Made by a program: the position numbers and the translations under genes. This document shows positions 1 to 64,000 of a DNA stretch of 64,000 nucleotides, piece after piece. The notes under the pieces were generated by a model. The model ran no database searches, had not been told where the DNA came from, and worked only from the letters and a program-made list of their open reading frames with translations. Within the stretch, counting starts at the first letter, position 1; every line of letters begins with the position of its first letter. The stretch comes from Malikia spinosa (lineage in GTDB: Bacteria; Pseudomonadota; Gammaproteobacteria; Burkholderiales; Burkholderiaceae_C), in assembly GCF_002980625.1 (NCBI RefSeq), contig NZ_PVLR01000030.1:1-64000 (forward strand), given 5' to 3'.

Positions 1-168
<168 letters not shown>

Positions 169-232
169 TTACCTTTGGAGTTGAAAAATACTGGGACCTG
201 GCCGCAGCGGGCGACCGGGCCGGAGGGCAGGG

Positions 233-1093
233 TCAGAACTCGCCGAAGCGGTTTTCCAGGAAGCCGTGGCGCTTGGTCACGCGGTCGAGCTCGACCAGGG
301 TTTCCAGCAGCGCCCGCATATGCTTGAGCGGTACCGCGTTGGGGCCGTCGCTCATGGCCTGGCGCGGATTCGGGTGGGTTTCCATGAACAGGCCGGCCAC
401 GCCGACGGCCACTGCCGCGCGCGACAGCACCGGCACCATCTCGCGCATGCCGCCGCTGCTCGTGCCCTGGCCGCCCGGCAGCTGCACGCTGTGGGTGGCG
501 TCATAGACGACCGGTGCGCCGGTCTCGCGCATGATCGCCAGGCTGCGCATGTCGGACACCAGATTGTTGTAGCCGAAGCTCGCACCGCGCTCGCAGGCCA
601 TGAAGTTGTCTTCCGGCAGGCCCGCGTCGCGCGCGGCGGCACGCGCCTTGTCGATCACGTTCTTCATGTCGTGCGGCGCGAGGAACTGGCCCTTCTTGAT
701 GTTGACCGGCTTGCCCGACTGCGCCACGGCGCGGATGAAGTCGGTCTGGCGGCACAGGAAGGCGGGGGTCTGCAGCACGTCGACCACCCTGGCTACGGCC
801 GCGATATCGGCTTCGGTGTGGACATCGGTCAGCACCGGCACGCCCAGCTCGCGCCGGACCTTGGCCAGGATCTCGAGGCCCTTGTCCATGCCAGGGCCGC
901 GGAAGGTGCTGCCGCTGGAGCGGTTGGCCTTGTCGTAGCTGCTCTTGAAGATGAAGGGGATGCCGAGCTCGGCGGTGATCGCCTTGAGCTCGCCGGCCAC
1001 GTCCATCTGGAGCTGCTCGGACTCGATCACGCAGGGGCCCGCGATCAGGAAAAAGGGCTGGTCCAGCCCGACATCGAAGCCGCAGAGTTTCAT
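233..1093 (-). CDS. kdsA: 3-deoxy-8-phosphooctulonate synthase (KDO-8-P synthase)
   Basis: The protein has 286 aa, the normal KdsA length. It starts [20 protein letters not shown] and carries the DAHP/KDO-8-P synthase motifs [40 protein letters not shown] and [11 protein letters not shown]. It condenses phosphoenolpyruvate, supplied by the neighbouring enolase, with arabinose-5-phosphate in the cytoplasm, the first committed step of the KDO needed for lipopolysaccharide. The ATG lies 2 bp after the pyrG stop and has an AAAGG ribosome site inside the end of pyrG, so the two are translationally close. The 67-bp gap to eno shows no terminator. Confidence 0.96.
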
Positions 1094-1095
1094 GC

Positions 1096-4083
<2,988 letters not shown>

Positions 4084-4096
4084 AGCCGCCAAGTCG

Positions 4097-5212
4097 TCAA
4101 TCTTGCCCCTGGCCTGCCGGCGTGCGCGGCGCCAGCTGCCACCAGGGCAGTTCGCGCCGCAGCGACAGCACCTGGCCGCTGGCTTGCGGCGCATAGCCCG
4201 GCAGCTGCGCGATCCGGCTTTGCCAGGCCGGTTGCGCCAGCAGCTCGCGCAGCCGTCGCAGCTCGGGCTGCTCGAGCGCGCTCTTCAGGCAGGCCAGGTA
4301 GTAGCGCTCGCTGGCCAGCGGCACGAAATCCAGCCCCTGCGCGCGCGCTGCCGCTTCGGTGCCCAGGCCGCAGTCGGCGCTGCCCGAGGCCACGGCCTGT
4401 GCCACCGCCGCATGCGAAGGCTCGCAGCGCAGATAGCCCTGGATCTGGCCGGGCTCGAGTCCGGCTTGCTGCAGCAGCTCGTCGAGCAGGACCCGGGTCC
4501 CTGAGCCCAGCGCCCGGTTGACGAAGCGGGCCTTCCAGCGCGCGACCCGCGCCAGGCTGTCGAGCCGCAGCGGATTGCCGCGCGCGACCATCAGGCCCTG
4601 CTGGCGGCGGGCAAAGCCGATCAGCTTGTGCAGCCCCGGCTGCAGCAGCGGCTGGTAGGTCCGGGCCGTCACGCTAGCGCCGTCCGCGCCCTCGCGCACA
4701 TGAAAGCCGGCCAGCACGCAGTCGCCCGCGTTCAGGGCCCGGATCGCCTCGACGCTACCGCTGAAGCGGATGTCCAGGTGCAGCGCGGCCTGGCTGGCCG
4801 CATGGTCCTGCAGCAGCGGCAGCGCGTCGTCATGGCTGGCATGCAGCATCAGCACCAGCGCCTGCGGGTCGAAGGCCAGTGCCAGCGTACGCTCGAGTTC
4901 GGCGCGCAGCGCCTCGATCTGCGGCCCGAGCCGGGCCTGGGCCAGCCTTTCGCTCCAGAGCAGCCGGTCGGCAAACGGGGTCAGCCTGGCTGCCTGGCCG
5001 CGCTCCCAGAAGATCAGGTCCTGCTCCAGGGTCTGCTCCCAGTCCTTCAGCTGGCCCCAGACATGGCGGTAGGACAGGCCGAGCTGACGCGCCGCACCCG
5101 AGATCGAGCCGCTGTCGCGCACGGCCAGCAGCAGCTCGAACAGCGGGTTGCGGATCAGGGCGGCCGGCTCGCGCTCGCTGCAGAGCCGGTAGCTGAGTTC
5201 TATCTTGCGCAT
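4097..5212 (-). CDS. ModE-like transcriptional regulator with periplasmic-binding-protein-like sensor domain
   Basis: The protein has 371 aa. Residues about 20-80 look like a ModE/LysR winged helix-turn-helix (LLAVRDSGSISGAARQLGLS, then YRHVWGQLKDWE and RLTPFADRLLW). The remainder, from about residue 115, resembles the substrate-binding-protein-like domain (PBP_like) found with some molybdate or tungstate regulators: GAGDCVLAGFHV-type and NRALGSGTRVLLDELL segments. It is divergent from the tungstate transporter tupBCA, so it probably senses an oxyanion or molybdopterin-related ligand and controls that operon. Palindromes in the shared intergenic region are candidate operators. The ligand is not shown by the sequence. 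Confidence 0.8.
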   Translation of the reverse strand: MRKIELSYRLCSEREPAALIRNPLFELLLAVRDSGSISGAARQLGLSYRHVWGQLKDWEQTLEQDLIFWERGQAARLTPFADRLLWSERLAQARLGPQIEALRAELERTLALAFDPQALVLMLHASHDDALPLLQDHAASQAALHLDIRFSGSVEAIRALNAGDCVLAGFHVREGADGASVTARTYQPLLQPGLHKLIGFARRQQGLMVARGNPLRLDSLARVARWKARFVNRALGSGTRVLLDELLQQAGLEPGQIQGYLRCEPSHAAVAQAVASGSADCGLGTEAAARAQGLDFVPLASERYYLACLKSALEQPELRRLRELLAQPAWQSRIAQLPGYAPQASGQVLSLRRELPWWQLAPRTPAGQGQD

Positions 5213-5327
5213 GTCGCGACAGTGTGCCCGATCCAGGGCCGGCAGCCTGCCTCCTTATGCATGGAGCTGCATAACTTGGACCCGTTGGCGCTTGCCGGGT
5301 GATGGCCAGGCTAGGATGAGTCGCGAC
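5213..5327. promoter_or_regulatory. Divergent control region of the ModE-like regulator and tupBCA, with operator-like palindromes
   Basis: The region between the regulator start and tupB holds three symmetric elements. An inverted repeat TTATGCA-N6-TGCATAA lies at 5255-5274. The self-complementary octamer GTCGCGAC occurs twice, at 5213-5220 (extended as TGTCGCGACA) and at 5320-5327. A TAGGAT -10-like hexamer at 5313-5318 would put the tupB transcript start near the second octamer. The tupB ribosome site CAGGAG follows. The spacing suggests autoregulation and control of transport by one dimeric factor, but which element is bound is inference. Confidence 0.5.
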
Positions 5328-5346
5328 ACCATAAAACAGGAGATCC

Positions 5347-6093
5347 ATGGCCGCCTTCACCGATGCCGCGCTCGGCGCCTTGCAGCTGCTCGTCGAGCGC
5401 GATCCGGCGCTGTGGGCGATTGTCGGCCGCTCGCTGGCGGTCAGCGCCACGGCCTGCGTGCTGGCCTGCGTGCTTGGGCTGGCGCTGGGTGCCTGGCTCG
5501 GGGTGGCGCGCTTTCGCGGCCGCGAGGCGCTGCTGGCCTTGCTCAACACCTGGCTGGCGGTTCCTTCGGTGGTGGTCGGGCTGGTGGTCTATCTGCTGCT
5601 GTCGCGTTCCGGTCCGCTCGGCTTCCTGGGCTGGCTGTTCAGCTTCAAGGCCATGGTGCTGGCGCAGGCCCTGCTGGTGTTGCCGGTGGTCACGGCCCTG
5701 ACGCGCCAGCTGGTCGATGACGCCGAGCGCCGCCATGGCGAGCAGCTCGCTTCGCTCGGTGCCCGGGCCGGCCTGCGCGGCGCCTTGCTGGCCTGGGATG
5801 AGCGCTATGCCTTGCTGACGGTGCTGATCACGGCGTTCTCGCGTGCGATCTCGGAGGTCGGCGCGGTGATGGTGGTCGGCGGCAATATCGAGGGCTTCAC
5901 CCGCGTCATGACCACGGCGATCGCGCTCGAAACCAGCAAGGGCGACCTGCCGCTGGCGCTCGGCCTGGGCTGGGTGCTGCTGGCGGTGGTGCTGCTGCTC
6001 AATGCCGGCATCGCCGGGCTGCGGCGTTGGCGCGATCGTTCCGGCCTGGCGATGGCGGCCTTGCCGGCCAGCGTGCTGCAGGAGGCTTCATGA
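5347..6093 (+). CDS. tupB: Tungstate ABC transporter, permease subunit
   Basis: The 248-aa protein is strongly hydrophobic with about five or six membrane segments (for example around residues 30-52, 60-85, 98-115 and 205-225). It has the inner-membrane ABC permease EAA-type loop in SLGARAGLRGALLAW and the TupB-like segment ISEVGAVMVVGGNIEGFTRV. It forms the membrane channel for tungstate imported by TupA and energised by TupC. The ATG has a good AGGAG site. Its stop overlaps the tupC start (ATGA), so B and C are translationally coupled. Here the operon order is B-C-A; I infer tungstate rather than molybdate from TupA. Confidence 0.9.
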   Translation: MAAFTDAALGALQLLVERDPALWAIVGRSLAVSATACVLACVLGLALGAWLGVARFRGREALLALLNTWLAVPSVVVGLVVYLLLSRSGPLGFLGWLFSFKAMVLAQALLVLPVVTALTRQLVDDAERRHGEQLASLGARAGLRGALLAWDERYALLTVLITAFSRAISEVGAVMVVGGNIEGFTRVMTTAIALETSKGDLPLALGLGWVLLAVVLLLNAGIAGLRRWRDRSGLAMAALPASVLQEAS

Positions 6094-6812
6094 ACGCGGT
6101 CCCGCTGTTGCAGCTGCGCGGCCTGTCGCTGCGCCTGGGTCCGGTCTGGGCGCTGCGCGACCTCAACCTGCGCCTGGAGGCGGGCGAGCGCCTGGCCCTG
6201 GTCGGCGCCAACGGCAGCGGCAAGACCAGCTTGCTGCGCGTGCTGAACGGCCTGCGTCCACCCAGCGCCGGCAGCCTGAGCTGGCGCCAGCCGCTGCGCC
6301 AGGCGATGCTGTTCCAGCGCCCGCATCTGCTGCGCTGCTCGGTCCGGCACAACGTGGCGCTGGGCCTGTGGCTGGCCGGCCAGTCCTGGCGCCAGGCGCG
6401 CAAGCGCGCGCTGCTGGCGCTGGAGCGGGTCGGCCTGGCCGAGCTGGCCGACCGGCGCGCCTCGGCGCTGTCGGGCGGCCAGCAGCAGCGCGTCGCGCTG
6501 GCGCGCGCCTGGGCGCTGGAGCCGCAGCTGCTGCTGCTCGACGAGCCCACCGCCAGCCTGGACCCGCATGCCAAGCGCGAGGTCGAGGCCTTGCTGGGCC
6601 AGATCAGCCGCGACGCCACCCAGCCCGAGCCCATGACGCTGGTGTTTGCCAGCCACAACCTGGGCCAGGTCAAGCGCCTGGCCAGCCGAGTCATTTACCT
6701 GGAGGGCGGTCGCATCCTGGCCGATCTGCCCGTCAACGATTTTTTCAACGATGCGCTGCTGGCGGGCAATTACCCCGAGGCGCAGGCTTTTGTCCGAGGA
6801 GAAGTGGCATGA
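6090..6812 (+). CDS. tupC: Tungstate ABC transporter, ATP-binding subunit
   Basis: The 240-aa protein carries all ABC ATPase motifs: Walker A GANGSGKTS (about 39-47), signature LSGGQQQR (about 127-134), Walker B LLLLDEPTASLD (about 147-158) and an H-loop His in FASHN. It powers import through TupB. The ATG overlaps the tupB stop, and the end of the gene overlaps the tupA start by 4 bp, so the three genes form one unit. An in-frame extension upstream of 6090 is rejected because it lies inside tupB. Confidence 0.92.
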   Translation: MNAVPLLQLRGLSLRLGPVWALRDLNLRLEAGERLALVGANGSGKTSLLRVLNGLRPPSAGSLSWRQPLRQAMLFQRPHLLRCSVRHNVALGLWLAGQSWRQARKRALLALERVGLAELADRRASALSGGQQQRVALARAWALEPQLLLLDEPTASLDPHAKREVEALLGQISRDATQPEPMTLVFASHNLGQVKRLASRVIYLEGGRILADLPVNDFFNDALLAGNYPEAQAFVRGEVA

Positions 6813-7660
6813 AGTGGTCCGGAACTGTCCTGTTTTCTACCCGTCGCGGCTGGGGTGTCAGCGCCGCTGCACTCCTGCTGGGCGCCCTGGGCTGGGTGGC
6901 ACCGATGGCTCCAGTAGCCGCGCAGTCGCCGTCGATTGTCGTGGCCTCCACCACCTCGACCGAGCAGTCGGGCCTGTTCGGCCATATCCTGCCCGAGTTC
7001 ACCCAGGCCAGCGGCATCGCGGTCAAGGTGGTGGCGCTGGGCACCGGCCAGGCGATCGACATGGCGCGCCGTGGCGACGCCGATGTGCTGTTCGTGCATG
7101 ACAAGGCGGCCGAGGAGAAGTTCGTCGCCGACGGCTTCGCGCCGCGCCGCTTTGATGTCATGTACAACGATTTCGTGCTGGTCGGCCCGAAGGCCGATCC
7201 GGCCCAGCTGCGCGGCAAGGACATCGTGGCGGCGCTCAGGAAGGTGGCCGCTACCCAGGCACCATTCGTCTCGCGCGGCGACAAGAGCGGCACCCATGCG
7301 GCCGAGCTGCGTTTCTGGCAGCAGGCCGGGGCCGACAAGGGATCGGGCTACAAGGAATGCGGCTGCGGCATGGGCCCGGCGCTCAACATGGCGGCCGCCA
7401 CCGGCAGCTATCTGCTGGCCGACCGCGGTACCTGGCTCAGCTTCAAGAACAAGGCCGACCTGGCGGTGCTGGTCGAGGGCGACCCTCGCCTGTTCAACCC
7501 GTACGGCGTGATGCTGGTCAGCGCGGCCAAGCACCCGCATGTGAAATCGGCCGAGGGCCAGAAGTTCGTCGACTGGGTGCTGTCGCCGGCCGGCCAGGCG
7601 TCGATTGCCAGCTACAAGATCAACGGCGAGCAGCTGTTCTTCCCGAACGCCGTCCGTTGA
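6809..7660 (+). CDS. tupA: Tungstate-binding periplasmic protein
   Basis: The 283-aa protein has a basic start and a long hydrophobic signal segment, with probable cleavage after the VAA near residue 38. The mature part begins with the tungstate-binding STTSTEQSG motif (about 47-55), equivalent to the TTTS signature that distinguishes TupA from molybdate ModA. Further family segments are FVSRGDKSGTH and GMGPALNMA. It delivers tungstate to TupBC. Odd: the second anion-site loop reads KECGCGMG, placing two cysteines (C184, C186) where family members often have T and Q. Whether they bind metal or form a disulfide is unknown. Confidence 0.9.
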   Translation: MKWSGTVLFSTRRGWGVSAAALLLGALGWVAPMAPVAAQSPSIVVASTTSTEQSGLFGHILPEFTQASGIAVKVVALGTGQAIDMARRGDADVLFVHDKAAEEKFVADGFAPRRFDVMYNDFVLVGPKADPAQLRGKDIVAALRKVAATQAPFVSRGDKSGTHAAELRFWQQAGADKGSGYKECGCGMGPALNMAAATGSYLLADRGTWLSFKNKADLAVLVEGDPRLFNPYGVMLVSAAKHPHVKSAEGQKFVDWVLSPAGQASIASYKINGEQLFFPNAVR

Positions 7661-7667
7661 GCGCCCG

Positions 7668-7687
7668 GCCCGCCAGCGACGGCGGGC
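7668..7687. terminator. Stem-loop between convergent tupA and rdgC
   Basis: A 7-bp GC stem (GCCCGCC/GGCGGGC) with a 6-nt loop lies between the two converging genes. There is no T-run on either side, so it may only pause or stabilise transcripts; a bidirectional terminator role is inferred from position. Confidence 0.4.
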
Positions 7688-7699
7688 TCGGTGCCAGGA

Positions 7700-8599
7700 T
7701 CAGGCCAGCTCGCCGCCGAGCGCCGTCGTCAGGTCAGTGATCAGCGCGGCGAGTTCGCCGGTGGCGATCGCGACATCGCTGTCGAAGCCGCCGTTGTCCT
7801 CGGCGCCGGCCTGCTCCTCGAACACGCCGTCGAGGAAGGCGACCTTCTTGAGCTGGGTGCCCTCGGTCAGCACGAAGCTGACGCGGCCTTCCCAGTCGAG
7901 CGCGAGCTGGGTCGGCAGCTTGCCCTGCGCGATATGGCGCTTCATCTCCTCGTCGTCGAGCGGATGGCGGGTGAACTTGACGACCGAGTTCATCTCGTCG
8001 CCGCTCTTGAGCTCGACCTCGCGCCCGGGCGCGAAATGCGCCGGCCACTCGTCGGCGTTGCCGGTCAGCCATTGCGTCATCGCGGCCTGCGGCGAGACCT
8101 GGGTGTTGAGCAGCGACACCTGCAGTCCGGCCAGGCATTCGACCAGCGCGCTGACCAGGGTATCGGCCTTGCCCGTGCTGGCGCAGTCCAGCACCAGCCG
8201 GCCCTGCTCCAGGTCGAGCCAGACCAGGATGCTTGCGGTGCGCGCAAAGGCCATCGGCAGCAGCTCCTGCACGATCTCGTCGCGCAGCTCGCGGCTTTCC
8301 TTGCGGCCCGGCTTGCGGCCTTCCTTTTCCTCGATCTGGGCGCAGCGCTCCTCGAGTCGGCGCTTGACGACCGAGCCCGGCACGGCCTTGCTTTCGTGCA
8401 TGAAGCGCAGGATGCGCTGGCCGGCGACCAGTTCGACCAGCGCGCCATGGGCCTGGCCGCGCGGCGGGGCCCAGCCGTAGGACTCGGGCTGCGTGGCGCC
8501 ACAGGGCTGGAACGGCATCTTGGCCAGCGCGGCCTCCATGGCTTCGACTTCCATCGCCCAACCCGGGGCGATGCGGTAGACCATCACGTTCTTGAACAA
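7700..8599 (-). CDS. rdgC: Recombination-associated protein RdgC
   Basis: The protein has 299 aa. The N-terminus FKNVMVYRIAPGW matches the RdgC start (FKNLMVYRL in E. coli). RdgC is a ring-forming DNA-binding protein that limits RecA access to duplex DNA. I chose a TTG start at 8599 because it lies just before FKN, has a well-placed AGAGGA ribosome site about 7 nt upstream and gives the usual family length; an ATG at 8626 would add nine residues that include the ribosome site. It converges on tupA and is monocistronic in appearance. Confidence 0.93.
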   Translation of the reverse strand: MFKNVMVYRIAPGWAMEVEAMEAALAKMPFQPCGATQPESYGWAPPRGQAHGALVELVAGQRILRFMHESKAVPGSVVKRRLEERCAQIEEKEGRKPGRKESRELRDEIVQELLPMAFARTASILVWLDLEQGRLVLDCASTGKADTLVSALVECLAGLQVSLLNTQVSPQAAMTQWLTGNADEWPAHFAPGREVELKSGDEMNSVVKFTRHPLDDEEMKRHIAQGKLPTQLALDWEGRVSFVLTEGTQLKKVAFLDGVFEEQAGAEDNGGFDSDVAIATGELAALITDLTTALGGELA

Positions 8600-8681
8600 A
8601 TTCTTTCCTCTTTGGCTGTCCGGCATCAGGCCGGGGACTCGATTATGCGGGCCGGCGAGCGGCCGGGGCGGCTGGCCGACG

Positions 8682-10202
8682 TCAGAGCTGGCGGCTGCGC
8701 GCCAGCGGCGGATTGGCCGCGAAGTAGCGCGTGATGCCGCGCTGCAGCGCCTGGGCCAGCCGGTCCTGGAAGCCCGAGTCGAGCAGACGGGCTTCCTCTT
8801 GCGGGTTGCTGATGAAGGCGGTCTCGACCAGGATGCTCGGGATGTCGGGCGCCTTCAGCACTGCGAACGAGGCCTGCTCGACCCGGGGCTTGTGCAGCCG
8901 GCCGACGCGGCCGATCTCGCCCAGCAGCGCGCCGCCGAGCTTGAGGCTGTCGTTGATCTGGGCCGTGGTGCTCATGTCGAACAGCGCGCGCTGCACATGC
9001 ACATCCTGCACCTTGACATTGATGCCGCCGACCCGGTCGGACTTGTTTTCCTGGTTCGCCATCCAGCGCGCGGCGGCACTCGAGGCGCCGCGGTCGCTCA
9101 GCGCGTAGACGCTCGCGCCCTGCGGGTCGGGGGTGTAGAAGGCATCGGCATGCAGGCTCACGAACAGGTCGGCCTGCACGCGGCGTGCCTTCTCGACCCG
9201 GACCTGCAGCGGCACGAAGAAGTCCGCATCGCGGGTCAGGAACACGCGCACCGGGTTGCCCTTGATCTCGAGGCCCTGCAGCCGGTCGCGCAGCTTGAGC
9301 GCGATCTGCAGCACCACATCCTTTTCCTGCGTGCCGGCCGGTCCGATCGCGCCCGGGTCCTCGCCACCATGGCCCGGGTCGAGCGCGATCACGATCAGGC
9401 GGTCGGTCTTGTCGCTGCGTGGCTCGGGCTCGGCGCGCGCCGGCGCGGCGGCCGTCTTGCGCGGCTCGCTGGCGACCGAGGGCGCAGTGACCTTGCCGTC
9501 AGCACGGATGTCGGTTCTGGGCTCGGCCCTGGCCTCGATTCTGCTGTCGGTTTTCTGGCCGCCAGCCTTGCCGCTGCCGGCCTGTTGCTGTATCAGTTCG
9601 CCCAGCAGATCCGGCTTGGCGGCGCCAGAGGGCGGGGAAGCCAAGGAGGCGGAGGAAGGTGAGGAGGAGGCCGAGGCAGCCGAAGCGCCAGCAGGGGCCG
9701 ATGTGACGGCCTTGGCGCCCGGGCCGGCGGCGATCGTGGCTTCCAGGCCCTGCAGCCGCTGCTGGATCAGTTCTTCCAGCGGATCGACCGCGCGTGTCGG
9801 ATAGAGGTCGAGCACCAGCCGGTGCTGGTAGGGCTCGACCGGCTTGAGGCTGAAGACCTGGGGCGCGACCGGTTGCTTGAGGTCGACCACCAGCCGCACC
9901 ACATTGGGCGCGTTCTGTCCGACGCGCACGCCCGAAATATTGGGGTCATGCGGCTGGACCTTGCTGACCAGCTCACGCAAGCCGGGCAGCAGATCGAGCC
10001 CCTCGATGTCGACCGCCAGCCGGGGCGGGTCGGGCAGGACCAGCTGGCGTGCCACCAGCGGGCGGTCCGATTCGATCGTCAGTCGGGTGTAGTCGCGCGC
10101 CGGCCAGACCCGCACTGCCAGCAGGCTGGCGCCGCGCGCGAGTTGCGCCGGCCCGAGCCAGAGTGCGAGCAGGCCGCCGCCGAGCAGATGACGTCGTTTC
10201 AT
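8682..10202 (-). CDS. amiC: N-acetylmuramoyl-L-alanine amidase (AmiC type)
   Basis: The 506-aa protein starts MKRRHLLGGG with a hydrophobic stretch to about residue 24, a likely twin-arginine (Tat) signal as in E. coli AmiC. An AMIN domain (about 27-140) targets it to septal peptidoglycan. A long low-complexity linker rich in Ala, Ser and charged residues (about 165-270) precedes the Amidase_3 catalytic domain, which has zinc and catalytic residues in DPGHGGEDPGA, EKDVVL, SLHADAF and ILVETAFISN. It cleaves peptide side chains from murein during daughter cell separation. Its ATG overlaps the tsaE stop. Confidence 0.94.
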   Translation of the reverse strand: MKRRHLLGGGLLALWLGPAQLARGASLLAVRVWPARDYTRLTIESDRPLVARQLVLPDPPRLAVDIEGLDLLPGLRELVSKVQPHDPNISGVRVGQNAPNVVRLVVDLKQPVAPQVFSLKPVEPYQHRLVLDLYPTRAVDPLEELIQQRLQGLEATIAAGPGAKAVTSAPAGASAASASSSPSSASLASPPSGAAKPDLLGELIQQQAGSGKAGGQKTDSRIEARAEPRTDIRADGKVTAPSVASEPRKTAAAPARAEPEPRSDKTDRLIVIALDPGHGGEDPGAIGPAGTQEKDVVLQIALKLRDRLQGLEIKGNPVRVFLTRDADFFVPLQVRVEKARRVQADLFVSLHADAFYTPDPQGASVYALSDRGASSAAARWMANQENKSDRVGGINVKVQDVHVQRALFDMSTTAQINDSLKLGGALLGEIGRVGRLHKPRVEQASFAVLKAPDIPSILVETAFISNPQEEARLLDSGFQDRLAQALQRGITRYFAANPPLARSRQL

Positions 10203-10720
10203 GGGGCAATGTCCTCCAGCAGCTTGAGGCCAGTCGCGCTGTGCGCCTTGAGCGTGACGATCCGGCTCTCGTCTTCCTGCGTGGCCAGTTCGAGGCTGAG
10301 GTCGGGCGCCGGCATCAGGCCCTGCGCCTTTTCGGGCCATTCGACCAGCTTCAGGCCTGGGTCGGCAAACACTTCGCGAAAGCCGGCATCTTCCCACTCG
10401 CGCGGGTCGCCGAAGCGGTAGAAGTCGAAATGCGACACGCTGAGTCCGGCGGGCCAGGCCGGTGCGGGCGGCGCCTGGTGCGGCTCGACCACGGCATAGG
10501 TCGGGCTCTTGATGCGTCCGGCCACGCCGAGCGCGCGCAGCAGATGGCGCACGAAGGTGGTCTTGCCGGCGCCGAGGTCACCGTGCAGCGTCAGCGTCGC
10601 ATGGGCCAGTGCGGGGCTCAGCGCGAGCGCGCATGCCAGCGCCTGCGTGTCGTCCTCGCCGGCACACAGGACCGTGCGCTGCGCCAGACTGGCCGCCCGG
10701 GCCGGCTGCGCGCTTTCCAC
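10199..10720 (-). CDS. tsaE: tRNA threonylcarbamoyladenosine biosynthesis ATPase TsaE
   Basis: The reading frame contains the TsaE P-loop GDLGAGKTTFVRHLL, the switch segment IKSPTYAVVE and the HFDFYRFGDPREWEDAGF motif. TsaE drives the TsaBDE complex that makes t6A37 in ANN-decoding tRNAs. The start is uncertain: I use GTG 10720, giving 173 aa and no overlap with divergent queG; TTG 10762 is possible but would overlap queG by 18 bp. The gene lies in the common amiC-tsaE-queG arrangement, with its stop overlapping the amiC start (ATGA), indicating coupling. Confidence 0.9.
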   Translation of the reverse strand: MESAQPARAASLAQRTVLCAGEDDTQALACALALSPALAHATLTLHGDLGAGKTTFVRHLLRALGVAGRIKSPTYAVVEPHQAPPAPAWPAGLSVSHFDFYRFGDPREWEDAGFREVFADPGLKLVEWPEKAQGLMPAPDLSLELATQEDESRIVTLKAHSATGLKLLEDIAP

Positions 10721-10729
10721 CGCGCTTTC

Positions 10730-10735
10730 TACAAT
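10730..10735 (+). promoter_or_regulatory. Putative -10 box of queG
   Basis: TACAAT, 5 of 6 matches to the sigma-70 -10 hexamer, ends 9 bp before the queG ATG. Use of this box would start the transcript only about 3 nt before the ATG, removing the AGGGG sequence that might otherwise serve as ribosome site. No clear -35 is seen. Confidence 0.35.
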
Positions 10736-10744
10736 AGGGGTCTG

Positions 10745-11857
10745 ATGGTCGATGCTGCTCAATTCGTCTCGCAAATACAGGCCTGGGGCCGGGAACTCGG
10801 ATTCTCCCAAATCGGAGTGGCCGCTGTCGACCTCTCGGCCGCCGAGCCCGGCTTGCTGGCCTGGCTCGAACAGGGTTTTCATGGCGACATGCACTACATG
10901 GCCGCCCATGGCGTCAAGCGCGCGCGACCGGCCGAACTGCTGCCCGGCACGCTCAGCGTGATCACGGCCAGGATGGATTATCTGCCGCGCGCCACGCCCG
11001 CGGGCTGGCAGGCCGTCGAATGGCAGCGCCATGACGATCCGGGCCAGGGCCTGGTCTCGCTCTACGCCCGCGGCCGGGACTACCACAAGGTGCTGCGCCA
11101 GCGCCTGCAGCAGCTGGCCGACCGCATGGCCGAGCAGCTCGGGCCGTTCGGTCACCGCGCCTTTACCGATTCGGCGCCGGTGCTCGAGGTCGAGCTTGCC
11201 AGCCGCAGCGGCCTGGGCTGGCGCGGCAAGCACACCCTGACGCTGAGCCGTGACGCCGGCTCGATGTTCTTCCTGGGCGAGATCTTTGTCGACCGCGCGC
11301 TGCCCGCTACCGAGCCGGCCAGCGCGCATTGCGGCCAGTGCCGCGCCTGCCTCGACGCCTGCCCGACCCAGGCCATCATCGCGCCGTATCGGCTCGATGC
11401 GCGGCGCTGCATCTCCTACCTGACGATCGAGCATGGCGGGCCGATTCCGCTCGAATTCCGGCCGCTGCTGGGCAACCGCATCTACGGCTGCGACGACTGC
11501 CAGCTGGCCTGTCCCTGGAACAAGTTCGCCCAGCGCGCCGTCCTGCCCGACTTCGATGCGCGCGCCCCGCTGACCGGGCGCGGCCTGATCGAGCTGTTCG
11601 GCTGGAGCGAGGAGCAGTTCCTGCGCCAGACCGAGGGCAGCCCGATCCGGCGCATCGGCCATGAGCGCTGGCGGCGCAACCTGGCCGTGGCACTGGGCAA
11701 TGCGCTGCGCACGGCCGGCAGTACCGATGGCAGCGATCCGGCCGATTCTGCCGCTGCGTCGGTCAAGGCAGAGCTGCGCGCGGCGCTGCAGGCCGCCATG
11801 GACGACCCGAGCGAGCTGGTGCGCGAGCATGTGGCCTGGGCCCTGACGCAGTCCTAG
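10745..11857 (+). CDS. queG: Epoxyqueuosine reductase
   Basis: The 370-aa protein has the cobalamin-dependent QueG fold in its N-terminal two thirds. Two 4Fe-4S clusters are indicated by CGQCRACLDACP (C196, C199, C202, C206), a further C222, and CDDCQLACPW (C249, C252, C256). A HEAT-like C-terminal segment follows. It carries out the last step of queuosine synthesis, reducing epoxyqueuosine in the tRNA wobble position. The ATG at 10745 begins MVDAAQFVSQIQAW; upstream in-frame sequence belongs to the opposite-strand tsaE. It is divergent from tsaE, so this locus groups two tRNA-modification genes. Confidence 0.95.
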   Translation: MVDAAQFVSQIQAWGRELGFSQIGVAAVDLSAAEPGLLAWLEQGFHGDMHYMAAHGVKRARPAELLPGTLSVITARMDYLPRATPAGWQAVEWQRHDDPGQGLVSLYARGRDYHKVLRQRLQQLADRMAEQLGPFGHRAFTDSAPVLEVELASRSGLGWRGKHTLTLSRDAGSMFFLGEIFVDRALPATEPASAHCGQCRACLDACPTQAIIAPYRLDARRCISYLTIEHGGPIPLEFRPLLGNRIYGCDDCQLACPWNKFAQRAVLPDFDARAPLTGRGLIELFGWSEEQFLRQTEGSPIRRIGHERWRRNLAVALGNALRTAGSTDGSDPADSAAASVKAELRAALQAAMDDPSELVREHVAWALTQS

Positions 11858-11888
11858 CCGCAGGTCCTGGGACCGGCCTCACCAGCCA

Positions 11889-12800
11889 TTACCAATGGGC
11901 CAACAGGCCCAGCGCCAGCGGCAGGCTCAGCATGCCCAGCAGCGTCGAGACCGTCACCAGTCCTGCGACATAGGCGCCGTTGTAGCCCATGCGCGCGGCC
12001 AGCACATAGCAGCTGGTGGCGGTCGGCACGGCCGAGAACATCAGCAGCACCCGGGTCGGCAGTTCGGGCAGCTGCCATAGCCGCGCCATCAGCAGCGCCA
12101 GCAGCGGCAGCCCGAGATGCTTGATCGTCAGCAGCGCCAGGCTCAGCGCCTTGCCCTCGCGCATGGCGCCGAGCTGCATGCCGGCACCCGCGGCCAGCAG
12201 GCCGAGCGCGATCGCCGCCTGGCCGATGCGCGTCAGCGTGGGCGTCAGGTCATCGGGCAGCTGCAGCCCGAGCAGGTTGGCGCACAGCCCGCTGGCCGTG
12301 GCCAGGATCAGCGGATTGCGCGCGAGTTCGCGCGACAGTCGCCCGCCGGCGTGGCGCGCCATCGGCAGCACCGCGCCGATGTTGAACACCGGCACCAGCA
12401 AGCCGATCAGCAGCGCCAGCAGCGGCAGGCCCGCAGGCCCTGCGACCCTCTCGATCAGTGCCAGCGCGATGAAGGAGTTGAAGCGGAACGCCACCTGGGC
12501 CCCCGCGGCATGCAGCCGGTGCTCGATCCGGCTCCCGAGCAGCGGCCAGCGCGGCAGCGAATAGGCCAGTGCGATGCCGGCTGCCGCCATGCACAGGCCG
12601 GCCCCCATCAGCGGCCGGGCCGCCTGCCAGTCCAGCGGGTGCTTGACGATCGAGTGAAACAGCAGCACCGGGAACAGGAAGTAGTAGACCAGCCGGTCGA
12701 CCTGGTCCCAGACCTGGCGGTTCAGCGCGCTGTGGCGGCACAGCAGATAGCCGCACAGGATCAGCACGAAGTCGGGTAGCAGCAGTGGGAAGAAGTTCAC
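11889..12800 (-). CDS. AEC-family (auxin efflux carrier-like) membrane transporter
   Basis: The 303-aa protein is hydrophobic throughout with about ten predicted membrane helices in two halves, as in the Mem_trans/AEC family (conserved NPLI in the middle and PTATSCYVLA in the second half). Bacterial members export or exchange organic acids or other small anions; the substrate here cannot be read. The frame begins with GTG at 12800 (MNFFPLLLPDFVLILCGYLL). A perfect palindrome lies only 3 bp upstream of that start, so expression may be repressor-controlled. It is divergent from the NYN-like gene. Confidence 0.82.
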   Translation of the reverse strand: MNFFPLLLPDFVLILCGYLLCRHSALNRQVWDQVDRLVYYFLFPVLLFHSIVKHPLDWQAARPLMGAGLCMAAAGIALAYSLPRWPLLGSRIEHRLHAAGAQVAFRFNSFIALALIERVAGPAGLPLLALLIGLLVPVFNIGAVLPMARHAGGRLSRELARNPLILATASGLCANLLGLQLPDDLTPTLTRIGQAAIALGLLAAGAGMQLGAMREGKALSLALLTIKHLGLPLLALLMARLWQLPELPTRVLLMFSAVPTATSCYVLAARMGYNGAYVAGLVTVSTLLGMLSLPLALGLLAHW

Positions 12801-12803
12801 CCC

Positions 12804-12821
12804 GCAAGCATAAATGCTTGC
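12804..12821. promoter_or_regulatory. Perfect inverted repeat upstream of the AEC transporter
   Basis: The sequence GCAAGCAT-AA-ATGCTTGC has 8-bp perfect arms and a 2-bp centre. It covers the expected ribosome site or promoter edge of the AEC gene and lies in the divergent intergenic region. It looks like an operator for a dimeric repressor, or could fold in the mRNA. No regulator gene sits beside it. Confidence 0.45.
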
Positions 12822-12899
12822 TCTGCGATCCCTGTATGAACCATGTCACAATCTTGCCTCTTATTCCTATCAGAGCCCACCTATCGGGCCATTACTTTT

Positions 12900-13844
12900 A
12901 TGAAAATGAAGTTTCATCTGGGCAAGCGCAGCATGCCCCGCCATCCCCATTCCCATCAGCCCGGTGGCGGCATCACCCAGGTCGTCGCGCTGGTCGACGA
13001 GCGCTACCTCAAATGGCTGGCGGCCCAGCATGCCAGCGCGCCCTTGCAGCTGCAGCGCCACAACCTGCAGCCGGTGCTGGTCGATCTGCTGCGCCAGAGT
13101 GCGCCCGATACCCAGCTGCTGCGCGCCTATGTGTTTTCCGATCAGCAGGTGCTCGACCTGTGCGATGACGTCGTCGTGCGCGGCGTGCCGCAGCATGCGA
13201 TCGATGGCGGCCTGGGCCTGGTGCGCTCGCTCGGGCTCGAGCTCAACCAGCTGGCCCAGCATGGCGGCGCCGGCCTGGTGCTGATCCTGAGCGACGACGA
13301 GCGCCTGATTCCCTATATTGATGAAGCACAGTGGCGCGGCCTCAAGGTGGCGCTGGTCAGCGACGAGGGCAGCCTCGACATGCCCAAGCTCATGACCGAG
13401 GACCCGAGCTGGGCCCGCCTGCTGCTGCAGGCCGACCGCCGCCTCGCGCTGGGATCGACCGCCTGGGAGGCGCTGACCGTGCCGGGCGCCGTGCTGCAGT
13501 CCAGCCGCCCCCCGGTCTCCCAGCTGCCGGCGCAGCAGTCCGAGCGCGATAGTGACGCCGGCGAGAGTTATTTCAGCAACGCCTTGCCCTCGGACGACTG
13601 GCTTGAGCAGGTCAGGCAGGTGATCCAGTCCTGGTGGTCCGAGGAGACCCCCGACGCCCGTCTCGATCTGCAGGAAGAGATGCAGAACAGCCAGGGCGTG
13701 CCGCCCGAGACCGACCGCCATCTGCTGCTGCGCGTGCGCCGCGAGCTGGCGCGCACGCTGAGCTTCCAGGAGAAGAAGGCGATGCGCGAGCTGATCCGAG
13801 CCACCGTGCTGGCGCCGGCACAGGACCTGCCGGTCACCTCCTGA
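12900..13844 (+). CDS. Hypothetical protein, possible NYN/PIN-like domain
   Basis: I do not recognise this family with confidence. From an ATG at 12900 it has 314 aa. Residues about 25-170 suggest a degenerate NYN/LabA-like nuclease fold: an opening QVVALVDERYLKWL strand with an acidic residue, a RGVPQHAIDGGLGL segment and a strand-turn LVLILSDDERLIPYIDEA followed by GLKVALVSDE. The C-terminal half is polar, ending in a helical segment RRELARTLSFQEKKAMREL. Starts at 12843, 12900, 12906 and 12933 are all possible; the AT-richer DNA before 12933 argues for a later start. It is 17 bp upstream of the methyltransferase-rnhA pair. Confidence 0.7.
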   Translation: MKMKFHLGKRSMPRHPHSHQPGGGITQVVALVDERYLKWLAAQHASAPLQLQRHNLQPVLVDLLRQSAPDTQLLRAYVFSDQQVLDLCDDVVVRGVPQHAIDGGLGLVRSLGLELNQLAQHGGAGLVLILSDDERLIPYIDEAQWRGLKVALVSDEGSLDMPKLMTEDPSWARLLLQADRRLALGSTAWEALTVPGAVLQSSRPPVSQLPAQQSERDSDAGESYFSNALPSDDWLEQVRQVIQSWWSEETPDARLDLQEEMQNSQGVPPETDRHLLLRVRRELARTLSFQEKKAMRELIRATVLAPAQDLPVTS

Positions 13845-13861
13845 GCGGGACCGGGCCGGTC

Positions 13862-14677
13862 ATGAACGACAGGAGCGCATCCGGCCAGGAGCTCGCGGCC
13901 TGGTTCGCGACCCCGCCCGGGCGCTATCTGCTCGACTGGGAGCGCGAGCAGTTCGACCGGGCGGTGGCGGATCGCTTCGGCTACCACGCGCTGCAGCTCG
14001 GCCTGCCCGAGCTCGCCACGCTGCGCGCCAACCGCATGCCGCACCGCTGGCTGGCGCTGCCTGAGTCCGCCGAGGCCGCCGGGCTGGCGAGCGTAGGCCC
14101 GGACGCCGACCCCGCGGTCGCGCTCGTGACCCATGCCGCCGCGCTGCCCTTTGCGGCCAGCAGCCTGGACCTGGTGGTGTTGCCGCACACGCTCGAATTC
14201 AGCGCTGACCCGCATGCCGTGCTGCGCGAGGTCGAGCGCGTGCTGGTGCCCGAGGGCCGGGTCGTGATCTCGGGCTTTCACCCCTTGAGCCTCTGGGGCT
14301 GGCGCCAGTGGCGCGCGCGCTGGGCTGCCCGCCTGGGCTTGCGGGGCGATTCCGCTCAGCTGTTCCTGCCCGAGGCCGGCGATTTCATCGCGCCCTGGCG
14401 CGTGCATGACTGGCTGCACCTGCTGAGCTTCGAGCCCGAATTCCAGACCCAGGGCTGCTGGCGTCCGGCCGTGCGCAGCGAAACCTGGTTGCAGCGCTGG
14501 GCCTGGATCGACCGCATCGGCCCGCATGGCTGGCCGCTGCCGGGCGCAGTCTATTTTCTGGTCGCGGTCAAGCGCGTGCGCGGCATGCACCTGCTGGGCC
14601 CGGCCTGGAAGCCGCGCCGCGCCGGCCTCAAGCCGGTCGCGGTGGCGCAAAAACATCCCTTATCTAAGAATCGATGA
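13862..14677 (+). CDS. SAM-dependent class I methyltransferase
   Basis: The 271-aa protein resembles Methyltransf_11 members found upstream of rnhA in many betaproteobacteria. The clearest motifs are the [17 protein letters not shown] segment (motif post-I region) and the [21 protein letters not shown] segment (motif III, as in UbiE-like enzymes). The glycine-rich SAM loop expected near residues 35-45 is weak, with [11 protein letters not shown] in its place. The substrate is unknown. The last 4 bp overlap the rnhA start (ATGA), so the two are coupled. It follows the NYN-like gene by 17 bp. Confidence 0.85.
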
Positions 14678-15111
14678 ATCCTGTCACCATTTACACCGAC
14701 GGTGCCTGCAAGGGCAATCCGGGTCCGGGCGGCTGGGGCGTGCTGTTGCGCGCGGGCGCGGCCGAAAAGGAACTTTTTGGCGGCGAGCGCGAGACCACCA
14801 ACAACCGCATGGAGCTGACTGCCGTGATCCAGGGCCTGCTGGCCTTGAAGCGGCCCTGCCATGTCAGCCTCTACCTCGACAGCCAGTATGTGCGCAAGGG
14901 CATCACCGAGTGGATGGCGGGCTGGAAGGCACGCGGCTGGAAGACCGCGTCCAAGGAGCCGGTCAAGAACCAGGACCTGTGGCAGCAGCTCGACGCGGTG
15001 GTGCAGGGGCATGGTCACCGGATCGACTGGCACTGGGTGCGCGGACATGCCGGCGACCCGGGCAACGAGCGCGCCGATGCGCTGGCCAACCGCGGCGTGC
15101 CCACCCGCTAA
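14674..15111 (+). CDS. rnhA: Ribonuclease HI
   Basis: The 145-aa protein matches the size of bacterial RNase HI. The metal-binding acidic residues are visible: D9 ([14 protein letters not shown]), E47 (NNRMELTAV), D69 (LYLDSQYV) and an Asp in NERADALAN, plus the catalytic-loop His in GHAGDPGNE. The basic handle region [18 protein letters not shown] is present. It removes RNA from RNA-DNA hybrids such as primers and R-loops. It is coupled to the upstream methyltransferase by an ATGA overlap and converges on moeA with a 9-bp gap. Confidence 0.97.
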
Positions 15112-15120
15112 ACCAGCGTC

Positions 15121-16398
15121 TCAGATCAGGCCGTCGAACAGCAGCAGCTCGACCGGGTCGCCGATGGCAACGTTGCCTTGGCCGTGATCGAGCCGGATCA
15201 GGCAGTTGGCCTCGGCCATCGAGCGCAGCACGCCCGAGCCCTGGCTGCCGGTGCTGCGCACCTGCAGGCTGCCGTCGGCGGTGCGGCTTGCGATACCGCG
15301 CTGGAATTCGGTGCGGCCCGGCTTCTTGCGCATCGCCTGCTCGCTGCGCGCCGTCACGCGCAGCGGCTGGGTCTGGCTCGCGCCCATCAGGCGCAGCAGG
15401 GCGGGGCGCACGAAGGCCAGGAAGGTCACCATGACCGCGACCGGATTGCCGGGCAGGCCGAACAGCAGCGCGCTGCGACCGGCCTGTTGCAGCCGGCCCA
15501 CCGCCATCGGGCGGCCCGGACGCATCGCGATGCGCCAGAACGCCATGTCGCCCAGCTGCCGCATGACCGCCTTGGTGTGGTCGGCCTCGCCGACGCTGAC
15601 GCCGCCGCTCGTGATGACCGCGTCGGCCATCGACGCGGCCTGCCGGAAGGCCGCTTCCAGGCTGTCGGCCCGGTCCGGCACCGCGCCGAGGTCGATCAGC
15701 TCGACCCCGAGGCGCTTGAGCAGGCCGAACAGGGTGTAGCGGTTGCTGTCGTAGACCGCGCCTTCGCGCGGCGGCTGACCCAGGCTCAGGATCTCGTCGC
15801 CGGTCGAGAAGAAGGCCACTTTCGGGCGCCGCCATACCGTGACCTCGGCCAGTCCCAGGCTGGCGATCAGCCCGAGCGCGGCCGGCCCGATCCGGCTGCC
15901 GGCCAGCAACGCCGGCTGGCCGGCCATCAGGTCCTCGCCCAGCAGGCGGCGGTTGTCGCCCGCGCGCAGTGCATCGGCCGGAATCTGGATGAACTCGCCT
16001 TCGATCCGGGTCAGCTCGAGCGGCACCACGGTGTCGAGTCCGGCCGGCATTACCGCGCCGGTCATGATCTTCACGCATTGGCCCGGCCCCAATTCGCCCT
16101 GCCAGGCTGCGCCGGCATAGGCGGTGCCGACCACGCGCAGCGCCAGCGCCTGGCCGGCTTGCAATTGAGAGCCGGCAAAGGCGAAGCCGTCCATCGCCGA
16201 GTTGTCGTGCGGCGGCACACTGAGCGGCGCGATCAGGTCTGCCGCCAGCACCCGGTCGAGCGCGTCGAACAGGCCGACGCGTTCGGTCTGCACCACCGGC
16301 TCGACCAGCCGCGACAGGAACTCGTCGACCGCATCGGCCGGCAGTGCGTTCGGGTCATAGCCTTGCAGTTCGGCCGCGATCTGGTCCAGTGTCTTCAT
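15121..16398 (-). CDS. moeA: Molybdopterin molybdenumtransferase MoeA
   Basis: The 425-aa protein shows the MoeA signatures PPHDNSAMDGFAF, KIMTGAVMPAG and VPLE in the N-terminal domains, the MPT-binding FFSTGDEIL and VYDSNRYTL segments, TSGGVSVGEADHTK, and GLPGNPVAVMVTF. It inserts molybdate into adenylylated molybdopterin, the final step of Mo cofactor synthesis. I chose ATG 16398; a TTG two codons upstream is possible. It is the last gene of a moaA-mobA-moeA set on this strand. The nearby tungstate transporter supplies a chemically related oxyanion. Confidence 0.95.
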   Translation of the reverse strand: MKTLDQIAAELQGYDPNALPADAVDEFLSRLVEPVVQTERVGLFDALDRVLAADLIAPLSVPPHDNSAMDGFAFAGSQLQAGQALALRVVGTAYAGAAWQGELGPGQCVKIMTGAVMPAGLDTVVPLELTRIEGEFIQIPADALRAGDNRRLLGEDLMAGQPALLAGSRIGPAALGLIASLGLAEVTVWRRPKVAFFSTGDEILSLGQPPREGAVYDSNRYTLFGLLKRLGVELIDLGAVPDRADSLEAAFRQAASMADAVITSGGVSVGEADHTKAVMRQLGDMAFWRIAMRPGRPMAVGRLQQAGRSALLFGLPGNPVAVMVTFLAFVRPALLRLMGASQTQPLRVTARSEQAMRKKPGRTEFQRGIASRTADGSLQVRSTGSQGSGVLRSMAEANCLIRLDHGQGNVAIGDPVELLLFDGLI

Positions 16399-16432
16399 CT
16401 TCAAGCAGGAAATGGGGGTCGGTCAATTGGGG

Positions 16433-17104
16433 TCAGAGACCGATTTCGAGCGCACGCAGTTCGGCCAGGGTGTTGGCATTGTAGAAGGCGCGCGGGTCGT
16501 CGCCGGGCGCATCGAAGGCGACCGCGACATGGCGCTGCGATCCGATCCAGTGGTCGATCTTGCGTCCGCCGCCCTGCAGGTAGGCGTGCAGGCTGCCGGC
16601 CAGTTCGCGCCGGAGCAGGCAGAACACCGGCTGGCGGCGCAGCAGGCCTTCCTCGTCGCGGCCCAGCGCCAGCGCCAGGTCGGCGCCCTCGCGCTCGGCC
16701 GCCTGCGCCAGCCGCTCCAGCAGGTCGAGCGGAAACAGCGGCGAGTCGCAGGGCACGGTCAGCAGCCAGGGCCGGCTGCTGTGCTCCAGCCCGGCCAGGA
16801 AGCCCGCCAGCGGACCCGGGAAGTCGGCCAGGGCATCGGGCCAGACCGGCAGTCCCAGCGCGCGGTAGTCGTCCAGGTGCCGGTTGGCGTTGACCATGAT
16901 GGTGCCAAGCCGCCCGCCGGCCTGCTGGCGCAGCCGCGCCAGCGCGTGCTCGACCAGCGCTTGCCCGTTGAGGTGCTGCAGTCCCTTGTCGACCCCGCCC
17001 ATGCGCGAGCCCCGGCCGCCGGCCAGGATCAGCGCGTCCACCGATGTGCTTGCCTCTGTGCTGGTCTGTGTGTCCAATGTTGCGTCCCGTTCCGCCTGCG
17101 CCAT
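16433..17104 (-). CDS. mobA: Molybdenum cofactor guanylyltransferase MobA
   Basis: The 223-aa protein has the nucleotidyltransferase motif LILAGGRGSRMGGVDKGL at about residues 25-42, the metal-binding VPCDSPLFP and the FYNANTLAEL end typical of MobA. It attaches GMP to Mo-molybdopterin to give the bis-MGD form used by DMSO reductase-family enzymes. The first 20 residues are a polar, non-conserved extension (MAQAERDATLDTQTS), so a later start cannot be excluded, although the ATG at 17104 sits 4 bp after the moaA stop. It lies between moaA and moeA. Confidence 0.94.
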   Translation of the reverse strand: MAQAERDATLDTQTSTEASTSVDALILAGGRGSRMGGVDKGLQHLNGQALVEHALARLRQQAGGRLGTIMVNANRHLDDYRALGLPVWPDALADFPGPLAGFLAGLEHSSRPWLLTVPCDSPLFPLDLLERLAQAAEREGADLALALGRDEEGLLRRQPVFCLLRRELAGSLHAYLQGGGRKIDHWIGSQRHVAVAFDAPGDDPRAFYNANTLAELRALEIGL

Positions 17105-17108
17105 GCCT

Positions 17109-18248
17109 TCAGCCCCCGATGTAGCTCATCTCGATCCGCTTTCCGGCCGCCGCGCTGTCGGCTGGCAGCAAGGCGCGCAGCTCGGAGTAGCGGTCAGTGC
17201 GCCCCTGCCAGATCGCGCCCAGCGCCGAGGCGATCTGTGCCTCGTCCGCCGCCTCATCGCGCAGCAGCGTGCGCAGGTCGTAGCCCTGCGAGGCAAACAG
17301 GCAGAGGTAGAGCCGGCCCTCCGTCGACAGTCTGGCACGGTTGCAGTCGCCGCAGAAGGCCTGGGTCACGCTGCTGATGACGCCGATCTCGCCCAACGCC
17401 GGATCATGAAGACCGTCGGCACCGGCATAGCCCCAGCGCTCGGCGGTCTCGCCCGGGGCCGAGGCCTGCAGCGGCACCAGCGCCAGCTCGCGCCCGATCC
17501 GCTCGACCACTTCGGCGCTCGGCAGCACCTGATCCATGCGCCAGCCGTTGGTCGCGCCGACATCCATGTATTCGATGAAGCGCAGCGTCACGCCGCTGCC
17601 GCGGAAATGGCGCGCCAGCGGCAGGATCTCCTGTTCGTTGGTGCCGCGCTTGACCACCATGTTGACCTTGATCGGACCCAGTCCCACCGCCTGCGCCGCC
17701 TCCAGCCCGTCGAGTACCGCCCGCACCGGAAAATCCACATCGTTCATGCGCCGGAAGATGGCGTCGTCGAGCGCGTCCAGGCTCACGGTGACGCGCTGCA
17801 GGCCCGCGTCCTTGAGCGCGCGCGCCTTGCGTGCCAGCAGGCTGCCATTGGTCGTCAGCGTCAGGTCCAGCGGCTGGCCGTCCGGGGTGCGTAGCGCCGC
17901 GAGTTGCTCGACCAGTTGCTCGAGGTCCTTGCGCAGCAGCGGCTCGCCGCCTGTGAGCCGGATCTTGCGCACACCATGGGCCACGAAGACCTTGGCCAGC
18001 CGGGTGATCTCCTCGAAGCGCAGCAGCGCCGAATGCGGCAGGTAGGGATGTCCCTGGTCGAACACCTCCTTGGGCATGCAGTAGCTGCAGCGGAAGTTGC
18101 AGCGGTCGGTCACGCTGATGCGCAGGTCGCGCAGCGGCCGGCCCAGCAGGTCGAGCCATGGCCCGCTGGTGGGGATGGCCTGGATAGGGCGGGGGGCCGA
18201 CAGCGCCTTGCTGCGCAGGTCGACCAGGGGGATCACGCGTTCTGCCAT
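17109..18248 (-). CDS. moaA: GTP 3',8-cyclase MoaA
   Basis: The 379-aa radical-SAM protein has the N-terminal cluster motif C50-x3-C54-x2-C57 in [11 protein letters not shown], the [12 protein letters not shown] segment, and the second cluster cysteines in [20 protein letters not shown]. It ends in the conserved double glycine (MSYIGG) required for catalysis. With MoaC it converts GTP to cyclic pyranopterin monophosphate, the first step of molybdopterin synthesis. It heads the moaA-mobA-moeA group and is divergent from ppa. Other molybdopterin genes (moaC, moaD, moaE) are not in the window. Confidence 0.96.
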
Positions 18249-18380
18249 GAGGTCAAGATTACACCAAGGTGCACTGCGGCGGCATCCGCCGTAAGGAGGG
18301 GGTAGGTTGGCCCGGTAAAATGATTTTGATGCTTGCGCACCAGGCGCATGGCTTTCATCAACCTATTTCAGATCGACACT

Positions 18381-18917
18381 ATGTCCCTCGACCACGTCAC
18401 CCCCGGCAGCAAGGTGCCCGAAGCGTTCAACGTCATCATCGAGATCCCGATGAACGGCGACCCGATCAAGTACGAAGTCGACAAGGCCTCCGGCTGCGTC
18501 TTCGTCGACCGCTTCATGAACACCGCCATGCACTACCCGACCAACTACGGTTACGTGCCCAAGACCATCGCTGGCGATGGCGACCCGGTCGACGTGCTGG
18601 TCATCACCCCGGTGCCGCTGCCCCCGGGCGTGGTCGTGCCCTGCCGCGCGCTTGGCATCCTGAAGATGGAAGACGAAGGCGGCGTCGACGGCAAGGTCAT
18701 CGCCGTGCCGACTGCCAAGATCCTGCCGCTGTACGCCAAGATCGAATCGCTGGAAGATCTGGCCGAGATCCAGCTGGCCCAGATCAAGCATTTCTTCGAG
18801 CACTACAAGGACCTCGACGCCGGCAAGTGGGTCAAGGTGCTGGGCTGGGAAGGCAAGGAAGCCGCCCACCAGGAAATCACCGACGGCATCGCCGCCTACG
18901 ACAAGGAACAGGCCTGA
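18381..18917 (+). CDS. ppa: Inorganic pyrophosphatase
   Basis: The 178-aa family I pyrophosphatase has the active-site acidic motifs DGDPVDVLV and the conserved IEIP, KYEVDK, FVDRF and YPTNYGYVP segments. It hydrolyses pyrophosphate to drive biosynthesis. The ATG at 18381 gives the family-typical [18 protein letters not shown] start although no Shine-Dalgarno is seen; an ATG at 18348 would add 11 residues. A TAAAAT hexamer at 18316 is a possible -10 box. The gene stands alone between divergent moaA and the convergent FemAB-like gene. Confidence 0.96.
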
Positions 18918-18923
18918 GTCCCT

Positions 18924-18967
18924 GGCTGGCGGCCTTGATCTGATCTGATCTGATCCAGGCGCCAGCC
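18924..18967. terminator. Inverted repeat after ppa with a pentanucleotide repeat in its loop
   Basis: Arms GGCTGGCG (18924-18931) and CGCCAGCC (18960-18967) form a perfect 8-bp stem just after the ppa stop. The 28-nt loop contains the TGATC tandem array. There is no T-run, so terminator function is only inferred from its position between convergent genes. Confidence 0.35.
18936..18955. repeat. TGATC tandem repeat, four copies
   Basis: Four perfect consecutive copies of TGATC occupy 20 bp between ppa and the FemAB-like gene. Each copy contains GATC, so Dam-type methylation sites recur every 5 bp if the host has such an enzyme. The copy number could vary between strains. Confidence 0.8.
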
Positions 18968-19006
18968 CGCTGACGCTTCCCCTGTCAGCCCCCTGCAGTC
19001 CTGCGC

Positions 19007-20200
19007 TCAAGCGTCGGATTTCAGGGGGCTTCGGCTTTCCAGCTGCTCCAGGTAGGCGCCGATGTGTTCGCCCTCCTGCTCCAGGTAGCGCTCGACCGCG
19101 TCGGAAAACGCCGGATGCGCCAGCCAGTGCGCGCTCCAGGTGGTCACCGGCAGCAGCGCGCGCGCCATCTTGTGCTCGCCCTGGGCCCCGCCCTCGAATC
19201 TTTGCACGCCCTGCGCGATGCACCAGTCCAGCGGCTGGTAGTAGCAGGCCTCGAAATGCAGGCAGTCGACCCGCTCCAACGCGCCCCAGTAGCGGCCGTA
19301 GGCGGCCTCGGGGCGGTCGCTGTCGTCGCTCAGGGCCAGCAGACTGGCCGCGATGCGCTCGCCCGCCGCATTGCGCGCGATGAACAGCAGCCACAGCCCG
19401 GGCTGCGCCTGCTGCAGGCGAGCGAAGAAGTTGCGGCTCAGGTAGGGCCGGTTGCCGTGTTCGAGGTAGGTGCGTTCGTAGCAGCGGTAGAAGAAGTCCC
19501 AGTCCTCGGTCTGGATGTCGCTGCCGCGCTTCCAGTCGAAAGTCACGCCGGCATCGGCCACCTTGCGTCGCTCCTGCCGGATCTTCTTGCGCTTGTCCTG
19601 CTTGAGCGTGGCCAGGAAATCGTCGAAATCGGCATAGCCAGTACCGGGCGGGTTCTGCCAGTGGAACTGCACCGTCTGGCGCAGCAGCAGGCCGGCTTCG
19701 CGGCAGGCGGCGATGTCCTGCTCCGCAGCAAACAACAGGTGCAGCGAGGACAGCCCGAGCTGCTCGCAGTGTGCGATCAGCGCTTGTAGCAGCGCGGCGC
19801 GCGCCCGGGCGTCGAGGGCCAGCAGGCGCGGTCCCGGCACCGGCGTGAACGGCACCGCCACCAGTCCCTTGGGGTAGTAGGCCAGGCCATGGCGCTCATA
19901 GGCCTCGGCCCAGGCCCAGTCGAACACGTACTCGCCCCGCGAATGGCTTTTCAGGTAGAGCGGGGCGGCCGCTTGCAGCTGGTCCTGGCGCCAGAGCGTG
20001 AGCCACTGCAGGCCCCAGCCGGTCGCGGCTACCGCGCAGCCGCTCTCATCCAGTGCGGCCAGGTAGTCGTGGCGCATGAAGGGGCCGCCCGCACCGCCAG
20101 GCTGGCGCGCCAGCAGCGCATTCCAGGCCCCGGCATCGATTTCCGAGGGCTGATCCAGCACCCGGATGACATAATCCTCGCCAACGTTTTCGCTCTCCAT
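19007..20200 (-). CDS. FemAB/GNAT-like acyltransferase (DUF482 family)
   Basis: The 397-aa protein matches the DUF482/peptidogalycan-biosynthesis family of GNAT-like proteins: WNALLARQPGGAGGPFMRHDYLAALDES-type start, YERHGLAYYPKGLVAVPFTPVPG, the basic KQDKRKKIRQERRK helix, FYRCYERTYLEHGNRPYL and the C-terminal FEGGAQGEHKMARAL. Members are predicted to transfer acyl or amino-acyl groups; the substrate is not established. I chose ATG 20200 with a GGAG site upstream; ATG 20215 would overlap the nadE start codon. It is divergent from nadE. Confidence 0.85.
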   Translation of the reverse strand: MESENVGEDYVIRVLDQPSEIDAGAWNALLARQPGGAGGPFMRHDYLAALDESGCAVAATGWGLQWLTLWRQDQLQAAAPLYLKSHSRGEYVFDWAWAEAYERHGLAYYPKGLVAVPFTPVPGPRLLALDARARAALLQALIAHCEQLGLSSLHLLFAAEQDIAACREAGLLLRQTVQFHWQNPPGTGYADFDDFLATLKQDKRKKIRQERRKVADAGVTFDWKRGSDIQTEDWDFFYRCYERTYLEHGNRPYLSRNFFARLQQAQPGLWLLFIARNAAGERIAASLLALSDDSDRPEAAYGRYWGALERVDCLHFEACYYQPLDWCIAQGVQRFEGGAQGEHKMARALLPVTTWSAHWLAHPAFSDAVERYLEQEGEHIGAYLEQLESRSPLKSDA

Positions 20201-20213
20201 ACACGGTATCTCC

Positions 20214-21917
20214 ATGACCCTCCAGATCTGCGTTGCGCAGCTCAATTTCGTCGTCGGCGACCTGGCCGGCAACGCGCAAAAAATCGTTGACGCCGCGCGC
20301 CAGGCCCATGTCCAGGGTGCCAGCCTGCTGCTGACGCCCGAGCTGGCCCTGTGCGGTTACGCGGCCGAGGACCTCTACCTGCGTCCGGCCTTCGTCGCTG
20401 CCTGCGATGATGCCTTGCAAACCGTGGCCCGCGAGACCGCGGGGCTTTGCGGCCTGCATATCGTGGTCGGTCATCCGGCGTCGGCAGCGGGCGGCGAGCG
20501 CGGCCGCAGCGTCTCGCGTGCGCCCTGCCTGAACGCCGCCAGCGTGCTGTTCGAGGGTCAAATGACGCAGCGCTATGCCAAGCGCGAGCTGCCCAACTAC
20601 CAGGTGTTCGACGAGCGGCGCTACTTCGTGCCGGGCGACGCGCCCTGCGTGTTCGAGCTTGCCGGCGCCAACGGCCAGAAGGTCAAGGTCGGGCTGCTGA
20701 TCTGCGAGGACGCCTGGTTCGAGGCGCCGGCCGCTGCCGCCAAGGCCGCCGGCGCCGAGCTGCTGGCCGTGATCAATGCCTCGCCGTTTCACGCCGGCAA
20801 GGGCGACGAGCGCGAGCAGGCCATGCGCCTGCGCGTGCTGGCGACCGGCCTGCCGCTGGTCTATGCCCATCTGGTCGGCGGCCAGGACGAGATCGTGTTC
20901 GAGGGCCGCAGCTTCGCGCTCGACCGCAATGGCGCGCTGGCCGCGCGCGCGCCGAGCTTTGCCGAGGACCTGTTCGCGCTCACGCTGCAGTCGCCAGCCG
21001 AGGCCGCTGCCAGCCCGTCGCGCTTTGGCGTCGTGGGTCCGATCGCGCCCGAGGCCTCGCTCGAAGCCGATCTCTGGCATGCGCTGGTGCTCGGCGTGCG
21101 CGACTATGTCGGCAAGAACGGCTTTCCAGGCGCGCTGCTGGGCCTGTCGGGCGGCATCGACTCGGCGCTGGTGCTGGCGATCGCGGTCGATGCGCTCGGC
21201 GCCGACAAGCTGCGTGCGGTCATGATGCCCTCGCCCTACACGGCCGACATCTCCTGGATCGATGCGCGCGAGATGGCGCAGCGTCTGGGCGTGCGCTACG
21301 ACGAGATCGCGATCCAGCCCGAGTTCGATGCCTTCCTGGGCTCGCTGGGGCCCCTGTTTGAAGGCCGTCCGTTCGATACCACCGAGGAAAACATCCAGGC
21401 CCGCATCCGCGGCACGATGCTGATGGCGCTCTCCAACAAGTTCGGTTCCATCGTGCTGACCACCGGCAACAAGAGCGAGATGGCGACCGGCTACTGCACG
21501 CTCTACGGCGACATGGCGGGCGGCTTCGCGGTGATCAAGGACCTGGTCAAGACCATGGTGTTCCGGCTGGCCTGGTGGCGCAATGCCAACGACCCCTACG
21601 GCACCGGCGCCAATCCGATCCCCGAGCGCATCATCACGCGTCCGCCCAGCGCCGAGTTGCGCCCGGACCAGAAGGACCAGGACAGCCTGCCGCCCTACGA
21701 GGTGCTCGACGCCATCGTCGAACGCTACATGGAGGAAGACCAGTCGCCGGCCGAGATCATCGCCGCCGGTTATCCGCAGGCGGCGGTCGAGCAGGTGGTG
21801 CGCCTGATCCGCTTCAACGAGTACAAGCGCCGCCAGTCGCCGGTCGGCATCCGCGTCACGCATCGCAGCTTCGGCAAGGACTGGCGCTACCCGAACACCA
21901 ACCGCTATCGCGCCTGA
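20214..21917 (+). CDS. nadE: Glutamine-dependent NAD+ synthetase
   Basis: The 567-aa protein has an N-terminal nitrilase-type glutaminase domain with the triad Glu43 (TPELAL), Lys (KRELPNY) and Cys (LICEDAW). The C-terminal ATP pyrophosphatase synthetase domain has the SGGIDSAL P-loop and TTGNKSEMATGY. It amidates deamido-NAD using ammonia from glutamine. The start codon is next to, and divergent from, the FemAB-like gene, with no clear ribosome site. The P-II gene follows 84 bp downstream on the same strand, fitting a glutamine and nitrogen theme. Confidence 0.96.
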   Translation: MTLQICVAQLNFVVGDLAGNAQKIVDAARQAHVQGASLLLTPELALCGYAAEDLYLRPAFVAACDDALQTVARETAGLCGLHIVVGHPASAAGGERGRSVSRAPCLNAASVLFEGQMTQRYAKRELPNYQVFDERRYFVPGDAPCVFELAGANGQKVKVGLLICEDAWFEAPAAAAKAAGAELLAVINASPFHAGKGDEREQAMRLRVLATGLPLVYAHLVGGQDEIVFEGRSFALDRNGALAARAPSFAEDLFALTLQSPAEAAASPSRFGVVGPIAPEASLEADLWHALVLGVRDYVGKNGFPGALLGLSGGIDSALVLAIAVDALGADKLRAVMMPSPYTADISWIDAREMAQRLGVRYDEIAIQPEFDAFLGSLGPLFEGRPFDTTEENIQARIRGTMLMALSNKFGSIVLTTGNKSEMATGYCTLYGDMAGGFAVIKDLVKTMVFRLAWWRNANDPYGTGANPIPERIITRPPSAELRPDQKDQDSLPPYEVLDAIVERYMEEDQSPAEIIAAGYPQAAVEQVVRLIRFNEYKRRQSPVGIRVTHRSFGKDWRYPNTNRYRA

Positions 21918-21968
21918 AGCCCGGCCTGCCCGGGCCACCGGGCGGGGCGTGATACAGTTTTGACCTGA

Positions 21969-22338
<370 letters not shown>

Positions 22339-22340
<2 letters not shown>

Positions 22341-22378
22341 CCCGCCCCGCCTGGCTCCGTCACGGGGTCGGGCGGGTC
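22339..22378. terminator. GC-rich inverted repeat after the P-II gene
   Basis: Arms GACCCGCC (overlapping the stop codon region) and GGCGGGTC form an 8-bp stem around a 24-nt loop between the converging P-II and LOG genes. No T-run follows, so a terminator role is tentative. Confidence 0.35.
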
Positions 22379-22394
22379 CTCGCTCGGGCCTGGA

Positions 22395-23012
22395 TCAGAT
22401 CTGTTCCAGCCGGTCCGGCGCGTCCGGCCGGGCCGCCTTCAGCAGCGCCGGCAGCAGCTCGCTGGCGCTGTCGCTCACGCGCAGCAGCTCCATCTGCCAC
22501 TGGCCCATGAAGCCAGCCTGCACGCTCGAGTCCAGGAAAGTCAGCAGGCTGTCGTAATAGCCGCCGGCGTTGAGCAGTCCGATCGGCTTGTCGTGGTAGC
22601 CGAGCTGGCGCCAGGTCCAGACCTCGAACAACTCCTCGAAAGTGCCGATGCCGCCGGGCAGGGCCAGGAAGACATCGGCATGCTCGGCCATCATCTGCTT
22701 GCGCTGGTGCATGTTGGCGACCACATGCAGCTCGGTGCAGCCCCGATGCGCGGCTTCCATCTCGACCAGCGCCTCGGGGATCACCCCGATCACGCGTGCG
22801 CCCGCCGCCAGCGCCGCGTCCGCCACCGCGCCCATCAGGCCATGGTGGCCGCCGCCGTAGACCAGCTGCGCGCCGTGGGCGCCGATCCAGTGACCGACCT
22901 CACGCGCCAGCGCCGCATGCGCGGGATCATGGCCGGGACGGGAGCCGCAATAGACGCAGACCGTCAGCGGCCGGGAAGAATGGTTTTCCTGCAGGTTCAT
23001 GGTCGTCATCAT
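22395..23012 (-). CDS. LOG-family protein (TIGR00730; cytokinin riboside 5'-monophosphate phosphoribohydrolase-like)
   Basis: The 205-aa protein shows both LOG signatures: GGGHHGLMGAVADAAL and PGGIGTFEELFEVWTW. Related enzymes hydrolyse nucleoside monophosphates to base and ribose-5-phosphate; physiological substrates in most bacteria are unclear. I chose ATG 23012 because it overlaps the dgkA stop (ATGA), though ATGs at 23009 and 23000 are in frame. It is the last gene of an RDD-dgkA-LOG chain that lies directly behind the motility operon. Confidence 0.9.
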   Translation of the reverse strand: MMTTMNLQENHSSRPLTVCVYCGSRPGHDPAHAALAREVGHWIGAHGAQLVYGGGHHGLMGAVADAALAAGARVIGVIPEALVEMEAAHRGCTELHVVANMHQRKQMMAEHADVFLALPGGIGTFEELFEVWTWRQLGYHDKPIGLLNAGGYYDSLLTFLDSSVQAGFMGQWQMELLRVSDSASELLPALLKAARPDAPDRLEQI

Positions 23013-23419
23013 GCCAGCAGTCGGTGACCGAGCGCCGCGAGCCAGACCCCGGCGCACAGCAGCAGGCTCAGCAACACGGCAGCGCTGCCCATGTCCTTGG
23101 CGCGCTTGGACAGTTCGTTCCATTCGGGACCGATGCGGTCGATCGCGGTCTCGATGCCGGTGTTGAGCAGTTCGACCACCAGTACCAGCACCACGCCGCC
23201 GATCAGCAGGCTGGTCTCGACCCAGCTGCGTCCGAGCCAGACCGCTGCCGGCAGCATGACGATCGCCGCAATCGCCTCCTGGCGGAACGCCGGCTCATGC
23301 CAACCCGCGCGCAGGCCCGCGAGCGAGTAGCCCAGCGCATGGCGCAGCCTGGCCAGGCCGTGGCGCTGCTTTTGTGCTTGCGGCGACTCGTGCGTGGCGG
23401 GCGGGGGCGAGGCGCTCAT
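23009..23419 (-). CDS. dgkA: Diacylglycerol kinase
   Basis: The 136-aa protein has three membrane helices and the DgkA motifs: an N-terminal surface helix, AFRQEAIAA with catalytic Glu, and VELLNTGIETAIDRIGPEWNELSKRAKDMGSAAV. It phosphorylates diacylglycerol in the inner membrane, recycling lipid left after periplasmic glucan or LPS decoration. Both ends overlap neighbours by ATGA (RDD upstream, LOG downstream), so it is translationally coupled. The first 20 residues are polar and probably cytoplasmic. Confidence 0.95.
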   Translation of the reverse strand: MSASPPPATHESPQAQKQRHGLARLRHALGYSLAGLRAGWHEPAFRQEAIAAIVMLPAAVWLGRSWVETSLLIGGVVLVLVVELLNTGIETAIDRIGPEWNELSKRAKDMGSAAVLLSLLLCAGVWLAALGHRLLA

Positions 23420-23961
23420 GACTTGCGGCCGCGACCGGCCTTGCCGGGTTGGGACGGATCGAACACCAGCTCGGTGCCGGCCCAGGCGTCATGCCAGAAC
23501 TGGCGCTTCGGGTGCAGGTAGGACAGTGCGGCCCAGCAGCCGACCCAGCCCAGGGTCAGCGCCAGCAACTGGCCGCCCGGCAGCGCCAGCAGCGAGCCCA
23601 GTGCCAGCGGCGGCAGCAGCCAGATCCAGCTCAGCAGATAGCGCCGCAGCGCCCGGCCCGGGCTGGGCGCACGGCCGTCCGGACCCTGGATGCGGATATG
23701 CCAGGTCCGCATCGGCAGCGTGTGCGAATGGGTCCAGCACCAGGTGAAGTAGAGCCCCAGCAGCAGGAACAGGAAGGCCTGCAGCTCGGGGCGGTTCTGC
23801 AGGCCGTGGCGGGTCTGGGTCACGACGCTGAACAGCAGGCTGGCGACGAAGACGACGCCAAACAGCAGCACCCCCTCGTAGAGCCAGCAGGCCAGGCGCC
23901 GGCGCAGGCTGGGGGTGGGTAGGGGGGAGGCAGTGGAGGAAGGGGCGGCTTGCTTGGTCAT
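23416..23961 (-). CDS. RDD-family membrane protein
   Basis: The 181-aa protein begins with a polar segment and then LRRRLACWLYEGVLLFGVVFVASLL, the Arg-containing first RDD helix. Two further hydrophobic segments surround the conserved LPMRTWHIRI and DGRAPSPGRALRRYLL motifs. RDD proteins are small inner-membrane proteins of poorly known transport or regulatory function. It starts 43 bp downstream of motD and overlaps dgkA by 4 bp. Starts further upstream in frame would run into motD. Confidence 0.85.
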   Translation of the reverse strand: MTKQAAPSSTASPLPTPSLRRRLACWLYEGVLLFGVVFVASLLFSVVTQTRHGLQNRPELQAFLFLLLGLYFTWCWTHSHTLPMRTWHIRIQGPDGRAPSPGRALRRYLLSWIWLLPPLALGSLLALPGGQLLALTLGWVGCWAALSYLHPKRQFWHDAWAGTELVFDPSQPGKAGRGRKS

Positions 23962-24004
23962 CTTCAGGCCAGGATGGTAGCGCAGCGGCGAGTCATGCCG
24001 GCTT

Positions 24005-24865
24005 TCATGTCGTCGGCGCGGCGGCCGCTTCGGGGGCAGCCTCGGGAGCCACCTCGAGGGCCGGCTCGAGGGCCGGCTTGGGCGCAGGCTTGGCGGCCGG
24101 CGCACGGGGCGCCTGCCTGCCTGGCGCAGCGGGTGCCGCCGCTGGCGGGGCAGCCGGCGCAGCGGTCGGCAGGATCTGGATCTCGACTCGGCGGTTGCGC
24201 AAGCGGCCCTCGGCGCTGGTGTTGCTCGCGACCGGCTGGGTCGCGCCGCGGCCGATTGCGACCAGGCGCTGGTCGCTGATTCCGGCTTCGACGAACAGCC
24301 GCACCACGCTGCTGGCGCGGGCCGCCGACAGCTCCCAGTTCGACGGGTATTGCAGCGACCGGATGTCGAGCGTGTCGGTGTGGCCGATGACCTGGACGGT
24401 GTGCTGCGGGTAGGCCTGCAGCACGTCGGCCACTGAACGCAAGGCGCTCAAGGCGGCCGGACTCAGGTTGGCTTCGGCCGGCGGGAACAGGATGCCGGCA
24501 TCGAACTCGATATGGATCGCCTGCGGCAGGTGCCGCACCTGCGCCGCGCCTTGCTGGAACGTGATCGACAGGCGCTTGGCCAGTTGTTCGGCGATCTGCT
24601 GCATTTCGTCCACCTCGGGGGCCGCTTCGGTCGGCGCGCCGGTGGCGTTCGATGCCTGGGCGTCGGAGCCGGCGGGGGGCTGCTCCTTGCCGACAGCCTG
24701 GTCGAACGACTCCGTCAGGTCCTGGTACTTGCCGCCCTGCAGCGACAGCGCATACATCACGACAAAGAAGGCGAACAGCAGCGTGATGAAGTCGGCATAG
24801 GACACCAGCCAGCGCTCGGCCGAGTCGGTATCGTCGTCCTGGCGTCTGTTTCTGCGGCGCCTCAT
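24005..24865 (-). CDS. motD: Flagellar motor stator protein MotD (MotB family)
   Basis: The 286-aa protein has a basic N-terminus, a single membrane helix with the ion-conducting Asp25 in WLVSYADFITLLFAFFVVMY, a plug region, and a C-terminal OmpA/MotB peptidoglycan-binding domain (VIGHTDTLDIRS through LRNRRVEIQI). It pairs with MotC to convert ion flow into torque; the helix type suggests protons. The last 50 or so residues form an unusual Ala/Pro-rich tail beyond the OmpA domain. It ends the flhB-A-F-G-fliA-motC-motD run, as in Pseudomonas. Confidence 0.92.
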   Translation of the reverse strand: MRRRRNRRQDDDTDSAERWLVSYADFITLLFAFFVVMYALSLQGGKYQDLTESFDQAVGKEQPPAGSDAQASNATGAPTEAAPEVDEMQQIAEQLAKRLSITFQQGAAQVRHLPQAIHIEFDAGILFPPAEANLSPAALSALRSVADVLQAYPQHTVQVIGHTDTLDIRSLQYPSNWELSAARASSVVRLFVEAGISDQRLVAIGRGATQPVASNTSAEGRLRNRRVEIQILPTAAPAAPPAAAPAAPGRQAPRAPAAKPAPKPALEPALEVAPEAAPEAAAAPTT

Positions 24866-24866
24866 C

Positions 24867-25616
24867 TCAGCCGCCTTGCTGCCAGTGGCTGTTCATGCGC
24901 TCCTGGATCACGCCCGAGTTTTCTCCGCGGGCGATGCTCACCAGTGCGTCAGCCAGCATGGTGCGCTTGAGCAGCTCCAGCGCCAGCTGCTTCTTGAGCT
25001 TGTTGGCGATCGGCAGGCAGACCAGGTTGGCCAGCGCCACGCCATAGACCGTGGCAACGAAGGCCACCGCGATGCCGCTGCCGAGCAGAGCCGGCTCGCC
25101 GAGGTTGTCCATCACCCGCATCAGTCCCAGCACGGCGCCCAGGATGCCGATGGTCGGCGCATAGCCGCCGGCAGCCTCCCAGACCCGGATCGACTGGCGC
25201 TCCCAGCGCTCGTAGCTGTCGATGTCGGTTTCGAGGATCGAGCGCAGGGTCTCGGCATCGACGTTGTCGACCAGCATGCGCATGCCCTTGGTGATGAAGG
25301 GGTCGCGCTGGTCGGTCAGGTAGCGCTCGAGTTGCAGGAAGCCGTCGGCGCGGGCGGTCTTGCTCCAGCCCTGGATCGAGGCGATCAGGGCCTCGTAGAA
25401 GGGGGGTTGCGGCGCAAAGGCCTTGCCCGCCAGTCGCAGGCCGCGCCACAGCGTACCCATGCCGTTTTGCAGCAGCACGGCGCCCAGCGTGCCGCCCAGC
25501 ACGATCACCATCGCCGCCGGCTGGACCAGGGCGGCGAGCTTGCCGCCCTCGACCCATTGGCCACCCGCGATCGCCGCCAACGCCAGCACCAGGCCGGCTA
25601 AACTGCCCCAGTCCAT
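24867..25616 (-). CDS. motC: Flagellar motor stator protein MotC (MotA family)
   Basis: The 249-aa protein has four membrane segments (about 4-20, 33-50, 150-170 and 180-200) and the MotA/TolQ-type segments GGYAPTIGILGAVLGLMRVM and GIAVAFVATVYGVALANLVCLP. The cytoplasmic loop carries charged residues that contact FliG. It is the ring subunit of the stator with MotD, one base pair upstream of motD. Its start lies inside the end of fliA (19-bp overlap), so expression is coupled to the sigma factor gene. Symbol chosen by gene order; motA would also be acceptable. Confidence 0.9.
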   Translation of the reverse strand: MDWGSLAGLVLALAAIAGGQWVEGGKLAALVQPAAMVIVLGGTLGAVLLQNGMGTLWRGLRLAGKAFAPQPPFYEALIASIQGWSKTARADGFLQLERYLTDQRDPFITKGMRMLVDNVDAETLRSILETDIDSYERWERQSIRVWEAAGGYAPTIGILGAVLGLMRVMDNLGEPALLGSGIAVAFVATVYGVALANLVCLPIANKLKKQLALELLKRTMLADALVSIARGENSGVIQERMNSHWQQGG

Positions 25617-26335
25617 TCCTGTCTCCTCAGGTGGTTGCGCAGACGGGCCACCGCCTGGCTATGTAATTGCGACACGCGCGACTCGGTGACACCGAGCACG
25701 GCGCCGATTTCCTTCAAATTGAGTTCCTGCTCATAGTACAGCCCCATCAGCAGCTTCTCGCGCTCGGGCAGGGCATCGATGGCCTCGATCAGTGCGGCGC
25801 GAAAACCCTCTTGCAGCAACTCCTGCAACGGGTCATGCGAGCTGTCCTGGCAATGCCGGTCCAGGAAATGGTCGCTGCTGTCGTCGCTTGCCGACTTGAA
25901 GTCGTCGAAATAGATCAGCTGGTGGCCGGCGCCGTCGCTGAGCTTTTGCTGGTAGTCGGCCAGCGTCAGATCGAGCCGGGCCGCGATCTCGGCTTCGCTC
26001 GGCGCCCGCAGCAGTTCCTGCTGCAGCTCGCTCAGCGCGCCCTCGATCTGGCGCATGTTCTGGCGCACGCTGCGCGGCAGCCAGTCCTGGCTGCGCAACT
26101 CATCGAGCATGGCACCGCGGATGCGCTGCACCGCATAGGTCTCGAACTGGGCGGTCTGGGTCACCTCGTAGCGGCTCATGGCGTCGAGCAGGCCGATCGT
26201 GCCGGCCTGGATCAGGTCGTCGACCTCGACGTTGGCCGGCAGCCTGGCCTTGAGCTGGTAGGCCAGCTTCTTGACCAGCGGGATATGCTGCTCGATCACC
26301 CGGTCCTTGGGGGCTCGACCCTTGGCGTCGTACAT
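25598..26335 (-). CDS. fliA: RNA polymerase sigma-28 factor for flagellar genes
   Basis: The 245-aa protein has sigma-70 family regions 2 (DLIQAGTIGLLDAMSRYE, FETYAVQRIRGAMLDELR), 3 (RAPSEAEIAARL) and 4 (LPEREKLLMGLYYEQELNLKEIGAVLGVTESRVSQL). It directs transcription of late flagellar genes and is held by FlgM until hook completion. Matches to its promoter consensus lie upstream of flgM, flgK and fliC in this window. It follows flhG by 3 bp and overlaps motC by 19 bp. Confidence 0.96.
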   Translation of the reverse strand: MYDAKGRAPKDRVIEQHIPLVKKLAYQLKARLPANVEVDDLIQAGTIGLLDAMSRYEVTQTAQFETYAVQRIRGAMLDELRSQDWLPRSVRQNMRQIEGALSELQQELLRAPSEAEIAARLDLTLADYQQKLSDGAGHQLIYFDDFKSASDDSSDHFLDRHCQDSSHDPLQELLQEGFRAALIEAIDALPEREKLLMGLYYEQELNLKEIGAVLGVTESRVSQLHSQAVARLRNHLRRQEWTGAV

Positions 26336-26338
26336 GGT

Positions 26339-27169
26339 TCAGCGCTCCAGCAAAGAGGCCGCCGTCTGTTGTGACTGGCCGACGTTGAGCAGCCGCGCCG
26401 CCACCTCGCGCAAGGCTATCGAGGCGCCGGCCATCGGAAAGGCCTCGACCACCGGTCGTCCCAGCTGCAGGGCGCGCGCCAGATGCTCGTCTTGCGGCAG
26501 GTGGCCCAGGAAACGCACCGGCACCGCCAGGTAGTGGTTGGCCGCCTGCGCGATGTTCTGCTGGATCTTCTCGGCTTGCGCCAGCGTCGCGCCCACCACC
26601 ATCAGCAGGAACGGGCGCCGTCCGAGCTGTCCATGCAGGGCCTTGATCTGGGCGTAGGCATGCTTGATCGAGTCCGCCGTGCTGGCGGTCAGCACCACCA
26701 TTTCGCCCTGTGCCAGCTCGGGCAGCACAAAGGGGTTGTCGCGCTGCAAGTCGGTGTCGACCAGACAGAACTGACCGGCCGGGCTCAGCGTCTGCAGCTG
26801 TTGCGACAGCTTGGCCGCATCGTCGGGCTGGCCCAGCAGCTCACTGAGCGGGCGGTTGGCCAGGCGGGCGATCCGCACGCCCGGACCATGCGGTTGCACC
26901 GCTTGCTGCGCATCGCCCTGGCGGCAGGCCAATTGCCACAGCGAAGGCGTGGGCAGCTGGGCCGCGCAGGAGGCGATGCCGTCGGCGTTCAGGCTGGCAT
27001 CGAGCAGCTGCACCTCGTTGCCCGCGCGCACCAGTGCGGCCGCCAGATTGAGCAGTACCAGGTTCTTCTGCGCTGGTTCGAGCGCCGTCAGCACGCTCAC
27101 ATAGCGCGACTTCCTGGCGCCGAGGATGCGGCGCAGGCCGGCGGCCTGGTCATTGGACAGGTCAAGCAA
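26339..27169 (-). CDS. flhG: Flagellar number regulator FlhG/FleN-like, with degenerate P-loop
   Basis: The 276-aa protein is placed between flhF and fliA and begins with the FlhG-typical DQAAGLRRIL segment (the region that in homologues stimulates FlhF). It keeps the MinD-like layout: LAAALVRAGNEVQLLDASL, a LVDTDL strand (about 136-141) and MVVLTASTADSIKHAY. The deviant Walker A (KGGVGKT in active homologues) is absent; residues about 28-36 read TALEPAQKN. It may therefore be a non-ATPase antiactivator. Start is TTG 27169, overlapping the flhF stop region; no better start is seen. Confidence 0.82.
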   Translation of the reverse strand: MLDLSNDQAAGLRRILGARKSRYVSVLTALEPAQKNLVLLNLAAALVRAGNEVQLLDASLNADGIASCAAQLPTPSLWQLACRQGDAQQAVQPHGPGVRIARLANRPLSELLGQPDDAAKLSQQLQTLSPAGQFCLVDTDLQRDNPFVLPELAQGEMVVLTASTADSIKHAYAQIKALHGQLGRRPFLLMVVGATLAQAEKIQQNIAQAANHYLAVPVRFLGHLPQDEHLARALQLGRPVVEAFPMAGASIALREVAARLLNVGQSQQTAASLLER

Positions 27170-28367
27170 TTTTTATTCCTTGCACACTGGTGTCGAGGCG
27201 CACGGCATCGGTGCTCATCAGCACCGGCAGCTCGCTGTCCTCGTAATGCTTGCTGCTCTGGCTGCTGCGCAACTCGAACACGCGCTCGACCAGCGGGCGC
27301 GCCTGCGCGAGCTGCAGGTCCTCGGGCACGCGCTGTCCGGTGCCCAGGTAGAACAGCCGCAGCTTCTGCCGGATCACCACGTCGAGCGCATTGCTGATCG
27401 TGACCGCCTCGTCAAGCTTTGTCAGTATGACACCTTCCAGCCCCGATCCGCGGTAGGCATGGACCACCTCGTTCAAGGTCTCGATCGTGCTGGTGGTGTT
27501 GAGGCAGAGCAAGCGCTTGACCGGCACCTGGGTGCCGGCGAGCATGGCGATCTGCTCGGCCACCATCTGGTCGCGCTGGCTCATGCCGACGGTGTCGATC
27601 AGCACCGTGTGCTTGGTCGCCAGCTCTTCGAGCGCGAGTCGCAGGTCGACCTCGTCCTTGACCGAGTGCACCATCACGCCCATGATCTTGCCGTAGATGC
27701 GCAGCTGCTCGTGCGCGCCGATCCGGTAGCCGTCGGTCGTGATCAGGGCCAGCTTGCCGGGACCGTGGCGCATCACGTAGCGCGCCGCGAGCTTGGCGGT
27801 CGTCGTCGTCTTGCCGACCCCGGTCGGTCCGATCAGCGCATAGACACCGCCCTCGTCGAGGAAGCTGTCCTCGTCCTGCAGCACATTGATGTTGCGCGTC
27901 AGGATGCCCTTGGACCATTCGATCGCCTGCTCGAGGTCACCCTCGCCCGGGGCATTCTCGGTCAGGTAGCGCGTCAGGCTCGGGCTCAGGCCCAGGCTCA
28001 GCAGATGCTTGAGCATTGCCGACTTGAGCGGGTTCTTCGGCTGCTGCTGGCCCGACCAGGCCAGCTCGTTCATCTGCTTGGCCAGCGCCTCGCGCATGGC
28101 CCGGATCTCCTCCATCACCACGCTCATGCCCGGTCCCGGGTCGGCTGCCGGCACCGGGGCTGGCGCCGGCGCTGCCAGTGCCGGGTCTGCATCGTCATCC
28201 CGGTACTGCTCGATGACCGTGGCGTAGTCCCGTTCGCTGCAGGCCAGGATCTCGATGCCGGCCTCCGCGCTGCGGTTGGCCAGGATCATGGCCTCGGGGC
28301 CCAGGGCTTCACGCACCAGGCCCAGTGCCTCGCGTGCGCTACTGGCAATAAAACGGTGAACCTTCAT
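27162..28367 (-). CDS. flhF: Flagellar biosynthesis SRP-type GTPase FlhF
   Basis: The 401-aa protein has a B domain (MKVHRFIASSAREALGLVRE), a Pro/Ala linker near residues 60-80, an N domain, and an SRP-GTPase G domain with P-loop GPTGVGKTTTTAKL (about 180-193), TTDGYRIGAHEQL, IDTVGMSQRD and TKLDEA. FlhF marks the cell pole for flagellar assembly; with FlhG it implies one or a few polar flagella. G-motif IV is GMSQRD-linked as usual. It starts 2 bp after flhA. Confidence 0.95.
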   Translation of the reverse strand: MKVHRFIASSAREALGLVREALGPEAMILANRSAEAGIEILACSERDYATVIEQYRDDDADPALAAPAPAPVPAADPGPGMSVVMEEIRAMREALAKQMNELAWSGQQQPKNPLKSAMLKHLLSLGLSPSLTRYLTENAPGEGDLEQAIEWSKGILTRNINVLQDEDSFLDEGGVYALIGPTGVGKTTTTAKLAARYVMRHGPGKLALITTDGYRIGAHEQLRIYGKIMGVMVHSVKDEVDLRLALEELATKHTVLIDTVGMSQRDQMVAEQIAMLAGTQVPVKRLLCLNTTSTIETLNEVVHAYRGSGLEGVILTKLDEAVTISNALDVVIRQKLRLFYLGTGQRVPEDLQLAQARPLVERVFELRSSQSSKHYEDSELPVLMSTDAVRLDTSVQGIKIA

Positions 28368-28369
28368 GT

Positions 28370-30439
28370 TCAGGCTCCAACGAGGTGGGTGACTTTAATG
28401 GTCCGGCTGTCCGGCAGCTCGGCGTGCGACAGCACCTTGAGCTGCGGCAGGGTGCGGCGCAGGAAGCGTGCCAGCATGGCGCGCAGCGGCGCCGGCACCA
28501 GCAGCACCGGGGTGTAGCCCATCTGCTCCTGCAGCTGGCTGGCCTGCACGGTCTGGTTGACCAGCGTCTCGGCCAGTCCGGGCTCGATCCCGCCGCCCTC
28601 GGCGCCGCCGGTCTGCAGCGCCTGCAGCAGCAGCCGCTCGAGCCGGTGGTCCAGCGTCATGACCGGCAGCTCCTGCTGGCCCGGCACGATCTCCTGCACG
28701 ATGGCTCGGCCCAGTGCGACCCGCACTGCGGCAGTCAGGCTGTAGGCATCCAGGCTCATGGCGGCTTGCTCGATCAGGGTCTCGACGATGGTCTGCATGT
28801 CGCGGATATGCACGCCCTCGGCCAGCAGGTTCTGCAGCACCTTCTGCAGCGTCGACAGCGGCAGCAGCTTGGGTACCAGGTCCTCGAGTAGCTTGGGGCT
28901 TTCCTTGCCGAGGTGGTCGATCAGCGCCTGCAGCTCCTGGCGACCCAGCAATTCCGCCGCGTGCTGCGCCAGCAGGTGGTTCAGGTGGGTGGCCACCACG
29001 GTGCCGGCATCGACCACCGTGTAGCCCATCGACTGGGCCTGGTCGCGCATGTTTGCATCGATCCAGACTGCGGGCAAGCCAAATGCCGGATCGGTGACCG
29101 GCTGGCCCGGCAGCGGCCCCGAGACCATGCCGGGGTTGATCGCCATGAACTGGCCCGGATGCGACTCGCCGCTGCCGATCTCCACCCCCTTGAGCGTGAT
29201 GCGGTAGCCTGACGGCGGCAGCTCGAGGTTGTCGCGAATATGCACCGGCGGCGGCAGGAAGCCGACTTCCTGCGCGAACTTCTTGCGGATGCCCTTGATG
29301 CGGCGCAGCAGTTCGCCGTCCTGGCTGCTGTTGACCAGGCTGATCAGCCGGTAGCCGACCTCCAGGCCCAGGGCCTGGATCGGGCTGACGTCCTGCCAGC
29401 TGGCTTCTTCCGTCTCGGGTGCCGGCAGCGGGGCTGGTGCCGGCTCCTCGGCCTTGCGCTCGCGTGCGAGCAGCTGCGGCACATAATAGGCGCAGCCGCC
29501 GATCAGCAGCGCCAGCAGGCCGAAGGCCAGATGCGGCATGCCCGGAATCAGGCCCATGCTGCCGATGATGGCGGCCGTGATGTAGAGCACCTGCGGCTTC
29601 ATGAACAGCTGGTTGATCATCTGCGAGCCGACGTCCTGGTCGTTGGCCACGCGCGAGACCACGGCACCGGCGGCCACCGAGATGATCAGCGACGGGATCT
29701 GCGCCACCAGGCCGTCACCGATCGCCAGCAGCGTGTAGGTCTCGACGGCGCGGTCGAACGGCAGATCGTGCTGCAGCATGCCGACCAGCAGGCCGCCGAT
29801 CATGTTGACCACGGTGACCACGATGCCGGCAACCGCGTCGCCGCGCACGTATTTGCTCGCACCGTCCATCGCGCCGTAGAACTCGGCTTCCTGCGACACC
29901 TCGGTGCGGCGCTTGCGCGCCTCGGCCTCGCCGATCAGGCCGGCGTTGAGGTCGGCATCGATCGCCATCTGCTTGCCCGGCATCGCGTCGAGCGCAAAGC
30001 GTGCGCCGACCTCGGCGATCCGTCCGGCGCCCTTGGTCACGACCACGAAGTTGATCACGGTCAGGATCACGAACACCACCACGCCGATCAGGTAGTTGCC
30101 ACCGATCAGGAAGTGGCCGAAGGCCTCGATCACCTTGCCTGCCGCGTCCGGTCCGGTATGGCCATTGGTCAGCACGACCCGGGTCGAGGCCACGTTGAGC
30201 GACAGCCGCAGCATGGTCGTGATCAGCAGCACGGCCGGGAAGGCCATGAAATCGAGCGGTCGCACCGTGTAGAGCGCCGTCAGCAGCACCATGATCGACA
30301 GCGCGATGTTGAAGCTGAAGAAGATGTCGAGGATGAAGGACGACACCGGCAGGATCATCAGCGCCAGCATCATCACCACCAGCATCGGGGCGGCCAGCGC
30401 CTTGCCGTTCATGCGGCCCAGAATCAGTTTCCAGTTCAT
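28370..30439 (-). CDS. flhA: Flagellar export gate protein FlhA
   Basis: The 689-aa protein has eight membrane helices in its first 330 residues, with the FHIPEP-family hallmarks AFPAVLLITTMLRLSLNVASTR and the cytoplasmic FHIPEP loop around VVTKGAGRIAEVGARFALDAMPGKQ. The C-terminal domain (from about 345) docks export chaperones and substrates. It is the main proton-driven component of the flagellar type III export gate. It overlaps flhB by ATGA upstream and precedes flhF by 2 bp. Confidence 0.97.
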   Translation of the reverse strand: MNWKLILGRMNGKALAAPMLVVMMLALMILPVSSFILDIFFSFNIALSIMVLLTALYTVRPLDFMAFPAVLLITTMLRLSLNVASTRVVLTNGHTGPDAAGKVIEAFGHFLIGGNYLIGVVVFVILTVINFVVVTKGAGRIAEVGARFALDAMPGKQMAIDADLNAGLIGEAEARKRRTEVSQEAEFYGAMDGASKYVRGDAVAGIVVTVVNMIGGLLVGMLQHDLPFDRAVETYTLLAIGDGLVAQIPSLIISVAAGAVVSRVANDQDVGSQMINQLFMKPQVLYITAAIIGSMGLIPGMPHLAFGLLALLIGGCAYYVPQLLARERKAEEPAPAPLPAPETEEASWQDVSPIQALGLEVGYRLISLVNSSQDGELLRRIKGIRKKFAQEVGFLPPPVHIRDNLELPPSGYRITLKGVEIGSGESHPGQFMAINPGMVSGPLPGQPVTDPAFGLPAVWIDANMRDQAQSMGYTVVDAGTVVATHLNHLLAQHAAELLGRQELQALIDHLGKESPKLLEDLVPKLLPLSTLQKVLQNLLAEGVHIRDMQTIVETLIEQAAMSLDAYSLTAAVRVALGRAIVQEIVPGQQELPVMTLDHRLERLLLQALQTGGAEGGGIEPGLAETLVNQTVQASQLQEQMGYTPVLLVPAPLRAMLARFLRRTLPQLKVLSHAELPDSRTIKVTHLVGA

Positions 30440-31599
30440 GCCCGGCCTCCGGTCTCATTGTCTGCGCTCTCGAGCGGATCGAAGCCGGCCGGCAACGCGA
30501 CCGGCTCCGGGCGTATCGGCGCGAAACCGCCCTGGCTGCGGTAGGTCCGCAGCTGGAACACATAGGCCAGTATCTGTGCCACGGCGGTGTAGAGCGGCGC
30601 CGGGATTTCCTGGTCGAGTTCGGTATGGCGGTAGAGCGCGCGTGCCAGCGGCGGCGCCTCGATGATCGTGACCCCGTTGGCGGCCCCCAGCTCGCGGATG
30701 CGGGCCGCGACCTCGTCGACGCCTTTGGCCACCACCTTGGGCGCGTGGTTGCCCTGTTCCGGATATTGCAGCGCGACCGCGTAGTGGGTCGGGTTGGTCA
30801 CGATCACGTCGGCCGTCGGTACCTGCGCCATCATGCGTCTACGCGCGATGGCGCGCTGCTGGGCGCGGATCTTGGCCTTGATCTCGGGGTTGCCATCGGA
30901 CTCCTTGGCTTCGTCGCGCAGTTGCTGGCGCGTCATCATGAGCTTACGCGTGTAGCTCCACATTTGGTAGGGGCCGTCGATCAGCGCGATCACGGCCAAC
31001 GCCGCGACCAGCCCGATGAAGCAGGCCAGCAGCAGCCGGACATGTTCGGCCGTGCTCTCGCGCGGCGACTGGCTCGCGAGCGCGAGCAGGGCGTCGAGCT
31101 GCTGGCTGATCACGAACCAGGCCACGCTGCCGACCAGCAGGGTCTTGGCGATCGCCTTCAGCAGCTCGCTGAGCGAGCGCATCGACACCATGTTGGCCAG
31201 GCCCTTGAGCGGGTTGAGCTTGCTGAACTTGGGCACCAGTGCCTGGGTATGGAACAGCCAGCCGCCGATCAAGGCCGGCGAGGCCAGCGCCGCCAGCAGC
31301 AGCAGGCCCGCCATGGGCAGGAAGGCCAGCAGCAGGTCGAACAGTTGCTGGCCCCAGTCCACGCCCAGCCGTTGCGGGTCGAACAGCTGCTCGCGCTTGA
31401 ACTGCAGCCCCATCAGCAACATGTGCTTGAGCTGGCGCACCATGGCCTCGCCACTGATCCAGAAGCCAAGCGCCGCCGCTGCCAGCACCGTGAAGGTGCC
31501 GATCTCGCGTGACCTCGGCACATCACCCTGCTCGCGTGCTTTTTCTAGCTGTCGGGGTGAGGCGGGTTCTGTCTTTTCGAGGTCGCTGTCTTCTGCCAA
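30436..31599 (-). CDS. flhB: Flagellar export gate and substrate-specificity switch FlhB
   Basis: The 387-aa protein has four membrane helices and a C-terminal cytoplasmic domain with the autocleavage motif N269-P-T-H in IVTNPTHYAVAL. After hook completion the cleaved domain and FliK switch export from hook to filament proteins. I chose TTG 31599: it gives the family start (M)AEDSDLEKTEPASPRQL and has a GGAG site with 7-nt spacing; the longer frame to 31638 starts at an unlikely codon. It heads the flhB-flhA-flhF-flhG-fliA-motC-motD run and ends in an ATGA overlap. Confidence 0.95.
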   Translation of the reverse strand: MAEDSDLEKTEPASPRQLEKAREQGDVPRSREIGTFTVLAAAALGFWISGEAMVRQLKHMLLMGLQFKREQLFDPQRLGVDWGQQLFDLLLAFLPMAGLLLLAALASPALIGGWLFHTQALVPKFSKLNPLKGLANMVSMRSLSELLKAIAKTLLVGSVAWFVISQQLDALLALASQSPRESTAEHVRLLLACFIGLVAALAVIALIDGPYQMWSYTRKLMMTRQQLRDEAKESDGNPEIKAKIRAQQRAIARRRMMAQVPTADVIVTNPTHYAVALQYPEQGNHAPKVVAKGVDEVAARIRELGAANGVTIIEAPPLARALYRHTELDQEIPAPLYTAVAQILAYVFQLRTYRSQGGFAPIRPEPVALPAGFDPLESADNETGGRA

Positions 31600-31719
31600 G
31601 TGGGGGCTCCGGGGATTGAAGATTATCGCCGCCAGCAAGCAGCGCTCAGATCCGGAGCAGTACGGCTAATGAGTGTCTGCTTGCCGCTTTGGCCGCTCTC
31701 GAGCCCCCTGGCTGAACTT

Positions 31720-33279
31720 TCAGGCGATCTTGAAGACGCGCACGACTTCTTCGAGCTGCACCGCCTGTTGCCTGAGGCTGTCGGCGGCGGCAGCGCTTTC
31801 CTCCACCAGCGCGGCGTTGCGCTGCGTCATGTTGTCGATGCTCGAGATCGACTGGCTGATGTCGGACACGCTGCCCGACTGCTCGAGACTGGCGCGCGAG
31901 ATGCTCTCGATCAGCTGCGACAGCGAGCGCACCTGCGCGACAATGCTGTTCACGCTGGTGCCGGCCTGTGCCACCAGCTCGGTGCCGACCCTGACGCGCT
32001 CGCCGCTTTCGGCGATCAGCGACTTGATTTCCCTGGCCGCAGAGGCGCTGCGCTGGGCGAGCTGGCGCACCTCGGTCGCGACCACGGCAAAGCCGCGGCC
32101 CTGCTCGCCAGCGCGCGCGGCCTCGACCGCGGCATTGAGCGCCAGGATATTGGTCTGGAAGGCGATGCCGTCGATCACGCCGGTGATGTCCGTGATCAGG
32201 CGGCTGCTCTGGCTGATCTGCTCCATGGTCGAAACGACCTGGGCCACCACCTCGCCGCCATGGCTGGCGGCCTGGCTGGTCTGCTGGGCCAGTTCGCTGG
32301 CCTGGCGTGCGCTCTCCGCATTGCTGTCGACCGCGCTGGTGATCTGGGCCATCGCCGCCGCCGTGCGCTCGAGGTTGATCGACTGCTCCTCGGTGCGTTC
32401 GGCCAGCATCGCGCTGCTCTCCGAGATCTCGCGCGAGCCGTTGGCGATCGCTTCGCTGCCATGGCGGACCCGGGACACGATCTGGATCAGGTTGTCATGC
32501 ATGGTCTTGAGCGCGTTCAGCATCGCACCGGCCTCGTCCCTGCCGCTGCCGACGATCTCGCCCGTCAGGTCGCCGCTGGCCACCTGGTCGGCCATGCGCA
32601 CCGCCTCGGCCAGCGGCCTTGTGATCGAGCGCGTCGCGACCCAGGACAGCCAGATGCCCAGCAGCAAGGAGCCCAGCGTCGTGAGCCCCAGGATGGTGTT
32701 GACCAGCTTCATGCTGGTGTTCGAGGCCTGGAATTCCTCTTCGGCCTGCTTGATCTTGAGCTGGATCAGCTGGTCAAGCGGTGCCTGGGCCTTCGGGGCA
32801 TTCGGGGTAATGATCCGGATATAGAGATCCTGGGCATCGTCATAGCGGTCGCTGGTCATGGCCTGGTTGGCCGGTACCAGCCCTTGCTCGAACAAGACTC
32901 GCCGGTGCTGGTCGAACGCCTGCGCCAGCGTCCTGGATTCTGCGTCTTGCGGCAGCGCCATGTAAGCCTTCCAGAGGCCGGTGATCGCAGTCAGGTTACG
33001 ATCGAATTCAGCACTCTTGGGCTCGACCGTGAAGCGGTCCGGGCTCAGCAGCATTTCCATCACCAGGATGCGGTTGCGCTGGATCAGCTGGTTCAGGCTC
33101 GCGAGCTGCTGCGCCGGGACGGCTCGCTCCTCGTAGATCACCCGCGTCTTGTCGTTCAGGTGCAGGTTTGACAGTGTGCCGAGCAAGGCCATGCCGCCAA
33201 TCAGGAGCAGGAGCAAGGCCGAGCTCAGAGCGAGCCGTTGCCCAATTTTCAGATTGCGGCTATATTGGTGAAATGACAT
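31720..33279 (-). CDS. Methyl-accepting chemotaxis protein with periplasmic four-helix sensor
   Basis: The 519-aa receptor has a first membrane helix (about 14-36), a helical periplasmic region of about 150 residues resembling the 4HB_MCP fold, a second membrane helix (about 190-212), a HAMP domain and a long signalling coiled coil. The CheA/CheW tip reads [20 protein letters not shown] and then [15 protein letters not shown]. There is no C-terminal pentapeptide tether for CheR or CheB. The ligand is unknown. It sits between flhB and flgN with its own AT-rich upstream region. Confidence 0.93.
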
Positions 33280-33462
33280 GCAATGTGAAAAATGTTAGGT
33301 CGATGCCCTAATATTTCCACATTAGTTTGAAATATTCATGAAAAATACTGATCGATGGCACAAAACTGCTGATGCCTGATCGAATCGCTGGCGTCTGCGC
33401 CTGATTGGCGTGGCCTGCAGGCAGCGGCCGTCGTCGGATTCGGCCGAAGGTATTGGAGCTGC
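33280..33462. other. AT-rich intergenic region upstream of the chemoreceptor
   Basis: This 183-bp gap between flgN and the chemoreceptor start is clearly AT-richer than its surroundings in its first 90 bp. I find no convincing sigma-28 or sigma-54 match and no small gene. It presumably holds the chemoreceptor promoter and the end of the flgM-flgN transcript. Confidence 0.5.
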
Positions 33463-33930
33463 TCAGCCCAGGATGGTCCTGAACTGGGGGCGCAAGCCCG
33501 TCAAGCCACCCTGTCCGTACAAGGCGGACTCCCCCGGACCGCGCAGCGCCGCGAGGGCTGCCTGGTTGCGCACCGACAGGCGCTGGATCAGCAAGCCGTT
33601 GGTGCGGTTGAGCTCCTGCGCGCGCTGGGCGCAATCGAGCAATTGCTGCCACTGCTGCTGTATCGCCGGATCGGTCTGACGCTCGACCCAGCTCGCCATG
33701 CTGCTGTCTTGCTCGGGCAGACCGGCCTGGCCGAGCAGGCGGCGCAGCTGCTGGTGCAGCGTGACGAAGCTGGCAATCAGCTGCGACTTGCCATGCGCGG
33801 CCTGTGACAGGGCATCGGCATCGTTGTCGAGCAAGGCCGCTTCTTCGCGACTCATGGCCTCGTGCAGCTGGGTTGCGAGGGCAAGCTCCTGCGCCAGGCT
33901 TTGCGCGATTGCCGCATCGGTGGCGTTCAT
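33463..33930 (-). CDS. flgN: Flagellar export chaperone FlgN
   Basis: The 155-aa, largely alpha-helical protein fits FlgN in size and placement directly behind flgM. The helical N-terminal region (LAQELALATQLHEAMSREEAALL) and the central ELNRTNGLLIQRLSVRNQAAL segment match the FlgN family. FlgN escorts the hook-filament junction proteins FlgK and FlgL, whose genes lie 9 kb away in this window, to the export gate. It starts 2 bp after flgM and is probably expressed from the same sigma-28 promoter. Confidence 0.9.
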   Translation of the reverse strand: MNATDAAIAQSLAQELALATQLHEAMSREEAALLDNDADALSQAAHGKSQLIASFVTLHQQLRRLLGQAGLPEQDSSMASWVERQTDPAIQQQWQQLLDCAQRAQELNRTNGLLIQRLSVRNQAALAALRGPGESALYGQGGLTGLRPQFRTILG

Positions 33931-33932
33931 GT

Positions 33933-34232
33933 TCAGGCCGAGCGCGAGTTGCCGCGGATCAGATCCTTGACCGTGCTCAGCAGGCCGTCGGCGACCTTGC
34001 TCGAGTCGACCTGGAAGCGGCCATCGGCAATGGCCTCCTTGATCGACTGCACTTTCTTGGCGTCGAAGCTGCCGCCGCCGACTTGACGCTCGAGCTGCTG
34101 GAACTGACCCGACATCTGGACCGTTGCCGTCTGGCTGCGCGCGGCCGAACTGGCCTCGAGGGGCTTGGGACTGGCCGGTGCGTTGCCTACACCCAGCCCG
34201 GGCATTTTGCCGATCGATGGTTCAATTTTCAC
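33933..34232 (-). CDS. flgM: Anti-sigma-28 factor FlgM
   Basis: The 99-aa protein starts with GTG, supported by an AGGA ribosome site. The FliA-binding C-terminal half KKVQSIKEAIADGRFQVDSSKVADGLL is clearly conserved, while the first half is disordered in character. FlgM holds FliA inactive until it is exported through the completed hook. A sigma-28 promoter match lies upstream, giving the usual feedback in which FliA raises its own inhibitor. Confidence 0.93.
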   Translation of the reverse strand: MKIEPSIGKMPGLGVGNAPASPKPLEASSAARSQTATVQMSGQFQQLERQVGGGSFDAKKVQSIKEAIADGRFQVDSSKVADGLLSTVKDLIRGNSRSA

Positions 34233-34279
34233 GGGGGTATCCTGACATGTGGTGACTGGTGCTGCCTTGCTTTGCCCTG

Positions 34280-34306
34280 TTTACGGTCATGGTGCCGCAA
34301 ACTTGA
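34280..34306 (-). promoter_or_regulatory. Sigma-28 promoter of flgM-flgN
   Basis: On the minus strand the -35 element reads TCAAGTTT (34306-34299; consensus TAAAGTTT, 7 of 8) and after exactly 11 bp the -10 element reads ACCGTAAA (34287-34280; consensus GCCGATAA, 5 of 8). Predicted transcription starts near 34273, about 40 nt before the flgM GTG. Confidence 0.65.
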
Positions 34307-34324
34307 GTGTGTTGGCAAGCGGCT

Positions 34325-35017
34325 TCACGGTTCCAGTTCGACCCAGCCGCCGGCCTGGGCCTTGCCGCTGACGGTCTGGCCCGACGCCACGCGCACCTGG
34401 ACTGACTGTCCCACGGCGGCGTTGCCCAGCGCCCGGCCTTCGGAGTCGATCCGGAAGCCCGCGCCCTCGAGCACCAGCTTGACGGTTTGTCCGGCCGTGA
34501 CGACATGGACGCTGCGCAGCCATTGCTGGCGCAGCGGTGCGCCGGCCGCCACGGCTGCCGTCAGGCTGCGGCCCAGCCATTGCTTCTCGTCGGTCACGGC
34601 GCCCGGCGGCAGGTTCTCGGCATAGGTCTGCTCGACCGTCAGGTCCTGCGCTTGCAACAGATGACCGGCCTGCAGCGCTGTCTTGGCCAGATAGTAGCTG
34701 CGCGATTCCTGGATCGTGGCGCTCAGGTAGACCGTCCAGGGTTGGGGCTTGTGGCAGCGCACACCGATGCGCAGCTGGCCGCGCAGCGGCTGCTGGCCCG
34801 AAGGCAGCAGGACTTCGGGCTTGGGGCAGGCCGGTAGCTGGAGTTGCGGGTCTGGCGGGCTGACCCGCACGCGGCTGGAGGCCGGCAGTTGTGCCTCGAC
34901 GGCGCTCGCGACCTGCGCGCGCAGCGCGTCGAGATTGTGCCGGGTCGAGGGCTGTGCCTGGGCCGCCAGGCTGACCAGCAGCAGGCAGCCTTGCAGCAGA
35001 CGGTAGGGTCGCTTCAT
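34325..35017 (-). CDS. flgA: Flagellar P-ring assembly chaperone FlgA
   Basis: The 230-aa protein has a cleavable signal peptide (MKRPYRLLQGCLLLVSLAAQA, cleavage after A21) and ends in a SAF domain (from about 105: YYLAKTALQAGHLLQAQDL through GQSVQVRVASGQTVSGKA). It helps FlgI assemble into the P ring in the periplasm. I chose the ATG at 35017 over an upstream TTG. It is divergent from flgB, as in Salmonella, and is followed by flgM and flgN, although flgM has its own promoter. Confidence 0.92.
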   Translation of the reverse strand: MKRPYRLLQGCLLLVSLAAQAQPSTRHNLDALRAQVASAVEAQLPASSRVRVSPPDPQLQLPACPKPEVLLPSGQQPLRGQLRIGVRCHKPQPWTVYLSATIQESRSYYLAKTALQAGHLLQAQDLTVEQTYAENLPPGAVTDEKQWLGRSLTAAVAAGAPLRQQWLRSVHVVTAGQTVKLVLEGAGFRIDSEGRALGNAAVGQSVQVRVASGQTVSGKAQAGGWVELEP

Positions 35018-35201
35018 GGTTGGCACCAAGTGTAGAGGGATTCCCAGGCCGGGTGCGAGGCTCTAACAGCCAAGCTGAACGCGGTTTTGGGCTTTGTTTG
35101 TTCGATCGCATGTGTCATAACCTGCGTAAAGTAAGACAATCCCTATCACTGCCCGTGCGTCCTTGCAAGCGGGCGGATTCTGGGTTTGAACGGAGGCCTA
35201 G
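35018..35201. promoter_or_regulatory. Divergent flgA / flgB control region
   Basis: This 184-bp region separates flgA from the rod-hook operon. On the flgA side a TACACT hexamer (35029-35034, minus strand) is a weak -10 candidate. On the flgB side I find no convincing sigma-54 or sigma-28 element, but the ribosome site CGGAGG is strong. Early flagellar promoters are expected here. Confidence 0.45.
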
Positions 35202-35600
35202 ATGGCAGGAAGACTGGACGAAGCACTGGGGTTTCATGAGCAGGCCCTGCGACTGCGGGCGCAGCGCCAGCAGCTGCTGGCGACCAATATCGCCAACGCC
35301 GATACCCCCAACTACAAGGCGCAGGATTTCGATTTTGCCCAGGCCATGAAGGCCGCCATGGCGGGTGCTGCCGGCAACGCGCAGCAGCTGCAGCGTACCC
35401 ATGCCGCCCACCAGGGGCTGGCCTCGGACGGCATGCCGCAGGCCCAGCCGCGTGCGGTCGTGCAGGCCAGCCGCGACGGCAACACGGTCGACCTCGACGT
35501 CGAGCGCAGTGCCTTCACCGAAAACGCGCTGCGCTACGAAGCCGGCGTGACCATCCTGTCCTCCAAGCTCAAGGGCTTGTCTTCCGTCATCCAGGGTTGA
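35202..35600 (+). CDS. flgB: Flagellar proximal rod protein FlgB
   Basis: The 132-aa protein has the rod/hook N-terminal motif [19 protein letters not shown] at about residues 25-43 and the C-terminal rod helix. It forms the proximal part of the drive shaft next to FliE and FliF. A strong GGAGG site precedes the ATG. It opens the flgBCDEFGHIJKL series and its stop is 5 bp before the flgC ATG. Confidence 0.95.
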
Positions 35601-35605
35601 TCGCC

Positions 35606-36007
35606 ATGTCCTTGCTCAATGTTTTCCAGGTCGCCGGCTCGGCCATGACCGCGCAGGCGCAGCGCCTGAACGTCGTGGCCAGCAACCTCGCCAACGCCGA
35701 GAGCACCAGCGGCCCCGGTGGTCAGCCCTATCGGGCCAAGCAGCTCGAGTTCATGGCCGCCGCGCTGCCCGGTGGCGCGACCGGAGTCAAGGCCGGCCCG
35801 GTGGTCGAGGACCCGACCCCGCCGCGTCTGCTCTACAACCCCTCGCATCCCCAGGCCAATGAGCAGGGCTATGTGGCGATGCCCAATGTCAACGTGGTCG
35901 AGGAAATGGTCAACATGCTGTCGGCCTCGCGCTCCTACCAGACCAACGTCGATACCCTCAACGCCGCCAAATCCATGGCGCTCAAGACACTGACCATCGG
36001 TCAGTGA
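35606..36007 (+). CDS. flgC: Flagellar proximal rod protein FlgC
   Basis: The 133-aa protein has the rod signature [28 protein letters not shown] split across residues 18-45 and the C-terminal [21 protein letters not shown] helix shared by axial proteins. It assembles on FlgB in the rod. I use ATG 35606; a TTG nine bases upstream lies across the flgB stop and is rejected. It follows flgB closely and precedes flgD by 13 bp. Confidence 0.95.
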
Positions 36008-36020
36008 GAAAGTCCATCCT

Positions 36021-36683
36021 ATGGCAGTCAACAGCATCAGTTCGAACACTGGGGTCACGGCCCAGACCAGCGCGTCCAGCGCCACCGGCAGCGTCGACGA
36101 CGCCCAGTCCAATTTCATGAAGCTGCTCGTGGCCCAGATGCAGAATCAGGACCCGATGAACCCGATGGACAATGCGCAGATGACCTCGCAGATGGCCCAG
36201 CTCAACATGGTCAGCGGCATCAACCAGCTCAACAGCACGCTGTCCTCGGCGCTGTCGGGCTTCCAGGCGACCCAGGCCATGCAGGCCTCGAGCCTGATCG
36301 GGCGCGAGGTGCTGGTGCCGAGCTCGACGCTGCAGCTCAGCGAAGGCCAGGCCAAGATGGGGGCCGATCTCGCGCAGTCGGCCGACAGCCTCAAGCTGAC
36401 CGTGCTCGATGGCGCCGGCCAGGCGCTGCACAGCATCGATCTCGGACCGCAGTCGGCCGGCCTGGTCCAGCTCGACTGGGACGGCGCCACCGATGCCGGT
36501 GCGGCTGCCGCCGACGGCCGCTACAGCTTCAAGCTCGAGGCCTTGCGCAATGGTCAGTCGGTCACGGCCACTGCCCTGTCGGCGGTCCAGGTCGGCGGTG
36601 TCTCGCTGAACAACAACAGCGTACGCCTGAGCCTGCCCGGCATGGGCGATGTGGCCCTGGCCGACGTGCGCCAGGTGCGCTGA
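36021..36683 (+). CDS. flgD: Flagellar hook cap / assembly protein FlgD
   Basis: The 220-aa protein has the conserved N-terminal FMKLLVAQMQNQDPMNPMDN export and capping segment, and a C-terminal Tudor/fibronectin-like FlgD domain (about 95-200). It scaffolds hook growth by FlgE and is later replaced by FlgK. It lies in the canonical place between flgC and flgE. Confidence 0.95.
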   Translation: MAVNSISSNTGVTAQTSASSATGSVDDAQSNFMKLLVAQMQNQDPMNPMDNAQMTSQMAQLNMVSGINQLNSTLSSALSGFQATQAMQASSLIGREVLVPSSTLQLSEGQAKMGADLAQSADSLKLTVLDGAGQALHSIDLGPQSAGLVQLDWDGATDAGAAAADGRYSFKLEALRNGQSVTATALSAVQVGGVSLNNNSVRLSLPGMGDVALADVRQVR

Positions 36684-36714
36684 TCTTCATTCATATTTTT
36701 AAGGGGTTACGGTC

Positions 36715-38202
36715 ATGGCCTTTCTGATTGACAACTCAGCCGTCAAGTCCTCCGCCAAGCGGCTCGAGGTCATTGGCAACAACGTCGCCAACGTCAACAC
36801 CGTGGGTTTCAAGGGCTCGGATTTCGAGGATGCGCTGGCATCCGCGTTGAATACCGAGACCGGCATCAGGTCCACGGGCGGACGCCAGAGCTTCTCGCAA
36901 GGCGACATCAGCGCCACCAACAACCCGCTCGACATCGCGATCAGCGGTGCCGGCTTCTTCCGCGTCGAAAGCGGCGACCGGGTGGCCTACACCCGTGGCG
37001 GCCAGTTCAACCTCAACAAGGAAGGCGAGATCGTCAACTCGATGGGCGACAAGCTGACCGGCTTCCTGGCCGATCCGGCCAGCGGTCTGATCAAGACCGG
37101 CAAGCCCGTGCCGCTGACGATCAGCCAGGCCAACGATGCGCCCAAGCCGACCGCCAAGGCCACGCTCGAGCTGATGCTCGACACCCGCTCCGAAGTGGTG
37201 TCCGCAGCCGCTTCCGCCTCGACCGCCGACAAGGCCGCGATCGCGAAGGCGGGTGCCTCGCAGGCGATTGCCGTGGCGGCGCAGGCGGCTTCTGACACTG
37301 CGGCCGCCAAGGCGGCAGCCCTCGCGCTCGACCCGAACGCCACGGCGGCCGACAAGACCGCAGCCGACGCCGAAGCAGCTACTGCCGCCACCGACGCTGC
37401 TGCTGCCGCCGCGGCAGCGGCGGTCGATGCGCCGGCCGGTGAAGCGGCCCTCAAGACGGTGTCTGACGACGCCTACGCCGCGTTCAAGCCGACCGATCCG
37501 ACCACCTATACCCATTCCACCACCACCACGGTCTATACCGCGCAGGGCAAGGAAGTCGGGGTCCAGACCTTCTACGTCAAGCTCGCCGACAATACCTGGG
37601 ATGTCTATGCCTGGCAGGGCGGAGCTGACAAGCCCGCCAAGCTCGGCGGCCTGACCTTCGATTCCAAGGGTCAGGTCCAGGCCTCGACGGTCTATGACAG
37701 CGCCACCGGCACCAGCACTGCTGCGACCACCAAGGGCGAATTCGGCATCACGGTCGACAATACCAAGATGGCGCTCGATCTCGGCAGCGCGACCCAGTAC
37801 GGCTCCAAGTTCACCGTGCGCGTGAGCCAGGACGGCCGCGGCGTCGGACAGTTGCTCAACTACAGCGTGGCCGAGGACGGCATCATCACCGCGCGCTACA
37901 ACAACGGCAACAGCAAGGTGCTCGGCCAGGTGGTGCTGACCAATTTCCGCAGCATCAACGGCCTGCATGCTGTGGGCAACAACCAGTGGCTCGAGACCTC
38001 GGCTTCCGGCTCGGCCGAGATCAACCAGCCCGGCGTCGGCGTGCTGGGCTCGCTGAAGTCGTCCTCGACCGAATCGGCCAACATCGACCTTACGCTCGAG
38101 ATGATCAAGATGATCTCGGCCCAGCGCAGCTTCCAGGCTGCGGCCGAAATGATGCGCCGCCAGGATGAGACCATGCAGACCGTGGTCAACATCGGTCGCT
38201 GA
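36715..38202 (+). CDS. flgE: Flagellar hook protein FlgE with Ala-rich insertion
   Basis: The 495-aa protein is longer than the usual 400-420 aa. It has the axial N-terminus RLEVIGNNVANVNTVGFKG, the hook segment NPLDIAISGAGFFRV, the D2-like part QGKEVGVQTFYVKLADNTWDVYAW, and the C-terminal LEMIKMISAQRSFQAAAEM helix. The extra length is an Ala-rich low-complexity segment at about residues 163-256, between LMLDTRSEVV and KPTDPTTYTH. FlgE polymerises into the universal-joint hook. It lies between flgD and flgF. Confidence 0.95.
   Translation: MAFLIDNSAVKSSAKRLEVIGNNVANVNTVGFKGSDFEDALASALNTETGIRSTGGRQSFSQGDISATNNPLDIAISGAGFFRVESGDRVAYTRGGQFNLNKEGEIVNSMGDKLTGFLADPASGLIKTGKPVPLTISQANDAPKPTAKATLELMLDTRSEVVSAAASASTADKAAIAKAGASQAIAVAAQAASDTAAAKAAALALDPNATAADKTAADAEAATAATDAAAAAAAAAVDAPAGEAALKTVSDDAYAAFKPTDPTTYTHSTTTTVYTAQGKEVGVQTFYVKLADNTWDVYAWQGGADKPAKLGGLTFDSKGQVQASTVYDSATGTSTAATTKGEFGITVDNTKMALDLGSATQYGSKFTVRVSQDGRGVGQLLNYSVAEDGIITARYNNGNSKVLGQVVLTNFRSINGLHAVGNNQWLETSASGSAEINQPGVGVLGSLKSSSTESANIDLTLEMIKMISAQRSFQAAAEMMRRQDETMQTVVNIGR
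37201..37482 (+). other. Alanine-rich low-complexity insertion in flgE
   Basis: About half of the 94 encoded residues are alanine, mixed with Asp, Thr, Lys and Ser, with runs such as [17 protein letters not shown]. The composition predicts a long helix or coiled coil. The codons vary (GCC, GCG, GCA, GCT), so it is not a simple DNA microsatellite. Confidence 0.8.
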
Positions 38203-38228
38203 GCGCATTGAACCTTTTGGACTAAGCC

Positions 38229-38969
38229 ATGGACCGTCTGATCTACACCGCCATGACCGGCGCCAAGCAGGTCGCCGAGCAGCAGACCACGGTGGCGCAC
38301 AACCTCGCCAACGTCGGGACGGGTGGTTTTCGTGCCCAGATCGACGCCTTTCGCGCCATGCCGGTGCCGGGCGGTGAAAAACCCACCCGCGCCCAGGTGC
38401 AAAGCAGCACCGTGGCGGCCGACTTCACGCCAGGAGCGATCCAGCAGACCGGTCGCGTGCTCGATCTGGCGCTGCCAGGCGCGGGCTGGTTGTCGGTGCT
38501 GGGCACCGATGGCCGCGAAGCCTATACCCGCAGCGGCTCGCTCAAGCTCGGTCCCGACGGTGCGCTGTTGACTCAGTCCGGCCTGCCGGTGCTGGGCGAG
38601 GGCGGGCCCTTGAACCTGCCGGCCGATGTCGAACTCCTGATCGGCCGCGATGGCACGATCTCGGCGCTGCAGCCGGGCGTGAGCCCGGCGGTGGCGGAGC
38701 AGATCGGCCGCCTCAAGCTCGTCAACCCACCGCAGGCCGGTCTGGCACGCGGCGATGACGGACTGTTCCGGCTGCGCAGTGGCGCCGACGCCGAGGCCGA
38801 TCCCGCCGTCATGATCGAGTCGGGCGCGCTCGAGGGCAGCAACGTCAGCGTGGTCGACGCGATGGTGCGCATGATCGACCTGGGGCGCCAGTTCGACACC
38901 CAGATGAGCCTGCTCAAGCATGCCGATGGCAATGCCAGCAAGGCCGACCAGGTGCTGAGCCTGAATTGA
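38229..38969 (+). CDS. flgF: Flagellar proximal rod protein FlgF
   Basis: The 246-aa protein starts MDRLIYTAMTGAKQVAEQQ with the axial AHNLANVGTGGFRAQ motif at about 24-38, the GREAYTRSGSLKLGPDG segment common to FlgF and FlgG, and the C-terminal VDAMVRMIDLGRQFDTQM helix. It forms the rod between FlgC and FlgG. It is placed normally between flgE and flgG. Confidence 0.95.
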   Translation: MDRLIYTAMTGAKQVAEQQTTVAHNLANVGTGGFRAQIDAFRAMPVPGGEKPTRAQVQSSTVAADFTPGAIQQTGRVLDLALPGAGWLSVLGTDGREAYTRSGSLKLGPDGALLTQSGLPVLGEGGPLNLPADVELLIGRDGTISALQPGVSPAVAEQIGRLKLVNPPQAGLARGDDGLFRLRSGADAEADPAVMIESGALEGSNVSVVDAMVRMIDLGRQFDTQMSLLKHADGNASKADQVLSLN

Positions 38970-39007
38970 CCGCCCGCGATCTCCTCACCAAATAAAAGGA
39001 ACAAGTC

Positions 39008-39790
39008 ATGCTTCGCTCACTCTGGGTGGCCAAGACGGGTCTGGAAGCGCAACAAGCGCAGATGGACGTCATCACCAACAACATCGCCAACGTCAACACC
39101 AACGGTTTCAAGCGTTCGCGCGCGGTGTTCGAGGACCTGCTGTACCAGACCGTGCGTCAACCTGGCGCGCCATCCTCGCAGCAGACCCAGTTTCCCACCG
39201 GCCTGCAGTTCGGCACCGGCGTCAAGCCGGTCGCGACCGAGCGGCTGCACACCCAGGGCAACCTGATGCAGACTGGCAACAGCAAGGACATCGCGATCGA
39301 TGGCAAGGGCTTCTTCCAGGTCCAGATGCCCGACGGCACGGTCGGCTATACCCGTGACGGCTCCTTCCACGTGGACAACCAGGGCCAGCTCGTGACTTCC
39401 AGCGGCTACCTGCTGCTGCCCCAGATCACCGTGCCGGCCGACGCCCAGGTCCTGACGGTGTCGCGCAGCGGCCAGGTCAGCGTGACGGTGCAGGGCAATG
39501 CCGCGGCACAGGAGCTCGGCACGCTGCAGCTGGCTTCCTTCATCAACCCGGCCGGTCTCGAGGCCAGGGGCGAGAACCTGTATTACGAGACTGGTGCTTC
39601 GGGCGCGCCGATCGTCAACGACCCCGGCACCAACGGCCTGGGCCAGCTGTCGCAGGGTTTTGTCGAGGCGGCCAACGTCAACGTGGTCGAGGAGATGGTC
39701 AACATGGTGCAGGCCCAGCGCGCCTATGAACTCAACAGCAAGGCCGTCACCGCGTCCGACCAGATGCTGCAGAAAATTGCCCAGCTTTGA
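39008..39790 (+). CDS. flgG: Flagellar distal rod protein FlgG
   Basis: The 260-aa protein, the family length, starts [20 protein letters not shown] with [25 protein letters not shown], the [18 protein letters not shown] segment, and the C-terminal [21 protein letters not shown] helix. It makes the distal rod that passes through the P and L rings encoded just downstream. It is 7 bp upstream of flgH. Confidence 0.97.
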
Positions 39791-39797
39791 TCCGGTG

Positions 39798-40466
39798 ATG
39801 TCCATGTTCAAGCCTTTGACCGCTCTCCTCTGCCTGGCTCTGGCCGGCTGCAGCGCGGTGCAGCCCAGCTCCATCGTGCCCAACCCGACCAGTGCGCGCG
39901 CCCAGCCGGCCGCGTTGACCAGTCCCAGCCCGGGTGCAATCTTCCAGGCCCAGGCCTATCGCCCGCTGTTCGAGGATCGGCGCGCCCGCGCGGTCGGCGA
40001 TGTGCTGACCATCGTCATCAACGAAAAGGCCCAGGCCGACAAGCGCGCCTCGGCTTCGGCCACCAATTCCGCCAGCGTCAACAGCCAGGCCGGCAAGCTG
40101 TCGCTGTTGCCGGCCACCGTGTCGGACTGGCTGGGCCTGCAGGCCGGCGGCAGCAATACCTCCAGCAACAAGGAGGCGGGTGCGGCCGGTTCGAACTTCC
40201 TCGGCACCCTGGCTGTCAGCGTGATCGAGGTGCTGCCCAACGGCAACCTGCTCGTCGGCGGAGAAAAGCAGATCGGCCTCGACAAGGGGTCCGAGTTCAT
40301 CCGCTTCTCCGGCGTCGTGGCGCCGGCTTCGATCAGCGCCGGCAACACGGTCCCGTCGACCCAGGTCGCCGATGCGCGGCTGGAGTACCGGACCAATAGC
40401 CAGATCGACAAGTCCCAGCTCGCCAGCATGCTCAACCGCCTGTTCTACAGCATCCTGCCGCTTTGA
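39798..40466 (+). CDS. flgH: Flagellar L-ring lipoprotein FlgH
   Basis: The 222-aa protein has a lipoprotein signal with lipobox LAGC (C18) and the FlgH body LFEDRRARAVGDVLTIVINEKAQADK and GNLLVGGEKQI. It forms the L ring in the outer membrane. ATG 39798 (MSMFKP) is used; ATG 39804 is also possible and leaves the lipobox intact. Its stop codon overlaps the flgI start. Confidence 0.95.
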   Translation: MSMFKPLTALLCLALAGCSAVQPSSIVPNPTSARAQPAALTSPSPGAIFQAQAYRPLFEDRRARAVGDVLTIVINEKAQADKRASASATNSASVNSQAGKLSLLPATVSDWLGLQAGGSNTSSNKEAGAAGSNFLGTLAVSVIEVLPNGNLLVGGEKQIGLDKGSEFIRFSGVVAPASISAGNTVPSTQVADARLEYRTNSQIDKSQLASMLNRLFYSILPL

Positions 40467-41581
40467 TGTCACTGCCTACCTTGTTCTCGCTGCCCGGTCT
40501 GCGCCGCGGCCTGTTCGTCCTGTGCCTGCTGCTGGCAGGCCCGGCCCAGGCCGAGCGCATCAAGGACCTCGCGACCCTGCAGGGCGTGCGCTACAACCCG
40601 CTGCTGGGCTATGGCCTGGTCGTCGGCCTCGACGGCACTGGCGACCAGTCGCCGTTCACGGTCCAGGCGGTGGTCAACATGCTGCAGCAGATGGGGATGA
40701 CCCTGCCGCCGGGCGTCAACTTGCAGGCCAAGAACGTCGCCGGCGTGATGGTCACCACCAGCCTGCCGGCCTTCGTCCAGACTGGCCAGTCGCTCGATGT
40801 GACCGTTTCCTCGATGGGCAGCGCCAAGAGCCTGCGCGGCGGCACCTTGCTGATGACGCCGCTCAAGGGCGCCGATGGCCAGGTCTATGCCCTGGCGCAG
40901 GGCAATGTGCTGGTCAGCGGTGCCGGTGCCGCGGCGGCTGGCGCCAAGGCGCAGGTCAATCACCTCAACGTCGGACGCATCAGCGGCGGCGCCACCGTCG
41001 AGCGCAGCGTGCCGACCGAACTGGGGCAGGGCGACACCGTGACGCTGGAACTCAAGGACAGCGACTTCGGCGCCGCCAGTAGGGTGGTCGAGGCGCTGAA
41101 CCGGCGTTTCGGTCCGGCCACCGCCACGGCGCAGAACGGGCGCGTGATTCAGGTGCAGGCGCCGCAGCAGCAGGACCAGCGCGTGGCCTTCCTGGGCGCG
41201 CTCGAGGCGCTCGAGGTCACGCCGACCCAGCAAGCGCCCAAGGTGGTGCTCAATGGTCGCACCGGTTCGATCGTGATGAACCAGGCCGTCACGCTCGAGG
41301 CCTGCGCGGTGGCGCACGGCAACCTCTCGATCGTGATCGGCAGCAGCGCCGAGGTCAGCCAGCCCGCTCCGCTGTCGCAGGGCCAGACGGTGGTGACAAC
41401 CCGCACCAATATCGAGATCAAGCAGGAGCCCGGCCAGCTCATGCTGCTGCCGCGCGCCGTCCTGCTGGCCGATGTGGTCAAGGCCCTCAACGCGATCGGT
41501 GCCACGCCGCAGGACCTGTTGGCCATCCTGCAGGCGATGAAGGCCGCCGGCGCCTTGCGGGCCGAACTTGAAGTGATCTGA
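40466..41581 (+). CDS. flgI: Flagellar P-ring protein FlgI
   Basis: The 371-aa protein has a signal peptide (cleavage after the AQA near residue 29) and the FlgI body beginning ERIKDLATLQGVRYNPLLGYGLVVGL and ending AGALRAELEVI. It polymerises around the rod in the peptidoglycan layer with help from FlgA. The ATG shares its A with the flgH TGA; a TTG one codon upstream is ignored. It precedes flgJ by 8 bp. Confidence 0.96.
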   Translation: MSLPTLFSLPGLRRGLFVLCLLLAGPAQAERIKDLATLQGVRYNPLLGYGLVVGLDGTGDQSPFTVQAVVNMLQQMGMTLPPGVNLQAKNVAGVMVTTSLPAFVQTGQSLDVTVSSMGSAKSLRGGTLLMTPLKGADGQVYALAQGNVLVSGAGAAAAGAKAQVNHLNVGRISGGATVERSVPTELGQGDTVTLELKDSDFGAASRVVEALNRRFGPATATAQNGRVIQVQAPQQQDQRVAFLGALEALEVTPTQQAPKVVLNGRTGSIVMNQAVTLEACAVAHGNLSIVIGSSAEVSQPAPLSQGQTVVTTRTNIEIKQEPGQLMLLPRAVLLADVVKALNAIGATPQDLLAILQAMKAAGALRAELEVI

Positions 41582-41589
41582 GTCCCATC

Positions 41590-42552
41590 ATGAGCCTGAA
41601 GCCACTGAACGATCCCAACAGCCTGGCGCTTGACGTGCAGGGCTTGAACTCGCTGCGCCAGTCCGCCAAGCAGAACTCGCCGGAGGCGCTCAAGGCTTCG
41701 GCCCAGCAGTTCGAGGGCCTGTTCATCAACATGATGCTCAAGAGCATGCGCCAGGCCACGGCGGCTGCGGGCCAGGAGCAGAGCCAGGACAGTCAGCTCT
41801 ACACCTCGATGCTGGACCAGCAGCTGAGCCAGACCATGGCACAGCGCGGCATCGGCCTGGCCGACATGATGTTGCGCCAGATGCAGCGCCAGCCGGGCGC
41901 GCTGTCCGGCGCCAATGCCGCTGGCGCCAATCCTGCTGGCGGCGCTGCCGCCGTGCCAGGCCAGCAGCCCGGCGTCGGCAGTCCGAGCGCCAGTACCGGT
42001 ACAACTGTCGATGCCAATGCCTCGGCGGTCGGCGCTGCGGCCGCCGCCAAGCGTCCGCTCCGGTCGGCCAGTGCGCCGGCTTCCGGCGTGGTCGCGCGGG
42101 TGCAGAGTTTTCTCCAGGGCGTGGGCCAGCATGCCGAGCAGGCCTCGCAGCGCACCGGCCTGCCGTCCTCTTTCATTGTCGGTCAGGCCGCACTCGAAAG
42201 CGGTTGGGGCCGGCGCCAGATCAAGATGTCAGACGGCTCGACCAGCCACAACCTGTTCGGCATCAAGGCCGGCCCCAGTTGGAAGGGCAAGGTGGCCGAG
42301 GTCGTCACGACCGAGTATGTCGGTGGCGTCGCACAGCGCAAGGTGGCGAAATTCCGTGCCTACGATTCCTACGCCGAGGCCTTCAACGACTACGCCTCGA
42401 TGCTGCTCAAGAATCCCCGCTACCAGTCGGTGCTGGCCTCGGGGCAGACCGTGGCCGGCTTTGCCCAGGGCATGCAGAAGGCCGGTTACGCCACCGATCC
42501 GGCCTATGCCGACAAGCTGGCCCGGGTGATCCGGCGCACGATGTCGACCTGA
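41590..42552 (+). CDS. flgJ: Bifunctional rod-cap / peptidoglycan hydrolase FlgJ
   Basis: The 320-aa protein has an N-terminal rod-binding domain (QQFEGLFINMMLKSMRQATA), a Gly/Ala/Ser-rich linker at about 103-165 and a C-terminal glucosaminidase domain with the catalytic Glu203 in GQAALESGWGRRQI. It caps the growing rod and opens the peptidoglycan layer. This two-domain form is typical of beta- and gammaproteobacteria. A sigma-28 promoter for flgK begins 14 bp after its end. Confidence 0.95.
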   Translation: MSLKPLNDPNSLALDVQGLNSLRQSAKQNSPEALKASAQQFEGLFINMMLKSMRQATAAAGQEQSQDSQLYTSMLDQQLSQTMAQRGIGLADMMLRQMQRQPGALSGANAAGANPAGGAAAVPGQQPGVGSPSASTGTTVDANASAVGAAAAAKRPLRSASAPASGVVARVQSFLQGVGQHAEQASQRTGLPSSFIVGQAALESGWGRRQIKMSDGSTSHNLFGIKAGPSWKGKVAEVVTTEYVGGVAQRKVAKFRAYDSYAEAFNDYASMLLKNPRYQSVLASGQTVAGFAQGMQKAGYATDPAYADKLARVIRRTMST

Positions 42553-42566
42553 TTGCCGCTGGCGGC

Positions 42567-42593
42567 TCATGTTTGGCCGTTTCCTGCCGTTAC
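42567..42593 (+). promoter_or_regulatory. Sigma-28 promoter of flgK-flgL
   Basis: The -35 element TCATGTTT (6 of 8 to TAAAGTTT) and the -10 element GCCGTTAC (6 of 8 to GCCGATAA) are separated by exactly 11 bp. The predicted start is near 42600, about 23 nt before the flgK ATG. This separates the late junction genes from the early flgB-J operon. Confidence 0.65.
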
Positions 42594-42622
42594 AGCAGTA
42601 GGGCGTCCCTGAAAGCATCATC

Positions 42623-44272
42623 ATGGCCAATATCTTCTCCATCGGACAAAGCGCGCTGACTGTGGCGCAGGCAGGCGTCAACACGGCCGCTCACAACATC
42701 GCGAATGCCGCCACGCCCGGCTACAACCGCCAGACCGTGGTCCAGGTGGCGGGCCAGGCTGGTGCCCAGGCCGCGGCCACTGTGGGCATGGGCGCGCAGG
42801 TGGCTGAGGTCAAGCGCAACTACAGCAGCTTTCTCGGCACTCAGCTGTTGTCGACCCAGTCGCAACAGAGCCAGCTCGAAGTCCAGTACGGCCAGATCCA
42901 GCAGATCGACAACATGATGGCCGACAGTTCGGTCGGCGTGGCGCCGGCGCTGCAGGACTTCTTCAATACCCTGCAGAATGTCTCGACCGCACCGGCCGAT
43001 GCCACGCTGCGCCAGAGCGTGCTGTTCAGTGCCGAGTCGGTGACGACGCGCTTCAAGGACATGAGCAACCAGCTCGACGAGATCGGCCAGGGCGTCAACA
43101 GCCAGATCGAATCGAGCGTGCAGGATCTCAACTCCGCCGCGCAGCATCTGGTAGGCCTGAACCAGGCGATTGTCAATGCCAAGGGCATGCCTGGCAGCCA
43201 ATCCAATGACCTGCTCGATCAGCGCGACCAGGTGCTGCGCGACCTCAGCAAGGTGGTCAAGATTTCCGTCAATGAGCAAGACGACCAGGTCAACGTTTTC
43301 ATTGGCAATGGCCAGCCCCTGGTGACGGGCTCCACGGCTCATCAGTTCAAGACCCAGCCGTCGAAAACCGACAGTGGCCGCCTCGAGGTGGTGCAGGATT
43401 TCGGCAACCAGGCTGGGGCTCCCCTGTCGAGTCAGCAGCCGGTGGGCGGGGCGCTCGGCGGCCTGCTCGCCTTTCGTGACCAGACGCTGGCGCCAGCGCA
43501 GAACGCGCTGGGCCTGGTGGCGATCGGGCTGGCCAGCGGCATCAATGCCCAGCAGGTCAAGGGCTATGACCAGACCGGCGTCGCCGGCAAGCCGCTGTTC
43601 GATCTGCCCCCCGTCGGTGTCGCCGCGTCCAGCAGCAACCAGGGCGTGGCCAGCCTGGGGGCCGAGCTCGGCGATATCTCCAAGCTGACGGCCAGCGACT
43701 TCACTTTCCGCCTTGCGGGCGACCAGTATCAGCTGCTGCGCAGCCCGGACCAGCAGATCGTTGCGAGCTCGGCCAATGCCGATGAGGTGTTGGCGGCCAG
43801 CGCCGAGCAGGGCTTCACGCTTGAGCTCAGCGGCGAACTCAAGGCCGGTGACAGCTTCCTGATCCGGCCCACGGCCCACGCGGCCCGCGGCATCGGTGTG
43901 GCGCTGCAGGATGGGCGCGACCTCGCCCTGGCCTCGGCCGAGACGGCAGCGGCCGGCGATAGCGGCAACCTGCGCCAGATGATCGGGCAGCAAAACGCCA
44001 AGACGCTCAACGGCGGCACCAGCAGCATCCAGTCGGCCTATGGTCAGATGGTCGGGCGCATCGGCAGCCAGACGCGCGAGTTGCAGCTCACCAGCCAGTC
44101 GGCCAGCCAGATCAATGCCCAGACTGAAACCGCCCTGCAGAACGCCTCGGGCGTCAACCTCGACGAGGAGGCCACTGACCTGATGCGCTATCAGCAGGCC
44201 TATCAGGCCGCAGGCAAGGTCATGCAGATGGCCCAGCAATTGTTCAGCACCGTACTTGACATGGGCCGCTGA
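42623..44272 (+). CDS. flgK: Hook-filament junction protein FlgK (HAP1)
   Basis: The 549-aa protein has the axial N-terminus LTVAQAGVNTAAHNIANAATPGYNRQ and the C-terminal GVNLDEEATDLMRYQQAYQAAGKVMQMAQQLF helix, the HAP1 hallmark, split here by residues 515-545. It joins the hook to the filament adaptor FlgL and is escorted by FlgN. It sits behind its own sigma-28 promoter and 20 bp before flgL. Confidence 0.96.
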   Translation: MANIFSIGQSALTVAQAGVNTAAHNIANAATPGYNRQTVVQVAGQAGAQAAATVGMGAQVAEVKRNYSSFLGTQLLSTQSQQSQLEVQYGQIQQIDNMMADSSVGVAPALQDFFNTLQNVSTAPADATLRQSVLFSAESVTTRFKDMSNQLDEIGQGVNSQIESSVQDLNSAAQHLVGLNQAIVNAKGMPGSQSNDLLDQRDQVLRDLSKVVKISVNEQDDQVNVFIGNGQPLVTGSTAHQFKTQPSKTDSGRLEVVQDFGNQAGAPLSSQQPVGGALGGLLAFRDQTLAPAQNALGLVAIGLASGINAQQVKGYDQTGVAGKPLFDLPPVGVAASSSNQGVASLGAELGDISKLTASDFTFRLAGDQYQLLRSPDQQIVASSANADEVLAASAEQGFTLELSGELKAGDSFLIRPTAHAARGIGVALQDGRDLALASAETAAAGDSGNLRQMIGQQNAKTLNGGTSSIQSAYGQMVGRIGSQTRELQLTSQSASQINAQTETALQNASGVNLDEEATDLMRYQQAYQAAGKVMQMAQQLFSTVLDMGR

Positions 44273-44292
44273 GCCCGGAAGGAACACCCGCG

Positions 44293-45207
44293 ATGCGTAT
44301 CAGCACCCAGAACTTCTACAGCGGCAGTGGCGCCCGCCTGTCCGACCTGCAAGCCAAGGTCGGCCAGACGATGCAGCAGATTGCCTCGGGCAGCAAGCTG
44401 CTGACGCCGTCACAGGACCCCGCTGCCGCCGTGCGCGCGCTCGACGTCACGCAGTCGATGGCGGTGCGCGAGCAGTTCGGCAAGAACCGCGAGAGCCTGC
44501 GCAGCAACATGGGCCTGGCCGACATCACGCTGACCAGCATGCAGGACAATCTGGCGGGCATCAACGAGCAGGTCATTCTGGCCAACAACAGCACGCGCAC
44601 CAGCGAGGACCTGGCCAGCATCGCGATTGTGCTCAAGGGCCAGCAGGAGCAGATGCTCGGTCTGGCCAACAGCACCGACAGCAGCGGCAACTACCTGTTC
44701 GCCGGCCAGAAATCAACGACCCAGCCTTTCCAGAGTGATGCCAGCGGTGTCAGCTATCTCGGTGATGACCAGCCGCAACTGGTGCAGGTCGAGACCGGGC
44801 GCGAGATGGCGATCCGCGAGGGGGGCCGATCGCTGTTTCCCAAGGACAGCAATGACAAGGACCTGTTCGCGCTGCTGGGCCAGACCATTGCCCAGTTGGA
44901 GGATGGCAGCCTGAGCCCGGCGCAGCGTGCGGATTCGCTCAAGACACTGAGCCAGTCGATCGAGTCGACCCAGGTCGCGCTCAGTAGTCGCCAGACCGCC
45001 ATCGGTGTTCATCTGGGCGAACTCGACCGGCTCGACGACCTCAGCGGCGCGCGCTTGCTGCAGAACACCCAGGAGCTGAACGCCCTGCAGGACCTCGACT
45101 ACAACAAGACCCTGTCCGACCTGTCGCGCCAGCAGCTCTCGCTGCAGGCGGCGCAGAAATCCTTCCAGATGGTCAGCAGCCTGAGCCTGTTCAATTACCT
45201 AGGCTGA
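44293..45207 (+). CDS. flgL: Hook-filament junction protein FlgL (HAP3)
   Basis: The 304-aa flagellin-like protein starts MRISTQNFYSGSGARLSDLQ, has the conserved IASGSKLLTPSQDPAAAVRAL segment at about residues 31-51, GNYLFAGQKS in the middle, and the C-terminal AAQKSFQMVSSLSLFNYL. It forms the last layer before flagellin. It ends the flg series; the following 60 bp have only a weak ATCCTA-C-TAGGAT hairpin and no T-run. Confidence 0.95.
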   Translation: MRISTQNFYSGSGARLSDLQAKVGQTMQQIASGSKLLTPSQDPAAAVRALDVTQSMAVREQFGKNRESLRSNMGLADITLTSMQDNLAGINEQVILANNSTRTSEDLASIAIVLKGQQEQMLGLANSTDSSGNYLFAGQKSTTQPFQSDASGVSYLGDDQPQLVQVETGREMAIREGGRSLFPKDSNDKDLFALLGQTIAQLEDGSLSPAQRADSLKTLSQSIESTQVALSSRQTAIGVHLGELDRLDDLSGARLLQNTQELNALQDLDYNKTLSDLSRQQLSLQAAQKSFQMVSSLSLFNYLG

Positions 45208-45267
45208 TATTGGTTATCCTATCCTACTAGGATGTCATGATCTTCTGTTGCAACCCGATACCCCTCA

Positions 45268-46689
45268 ATGAACCAGCTGTCTGATCGCGCCCCCACTCTT
45301 GGTCACCGAGAGCTGCTGGGGGACCAGGTGCTCTTGATCGCGATTGCCTTGAGCGCCCTGGGCGCGATCGTGCTGGGCTTTCAATTCGTCGAGGCGACCA
45401 CCGCCTTCATCGGGGTCGCCCTGCTGGTCGGCGTGGCGGGACTGGCCTTCGCGCTGGCGCGCGGCACCCTGACTTCACGCCTGGTCCTGACCGCCTGCCT
45501 GGTGGGCCTGGTCATTCTGCATATCCAGCTCTCGCGCGGCACCACCGAATACCACTTCGGCGTCTTCGCCTCGCTGGCGCTGGTGATGGTCTACCTCGAC
45601 TGGCGCCCGATCCTGCTGGCGGCCGGCCTGTTCGCACTGCACCACATCCTGTTTGACCGCCTGATGGCAGCGGGTCTGGGCTTTTATTGCCTGAACGAAC
45701 CCGATTTCGGCCGCATCCTGCTGCATGCCTTCTATGTGATCGTCCAGACGGCGCTCGAGCTGATGCTGGTGCGCGGCATGGCGCAGGCGGCCAGCGAGGG
45801 CCTGGAGCTGCAACAGATGGTCCATCGCATCAACCAGGTCGATGGCATCTCGCTGCAACTCAACGACCTGCAGGCCAAGACGGCCCTGGGCCAGGCCTTG
45901 GAACAGGCGCTGCAGCGCATGCAGGGCGCTGTCAGCACCGTCAACCAGGTGGCCGCCAGCATGCGTATTGCCAGCGCCGAGATTGCCAGTGGCGACCGCG
46001 ACCTCAGCGTGCGCTCCGAGAGCGCTGCCAGCAGCATCGAGCAGACCGCTGCCAGCATGGAGGAGCTGACCAGTTCGGTGCGCCAGACCGCCGACGCCAC
46101 CCGCGAAGCCATGACCATGGCAGTGGAAAACGCCGAGGTCGCGCAGCGTGGCGGCGAGGTCGTCGGCCAGGTCGTCAGCACCATGAACGAGATCAACCAG
46201 AGCAGCCAGAAGATCGGCGACATCATCGGCGTGATTGACGGCATCGCGTTCCAGACCAATATCCTGGCGCTCAACGCCGCAGTCGAGGCCGCGCGCGCGG
46301 GCGAGCAGGGCCGCGGCTTTGCCGTGGTGGCGACCGAGGTGCGCAGCCTGGCCCAGCGCAGCGCCCTGGCGGCCAAGGAAATCAAGGACCTGATCGGCGC
46401 CAGCGTCGACAAGGTCGAGCAGGGGGCTCGACTGGTGCAGTCCGCCGGCAGCACCATCGCCGACGTGGTCAGCCATTCCCGCCGCGTCAGCACCCTGATG
46501 AGCGACATCAACCGCCTGTCGTCCGAGCAGTCGGAAGGCATCGGCCAGGTCAACCAGGCGATTTCGCAGATTGACGAGATGACGCAGCGCAATGCCGCGA
46601 TGGTCGAGCAGTCGATGGCCGCTGCCGAGAGCCTGCAGGATCAGGCGGTGCAGCTGGTCGAGGCGGTCAAGGTGTTCAAGTCGGCCTGA
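45268..46689 (+). CDS. Methyl-accepting chemotaxis protein with integral-membrane sensor
   Basis: The 473-aa protein has six hydrophobic segments in its first 170 residues and no large periplasmic domain, followed directly by a signalling domain with the tip [20 protein letters not shown] and [15 protein letters not shown]. Five histidines lie in or near the membrane part (H85, H96, H125, H126, H153), including an ALHHILFD motif, suggesting metal or haem binding or an internal sensor. No HAMP domain and no C-terminal CheR tether are seen. No ribosome site precedes the ATG. It lies between flgL and fliR. Confidence 0.9.
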
Positions 46690-46738
46690 AGCCGGCGCGT
46701 CGGAGTCCCGGCCCAGGCCGGGATCAAAACCGGCTTCA
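46687..46738. terminator. Nested inverted repeats joining the ends of the convergent chemoreceptor and fliR genes
   Basis: A perfect 9-bp repeat (TGAAGCCGG at 46687-46695, CCGGCTTCA at 46730-46738) has one gene's stop codon in each arm, and an inner CCCGGC-CCAG-GCCGGG hairpin at about 46708-46721 lies between. No T-run follows on either strand. A bidirectional terminator is the natural reading. Confidence 0.45.
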
Positions 46739-47524
46739 AGCCGGACTGAGCGCCAGCGTGACCTGGCGCACCATGGCCAGGCCCTCGCGCAGGGCTTCGA
46801 GCATAGGCTGACTCCAGTAGGGCAGGCTCAGCATGATCATCACGAAGCCCACGGTCATCGTGACCGGAAAGCCGATGCCGAACAGGTTGAGCTGCGGCGC
46901 GGCCCGGGTCAGCACGCCCAGCGCCATGTTCGTGATCAGCAGCGCCGTCAGTGCCGGCATGGCCAGCTGCAGCCCGAGGCCGAAGATCCGGGCGCCCCAG
47001 TAGGCGATTTGCTGCAGGCCGCCGCGCTGTACCGGTTCGGTCGTGATCGGCAGCAGTGTAAAGCTCTCGACCAGGGCTTCGATCAGCAGCAGATGCAGGT
47101 CGCTGCCCAGGAACAGCAGTAGCAGCAGCAGCGACAGGAACTGGCTGATCACCGATGAGCGGCCCTGCGAGCCCGGATCGAAGAAGGTCGCGAAGCCCAG
47201 CCCCATCGTCATGCCGATCATCTCGCCGGCCAGTTCCACGCCGGTGAAGATGATGCGCAGCACGAAGCCGATCGCCAGCCCGATCAGCATCTGCTGAGCC
47301 AGGATCAGCAGGCCGGCCCAGGACAGCGGGTCCTGTTCGGGAAACGGCGGCAGCGCGGGTGCGACCAGCATTGCCAGCAGCAGGCCCAGGCCCAGCTTGA
47401 CGCGGGTCGGTATGCTTCTGTGGCTCAGCAGCGGTGCGCTGGCGATCACCCCGAGGATGCGGGTCAGCGGCCAGAGAAAGGCGCTGACCCAGCCAAACAG
47501 CTGGGTGCTCGTGAATTCGACCAT
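46736..47524 (-). CDS. fliR: Flagellar export gate protein FliR
   Basis: The 262-aa protein has five or six membrane helices and the FliR segments RVKLGLGLLLAMLVAP, GLAIGFVLRIIFTGVELAGE and the GMTMGLGFATFFDPGSQG motif. With FliP and FliQ it forms the helical export channel inside the MS ring. It is the last gene of the fliF-to-fliR run, 3 bp after fliQ, and converges on the upstream chemoreceptor. Confidence 0.95.
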   Translation of the reverse strand: MVEFTSTQLFGWVSAFLWPLTRILGVIASAPLLSHRSIPTRVKLGLGLLLAMLVAPALPPFPEQDPLSWAGLLILAQQMLIGLAIGFVLRIIFTGVELAGEMIGMTMGLGFATFFDPGSQGRSSVISQFLSLLLLLLFLGSDLHLLLIEALVESFTLLPITTEPVQRGGLQQIAYWGARIFGLGLQLAMPALTALLITNMALGVLTRAAPQLNLFGIGFPVTMTVGFVMIMLSLPYWSQPMLEALREGLAMVRQVTLALSPA

Positions 47525-47527
47525 GGC

Positions 47528-47797
47528 TTAGCCAGCCAGGCTGGGCAGGCTGGTCAGCATCAACCTCAGGTAGTCGGTCAGCACGCCCAGCATCCAGGGG
47601 CCCGCGAGCACCAGCGTGGCAAAGATGCCCAGCAGCTTGGGGATGAAGGACAACGTGGCCTCGTTGATCTGCGTCGCGGCCTGGAAGATGCTGACGATCA
47701 GGCCGACCACCAGCGCGACCAGCAGCAGCGGGGCGGCGACCATGACGGTCACCTCGATGGCCTGGCGGCCCAGCGTCATGATGTTTTCGGGTGTCAT
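47528..47797 (-). CDS. fliQ: Flagellar export gate protein FliQ
   Basis: The 89-aa protein has two membrane helices around the conserved VALVVGLIVSIFQAATQINEATLSFIPK motif, and ends at the size typical of FliQ. It wraps around FliP and FliR in the export channel. It lies 10 bp after fliP and 3 bp before fliR. Confidence 0.96.
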   Translation of the reverse strand: MTPENIMTLGRQAIEVTVMVAAPLLLVALVVGLIVSIFQAATQINEATLSFIPKLLGIFATLVLAGPWMLGVLTDYLRLMLTSLPSLAG

Positions 47798-47807
47798 CGG
47801 GTCTCCT

Positions 47808-48581
47808 TCAGGCGAAGCTCTCGGCCAGTGAACCCAGCAGCAGCTGCCAGCCGTCGACCAGCACGAACAGCATCAGCTTGAACGGCAGCGAGACGATCGA
47901 GGGTGAGACCATCATCATGCCCATCGACATCAGCACGCTCGCGACCACCATGTCGATGATCAGGAACGGCAGGAAGACCGCAAAGCCGATCTGGAACGCG
48001 GTCTTGAGCTCGCTCGTGACGAAGGCCGGCACCAGCACGCGCAGCTGGACTTCGCCCGCGTCCTGCGGCGCCGGCTGGCCGGACAGCTTGATGAACAAGG
48101 CCAGGTCGGCCTGGCGGGTCTGCTTGAGCATGAAGCCCTTGAGCGGTTCGGCCGCCTGCTCGAGTGCCTGGCTGACCGAGATCTTGTTCTCGGCCAGCGG
48201 CTGGTAGGCCTCGACATAGACGCGGTCGAGTACCGGGCTCATGACGAACAGGCTCAGGAACAGCGCCAGCCCCACCAGCACCTGGTTCGGCGGTGTCGAC
48301 TGGGTACCCAGCGCCATGCGCAGCAGCGACAGCACGATGATGATGCGCGTGAAGCAGGTCATCATCAGCACCACCGCCGGCAGGAAGGTCAGCGAGGTCA
48401 GCAGCAGCAGGATCTGCAGGTTCAGGCTGTAGCTCTGGCCGCCATTGGCCGAGCGTGCCAGCTCGAGCCCTGGCAAGGCCTGGGCCTGGGCGGCCAGCGG
48501 CAGACAGGCCAGCGACAGCAGCAGCCCCGCCAGCCGGACCCGGCGCCCCAGCTGGCACCATTGGGGTTCAGCGCTGCTCAT
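47808..48581 (-). CDS. fliP: Flagellar export gate protein FliP
   Basis: The 257-aa protein has an N-terminal cleavable signal (hydrophobic to the AQAQA near residue 34), as FliP uniquely does among the gate proteins, then [40 protein letters not shown] and the C-terminal [20 protein letters not shown]. It forms the five-fold core of the export channel. It overlaps the end of fliO by 14 bp. Confidence 0.96.
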
Positions 48582-48906
48582 GGTGTCGGTTCAGGTAGGT
48601 GTTGAGCCAGTTGTTGGCGGCGCTGCGCGAGTCGGCGGATGGGGCCGGCAGGTTCGTCGGCGGCCCCGGCAGTTGCAGCAGGGTATTGACCTGGCCCGGC
48701 GCCACGCCGACCAGCAGCCACTGGCCGCCGACCTCGAGCAGCACCACCCGTTCGCGCGCGCCCAGCGCGGCGCTGGCGTGCAGCTGGATCAGCGCGCCCT
48801 GGCCCGCGCGCGGCTGGTACAGGCGCTGCAGCAGCCAGGCGGCCGCCGCGATTAGGCCCAGCACCAGGCCGAGCGCCAGCGTGATTTGCAGCAGACTCGA
48901 CATCAT
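48568..48906 (-). CDS. fliO: Flagellar export gate assembly protein FliO
   Basis: The 112-aa protein has one N-terminal membrane helix (about 5-27) and a cytoplasmic SpoIIIJ/FliO-type domain with [24 protein letters not shown]. It helps assemble the FliP ring. The ATG overlaps the fliN stop (ATGA), and the end overlaps fliP, so fliN-O-P are coupled. Sequence conservation of FliO is low, and placement supports the call. Confidence 0.92.
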
Positions 48907-49316
48907 CGGTTGAGCTTTCTGATTCGTTCGGCCGGACTCGTGATGTCGGTCAGCCGGATGCCGAACTTGTCGTTGACCACCACCACTTCGCCCTGGGCGA
49001 TCAGGCAGCCGTTGACCAGCACGTCCATCGGCTCGCCGGCCAGGCCGTTGAGCTCGATCACCGAGCCCTGGGCCAGTTGCAGCAGGTTCTTGATCGCGAT
49101 CTTGGTCCGACCCAGCTCCACCGTCAACTGCACCGGGATGTCGAGGATGAATTCGATGTCGTGCGTGGTGCTGGACTTGGTGCTGCGCTCGGAAAAGTCC
49201 TGGAACACATCGGCGGTTGCCGGCTTGGCCTGCAGCGCCTCGGCCTGGCCTTGCTCGGACAGCGCGGCACCCCAGTCGTCGGCGGTGATACCGCCTTCCT
49301 TGTCCTCATTGCTCAT
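48903..49316 (-). CDS. fliN: Flagellar motor switch protein FliN
   Basis: The 137-aa protein has a variable acidic N-terminus and the SpoA domain (about 52-130: FILDIPVQLTVELGRTKIAIKNLLQL and EVVVVNDKFGIRLTDI split over the domain). It forms the base of the C ring with FliM and takes part in FliH-FliI docking. It overlaps fliM by 11 bp and fliO by 4 bp. Confidence 0.96.
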   Translation of the reverse strand: MSNEDKEGGITADDWGAALSEQGQAEALQAKPATADVFQDFSERSTKSSTTHDIEFILDIPVQLTVELGRTKIAIKNLLQLAQGSVIELNGLAGEPMDVLVNGCLIAQGEVVVVNDKFGIRLTDITSPAERIRKLNR

Positions 49317-50316
49317 CTTGGACTCCTTGCGATAACATGCTCTTGCCGCCTTGCAGCAGCTTTTCGACCCGTAGTGCGTACTGGCCGTTGAGTTGACCGT
49401 AGCTGCATTCGAGCACCGGCACTTCCTCGACCTTGAGTTCGACCGTTGACGGCAGCTCGACCGGGATCACATCGCCGACCTTGAAATTCAGCACATCGCG
49501 CAGCGTCGACGGAGCGGTGCAGAGGTTGGCGACCGCCTCGACCTCGGCAACCTGGATCTGCTGCTTCATCTGCTGCACCCAGCGCTGGTCGAGCGTCAGC
49601 GACTCGCCTTGCATATTGCTCGTCAGCAGGTCGCGGATCGGCTCGATCATCGAGTAGGGCGTGCAGATATGCATCTCGCCGCCGACCACCCCGAGTTCGA
49701 CGCTGAAGGTGGTCACCACCACGATCTCGTTGGGCGTCGCGATGGTGGCGAACTGGGTGTTCATCTCCGAGCGCACAAATTCGAACTCGATCGGGTAGAC
49801 CGACTCCCAGGACTTGGCATAGTTCTCGAAGATGATGGCCAGGATGCGCTGGATCGTGCGCTGCTCGGTCTGGGTGAAGTCCCGGCCTTCGATCCGGGTC
49901 TGGAAGCGTCCGTCGCCGCCGAAGAAGTTGTCGACGAACAGGAACACCAGGTCGGGGTCCATCACGATCAGCGCCGTGCCGCGCAGCGGCTTGATCTGCA
50001 CCAGGTTCAGGTTGGTCGGCACCACCAGGTGGCGCAGGAATTCGCTGTACTTGATCACCCGCACGCTGCCGGCCAGTACCTCGGCGCTGCGGCGCAGGAA
50101 GTTGAACAGTCCGATGCGCAGGAAGCGGGCAAAGCGGTCGTTGAGCAGTTCGAGCGTGGCCATGCGGCCGCGCACGATGCGCTCCTGCGTGGCCAGGTTG
50201 TACGGTCTTATGCCCTCGGTCTGCGGGGCTGGGCCTGTCTCGTCCTGCTCCCCGGTCACGCCCTTGAGCAGGGCATCGACCTCGTCCTGGGACAGGAATT
50301 TCTCAGTCACGCTCAT
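49306..50316 (-). CDS. fliM: Flagellar motor switch protein FliM
   Basis: The 336-aa protein has the N-terminal phospho-CheY binding motif FLSQDEVDALLKGV, the middle domain with FVDNFFGGDGRF, and a C-terminal SpoA domain. It links chemotactic signals to motor reversal. It starts in an ATGA overlap with fliL and overlaps fliN. The presence of the CheY motif implies a chemotaxis pathway encoded elsewhere. Confidence 0.97.
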   Translation of the reverse strand: MSVTEKFLSQDEVDALLKGVTGEQDETGPAPQTEGIRPYNLATQERIVRGRMATLELLNDRFARFLRIGLFNFLRRSAEVLAGSVRVIKYSEFLRHLVVPTNLNLVQIKPLRGTALIVMDPDLVFLFVDNFFGGDGRFQTRIEGRDFTQTEQRTIQRILAIIFENYAKSWESVYPIEFEFVRSEMNTQFATIATPNEIVVVTTFSVELGVVGGEMHICTPYSMIEPIRDLLTSNMQGESLTLDQRWVQQMKQQIQVAEVEAVANLCTAPSTLRDVLNFKVGDVIPVELPSTVELKVEEVPVLECSYGQLNGQYALRVEKLLQGGKSMLSQGVQDEQ

Positions 50317-50810
50317 TGGATCACGAATGAGGTAATGAAGACGTTGCTGATCTGGATCTCGGGCAGGCCGGGGGCAAAGGGCTCGCGCACGCGGGCCATG
50401 ATTTCCTCGATCAGTTGCTGCTTGCCCTCGGTGCTCGAAATCTCCTCACCGGTCTTGGACGATATCAGCATCAGCAGACGGCTGCGCACCTGCGGCAGGT
50501 ACAGCTTCAACTGCTCCACGTCATTCTGGCCGCCCAGTTGCAGCGTCAGCGCGGTCTGCAGGAACAGGCCGTCGCCGTTCAGGTTGACGGTGAAGGGCTC
50601 GAGCGGATGGAACACCGGCGGTTGCGGGGCGGCCGCTTTTTGCACCTCCTGATGCGGGGCCTTGTCGGCGGAGCGCTGCCAGTAGAACCAGCCGCCCGCC
50701 GCCGCAGCGCCTACCAGGACCAGCAGCGCGATCGGCAGCCATTTTTTCCAGGCCGGCTTCTTGCCTGCGCTGGCATCGGCATCGGAGGATTTGGGGTCGG
50801 CAGTGGCCAT
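50313..50810 (-). CDS. fliL: Flagellar basal-body protein FliL
   Basis: The 165-aa protein has a single membrane helix (about 25-45) and a periplasmic stomatin-like FliL domain ending EIQISNVFITSFVIQ. It surrounds the stators and supports torque. It is 33 bp downstream of fliK and is coupled to fliM by ATGA. Confidence 0.94.
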   Translation of the reverse strand: MATADPKSSDADASAGKKPAWKKWLPIALLVLVGAAAAGGWFYWQRSADKAPHQEVQKAAAPQPPVFHPLEPFTVNLNGDGLFLQTALTLQLGGQNDVEQLKLYLPQVRSRLLMLISSKTGEEISSTEGKQQLIEEIMARVREPFAPGLPEIQISNVFITSFVIQ

Positions 50811-50843
50811 GTGACTTCAGCTTGTGATGAGAGATGAAAAAAA

Positions 50844-52127
50844 TCAGGCGAACAGGTTCAGCAGGCCGCCGCCCTGCGCGCGCGGCTGCACCAGGGCTTC
50901 GACCGGCTCATCCTCGGCGGCGTCGCTGCGGCGGTCCTGGCGCTGGAAGGCCGGGCGCTCACGCTCGGACTGATGCGAGCCGACATCGGCCTGCCCAAGC
51001 TCGATCCCGGCTTCGCCCAGCATGGCGCGCAGTGTCGGCAATGCATCCTGCAGCGCCTGGCGCACCTCGGGCATGGCCGAGACGAACTGCACCGTTGCCT
51101 GCTGCTGGTCGAGCTGCAGCGTGATCTGGATCGGACCCAGGTGCGGCGGATTCAGGCTCAGGCTGGCGCTTTGCAACTGGTCCCGCACCAGCCAGCTGAC
51201 CTGCTGGCTCACGGCCTGGTCCCAGCCGCGCTGGCCCAGCGGCGTCGCCACATGGCGCTGTACCGGCACCAATTCGGGCAGGCGGTCCGTTGCAGGGGTC
51301 AGGCCAGTGGCTGCGGGCAGGGCTTGGGCCAGGGCCTCGAATGCCGGCGGCGTGTCGGGCGTGTTGGTTGCAGCGCCGGTCGGGACTGCAGCGGGACGCG
51401 TCAGCTGAGGCGCGGCAGCAGCCAGCGCGCGCGCGGCAACTGCATCGAGTTGACCCGGTTCGGGTAAGTCCGGCTGCTGCTGCGCCCGCTGGCCCGGGGC
51501 ATCGGTGGTGGACTCCAGCGCGGCGGTGGATGGCGCTGCCGCCGTGTCGATCACCGGTGCGGCGGGCTGGAGTGCAGGCGCTGCTGTCGACAGCAACGCA
51601 AACGGGGGCGGGGTGCCATCGAGCTGCACGCGGTCCTGTTCGGTTTCCTTGGCTGGCGCGCTGGCGGGGTCTGCAGCCGGGGTCGCAGCATGGGACGCGA
51701 CCACTACCGGTTCACCCGCACCGGACGCGGCCAAGGCCGTCACTGGCTCGATAACGGGTTCGGCAATCGCCTGGGCAACTGCAGCCATTGCACTCGCTGC
51801 TGCAGCCAGCGGCTCGGTCACCGCCTCCGCCGGCTTGGCTGCGGTCCTGGCCCGCATCCCGTCGAGCAGGGTCAGCCAGTCGGACGGTGCGTCGTCAGCC
51901 GCTGGCTCGGCGGCATTGCCCGGTTTGAGCTTGGCCGCTGCTGGCGTGGCCGTTACCTGGGCTTTTGTGGTTTCGGACGAGTCGCCCGCTTCGGTCTGGC
52001 GCCGCAGCTCCTGCTCGAAAGACGAGCCCGAGCCGGCTTCGCGCAAGCCAGGCGTTGCCGGGCTCGTGACGCCGGCATTGGCGCTGACGCTGCCTGTCGC
52101 GGACAGGGACAAATCGTTCCAGCTCAT
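50844..52127 (-). CDS. fliK: Flagellar hook-length control protein FliK
   Basis: The 427-aa protein has a long Ala/Pro/Thr/Glu-rich N-terminal ruler region (about 40-290) and the Flg_hook C-terminal domain with SLSLNPPHLGPIQITLQLDQQQATVQFVSAMPEVRQAL split over residues 320-360. It measures the hook and triggers the FlhB switch. Its position between fliJ and fliL is standard. A second FliK-like gene lies at 58,370-59,374. Confidence 0.93.
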   Translation of the reverse strand: MSWNDLSLSATGSVSANAGVTSPATPGLREAGSGSSFEQELRRQTEAGDSSETTKAQVTATPAAAKLKPGNAAEPAADDAPSDWLTLLDGMRARTAAKPAEAVTEPLAAAASAMAAVAQAIAEPVIEPVTALAASGAGEPVVVASHAATPAADPASAPAKETEQDRVQLDGTPPPFALLSTAAPALQPAAPVIDTAAAPSTAALESTTDAPGQRAQQQPDLPEPGQLDAVAARALAAAAPQLTRPAAVPTGAATNTPDTPPAFEALAQALPAATGLTPATDRLPELVPVQRHVATPLGQRGWDQAVSQQVSWLVRDQLQSASLSLNPPHLGPIQITLQLDQQQATVQFVSAMPEVRQALQDALPTLRAMLGEAGIELGQADVGSHQSERERPAFQRQDRRSDAAEDEPVEALVQPRAQGGGLLNLFA

Positions 52128-52132
52128 GATGA

Positions 52133-52573
52133 CTAGCCCAGCTGTGAGCGGCGGCGCGCCGCCCGCTCGTCGGTCTGTTTCTGGTCCTGGCGGTTGGCCT
52201 GGCGCAGGGCTTGCTGCTGGGCGCGCTGCACCAGCGTGCCGTAGGACAGGCGCTTGCGCTCATGCTCGCGCCAGCTGTCGCGTTCGCGCTCGACCAGGTA
52301 CTTGGACTGCAGCACGGCGGCATCCTGCTGCGAAATCGCCCGGTCCAGGCCCTGGATGAAGCGCAGGAAATTGGCATGGCCCGCCACGCTCAGGCCGTTG
52401 GACATCTGGGTCTGCAGCTGATCGACATATTCTTGCCGATACTGCCGCAGCAGGTCGAGCTTTTCCTGGGCCTGCTCGCTTTGGCGGGTGGCCTGGCCGA
52501 GCCGCTTGGCGGCCTCTTCGGATTGCTGCGTCGTCAGTTCGATCAGCGTCTCGATCACGCTCGGATTTGCCAT
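52133..52573 (-). CDS. fliJ: Flagellar export stalk protein FliJ
   Basis: The 146-aa protein is almost entirely a coiled coil, rich in Gln, Arg and Glu, as expected for FliJ, which inserts into the FliI hexamer and contacts FlhA. It carries FLRFIQGLDRAISQQ near its middle. It lies between fliI and fliK with short gaps. Confidence 0.92.
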   Translation of the reverse strand: MANPSVIETLIELTTQQSEEAAKRLGQATRQSEQAQEKLDLLRQYRQEYVDQLQTQMSNGLSVAGHANFLRFIQGLDRAISQQDAAVLQSKYLVERERDSWREHERKRLSYGTLVQRAQQQALRQANRQDQKQTDERAARRRSQLG

Positions 52574-52604
52574 GCTTGATTATCGCTGCCGCCCAGCTGC
52601 CCGA

Positions 52605-53996
52605 TCAGGCAAACAGAGCGGAAAGTTCGCGCCAGCTCTGCTCCATCCCGGCGCGCTCGTGGATGCTCTGCTGCAGGAAATGCTCGATGCGCTCGTGCAT
52701 GCGGATCGCCTCGTCGATCAGCGGGTCGCTGCCCGGGCTGTAGGCGCCGACGTTGATCAGGTCGCGGTTGCGCTGATAACCCGACATCAGCTGCTTGAGC
52801 CGGCGCGTGCGCTTCTGGTGCGTCTCGTCGGTGATGTTGTGCATGGCGCGGCTGATCGACTGCTCAATGTCGATCGCTGGATAGTGACCGGCTTCGGCCA
52901 GCACCCGGTTCAGCACGATATGGCCGTCCAGGATCGCGCGCGCCGAGTCGGCGATCGGGTCCTGCTGGTCGTCGCCCTCGGTCAGCACGGTATAGAAGGC
53001 CGTGATCGAGCCGCCGCCGGCGCGACCATTGCCGGCGCGCTCGACCAGCGCCGGCAGCTTGGCGAACACCGAGGGCGGATAGCCCTTGGTCGCGGGCGGC
53101 TCGCCGATCGCCAGCGCGATCTCGCGCTGCGCCATCGCGTAGCGCGTCAGCGAATCCATGATCAGCAGCACGTTCTTGCCCTGGTCGCGGAAATGCTCGG
53201 CGATCAGCGTCGTGTAGGCCGCGCCCTGCAGTCGCAGCAGCGGCGGGTTGTCGGCCGGTGCCGCCACCACCACCGAACGCGCCAGGCCTTCCTCGCCCAG
53301 GATCTGCTCGATGAATTCCTTGACCTCGCGTCCGCGCTCGCCGATCAGCCCGACCACGATCACGTCGGCTGCGGTGTAGCGCGCCATCATGCCCAGCAGC
53401 ACGCTCTTGCCCACGCCCGAACCCGCGAACAGGCCCATGCGCTGGCCCCGGCCCACGGTCAGCATGCTGTTGATCGCGCGCACGCCGACATCGAGCGTCT
53501 GCGAGATCGGTTCGCGCTGCAGCGGGTTCATGGCCCGCGCGTAGAGCGGCGCCATCACATGGCCCTGCAGCGGCCCGAGCTGGTCGAGCGGGCGGCCGGT
53601 GGCGTCGAGCACGCGACCGAGCAGGGCCGCGCCGACCGGCAGGGTGCGGCCGTCCGAGGTCGGCCGGGCCTGGGCGCGCCGATCATGCAGCCGGGGCTGG
53701 GACCTGGCCGCGACGGTGGGAATCACCGGTGCGCCCGGCTGCACGCCCTCGACATCGCCCAGCGGCATCAGGAACAGGCGCTCCTGCTCGAAGCCCACCA
53801 CCTCGGCATCGAGCCGAAAGCCGCTCGGCAGCGGCACATGGCAGGGGCTGCCGACCGGCAGCCGCAGGCCCACGGCCTCCATCACCAGGCCGGCGACGCG
53901 TGTCACGCGGCCATAGGCCTGCAGCGGCGCGCAATGCTGCACGCGCTGGCGGCAAGCCAGCAAGTAGCTGTCCCAGCCGGTTGCACCGGCTGTCAC
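52605..53996 (-). CDS. fliI: Flagellar export ATPase FliI
   Basis: The 463-aa protein resembles F1 beta and has the P-loop [11 protein letters not shown] (about 191-201), [16 protein letters not shown], a Walker B strand [17 protein letters not shown] and the late [13 protein letters not shown] segment. It unfolds and delivers export substrates. It starts with GTG in a GTGA overlap with the fliH stop. FliH upstream and FliJ downstream complete the ATPase complex. Confidence 0.96.
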
Positions 53997-54697
53997 GCTG
54001 CGGGCTCCAGCCAGGCAGTGTCGCGCCCGAGCGAATGCTGCAGCCGCCGCCAGCGCGCCGGCAGGCTGGCGTCGATCTGCTGGTCACAGGTCTCGATCAG
54101 GCAGCCGCCACGCGCGAGCTGGACATCGGCCTGCAGCCGCCAGCCGGCAGCCTGCAGCTCGCTGCCGCGCACCGCCTTGACCAGCTCAAGGTCCTGCGGA
54201 TGCAGGCGCAGCACCGCTGGTGGGCGCACCAGCGGCAGCTCCTGCAGCGCCTGGTCGATCACGCCCAGCAGCCGCTCGGGCTGCAGCTCCAGCGTCTGGC
54301 ACAGCATGGCTTGCGCCATGTCCAGCGCCAGATCGAGCAGCTGCCTGGCCAGCGCTTCGCGCGCCTGGGTCAGTTCCTGGCCGAACTGCTGCCCGAGCTG
54401 GGTCAGCGTCTGCGTCAGCTCCTGCTGCAGCGCCAGATTGTCGGCCTGCACCTGGGCCAGCCCTTCGGCATGACCTTCGTCGTAGCCGCGCAGCCGACCC
54501 TCGCGCAGGCCGGTCTGGTAGCCCTGCTGCTGGCCTTGCTGCAGGCCGGTCTCGCGCGCGCTGCGCAACTCGCGCGCGAGCTGCTCGGCGGCGGCCGCCG
54601 CCGCAGCGGCCTCGTCGACCACCTTGTGCCCGGGCTCCTGCGCCAGCGAGGCCAGCTCCCAGCGCTGGTAGGCCGTCTGCGGCCTGGGATCAGACAT
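53993..54697 (-). CDS. fliH: Flagellar export ATPase regulator FliH
   Basis: The 234-aa protein has an Ala run (about 30-37), a GxxxG-type repeat segment rich in Gly, Gln and Glu ([20 protein letters not shown]) typical of FliH, and a C-terminal V-type ATPase E-like domain. It regulates FliI and tethers it to FliN. It overlaps fliG by 8 bp and fliI by 4 bp. Confidence 0.94.
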
Positions 54698-55682
54698 AGG
54701 CGTCGTCCGAGCTGGCCAGCGAGATCTGTCCCTCGTCCGCCAGGCGGCGCACGATCTGCAGGATCTCCTTTTGCTGCTTTTCCACTTCCGACAGCCGCAC
54801 CGGGCCCTTGGCCTCCAGATCCTCGCGCATCATGTCGGCGGCGCGCTGCGACATGTTGCGGAAGAACTTCTCCTTCATCTCGTCCTTGGCGCCCTTGAGC
54901 GCGATGATCAGCGCCTCCGATGGCACCTCGCGCAGGATCAACTGGATGTCGCGGTCGCCCACATCCATGATGTTGTCGAACACGAACATCTGGTCCATCA
55001 CCTGTTGCGCGATCGAGGGGTCGAACTCGCGCAGGTTGGCCATGATCTTGCTCTCGTTCTCGCCGTTCATGAAGTTCATGATCTCGGCCGTGGTCCGGAT
55101 GCCGCCCATCGCCTTCTTGCGCAGGTTGTCGTTGCCGGTCAGCAGCTTGGTCAGCACATCGTTGAGTTCGGTCAAGGCCGCCGGCTGCACGCCCTCGAGC
55201 GTCGCAATCCGCAGCACCACGTCGTTGCGCAGCCGCGGTGTCAGCTCGGACAATACCTCGCTGGCGTGGTAGCGCTCCAGGTGGACCAGGATGGTGGCGA
55301 TGATCTGCGGATGCTCCTGCCGGATCAGGTCGGCCACCGACTTGCCGTCCATCCACTTGAGGCTCTCGATGCCGCTGGCGTCGCGCGTGACCAGGATCCG
55401 GTTGATCGGCGAAGCGGCCTTGTCGTCGCCCAGCGCCTTGGTCAGCACGCTGCGGATGTACTCGTCCGAGTCGATGCCGAATTCGGTGTTGTGCTGGGTC
55501 TTCTGCATGAACTCGTGCAGCACCGCTTCCAGCGTCTGGCCCGACACCGCCTTCATGGTCGACATCGCCGTGCCGAGCTTCTGCACCTCGCGCGGCTCGA
55601 GGTATTTCATGACTTCGGCCGCCTCGTCCTGGCCCAGGGCCAGCATCAGCACCGCTGCCTTGTGTACGCCGTCTTCACTCAT
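54690..55682 (-). CDS. fliG: Flagellar motor switch protein FliG
   Basis: The 330-aa protein has the three FliG domains, with HPQIIATILVHLERYHASEVL and the EHPQ-type motif in the middle domain, MFVFDNIMDVGDRDIQLIL, and the charged C-terminal helix (SEALIIALKGAKDEMKEKF) that meets the stator. It is the torque-receiving part of the rotor. It overlaps fliF and fliH by 8 bp each. Confidence 0.97.
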   Translation of the reverse strand: MSEDGVHKAAVLMLALGQDEAAEVMKYLEPREVQKLGTAMSTMKAVSGQTLEAVLHEFMQKTQHNTEFGIDSDEYIRSVLTKALGDDKAASPINRILVTRDASGIESLKWMDGKSVADLIRQEHPQIIATILVHLERYHASEVLSELTPRLRNDVVLRIATLEGVQPAALTELNDVLTKLLTGNDNLRKKAMGGIRTTAEIMNFMNGENESKIMANLREFDPSIAQQVMDQMFVFDNIMDVGDRDIQLILREVPSEALIIALKGAKDEMKEKFFRNMSQRAADMMREDLEAKGPVRLSEVEKQQKEILQIVRRLADEGQISLASSDDAYV

Positions 55683-57420
55683 TGCCGTTCACCCAGTTCT
55701 TGACCACGTTGGCGACCACCTTGGGCTCCTGCAGCGCCATCTGCTTGGCCACCTGCAGGTTGTCCTGGTAGCTGCTGATCCTCAGACCGTTTGGCGGGGC
55801 TGCTGCTGCCGTACCGGGCGCCGCCGCCGTGGCTGTTGCCGGCGTCTCGCCCGGCTTGTCCTCTGCCTTGGTTTCCTGCGCCTCCTGGGCCTCTTGCTTG
55901 AGCTTTTGCTGCGCTTCCTGTTCAGCCTTGAGCTCGGCTTTGAGTTCGGCCAGGCGCTTGGCTTCCTCTTCCTTGGCCTTGTTGCCCGGCAGCATCCTGA
56001 TCATCGGTCGCAGCACCGAGAAATACAAGTACAGCAGCACCGCAGCCGTCAACAGATATTGCGCCGCTGTCTTGGCGTTGTCCAGCGTGGCATAGGGTTG
56101 CCAGAACGGCTGCTCGGGAATCACTTCGCGCGGAGGCTCGGCAAACGGGCTGTTGACCACGTTGAGCGAGTCGCCGCGCTCGGCATTGAAGCCCATCGCC
56201 TCCTTGACCAGGTCGGTGATCTGCTGCTGTTCCTGCTCGGTCAGCGCGCGCAGGCTGACCTTGCCCTCGGCATCGACGACCCGCTTGTGGTTGACCACCA
56301 CCGCCACCGTCAGGCGCTTGATGCCGCCCATCGGTTGCTGCACATAGCGCACGGTCTTGTCGACCTCGTAGTTGGTCGTGCTGCCTTTTTGCGTGTTGCC
56401 TGTTGCGGCGGCCTGACCCGGTGCGGGCTCGGTCGGGGCGCCGGACGCTTCGGCGCCCGGCTGGTTCGACGCGGCGCCGACCAGACCCGCTGCCGGTTTG
56501 ACCTCGCTGTTGCTCTCGTTCGTGCTCTGGCTGCGGATCGCCGCCGCCTCGGGCGGGCTGTTGGGGCGGAAGGTCTCGGCCGCCTGTTCGCTGCGCGAGA
56601 AATCCACCTCGGCGGTGGCCTCGGCGCGCACATTGCCGCCACCCACCATCGGGGTCAGGATCGACTCGATGCGCTTGACGATGCCGTCCTGCAGGTCCAT
56701 CACATACTTGACCTGGGCCGGGTCGAGCCGATTCGCGTCGGCCTGGCGCTCGGGGTCGGACAGCAGGCTGCCGTTCTGGTCCACCACCGTCACGTTCTTG
56801 GCGGTCAGCTCGGGCACGCTGCTCGAGATCAGGTGCACGATCGCCGACACCTGTTGCGCGTCGAGCGTACGGCCCGGATGCAGGTTGACCAGCACCGAGG
56901 CGGTCGGCTGCTGGCGCTCGCGCACGAACACCGACGGCTTGGGGATCGCCAGGTGCACGCGCGCGGCCTGCACCACGCCGATCGAGTTGATCGAGCGTGC
57001 CAGCTCGCCCTCGAGCGCGCGCTGGAAGTTGACCTGTTCGAGGAATTGCGACGAGCCCAGCTTCTGGTTCTCCATCAGCTCGAAGCCGACGTTGCCGCCC
57101 TTGGGCAGACCTTGCGCCGCCAGCTTGAGCCGCGCGTCATGCACCTGTTCGGCCGGCACCAGGATCGCGCCGCCGCCCTCAGCGAAGCGGTAGGGCACGT
57201 TGAGCGTCTGCAAGGCGGCAATCATCGCGCCGCCGTCGCGGTCCGAGAAATTGCTGACCAGCACCCGGTACTCGGGTTTCTGGTTCCACATCCAGATCGA
57301 GGCCATGATGCTGATCACCAGCGCCATGCCGGCTCCGAGCGCCAGGTAGCGGCCCTGCGGGCTCTGGAAGAAGGCCGTCAGCGCGTTGGGCTTGGGCGCG
57401 GTTTCAACTGCAGTGGCCAT
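55675..57420 (-). CDS. fliF: Flagellar MS-ring protein FliF
   Basis: The 581-aa protein has two membrane helices (about 27-47 and 455-475) flanking a large periplasmic region with the YscJ/FliF segments EYRVLVSNFSDRDGGAMIAAL, SIGVVQAARVHLAIPKPSVF and NVTVVDQNGSLLS. A charged, Lys/Glu/Ala-rich cytoplasmic segment leads to the FliG-binding C-terminus QEPKVVANVVKNWVNG. It is the foundation of the basal body. I chose ATG 57420 over an upstream TTG. It is divergent from fliE. Confidence 0.95.
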   Translation of the reverse strand: MATAVETAPKPNALTAFFQSPQGRYLALGAGMALVISIMASIWMWNQKPEYRVLVSNFSDRDGGAMIAALQTLNVPYRFAEGGGAILVPAEQVHDARLKLAAQGLPKGGNVGFELMENQKLGSSQFLEQVNFQRALEGELARSINSIGVVQAARVHLAIPKPSVFVRERQQPTASVLVNLHPGRTLDAQQVSAIVHLISSSVPELTAKNVTVVDQNGSLLSDPERQADANRLDPAQVKYVMDLQDGIVKRIESILTPMVGGGNVRAEATAEVDFSRSEQAAETFRPNSPPEAAAIRSQSTNESNSEVKPAAGLVGAASNQPGAEASGAPTEPAPGQAAATGNTQKGSTTNYEVDKTVRYVQQPMGGIKRLTVAVVVNHKRVVDAEGKVSLRALTEQEQQQITDLVKEAMGFNAERGDSLNVVNSPFAEPPREVIPEQPFWQPYATLDNAKTAAQYLLTAAVLLYLYFSVLRPMIRMLPGNKAKEEEAKRLAELKAELKAEQEAQQKLKQEAQEAQETKAEDKPGETPATATAAAPGTAAAAPPNGLRISSYQDNLQVAKQMALQEPKVVANVVKNWVNGNE

Positions 57421-57668
57421 GGCGATCTGCCGCAACGGGGCGGCCAGGAGGAGTCAGGGGGGAGTAACGCACGTGCAGTCAGGGCATTCAGGGTCGAGGC
57501 AAGGTCGGAGCAAGGCTAAGCTGGCGATATTGTCGTGGTTTTTCAAGCGCTTATTTGCGCGAACAGATCGGTAAAACAACCCTTGCTTGATCTGGGCTTC
57601 TGTGCCGGCCTGTGTTACCTTTGCGGCATGGACGCCAAATTCACGGCGCTTGCCGCCCACCGAACACC

Positions 57669-58028
57669 ATGATCGCCATCGACAGCGGCCAGATCGCCGC
57701 CATGACCGCGCAGCTGCGCGCCGCCGTTGCGCGCGTGCAGGGGCCACAGGAAGCCGCCGGCGCAACCGCTGCCACGGCCGCTGCGGGCGCGGCCCAGACC
57801 GAGAAGCCCGATTTCGCCAAGGCGTTCAAGGCCCAGCTCGACCAGGTCAATGCGCTGCAGCAGACCTCAGACCAGCTCGGCAAGCGCTTTGCGCTTGGCG
57901 ATGACAGCGTGCATTTGTCCGATCTGATGGTCGCGAGCCAGAAGGCCGGCATCGCGGTCCAGGCCACGGTGCAGGTGCGCAACAAGCTGGTGTCGGCCTA
58001 CCAGGACATCATGAACATGCAGGTCTGA
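57669..58028 (+). CDS. fliE: Flagellar hook-basal body protein FliE
   Basis: The 119-aa protein has an Ala-rich, variable N-terminal half and the conserved FliE C-terminus (DDSVHLSDLMVASQKAGIAV and VRNKLVSAYQDIMNMQV). It links the MS ring to the rod. It is divergent from fliF, as in Salmonella, across a 248-bp region (57421-57668) in which I find no convincing sigma-54 or sigma-28 element. It converges on the FlhB-like gene. Confidence 0.95.
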   Translation: MIAIDSGQIAAMTAQLRAAVARVQGPQEAAGATAATAAAGAAQTEKPDFAKAFKAQLDQVNALQQTSDQLGKRFALGDDSVHLSDLMVASQKAGIAVQATVQVRNKLVSAYQDIMNMQV

Positions 58029-58074
58029 GCGCGGCACTGGTCGGCCTCGGTCGGGCCGGTCCAGCCAGACAAGT

Positions 58075-58386
58075 TCAGTGACCTTTTTGCGGCAGTTTGG
58101 CCGCCGGTTTTTTCGAGGGTGGCAGCGCCGCCTCGATCCGGTACAGCCAGGCCAGCAGTTCCGCCACCACCCGGTACAGTTGGGGCGGCACCTCGCGGTC
58201 GAGTTCGACCTCACTCAGCAGCGCGACCAGTTCGCGCGACTCGTGCACATAGACACCATGCTCGCGCGCCAGTGCAACGATGTTGTCGGCCACGGCGCCC
58301 TTGCCCGTGGCCACTACCTTGGGCGCCTTGCCGCCCTGGTAGGCCAGGGCGACCGCCTGGCGCATGGCCTCAGGCTTGCGGCTCAT
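58075..58386 (-). CDS. Stand-alone FlhB C-terminal-like protein (EscU/YscU/FlhB family)
   Basis: The 103-aa protein aligns by eye to the part of FlhB after the cleavage site: here AVALAYQGGKAPKVVATGKG, and in the full FlhB of this window AVALQYPEQGNHAPKVVAKG. It then matches VALAREHGVYVHESREL and the REVPPQLYRVVAELLAWLY end. It lacks the membrane helices and the NPTH autocleavage motif. Such short paralogues exist in other bacteria and can replace the cleaved fragment. It overlaps the upstream FliK-like gene by 17 bp, so the two are coupled. Confidence 0.88.
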   Translation of the reverse strand: MSRKPEAMRQAVALAYQGGKAPKVVATGKGAVADNIVALAREHGVYVHESRELVALLSEVELDREVPPQLYRVVAELLAWLYRIEAALPPSKKPAAKLPQKGH

Positions 58387-59374
58387 TGGGGATTGCACCG
58401 GATTCCACCGCGTCAGGCGGTAGCGCATCGCGCTGGACCAGGAAGCCGCCCAGCACCGTGCCGGCGGCTGCCAGCGCATCGTCGAGCCGGCCCTGGTCGG
58501 CCTGCAGTGCAGCGGCGGCGGCCTCATCCAGCACGCGCAGCCGTACCTGGGCCTGCTCGCCCTGCAGGCGGATGGTGGCATTGACCTGGCCGAGCTGCGG
58601 CAGCTCCAGCTTCAACACCGTCTCCCAGGCCGCCGGCTGGCCTGGCTCGCGTGGCTGCTGTTGCTGGTCCTTTTCCTGTACCAGCTCCCACTCCATCGGC
58701 TGGCCGGGCCAGAGCTCGCCTTGCCAGACTAGGCGGCGCTGCTCCAGCGTGTCGAGTTGCTGCGGCAGCAATTGCGCCGCCAGTGCATCGCCACCGGGGC
58801 GGTTCTGCGGCTCCTGCCTGATCTGGTCCAGCGTGCGTTCGCCGCGGCTCCATTGCTCGAGATGGGACTCGTAGAACAGCCCACTGCCTTCCAGCGACTG
58901 TTGCAGGTTCTGTGTCAGCTGAGCCACCTCGGCGCCAGGCGTGGCCTGCAGCGGTGCGCTGCCTTGCAGCGGGCGTGCCGGTTGTCCGGCTTCTGACTGC
59001 AGCAGTCGGCCGATCAGCTCGCCGGCTGCGCTGAAATGGGTCTGCACCGAGCCGTTCTGACCCTGCAGGCCGAAGGTCAGCCTGGGCTCGCGTGCCAGCA
59101 ACGTCAGCGCCAGCGTGTCGCCGACGGCAAAACCCGCTGGCAGTTGCAGGCGCAACTCGAGCGGGCGAGCTGGCGGCGCTTCGCTGCCGAACCGTACCAG
59201 CGCGCTGCCGTCGCTGAGCGCAGCCTGCACCTTGCCCTGCAGCGTGCGTCCGATCTCGACCTGCTCCAGCCGCGCGGCACCGTCCTGGCGCGGATCGGCC
59301 ACCACCGTGGTCGCGCGCAGGGTGCTGACCGCAGTGACCTGGGCCGCAGCAGCCGAATCTAGCCGGGGCAGCAT
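58370..59374 (-). CDS. Second FliK-like protein (Flg_hook C-terminal domain)
   Basis: The 334-aa protein is rich in Gln, Leu and Ala. Its N-terminal third contains a beta-like IGRTLQGKVQAALSDGSALV segment, and its C-terminal third resembles the Flg_hook domain (LKLELPQLGQVNATIRLQGE, QVRLRVLDEAAAAALQADQ, then LDDALAAAGTVLGGFLV). It is not the canonical FliK, which is at 50,844-52,127. Coupling to a stand-alone FlhB C-terminal-like gene suggests a paired role in export control. It lies 39 bp downstream of fliT in the late operon. Confidence 0.82.
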   Translation of the reverse strand: MLPRLDSAAAAQVTAVSTLRATTVVADPRQDGAARLEQVEIGRTLQGKVQAALSDGSALVRFGSEAPPARPLELRLQLPAGFAVGDTLALTLLAREPRLTFGLQGQNGSVQTHFSAAGELIGRLLQSEAGQPARPLQGSAPLQATPGAEVAQLTQNLQQSLEGSGLFYESHLEQWSRGERTLDQIRQEPQNRPGGDALAAQLLPQQLDTLEQRRLVWQGELWPGQPMEWELVQEKDQQQQPREPGQPAAWETVLKLELPQLGQVNATIRLQGEQAQVRLRVLDEAAAAALQADQGRLDDALAAAGTVLGGFLVQRDALPPDAVESGAIPNEPQA

Positions 59375-59413
59375 GCCAAGCCGGGCTTCAGTGGCTCAAC
59401 CGGCCGAATCGAC

Positions 59414-59749
59414 TCAGAAGCCACCGTAGGCTTGCTCGAGCTTGCGCTGCTGGCCGGTGTTCTGGATCAGGCCCTGCAGCCGCTGCAGCCAGGGCTGGGT
59501 GATGTCGCGGATGGCGCGGTCATCGTCGAGGATCTGGCGCAGCATCTGCACCTTGCGCTCGCGCAATTCGGCACTCAGCGAAGCCACTGGTGGCTGGCCG
59601 CCACTGCGCAGCAGGCCGACCTCGTGCGCGCAGCGCGATTCCAGCTCGGACAACTGGTCCCAGTCCGAAGCCTGGGCCGCCAGCAGCATCTGGCGCGTCA
59701 GGCTCGATACGTTTTCGTAGATGCCCAGCACCTGTTCGGCATTCAGCAT
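59414..59749 (-). CDS. fliT: Flagellar chaperone FliT-like protein
   Basis: The 111-aa helical protein is placed after fliD and fliS, where FliT, the export chaperone of the cap protein FliD, is expected. The segments LGIYENVSSLTRQMLLAAQASDWDQL split across the first 32 residues, and QMLRQILDDDRAIRDITQPW, match FliT-type proteins. FliT also restrains early gene activators in some bacteria. It lies 2 bp after fliS. Confidence 0.87.
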   Translation of the reverse strand: MLNAEQVLGIYENVSSLTRQMLLAAQASDWDQLSELESRCAHEVGLLRSGGQPPVASLSAELRERKVQMLRQILDDDRAIRDITQPWLQRLQGLIQNTGQQRKLEQAYGGF

Positions 59750-59751
59750 GG

Positions 59752-60213
59752 TCAGGCCTTCACGCTGGCAAAGACCTGGCCGCTGGCAGCCTGGCCGGCA
59801 CTGACTTCGGCGCGTGCCGCCGCCTGCGGGTCGATCGCGTCCCAGGCCGACTTCAGCTGGCTCAGCAGACCGTGGACTTCTTGCAGGATGGCCGGGTCGT
59901 TCTTCAGGTGCGCCTGCGCCAGCTGCTGCGTCATGTAGCCGTAGAGCGCGTCGAGGTTCTCTGCCACCTCGCCACCCGCCTTGAGGTTCAGGCTGGCGTG
60001 CAGCCCGCTGTCGATGATGCTGATGGCCTTGGAAATGGCCTGGCCCTTTTCCGCGATCTGCCCGGCCTGCATGTGGTTTTGTGCCCGCAGGATCGCGATC
60101 ATCGCGCCCTCGAACAGCATGGCAATCAGCTTGTGCGGGCTGGCCGCCGTCACGCCGGTTTCCAGTCCCACCCGGGCATAGGCCTTGGCGGCCGATCGGT
60201 TCGATCCAAACAT
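59752..60213 (-). CDS. fliS: Flagellin export chaperone FliS
   Basis: The 153-aa protein has the FliS segments AAKAYARVGLETGVTAASPHKLI (split at residue 20), MLFEGAMIAILRAQNHMQ, and the LDALYGYMTQQLAQAHLKND helix. It binds the C-terminal helix of flagellin to prevent premature polymerisation. It follows fliD by 30 bp and is co-oriented with fliC. Confidence 0.95.
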   Translation of the reverse strand: MFGSNRSAAKAYARVGLETGVTAASPHKLIAMLFEGAMIAILRAQNHMQAGQIAEKGQAISKAISIIDSGLHASLNLKAGGEVAENLDALYGYMTQQLAQAHLKNDPAILQEVHGLLSQLKSAWDAIDPQAAARAEVSAGQAASGQVFASVKA

Positions 60214-60243
60214 GGTGTCCTTGCCTAGCTTTGAAGTTCAGTT

Positions 60244-62244
60244 CTAGTTGCTGTTGTTGGCCAGAGCCGTCAGCTGGGTGGTCAGGTAGGCCGTAGTCGA
60301 GTTCATGCTGCTCATCGTCGTGTCCAGCTTGGTGAACTGGTCCTGGTACTGCTTCTGGATTCGGCCCAGCTTGGCTTCGAGGTTGAGCTTGTCGCTGTCG
60401 AGCTTCTTGAGTGAACTGTTGATGCCGTCGGTGCGCATCGAGATCATGCCATTTTCACCCAGGAAACTGCTGGCCAATTGATCGAGTTGGTAGGCAAATC
60501 CCTGGCTGTATTGCACATTGCCACGCGCGCCCGTGCTGCCGTTGCTGACCGAGACCTTCAGCCCCTCGGCCGCATTGCCGCTGGCGCCGGTCAGGGTCTG
60601 GCCCAGGCTGGTCGCGGCAGCGCCGTTGATCTGGCCCGTCAGCGCCAGACCCGTTGTTGCGCTGCCTGTGCCGCCCAGCAGCAGGCTGGCCGCCGTACCG
60701 CCCAGGCTGATGCTGGAGCTGGAGCCAAAACGGTTGGACAGCATGCTCAGCACCCCACTGGCGTCGGCGCTGATGGTCACAGCCGAGCCGGCCTGGGTGA
60801 AGGTCGAATTGCCGTTGATGCGGGTCTGCAGGTCACTGACCAGTTCGCTGGTCGAGGCATAGCTGCCATCGCGCAGATTGATGTTGGCACTCAGGCCGTC
60901 GAGCGACACCTGCAGCGCGTTGTTGCCACCGCTGTAGTCCAGGCTGGCCGCGCCCGAGCCGGTCTGGCTGCCCTGGGTCGCCAGTTGACTGACTTCCAGC
61001 GCATAGCTGCCGGACTGGGTCTTGGCAGTAGAGCCGACATAGCTGACCTGGCTGTCAGTGCTGGCGCCACTGGCCGCGAACAGCCCCGGCAGCTGGTCGA
61101 ACTGGGTGTCGATGACCTTTTGCAGCTTAGTGGCGTCGAGCTTGAGCGTGCCGTCGGCCTGGTAGGACACACCGACATCGCTGAGCCGGGTCAGGCTGCT
61201 GGCGCCGCCCGTGACGGTGCCGGTGACCACGCCGCGCAGCTGGGTCAGCATGTTGCGCACCGACGAGTCGCCGTACAGTGCTGCCCCCTTCTTGCTTTCC
61301 ATGTTGTAGCTGGTCAGGCTTTTCAGCGAGCCCGTCAGCTTGTTGTAGCCGTCAACGAATTCCTGCACATTGGCCTTGACCGCATCGGTGTCGCGCGTCA
61401 CCGACAGGTTGGTCGGGCTGCCGGCGTTGGTTTTCTTCAACGTCAGCGTCACGCCAGGCACTACGTCGCTGAAGCTGTTGCTGGGCTTGCTGATGTCGAG
61501 GCCGTCGACCTTGAGCGCAGCGTTCTGCGCCGCCACCGTCTGCGTCAGCGCCTGGCTGCCAGATGGATCGTGGTTCAGCAGGTTGCCGAGTGCCGCGTCG
61601 CCGCTGACCGAGATCTTCATGCTGCTGGCTTCGCCGGTCTGGCTGTTGCTTAAAGCGAGCCGGTAGGGCGTGTTGCTGCCGTCGTTGATGATGCTGGCCG
61701 TCACGCCGATGCTGGCGGAATTGATCGCGTCGCGGATGCCGTTGAGCGTGTTGTTGCTGCTGTCGATCGTGACTTGCTTGCTGCCCGCGCCGTTGCTGCT
61801 AAAAGCCGAACCGCTGTACTTGCCATCGGTGCCCAGGGTGCCGCCGCTGATGGTGCCGAAGTCGAAGGTCAGCGTGCCGGTGCCGACCACCGCCTGGGCA
61901 TTGAGCTGACCGGCGCTGGCGAGCTTTTGCGACTGTGCCAGCTTGGTGACCTCGATCGAATAGTCGCCCGGCACCGCACCGGCGCCGCCGCTGGTGCCCA
62001 GCACGGCGGTATCGGCCACCGTGGCCTTGATAGTCTGCAGGTTCTTCGGGTCGCTGAGCTTCTTGAGCGTGCTCTGGAAGCTGGAGATTCCGCTCTGGAT
62101 GCTGCCGAAGGCGCTCAACTTGGCCCTGTAGTCGCTCTGCTTGGTGGTCAGCGCAGTCAGCGGCCTTTGCTCGATCGACATCAACTGTGACACGATGTTG
62201 GTCACGTCCAGGCCCGAGCCTATGCCGGCGGAAGAAAGTCCCAT
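60244..62244 (-). CDS. fliD: Flagellar filament cap protein FliD (HAP2)
   Basis: The 666-aa protein is well above the roughly 450-480 aa of enteric FliD. It has the N-terminal GLSSAGIGSGLDVTNIVSQL and coiled coil, and the C-terminal GMISMRTDGINSSLKKLD with its coiled coil. A YSIEVTKLAQSQKL segment near residue 95 is echoed by YALEVSQLATQG near residue 414, inside an insertion of about 180 residues (400-580) rich in Ser, Gly, Thr and Ala. It caps and guides flagellin polymerisation and has a surface that can bind receptors. Confidence 0.95.
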   Translation of the reverse strand: MGLSSAGIGSGLDVTNIVSQLMSIEQRPLTALTTKQSDYRAKLSAFGSIQSGISSFQSTLKKLSDPKNLQTIKATVADTAVLGTSGGAGAVPGDYSIEVTKLAQSQKLASAGQLNAQAVVGTGTLTFDFGTISGGTLGTDGKYSGSAFSSNGAGSKQVTIDSSNNTLNGIRDAINSASIGVTASIINDGSNTPYRLALSNSQTGEASSMKISVSGDAALGNLLNHDPSGSQALTQTVAAQNAALKVDGLDISKPSNSFSDVVPGVTLTLKKTNAGSPTNLSVTRDTDAVKANVQEFVDGYNKLTGSLKSLTSYNMESKKGAALYGDSSVRNMLTQLRGVVTGTVTGGASSLTRLSDVGVSYQADGTLKLDATKLQKVIDTQFDQLPGLFAASGASTDSQVSYVGSTAKTQSGSYALEVSQLATQGSQTGSGAASLDYSGGNNALQVSLDGLSANINLRDGSYASTSELVSDLQTRINGNSTFTQAGSAVTISADASGVLSMLSNRFGSSSSISLGGTAASLLLGGTGSATTGLALTGQINGAAATSLGQTLTGASGNAAEGLKVSVSNGSTGARGNVQYSQGFAYQLDQLASSFLGENGMISMRTDGINSSLKKLDSDKLNLEAKLGRIQKQYQDQFTKLDTTMSSMNSTTAYLTTQLTALANNSN

Positions 62245-62275
62245 GATGTTGGCCTCGCTTGTAGGAGTAGGGCGC

Positions 62276-62686
62276 TCAGGCCTTGGTGTCGACCAGCAGA
62301 CCGCTGCGCTTGAGTTCCGGCTCGCGGCTCAGCTTGAGCGCTTCCTCGCTCGGAATCTGCCGGATCACGGTGTCGTTGGCAATGTCCATCAACTGGATCA
62401 CGAGCCTGCCACTCTCGTCATCGACATTGAATCGTACTCCTGCACTGACCGGCTTGAGCTGTTCGTTGAGTTTTTCCACCGCCTCCCGGATTTCCTGTGC
62501 CGATTCCGGCTTGTCTGGCGCTGGCGGGTCGGTTTTGGCCGTGGCGCCGTTGCGAGCCAGCGGATCGGATTCTGTGCTGGTCTGGGTGGGCTGGACCGGC
62601 CGCTCGATGACGGGCTGCCAGGTGGGAGCCATGCGAACCGTGGCGGGCAGGCTGCCTGGGTTGGTAGTGATGGGGGATATGGACAT
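62276..62686 (-). CDS. flaG: FlaG-family flagellar protein
   Basis: The 136-aa protein has a variable polar first half and the conserved FlaG domain: IREAVEKLNEQLKPVSAGVRF, NVDDESGRLVIQLMDIANDTV and IRQIPSEEALKLS. FlaG proteins are found between fliC and fliD and influence filament length. Here it lies downstream of the fliC terminator and 31 bp upstream of fliD, so read-through or its own promoter is needed; I see no clear sigma-28 element just upstream. Confidence 0.93.
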   Translation of the reverse strand: MSISPITTNPGSLPATVRMAPTWQPVIERPVQPTQTSTESDPLARNGATAKTDPPAPDKPESAQEIREAVEKLNEQLKPVSAGVRFNVDDESGRLVIQLMDIANDTVIRQIPSEEALKLSREPELKRSGLLVDTKA

Positions 62687-62720
62687 GGCGTGACCCTATG
62701 CTTACCCGTGATTGAACACC

Positions 62721-62757
62721 AAAACCCGCGCCTGGGGCCAGACCCAGGGCGCGGGTT
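62721..62757 (-). terminator. Rho-independent-type terminator after fliC
   Basis: On the minus strand a long GC-rich stem (AACCCGCGCC with CTGGG, one bulged base, paired with CCCAGGCGCGGGTT) and a small loop end in a TTTT run. It follows the fliC TAA by about 50 nt. It would let fliC be expressed far above flaG-fliD. Confidence 0.8.
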
Positions 62758-62805
62758 GAAGGAGCGCCGTGCCGGCCGCTCCCCTGGCTTGGCCCGCTGT
62801 CGGGA

Positions 62806-63669
62806 TTAGCCCAGCAGTCGCATCACGCCGTTGGGCAGCTGATTGGCCTGACCCAGCATCGCCGTGCTGGCCTGCTGCAGGATCTGGTTGCGCGCCAGGT
62901 TGGCGGTTTCCGACGCGAAGTCGGTGTCCATGATCCGGCTGCGGGCGGCAGACTGGTTCTCGTTCGAAACCTGCAGCGTCGAGATCACCGAGCTCATGCG
63001 GTTCTGTGCTGCACCGTGGATGGTCTGCTGACCAGAAACTTCCTTCAGCGCCAGGTCGATCTGGTCGATCGCTGCGCTAGCCTTGGCGACGTCCGTGATG
63101 TCAAAGGTCGAAGTGGTCTGGTCCGCGTCGATGGCGAGCTTCGAGGTTTCGCTCTTGGTCGCAGCGGTCGTGCTCAGGTCGGTGCCCTTGATTTCAATCT
63201 GGTTGTCAGCAGTGGTGTTCGAGCCGATCTGGAACTTCTGCGAGGCACCGTCACCCAGCACCTTCAGACCGTTGAACTCGGTGTTCTTGGTGACACGGCC
63301 GATTTCTGCCTGCAGTTCCTTGAACTCGGTGTCCATCGCGGTACGCTGATCGCTGCTGTTGGTGCCGTTGGCCGACTGCACGGCCAGTTCACGCATGCGC
63401 TGCATGGTGTCGCTGACCTTGCCGAGCGCGCCTTCAGTGGTCTGGCTGAACGAGATCGCGTCGTTGGCGTTACGCATGGCAACCGACTGGCCGCGCACGG
63501 TCTTGTCCATGCCGGTGGCGATGGCCAGACCGGCGGCGTCGTCCTTGGCGCCGTTGACGCGCAGGCCCGAAGACAGGCGCTGGACCGAGGTGTTCAGTGC
63601 AGTTTGTGCGGTGCCCAGGCTGCGCTGAGCCTGCATCGACGACAGGTTGGTGTTGATGTAAGAAGCCAT
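62806..63669 (-). CDS. fliC: Flagellin FliC (short type)
   Basis: The 287-aa protein is a short flagellin. It starts MASYINTNLSSMQAQRSLGT, has the conserved VQRLSSGLRVNGAKDDAAGL, and the C-terminal NRMSSVISTLQVSNENQSAA and LARNQILQQASTAMLGQANQ segments. Between them only about 90 residues form the variable part (ASQKFQIGSNTTADNQIEIK and onward), so domains D2/D3 are nearly absent. GGAG with 7-nt spacing precedes the ATG. A sigma-28 promoter and a structured leader lie upstream, and a strong terminator follows. Confidence 0.97.
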   Translation of the reverse strand: MASYINTNLSSMQAQRSLGTAQTALNTSVQRLSSGLRVNGAKDDAAGLAIATGMDKTVRGQSVAMRNANDAISFSQTTEGALGKVSDTMQRMRELAVQSANGTNSSDQRTAMDTEFKELQAEIGRVTKNTEFNGLKVLGDGASQKFQIGSNTTADNQIEIKGTDLSTTAATKSETSKLAIDADQTTSTFDITDVAKASAAIDQIDLALKEVSGQQTIHGAAQNRMSSVISTLQVSNENQSAARSRIMDTDFASETANLARNQILQQASTAMLGQANQLPNGVMRLLG

Positions 63670-63704
63670 GGTGGTTCTCCGGTCTGGGTTGTTACGCTGT
63701 TCCT

Positions 63705-63778
63705 GCAAGCACCGCCCTGTGGGCCTGCTTGCTTGCGGTAGCAGGGTTTCTGCCGCCGTTGATTTGGGTTACGGCGGC
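63705..63778 (-). promoter_or_regulatory. Structured 5' leader of fliC with two hairpins
   Basis: The predicted leader of about 120 nt contains a perfect 8-bp stem GCCGCCGT/ACGGCGGC (63752-63778, 11-nt loop) and a 7-bp stem GCAAGCA/TGCTTGC (63705-63732). A leader of this kind could stabilise or regulate flagellin mRNA, for example through CsrA or a small RNA; no binder is identified. Confidence 0.45.
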
Positions 63779-63797
63779 CCGGGGCTGGACTTGAGGG

Positions 63798-63824
63798 TGA
63801 TCGGCGTTTTTTTTGCAAAAATTT
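63798..63824 (-). promoter_or_regulatory. Sigma-28 promoter of fliC
   Basis: On the minus strand the -10 element GCCGATCA (63805-63798) matches GCCGATAA at 7 of 8 positions. It is preceded by an 11-bp spacer containing an A-tract and a -35 region AAATTTTT (63824-63817; 5 of 8 to TAAAGTTT). Transcription is predicted to start near 63791. Confidence 0.7.
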
Positions 63825-63882
63825 TCAGCCCCTGCCTGTGTCAAACTCGGCAGCATTCCAGACCCTGTCCAAGATTCCTGCC

Positions 63883-64000
63883 ATGAGCCTTCTGCACCCC
63901 AAGCGCGCCTTGACGGCGCTCGTTCCCCTGTATGTCAGCCGCTTTGGCTGCATCGGCCCGGACTGCGAGGACAACTGCTGCACCGGTTGGCGCGTGAATT
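63883..64000 (+). CDS. fliB: FliB-type flagellin lysine-N-methylase, N-terminal part (cut by window edge)
   Basis: Only 39 codons are present. The translation reads MSLLHPKRALTALVPLYVSR then FGCIGPDCEDNCCTGWRVN, with the four-cysteine pattern C-x4-C-x3-CC and the following Gly-Trp typical of FliB proteins, which methylate flagellin lysines and carry an Fe-S-type cysteine cluster. The gene is divergent from fliC, with the fliC promoter between them, which supports the call. The rest lies outside the window, so function rests on this N-terminal motif and context. Confidence 0.8.
   Translation, partial: MSLLHPKRALTALVPLYVSRFGCIGPDCEDNCCTGWRVN

Follow-up and report, generated by a model that had tools for sequence, protein, structure and literature searches.

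ModE acts as a repressor with molybdate, and LysR-type regulators recognise operators of the consensus T-N11-A. In sulfate reducers TunR, reportedly described by Kazakov in 2013, is a tungstate-responsive regulator with a ModE-like helix-turn-helix (HTH); TaoR is said, from work by Rajeev in 2019, to activate aor and repress tup. The accessible part of PMC545781 gives the E. coli ModE consensus as ATCGNTATATA-N6-TATATANCGAT. PMC10102598 and PMC11980592 associate the TaoR family of Desulfovibrio, which has a PBP-like sensor, with tungstate transport and with AOR, the tungsten aldehyde oxidoreductase, and TaoR seems to be the tupR (DVU3193) of the former paper. Tungsten handling, and its separation from molybdenum, is little understood in aerobic and denitrifying Proteobacteria. 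We analysed a window of 64,000 nucleotides from Malikia spinosa, in which a short control region separates a regulator gene from the divergent tupBCA genes (Table 1). Neither the operator nor the regulator was seen described in the literature searched, which excluded subscription papers and regulon databases.

Table 1. Features of the regulator/tup locus, numbered by position in the window
Feature	Position	Strand	Remarks
Regulator gene, 371 aa	4097..5212	-	ATG at 5212-5210
Intergenic control region (134 bp)	5213-5346		between regulator gene and tupBCA, divergent
Octamer GTCGCGAC, regulator side	5213..5220	.	takes up the whole 8-nt gap from putative -10 to ATG; Malikia only
Putative regulator -10, CACACT	5221..5226	-	8 nt before ATG
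Predicted operator TTATGCATGGAGCTGCATAA (TTATGCA-N6-TGCATAA), ModE-box variant	5255..5274	.	kept in 125/126 orthologous regions
Putative tup -10, TAGGAT	5312..5317	+	37 nt after operator; no recognisable -35
Octamer GTCGCGAC, tup side	5320..5327	.	over predicted tup start point; missing in congeners L002 and L003
Shine-Dalgarno-like AGGAG of tupB	5338..5342	+	by eye from sequence
tupB, tungstate ABC permease	5347..6093	+	NF041773 3.8e-53 (under cut-off); NF038017 (over cut-off)
tupC, ABC ATPase	6090..6812	+	PF00005 1.5e-30
tupA, tungstate-binding protein	6809..7660	+	NF041772 1.2e-59 (under cut-off); PF12849 4.6e-43

The regulator consists of a ModE/LysR-type HTH (residues ~23-86), a linker helix (79-114) and a PBP_like sensor (~118-354), with Pfam matches to PF12727 (4e-59, covering residues 140-325) and PF00126 (1.5e-9); its match to TIGR00637 (6.4e-10, 39 bits) lies under the 98.5-bit cut-off. 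A profile built from eight orthologues has ModE (2ijl, 3.8e-7) as its top PDB match, and the recognition helix SYRHVWG is unchanged across 38 aligned orthologues. The AlphaFold2 model (pLDDT 90) contains the HTH, linker helix and PBP fold, and whole-chain Foldseek comparison places LysR-type regulators best (8sbf, 1.3e-14). Among the matches listed for the sensor fold are the phosphate-binding 4gd5 (Z 19.1, rmsd 2.7, 208 aligned), ModA with tungstate (1wod; Z 17.8, rmsd 3.2, 210 aligned) and the Geobacter tungstate binder 3lr1 (Z 16.3, rmsd 3.4, 210 aligned), the last being equalled in Z by the LysR effector domain 2f7c (16.3). The expectation of a ModE-type HTH combined with a binding-protein-like domain is thus borne out by PF12727 and by a fold near those of phosphate-, molybdate- and tungstate-binding proteins. 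We infer that the sensor may take tungstate, a fold being no proof of a ligand. Since the TupB and TupA equivalog models were matched under their cut-offs, the tungstate specificity of the transporter is an assignment and not a proof. An Rfam scan of 5000-5500 gave no match. The control region also harbours a direct repeat, GATCCAGGGCCG / GATCCATGGCCG, at 5230-5241 and 5342-5353, 112 bp apart.

Orthologous loci came from genomes of the family and from a species-level collection, which contributed its best 80. Of the family genomes 82 carry the regulator (at an E of roughly 1e-90 or lower), and loci were taken from 75 of these, none having been fetched from the other seven (G091, G115, G116, G121, G173, G177 and G194). 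Adding L002, the second G174 copy and the 80 collection loci brought the total to 157, from which L102 (49.6% identity) and eight identical regions were dropped; the remaining 148 loci all share at least 50% identity, and tup lies divergently within 600 nt in 126 and not in 22. The pattern TATGCA-N6-TKCATA, allowing up to two mismatches in 12, was found in 125 of the 126 distinct regulator/tup intergenic regions (94 exact), which are mutually related and not independent trials; the sole exception is L056, and the controls gave 1/126 for the reversed pattern and 27/2520 for shuffles. The inverted repeat claimed in the original prediction is both present in the window and, as that prediction proposed to check, found before other regulator/tup pairs. 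Within its own genome it is the sole match with fewer than two mismatches, giving just one operator; sites with two mismatches occur twice at G000:C42 and a third time at G000:C84, and sites with three are also present. Very probably, judging from this pattern of sequence conservation, 5255-5274 is the docking site of the divergent regulator.

Both G000:C42 sites (42296 and 42397, L088; two mismatches each) were set aside as operators of this regulator. Separated by 101 bp, these TGCAAAC-rich palindromes are close to an operon for a sugar ABC transporter and a glycosidase (genes read by eye), and their extended core TGCAAACGTTTGCA suggests operators of another regulator. Azoarcus-type genomes (L163, L186) also carry the regulator locus. 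The intergenic region of L003, from the window's genus, is the same as that of L109, Malikia granosa. At L052 the regulator is divergent not from tup but from a gene for a ModA-like molybdate-binding protein (under the family cut-off), and an exact operator is present.

The site also stays with tup when tup and the regulator gene are separated. We sought tupB in 24 genomes (none was obtained from G012, G057 and G107); where it lies apart from the regulator in regulator-bearing genomes, a site with at most two mismatches is located within 350 nt upstream in 12 of 15 loci, L205, L207 and L208 having none. Other DNA splits regulator from tup at L145, L149 and L029/L192, where an exact site directly precedes tupB, and at L087 an exact site faces tupA. 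The Malikia genomes G003 and G004 contain tupB with neither a regulator match nor a site (best 5 and 4 mismatches); there tupB directly follows the counterpart, identified by eye, of the window gene ending at 4083, which we take to be CoaBC-like. Conservation and this cohesion with tup together support the proposal of a distinct operator between the two genes.

Alignment of 139 operator sites (125 adjacent to the regulator and 14 relocated) revealed -10-like hexamers at two preferred offsets downstream, 22-23 nt (65 sites) and 36-38 nt (40 sites), together 105/139, any other offset being represented at most four times. No -35 consensus is visible downstream of the 139 operators, and a scan of 5150-5420 for sigma-70 and terminator consensus found no sigma-70 pair and no terminator. 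With TAGGAT at offset 37, the operator centre in the window would lie near -59.5 relative to the tup start point, predicted near 5324; in the 22-nt class it is near -44.5. The two classes are ~1.5 turns apart, which is awkward for a single activation geometry.

On the regulator side, 55 loci (type B) have an operator that either overlaps the start of the regulator gene or begins under 15 nt from it, and in 70 (type A) it lies further off. After exclusion of 7/70 type A loci with no start codon at the aligned start, 48 of the other 63, all with a recognisable start, carry CACACT (at least 5/6 matching) 6-8 nt upstream of the start codon, 13 being without any. A Shine-Dalgarno-like sequence precedes the regulator in 3/125 loci. 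The closeness of CACACT to the start, along with the rarity of Shine-Dalgarno sequences, suggests that the regulator mRNA is probably leaderless. The sequence AGTGTGCC, found beside the regulator start in type A loci, sits downstream of the tup -10 in L069 and L080-L083, as if the regulator promoter had shifted into the tup leader.

Exact sites occur at 43 places in 20 genomes picked for carrying the regulator (reversed control in 1/20). Twenty are at tup (one facing tupA), eight before AOR, three before FdsG, and 12 elsewhere without explanation; the AOR assignments come from genes read at the site in four cases and from coordinates relative to AFOR_N matches in the other four. AFOR_N is found in 57/200 family genomes, and the regulator is present in 47 of these 57 compared with 35 of the 143 lacking AFOR_N (Fisher 4e-14, uncorrected for relatedness). 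We examined 60 of the 62 AFOR_N matches, omitting two G012 fragments, with a search pattern that permitted two mirrored variants, as did its reversed control. In regulator-bearing genomes 39/50 aor loci have a site with at most two mismatches (17 exact; reversed control 3/50), always 545-675 nt before the AFOR_N match; in regulator-less genomes the figure is 2/10, at positions other than these. Five of the 11 regulator-bearing loci with no site at this threshold are second or divergent AORs. The same site before the tungsten aldehyde oxidoreductase operon of regulator-bearing genomes points to a tungsten regulon. The gene order aorA-aorB agrees with that of Aromatoleum in the accessible part of PMC6365974. 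A family search found no AOR in the window genome.

In 36/39 loci an aorA-like start follows the end of the aor site by 26-79 nt. On the upstream side of the site a CAAT-like -10 element ends at a distance of 3 nt, each base being present in 24-30 of 39 rows, one of which (L256) was taken at a wrong offset. The site thus likely covers the aor start point, probably a repressor-like position as read from the sequence. Many aor promoters, e.g. L266, L268 and L258, also show a second palindrome, ~CTAGGGTTNTCCCTAG. It precedes the operator by ~40 bp, the place expected for a class II activator.

Formate dehydrogenase is a lead as a further target. Exact sites precede FdsG in 3/20 regulator-bearing genomes. 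Upstream regions were examined for 30 of 50 FdsG matches (five of the 30 in regulator-bearing genomes, and none in the three genomes with exact FdsG sites), and three had a best stretch with at most two mismatches. At L249, L250 and L251, FdsG-like formate dehydrogenase genes on the contig that also bears tup and aor are preceded by exact operators at 80-130 nt. Regulator paralogues with 37-45% identity (L091-L100, L106, L107) are divergent from NuoE/NuoF-like formate dehydrogenase genes, four identified by family search and the rest by eye; some of these loci have TATG-N10-CATA-like elements near the starts, similar but often weak. An 18-mer, TATGCAACTGGTTGCATA, is identical in four genomes (L241, L245, L246 and G007:C1:2377663); at L245 it precedes an OYE-family oxidoreductase gene and is perhaps the site of another factor. 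Taken together, the sequence comparisons strongly support the site, its owner and its targets, namely tup and, in relatives having it, aor. The original prediction had overlooked this recurrence of the site at the aor operon of relatives, as well as the ModE-box geometry and the constant distance from the site to the tup -10.

We consider it rather likely that 5255-5274 is the operator of the divergent ModE-HTH/PBP_like regulator and works as a tungstate-responsive switch. The PBP_like domain would bind tungstate in the cytoplasm, a response to which the regulator's genomic linkage to tup and AOR points, and the tungstate-free dimer would occupy the operator. Bound upstream of a -10 without a visible -35, the dimer may activate tup; where the site overlaps the core promoter, namely at the aor start point and, in type B loci, around the -10 and start of the regulator gene itself, it may repress. 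Tungstate would release the regulator from the operator, and scarce tungsten would turn import on and the tungstoenzyme off. We assign tungstate this releasing role because a single bound state that activates tup and blocks aor would be sensible only if tungstate removes the regulator. The sign of regulation is deduced from the position of the site and from promoters predicted from sequence. Several observations count against the switch: one of 126 tup regions, three relocated tupB loci and 11 of 50 aor loci have no site with at most two mismatches, 12 of the 43 exact sites have no explanation, the two spacing classes suit one activation geometry poorly, and the sensor matches a LysR effector domain as well as it does a tungstate binder. 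In addition, the WOR gene of Brevibacillus (PMC9424855) is unchanged with tungstate, and the window genome has no AOR as tungsten enzyme.

The same regulator and operator might instead work with the opposite sign, the tungstate-bound form repressing tup in the manner of ModE with molybdate, which we regard as unlikely while giving it some weight. ModE provides the precedent, and a site of the 22-nt class directly adjoins the -35 position, from which repression is conceivable too. The Brevibacillus study (PMC9424855) further records that tupA falls with tungstate, though either sign accounts for the drop and the regulator of that organism need not be this one. In most loci, however, the site is 22 or 37 nt upstream of the tup -10 and not over it, and the same bound state would shut the tungstoenzyme gene aor when tungstate is plentiful.

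It is highly improbable that the element serves another transcription factor and is linked to the regulator incidentally. The 12 exact sites away from tup, aor and fds in the 20 genomes would suit such a factor, but the two congeners that lack the regulator have no site upstream of tupB, and its frequency at aor differs between regulator-less (2/10) and regulator-bearing (39/50) loci. Its presence in all but one of the 126 regulator/tup regions and its ModE-box geometry beside a ModE-type HTH argue the same way.

The original prediction had also assigned a role in control, by DNA looping, to two copies of the octamer GTCGCGAC. Both copies are present, 107 bp apart, and the first adjoins the regulator ATG as described; the second does not cover the tupB start, which is at 5347, 20-27 bp downstream of the octamer. 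Of 2000 dinucleotide shuffles of the 134-bp region, 208 contained some inverted repeat with perfect 7-bp arms and a spacer of at most 12, whereas some palindromic octamer was present twice in one of 2000 shuffles. Rarity by chance thus favours the octamers, whereas conservation favours the inverted repeat; the window by itself left the choice undecided and relatives were needed. Among the 126 orthologous regions the octamer is found in three (L001-L003), all Malikia, with the tup-side copy, hence the pair, in the window alone; the window as a whole contains five copies (2.5 expected), three of them far from the locus. The regulator-side octamer is probably no operator, and the idea of octamers as control elements finds no support, the pair not being kept even inside the genus. 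Looping by a regulator bound to both octamers, for which the rarity of such a pair by chance in 134 bp would speak, was rejected as exceedingly improbable because the octamers are not conserved among orthologous regions and three of the five window copies are distant from the locus.

Returning to the tungstate-released switch, we tentatively propose, with slightly less confidence than doubt, that the Burkholderiales tungsten regulon is under a third kind of tungstate regulator, with one bound state, a sign that depends only on where the operator lies, and release triggered by tungstate. Such a protein, a ModE-type HTH on a LysR-like PBP chassis, would activate import and repress aor and its own leaderless gene. 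An operator common to uptake and tungstoenzyme genes predicts which genes serve tungsten metabolism; it also makes a dual switch with a single bound state open to test, and might be used as a part of tungstate biosensors.

The regulator shares features with each of the known systems. Like LysR-type regulators it unites the HTH, the linker helix and a PBP fold in a single chain and has a divergent gene arrangement, whereas its sensor matches PF12727 in place of the LysR_substrate effector domain (absent among Pfam matches at E up to 0.001), and its site differs from the T-N11-A box. With E. coli ModE it shares the HTH family. The original view that the site is not close to the ModE box holds for the inner bases (ATA in ModE, GCA here) and fails for the outer half-site triads and the N6 spacing, which equal the ModE consensus; 8/12 core bases agree with the box TATATA-N6-TATATA. 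ModE carries a C-terminal TOBE/Mop molybdate-binding domain, whereas our regulator has PBP_like instead, with no TOBE among Pfam matches at E up to 0.001, and its predicted targets, unlike those of ModE, are tup and aor. This suggests that the ModE-type HTH retained its operator geometry while the sensor domain was swapped. TaoR has the PBP-like sensor in common with our regulator, but TaoR-like proteins carry HTH_17, which is absent here among matches at E up to 0.001, in contrast to the HTH_1/ModE type of this protein. TunR has a ModE-like HTH as here and is said to bear a different C-terminal domain. Tungstate regulators are already known in Desulfovibrio (TunR, TaoR), and it is the combination of a ModE-type HTH with a PBP_like sensor that appears to run the Burkholderiales tungsten regulon.

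Follow-up and report, generated by a model that had tools for sequence, protein, structure and literature searches.

A FliK-like protein (KLP) and a free-standing FlhB tail (FBC) are encoded by overlapping genes behind the late flagellar genes of Malikia spinosa, and the conclusion that the two form a conserved partnership is well supported by our comparative analyses. Well over a hundred genomes show these two genes in this order, which makes the pair more than a product of chance; it is real, old and widespread, and is not peculiar to this genome. The reading that we prefer, though tentatively, is that the pair may well be an old two-gene soluble accessory of flagellar type III export, made up of a spare FlhB-CC look-alike and a dedicated, folded FliK-family partner.

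Gene order and identities in the late flagellar operon

The window, i.e., the whole stretch of 64,000 nucleotides that was analysed, carries on its minus strand the gene order fliC-flaG-fliD-fliS-fliT, followed by KLP and FBC. All five of the preceding genes, behind which an earlier note made from the sequence alone had placed the pair, were backed by Pfam matches: fliC (62806..63669; Flagellin_N and Flagellin_C), flaG (62276..62686; FlaG, 4.1e-19), fliD (60244..62244; FliD_N and FliD_C), fliS (59752..60213; FliS, 3.1e-38) and fliT, which directly precedes KLP (59414..59749; FliT, 4.7e-23). From flaG to KLP the intergenic gaps are short, at 2 to 39 bases. The KLP gene (58370..59374, minus strand) encodes 334 aa and the FBC gene (58075..58386, minus strand) 103 aa, and they overlap by 17 bp (58370..58386), with open reading frames, coordinates and overlap all as previously described. 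The canonical fliK (50844..52127, minus strand; Flg_hook, 4.1e-22) and a full-length flhB with NPTH (30436..31638, minus strand; Bac_export_2, 9.6e-123), which the earlier note had also located elsewhere in the window, were both found there as genes separate from the pair; this fliK matched NCBIfam NF007514 at 9.1e-28, under the cut-off of that model.

FBC resembles only the tail of FlhB

The claim that the 103-aa protein resembles solely the part of FlhB after NPTH was borne out. FBC matched Pfam Bac_export_2 at 7.4e-17 and 62 bits (curated cut-off 24.4) solely over model positions 262-335, its alignment to FlhB begins just past the PTH of NPTH, and both the four-helix membrane domain and the NPTH autocleavage site of full FlhB are absent from it. 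Likewise, NPTH occurred in none of the 168 stand-alone frames examined. FBC also matched the FlhB-CC chain 3B0Z_B in a profile comparison (2.6e-20), and its structural model, of modest confidence (pLDDT 71), arranges strands and helices in the order seen in CC. Against NCBIfam TIGR00789 (flhB_rel) it scored 4.1e-27 and 94.2 bits, below the curated cut-off of 117.35, which was passed by none of the 210 genomes in the profile search. The counterpart in Malikia granosa, the nearest named genome, is 94% identical.

In Salmonella FlhB, the early-substrate pocket is defined by A286/P287/A341/L344 (PMC9307174). With the Salmonella numbering mapped by hand from the alignment, the equivalents in FBC are A21, P22, A75 and L78, i.e., the same four residues, and they are kept in 129, 138, 138 and 127 of 138 FBC sequences, respectively, although they may be kept for folding alone. 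Salmonella FlhB cannot do without its beta2-beta3 loop (PMC3640470); a shorter loop in the tails (mostly 5 vs 6 residues) was considered as a distinguishing trait and set aside, as the difference is too small and just 11 FlhB sequences were compared.

The retention of this pocket and of FlhB-CC sequence means that FBC could have the same ligands as FlhB-CC, and every pair-bearing genome among the 60 relatives surveyed also has a full-length FlhB. Both observations would suit a role of FBC as an anti-switch decoy that draws canonical FliK or early substrates away from FlhB-CC and so tunes the timing or sharpness of the switch, with KLP controlling its availability. However, a simple decoy would hardly be expected to need a FliK-family partner of its own, and the operon in the window consists of late, post-switch genes; we regard a decoy as unlikely.

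KLP carries a FliK-type switch domain but differs from ruler proteins

As had been proposed, the upstream gene has a FliK-type C-terminal domain: a Flg_hook/T3S4 switch domain was matched over residues 244-315 (58430..58645, minus strand; Pfam, 7e-15, 55.1 bits vs a cut-off of 29.8). Profile matches to the FliK core 2RRL (1.6e-8) and to PscP 5CUK (1.1e-4) agree with this assignment, and in the fold search of the C-terminal domain 5CUK and 2RRL ranked at the top, with modest Z values (6.4 and 6.2) and Foldseek E values of 0.006 and 0.011.

The AF2 prediction for KLP has a mean pLDDT of 83, with values below 50 at residues 1-17 and 109-114 only, and is laid out as barrel strands (44-104), helices (116-212) and a C-terminal domain (214-315). 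The N-terminal part (residues 27-107; 59054..59296, minus strand) is predicted to form a small beta-barrel with an OB/S1-like arrangement, for which the fold search returned middling S1/OB-type matches (Z about 5-6). Within the helical middle lies the motif GLFYESH (residues 165-171; 58862..58882, minus strand). In an alignment of 55 KLP sequences, 11 columns were invariant, including GxFYExH (G165, F167, Y168, E169 and H171) and E188, and the invariant stretch can be written more fully as GLFYESH...EPQ. The motif, which is specific to the family, was present in 53 of the 55 and was not found in the canonical FliK of the window or of six other genomes. The combined share of Pro, Ala, Ser, Thr, Gly and Gln is 0.52 in KLP vs 0.60 in the FliK of the window. 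Unlike the canonical FliK ruler, KLP is predicted to have no long flexible ruler or linker N-terminal to its switch domain. KLP differs from ruler proteins, on the evidence of this model, in its predicted folded state and its private motif.

The two genes are nearly always found together

The earlier note had singled out the coupling of the two genes as the notable part, and the co-occurrence survey indeed puts KLP and FBC together. In a set made up of 60 relatives and the window's own genome, a stand-alone tail was found in 24, and a FliK-like frame lies directly upstream on the same strand in 24/24, a count that includes the KLP of G052, which matched Flg_hook at 5.2e-4, under the curated cut-off. 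Genomes with full-length FlhB alone mostly have a single Flg_hook gene; the exceptions with at least two clear matches, G011 and G027, both also have two full-length FlhB, and a few other tail-less genomes have an extra weak, short match. The pair of the Burkholderiales genome G052 (L023) belongs to a subtype other than the local one: its KLP is without GLFYESH and its FBC without the matching histidine.

Among 80 named genomes, 77 harbor the pair, mostly as fliC-flaG-fliD-fliS-fliT-KLP-FBC near fliE and fliF. The three without an adjacent pair are L077 and two Accumulibacter genomes, in which KLP is preceded by fliS, while FBC stands beside a YcgR gene some 12 kb off, presumably on the same contig to judge by matching contig numbers and lengths, with the KLP motif retained. 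L077 provided the sole frame containing both proteins, and it was rejected as a natural fusion, being in a locus with many apparently frameshift-split genes. Across the phylum, 41 of 60 loci have the pair by profile. In 11 others the upstream gene is shorter, yet its alignment, modestly supported (E 8e-5, probability 60%), spans the full length of the KLP profile; no Pfam match was obtained for the four of these diverged genes that were tested. Some genomes (L136/L137, L143/L144 and L161/L162) have two stand-alone tails each; as a rule, one of the two is accompanied by a long KLP, and the other either by a KLP-like gene that is short and diverged or by no such gene.

The subtypes of KLP and FBC matched in 136 of 138 pairs, a matching that follows clades. 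A search for direct KLP-FBC contacts by covariation (138 pairs, effective number 112) was discarded, as its top signals also follow clades. No viral relatives were found, and one phage-family match was dismissed because its profile is full-length FlhB-like.

The near-constant pairing, the joint presence and absence of the two genes and their retention even about 12 kb apart in Accumulibacter support an accessory module; the 8 of 60 phylum loci in which no FliK-like gene lies upstream count against it. The pair is absent from most genomes of the family to which the window belongs, including many that have flagella, and is thus not essential.

Genomic neighbourhoods

A late-acting export checkpoint had been suggested from the position of the pair, and this part of the earlier interpretation is weakly supported. 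The place behind fliC-flaG-fliD-fliS-fliT is conserved in many Betaproteobacteria, as would be expected if the pair acted past the hook-filament switch, e.g., on filament-type export. However, its position differs elsewhere, where it lies outside the flagellar cluster: the pair adjoins ccmA in Pseudomonas aeruginosa, is flanked by rnhB and sucC in Bacillus velezensis (ylqF-rnhB-(pair)-sucCD), stands beside RNase R in Acidithiobacillus, and in the Burkholderiales genome G047 is next to what we take, from reading the ORF, to be a glnD-like gene. A second, late checkpoint is accordingly rather improbable. In Geomonas, the pair, again outside the flagellar cluster, is found beside an RND transporter. 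Just upstream of the pair in G065 (L146:4498-5067), a DUF2802-like protein is encoded (1.2e-6, under the Pfam cut-off).

Of 64 longer loci (among L036-L115), 41 have a PilZ/YcgR-like gene after FBC, and a PilZ gene is located near the Acidithiobacillus pair, observations that would fit a role of the pair in linking c-di-GMP signalling, by way of the neighbouring proteins, with export or motor function. There is, however, no PilZ/YcgR-like match in the window, and the annotation around the pair in Pseudomonas and in Bacillus lists no such gene. As YcgR acts at the flagellar motor, this neighbourhood may simply reflect the clustering of flagellar genes, and we consider the coupling very doubtful.

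Age and origin of the pair

In a tree of CC domains with 49 rows, one branch (support 100/97) parts the stand-alone tails, which came from Proteobacteria, Geomonas and Bacillus, from the tails of full-length FlhB. One row on the FlhB side labelled SOLO is a 387-aa FlhB with NPEH that was mislabelled by the NPT rule. With its root not fixed and few columns, the tree supports a separation from host FlhB rather than a single origin of the tails. Judged from these sequences, FBC is an old paralogue distinct from the host's own FlhB, and a recent local duplication of fliK and flhB is ruled out by the tree. The earlier description of the pair as a duplicated, membrane-free copy of the switch therefore holds in one respect, as FBC has neither a membrane part nor NPTH, and fails in another, as the tree and the architecture and motif of KLP indicate that the pair was not copied from the host's own fliK and flhB.

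The pair might also be a functionless relic of a duplicated fliK/flhB locus, given that it has been lost in many flagellated relatives in which the flagellar genes were retained. Such decay is hard to reconcile with the invariant residues kept in KLP and FBC across wide divergence and with the joint retention of the two even when unlinked, which makes a relic highly improbable.

The FlhA of the window (28370-30439) is 78% identical to that of Methylobacter-type Gammaproteobacteria and 75% to that of Janthinobacterium, whereas its identity to the remaining full-length hits within its family is 56-59%. This pattern points to horizontal acquisition of the flagellar cluster, which may explain the rarity of the pair in the family.

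A possible reloading step in flagellar export

The stand-alone tail HP1575 of H. pylori reportedly serves as a 'spare part' upon deletion of CC, according to the title of a 2006 paper by Wand et al. that is cited in PMC3040844. In Salmonella, the switch flips when FlhB-CC is lost in a FliK-dependent manner, and early substrates fail to be secreted once CC is missing (PMC13344023). On the basis of these two reports, we propose that a reloading step may complement our preferred reading of the pair as an export accessory. The T3S4 domain of KLP would bind free FBC, as FliK binds FlhB-CC, and KLP would hold and deliver it; once FliK has removed FlhB-CC, FBC would sit on FlhB-CN in place of CC as a spare part, and its presence there would restore or keep the acceptance of early substrates at export gates. 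The flexible linker of FliK is needed for efficient FlhB binding (PMC6972891), and KLP, as modelled, seems to be without a linker of this type. The location of the window's pair in a late-gene operon counts against the proposal, as a reset of early export might be expected earlier. In a bolder form, FlhB-CC would be an exchangeable cartridge: after its ejection by FliK, KLP would reload a soluble CC, making the hook-to-filament switch reversible or resettable. We think it unlikely that the system goes this far.

What makes the export gate change its specificity has been asked for a long time, and a recent proposal names the removal of FlhB-CC by FliK as the trigger of the switch. A widely conserved pair providing both a free FlhB-CC look-alike and a FliK-family partner for it would matter for the question of whether CC removal is one-way.

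Comparison with known systems

Stand-alone FlhB tails are already known, as the earlier note rightly stated, and so is the automatic annotation of both genes in Pseudomonas. The literature searched, which did not include most subscription papers, yielded no study that treats the two genes as a unit. Among the published statements that we found, the one nearest to the pairing is 'flhX-fliK' of Nitratiruptor, named together in passing as flagellar genes outside the main cluster (PMC9321776), of which the fliK may be the canonical gene or a second FliK-like gene.

The tails of the FlhX, HP1575 (FlhB2) and YlqH type are, like FBC, soluble, equal to FlhB after the cleavage site, and present beside a full-length flhB. 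The Bacillus YlqH-type example (L035) likewise follows a weakly FliK-like gene; YlqG itself was not accepted as a FliK relative, its match being only weak (E 0.0095, probability 4%) and without Flg_hook. We know of no FliK-like neighbour of HP1575. Unlike formal flhB_rel members, FBC remains under the TIGR00789 cut-off. Compared to full FlhB, FBC shares the CC fold and the pocket, but is without the membrane domain, the CN part and NPTH.

KLP has the switch domain in common with FliK/YscP (T3S4) proteins, from which it differs in being predicted to be mostly ordered and in its extra motif. In Pseudomonas aeruginosa, where the two genes are annotated as FliK and an EscU/YscU/HrcU family protein, the FliK-like gene overlaps the stand-alone FlhB tail by 4 bp, as the genes in the window do by 17 bp; that pair, however, is outside the flagellar cluster, and where the KLP of the window reads SGLFYESH, its KLP reads SGLFLEAR. 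What may be unfamiliar to a specialist is how general the pairing is and that KLP has a motif of its own.
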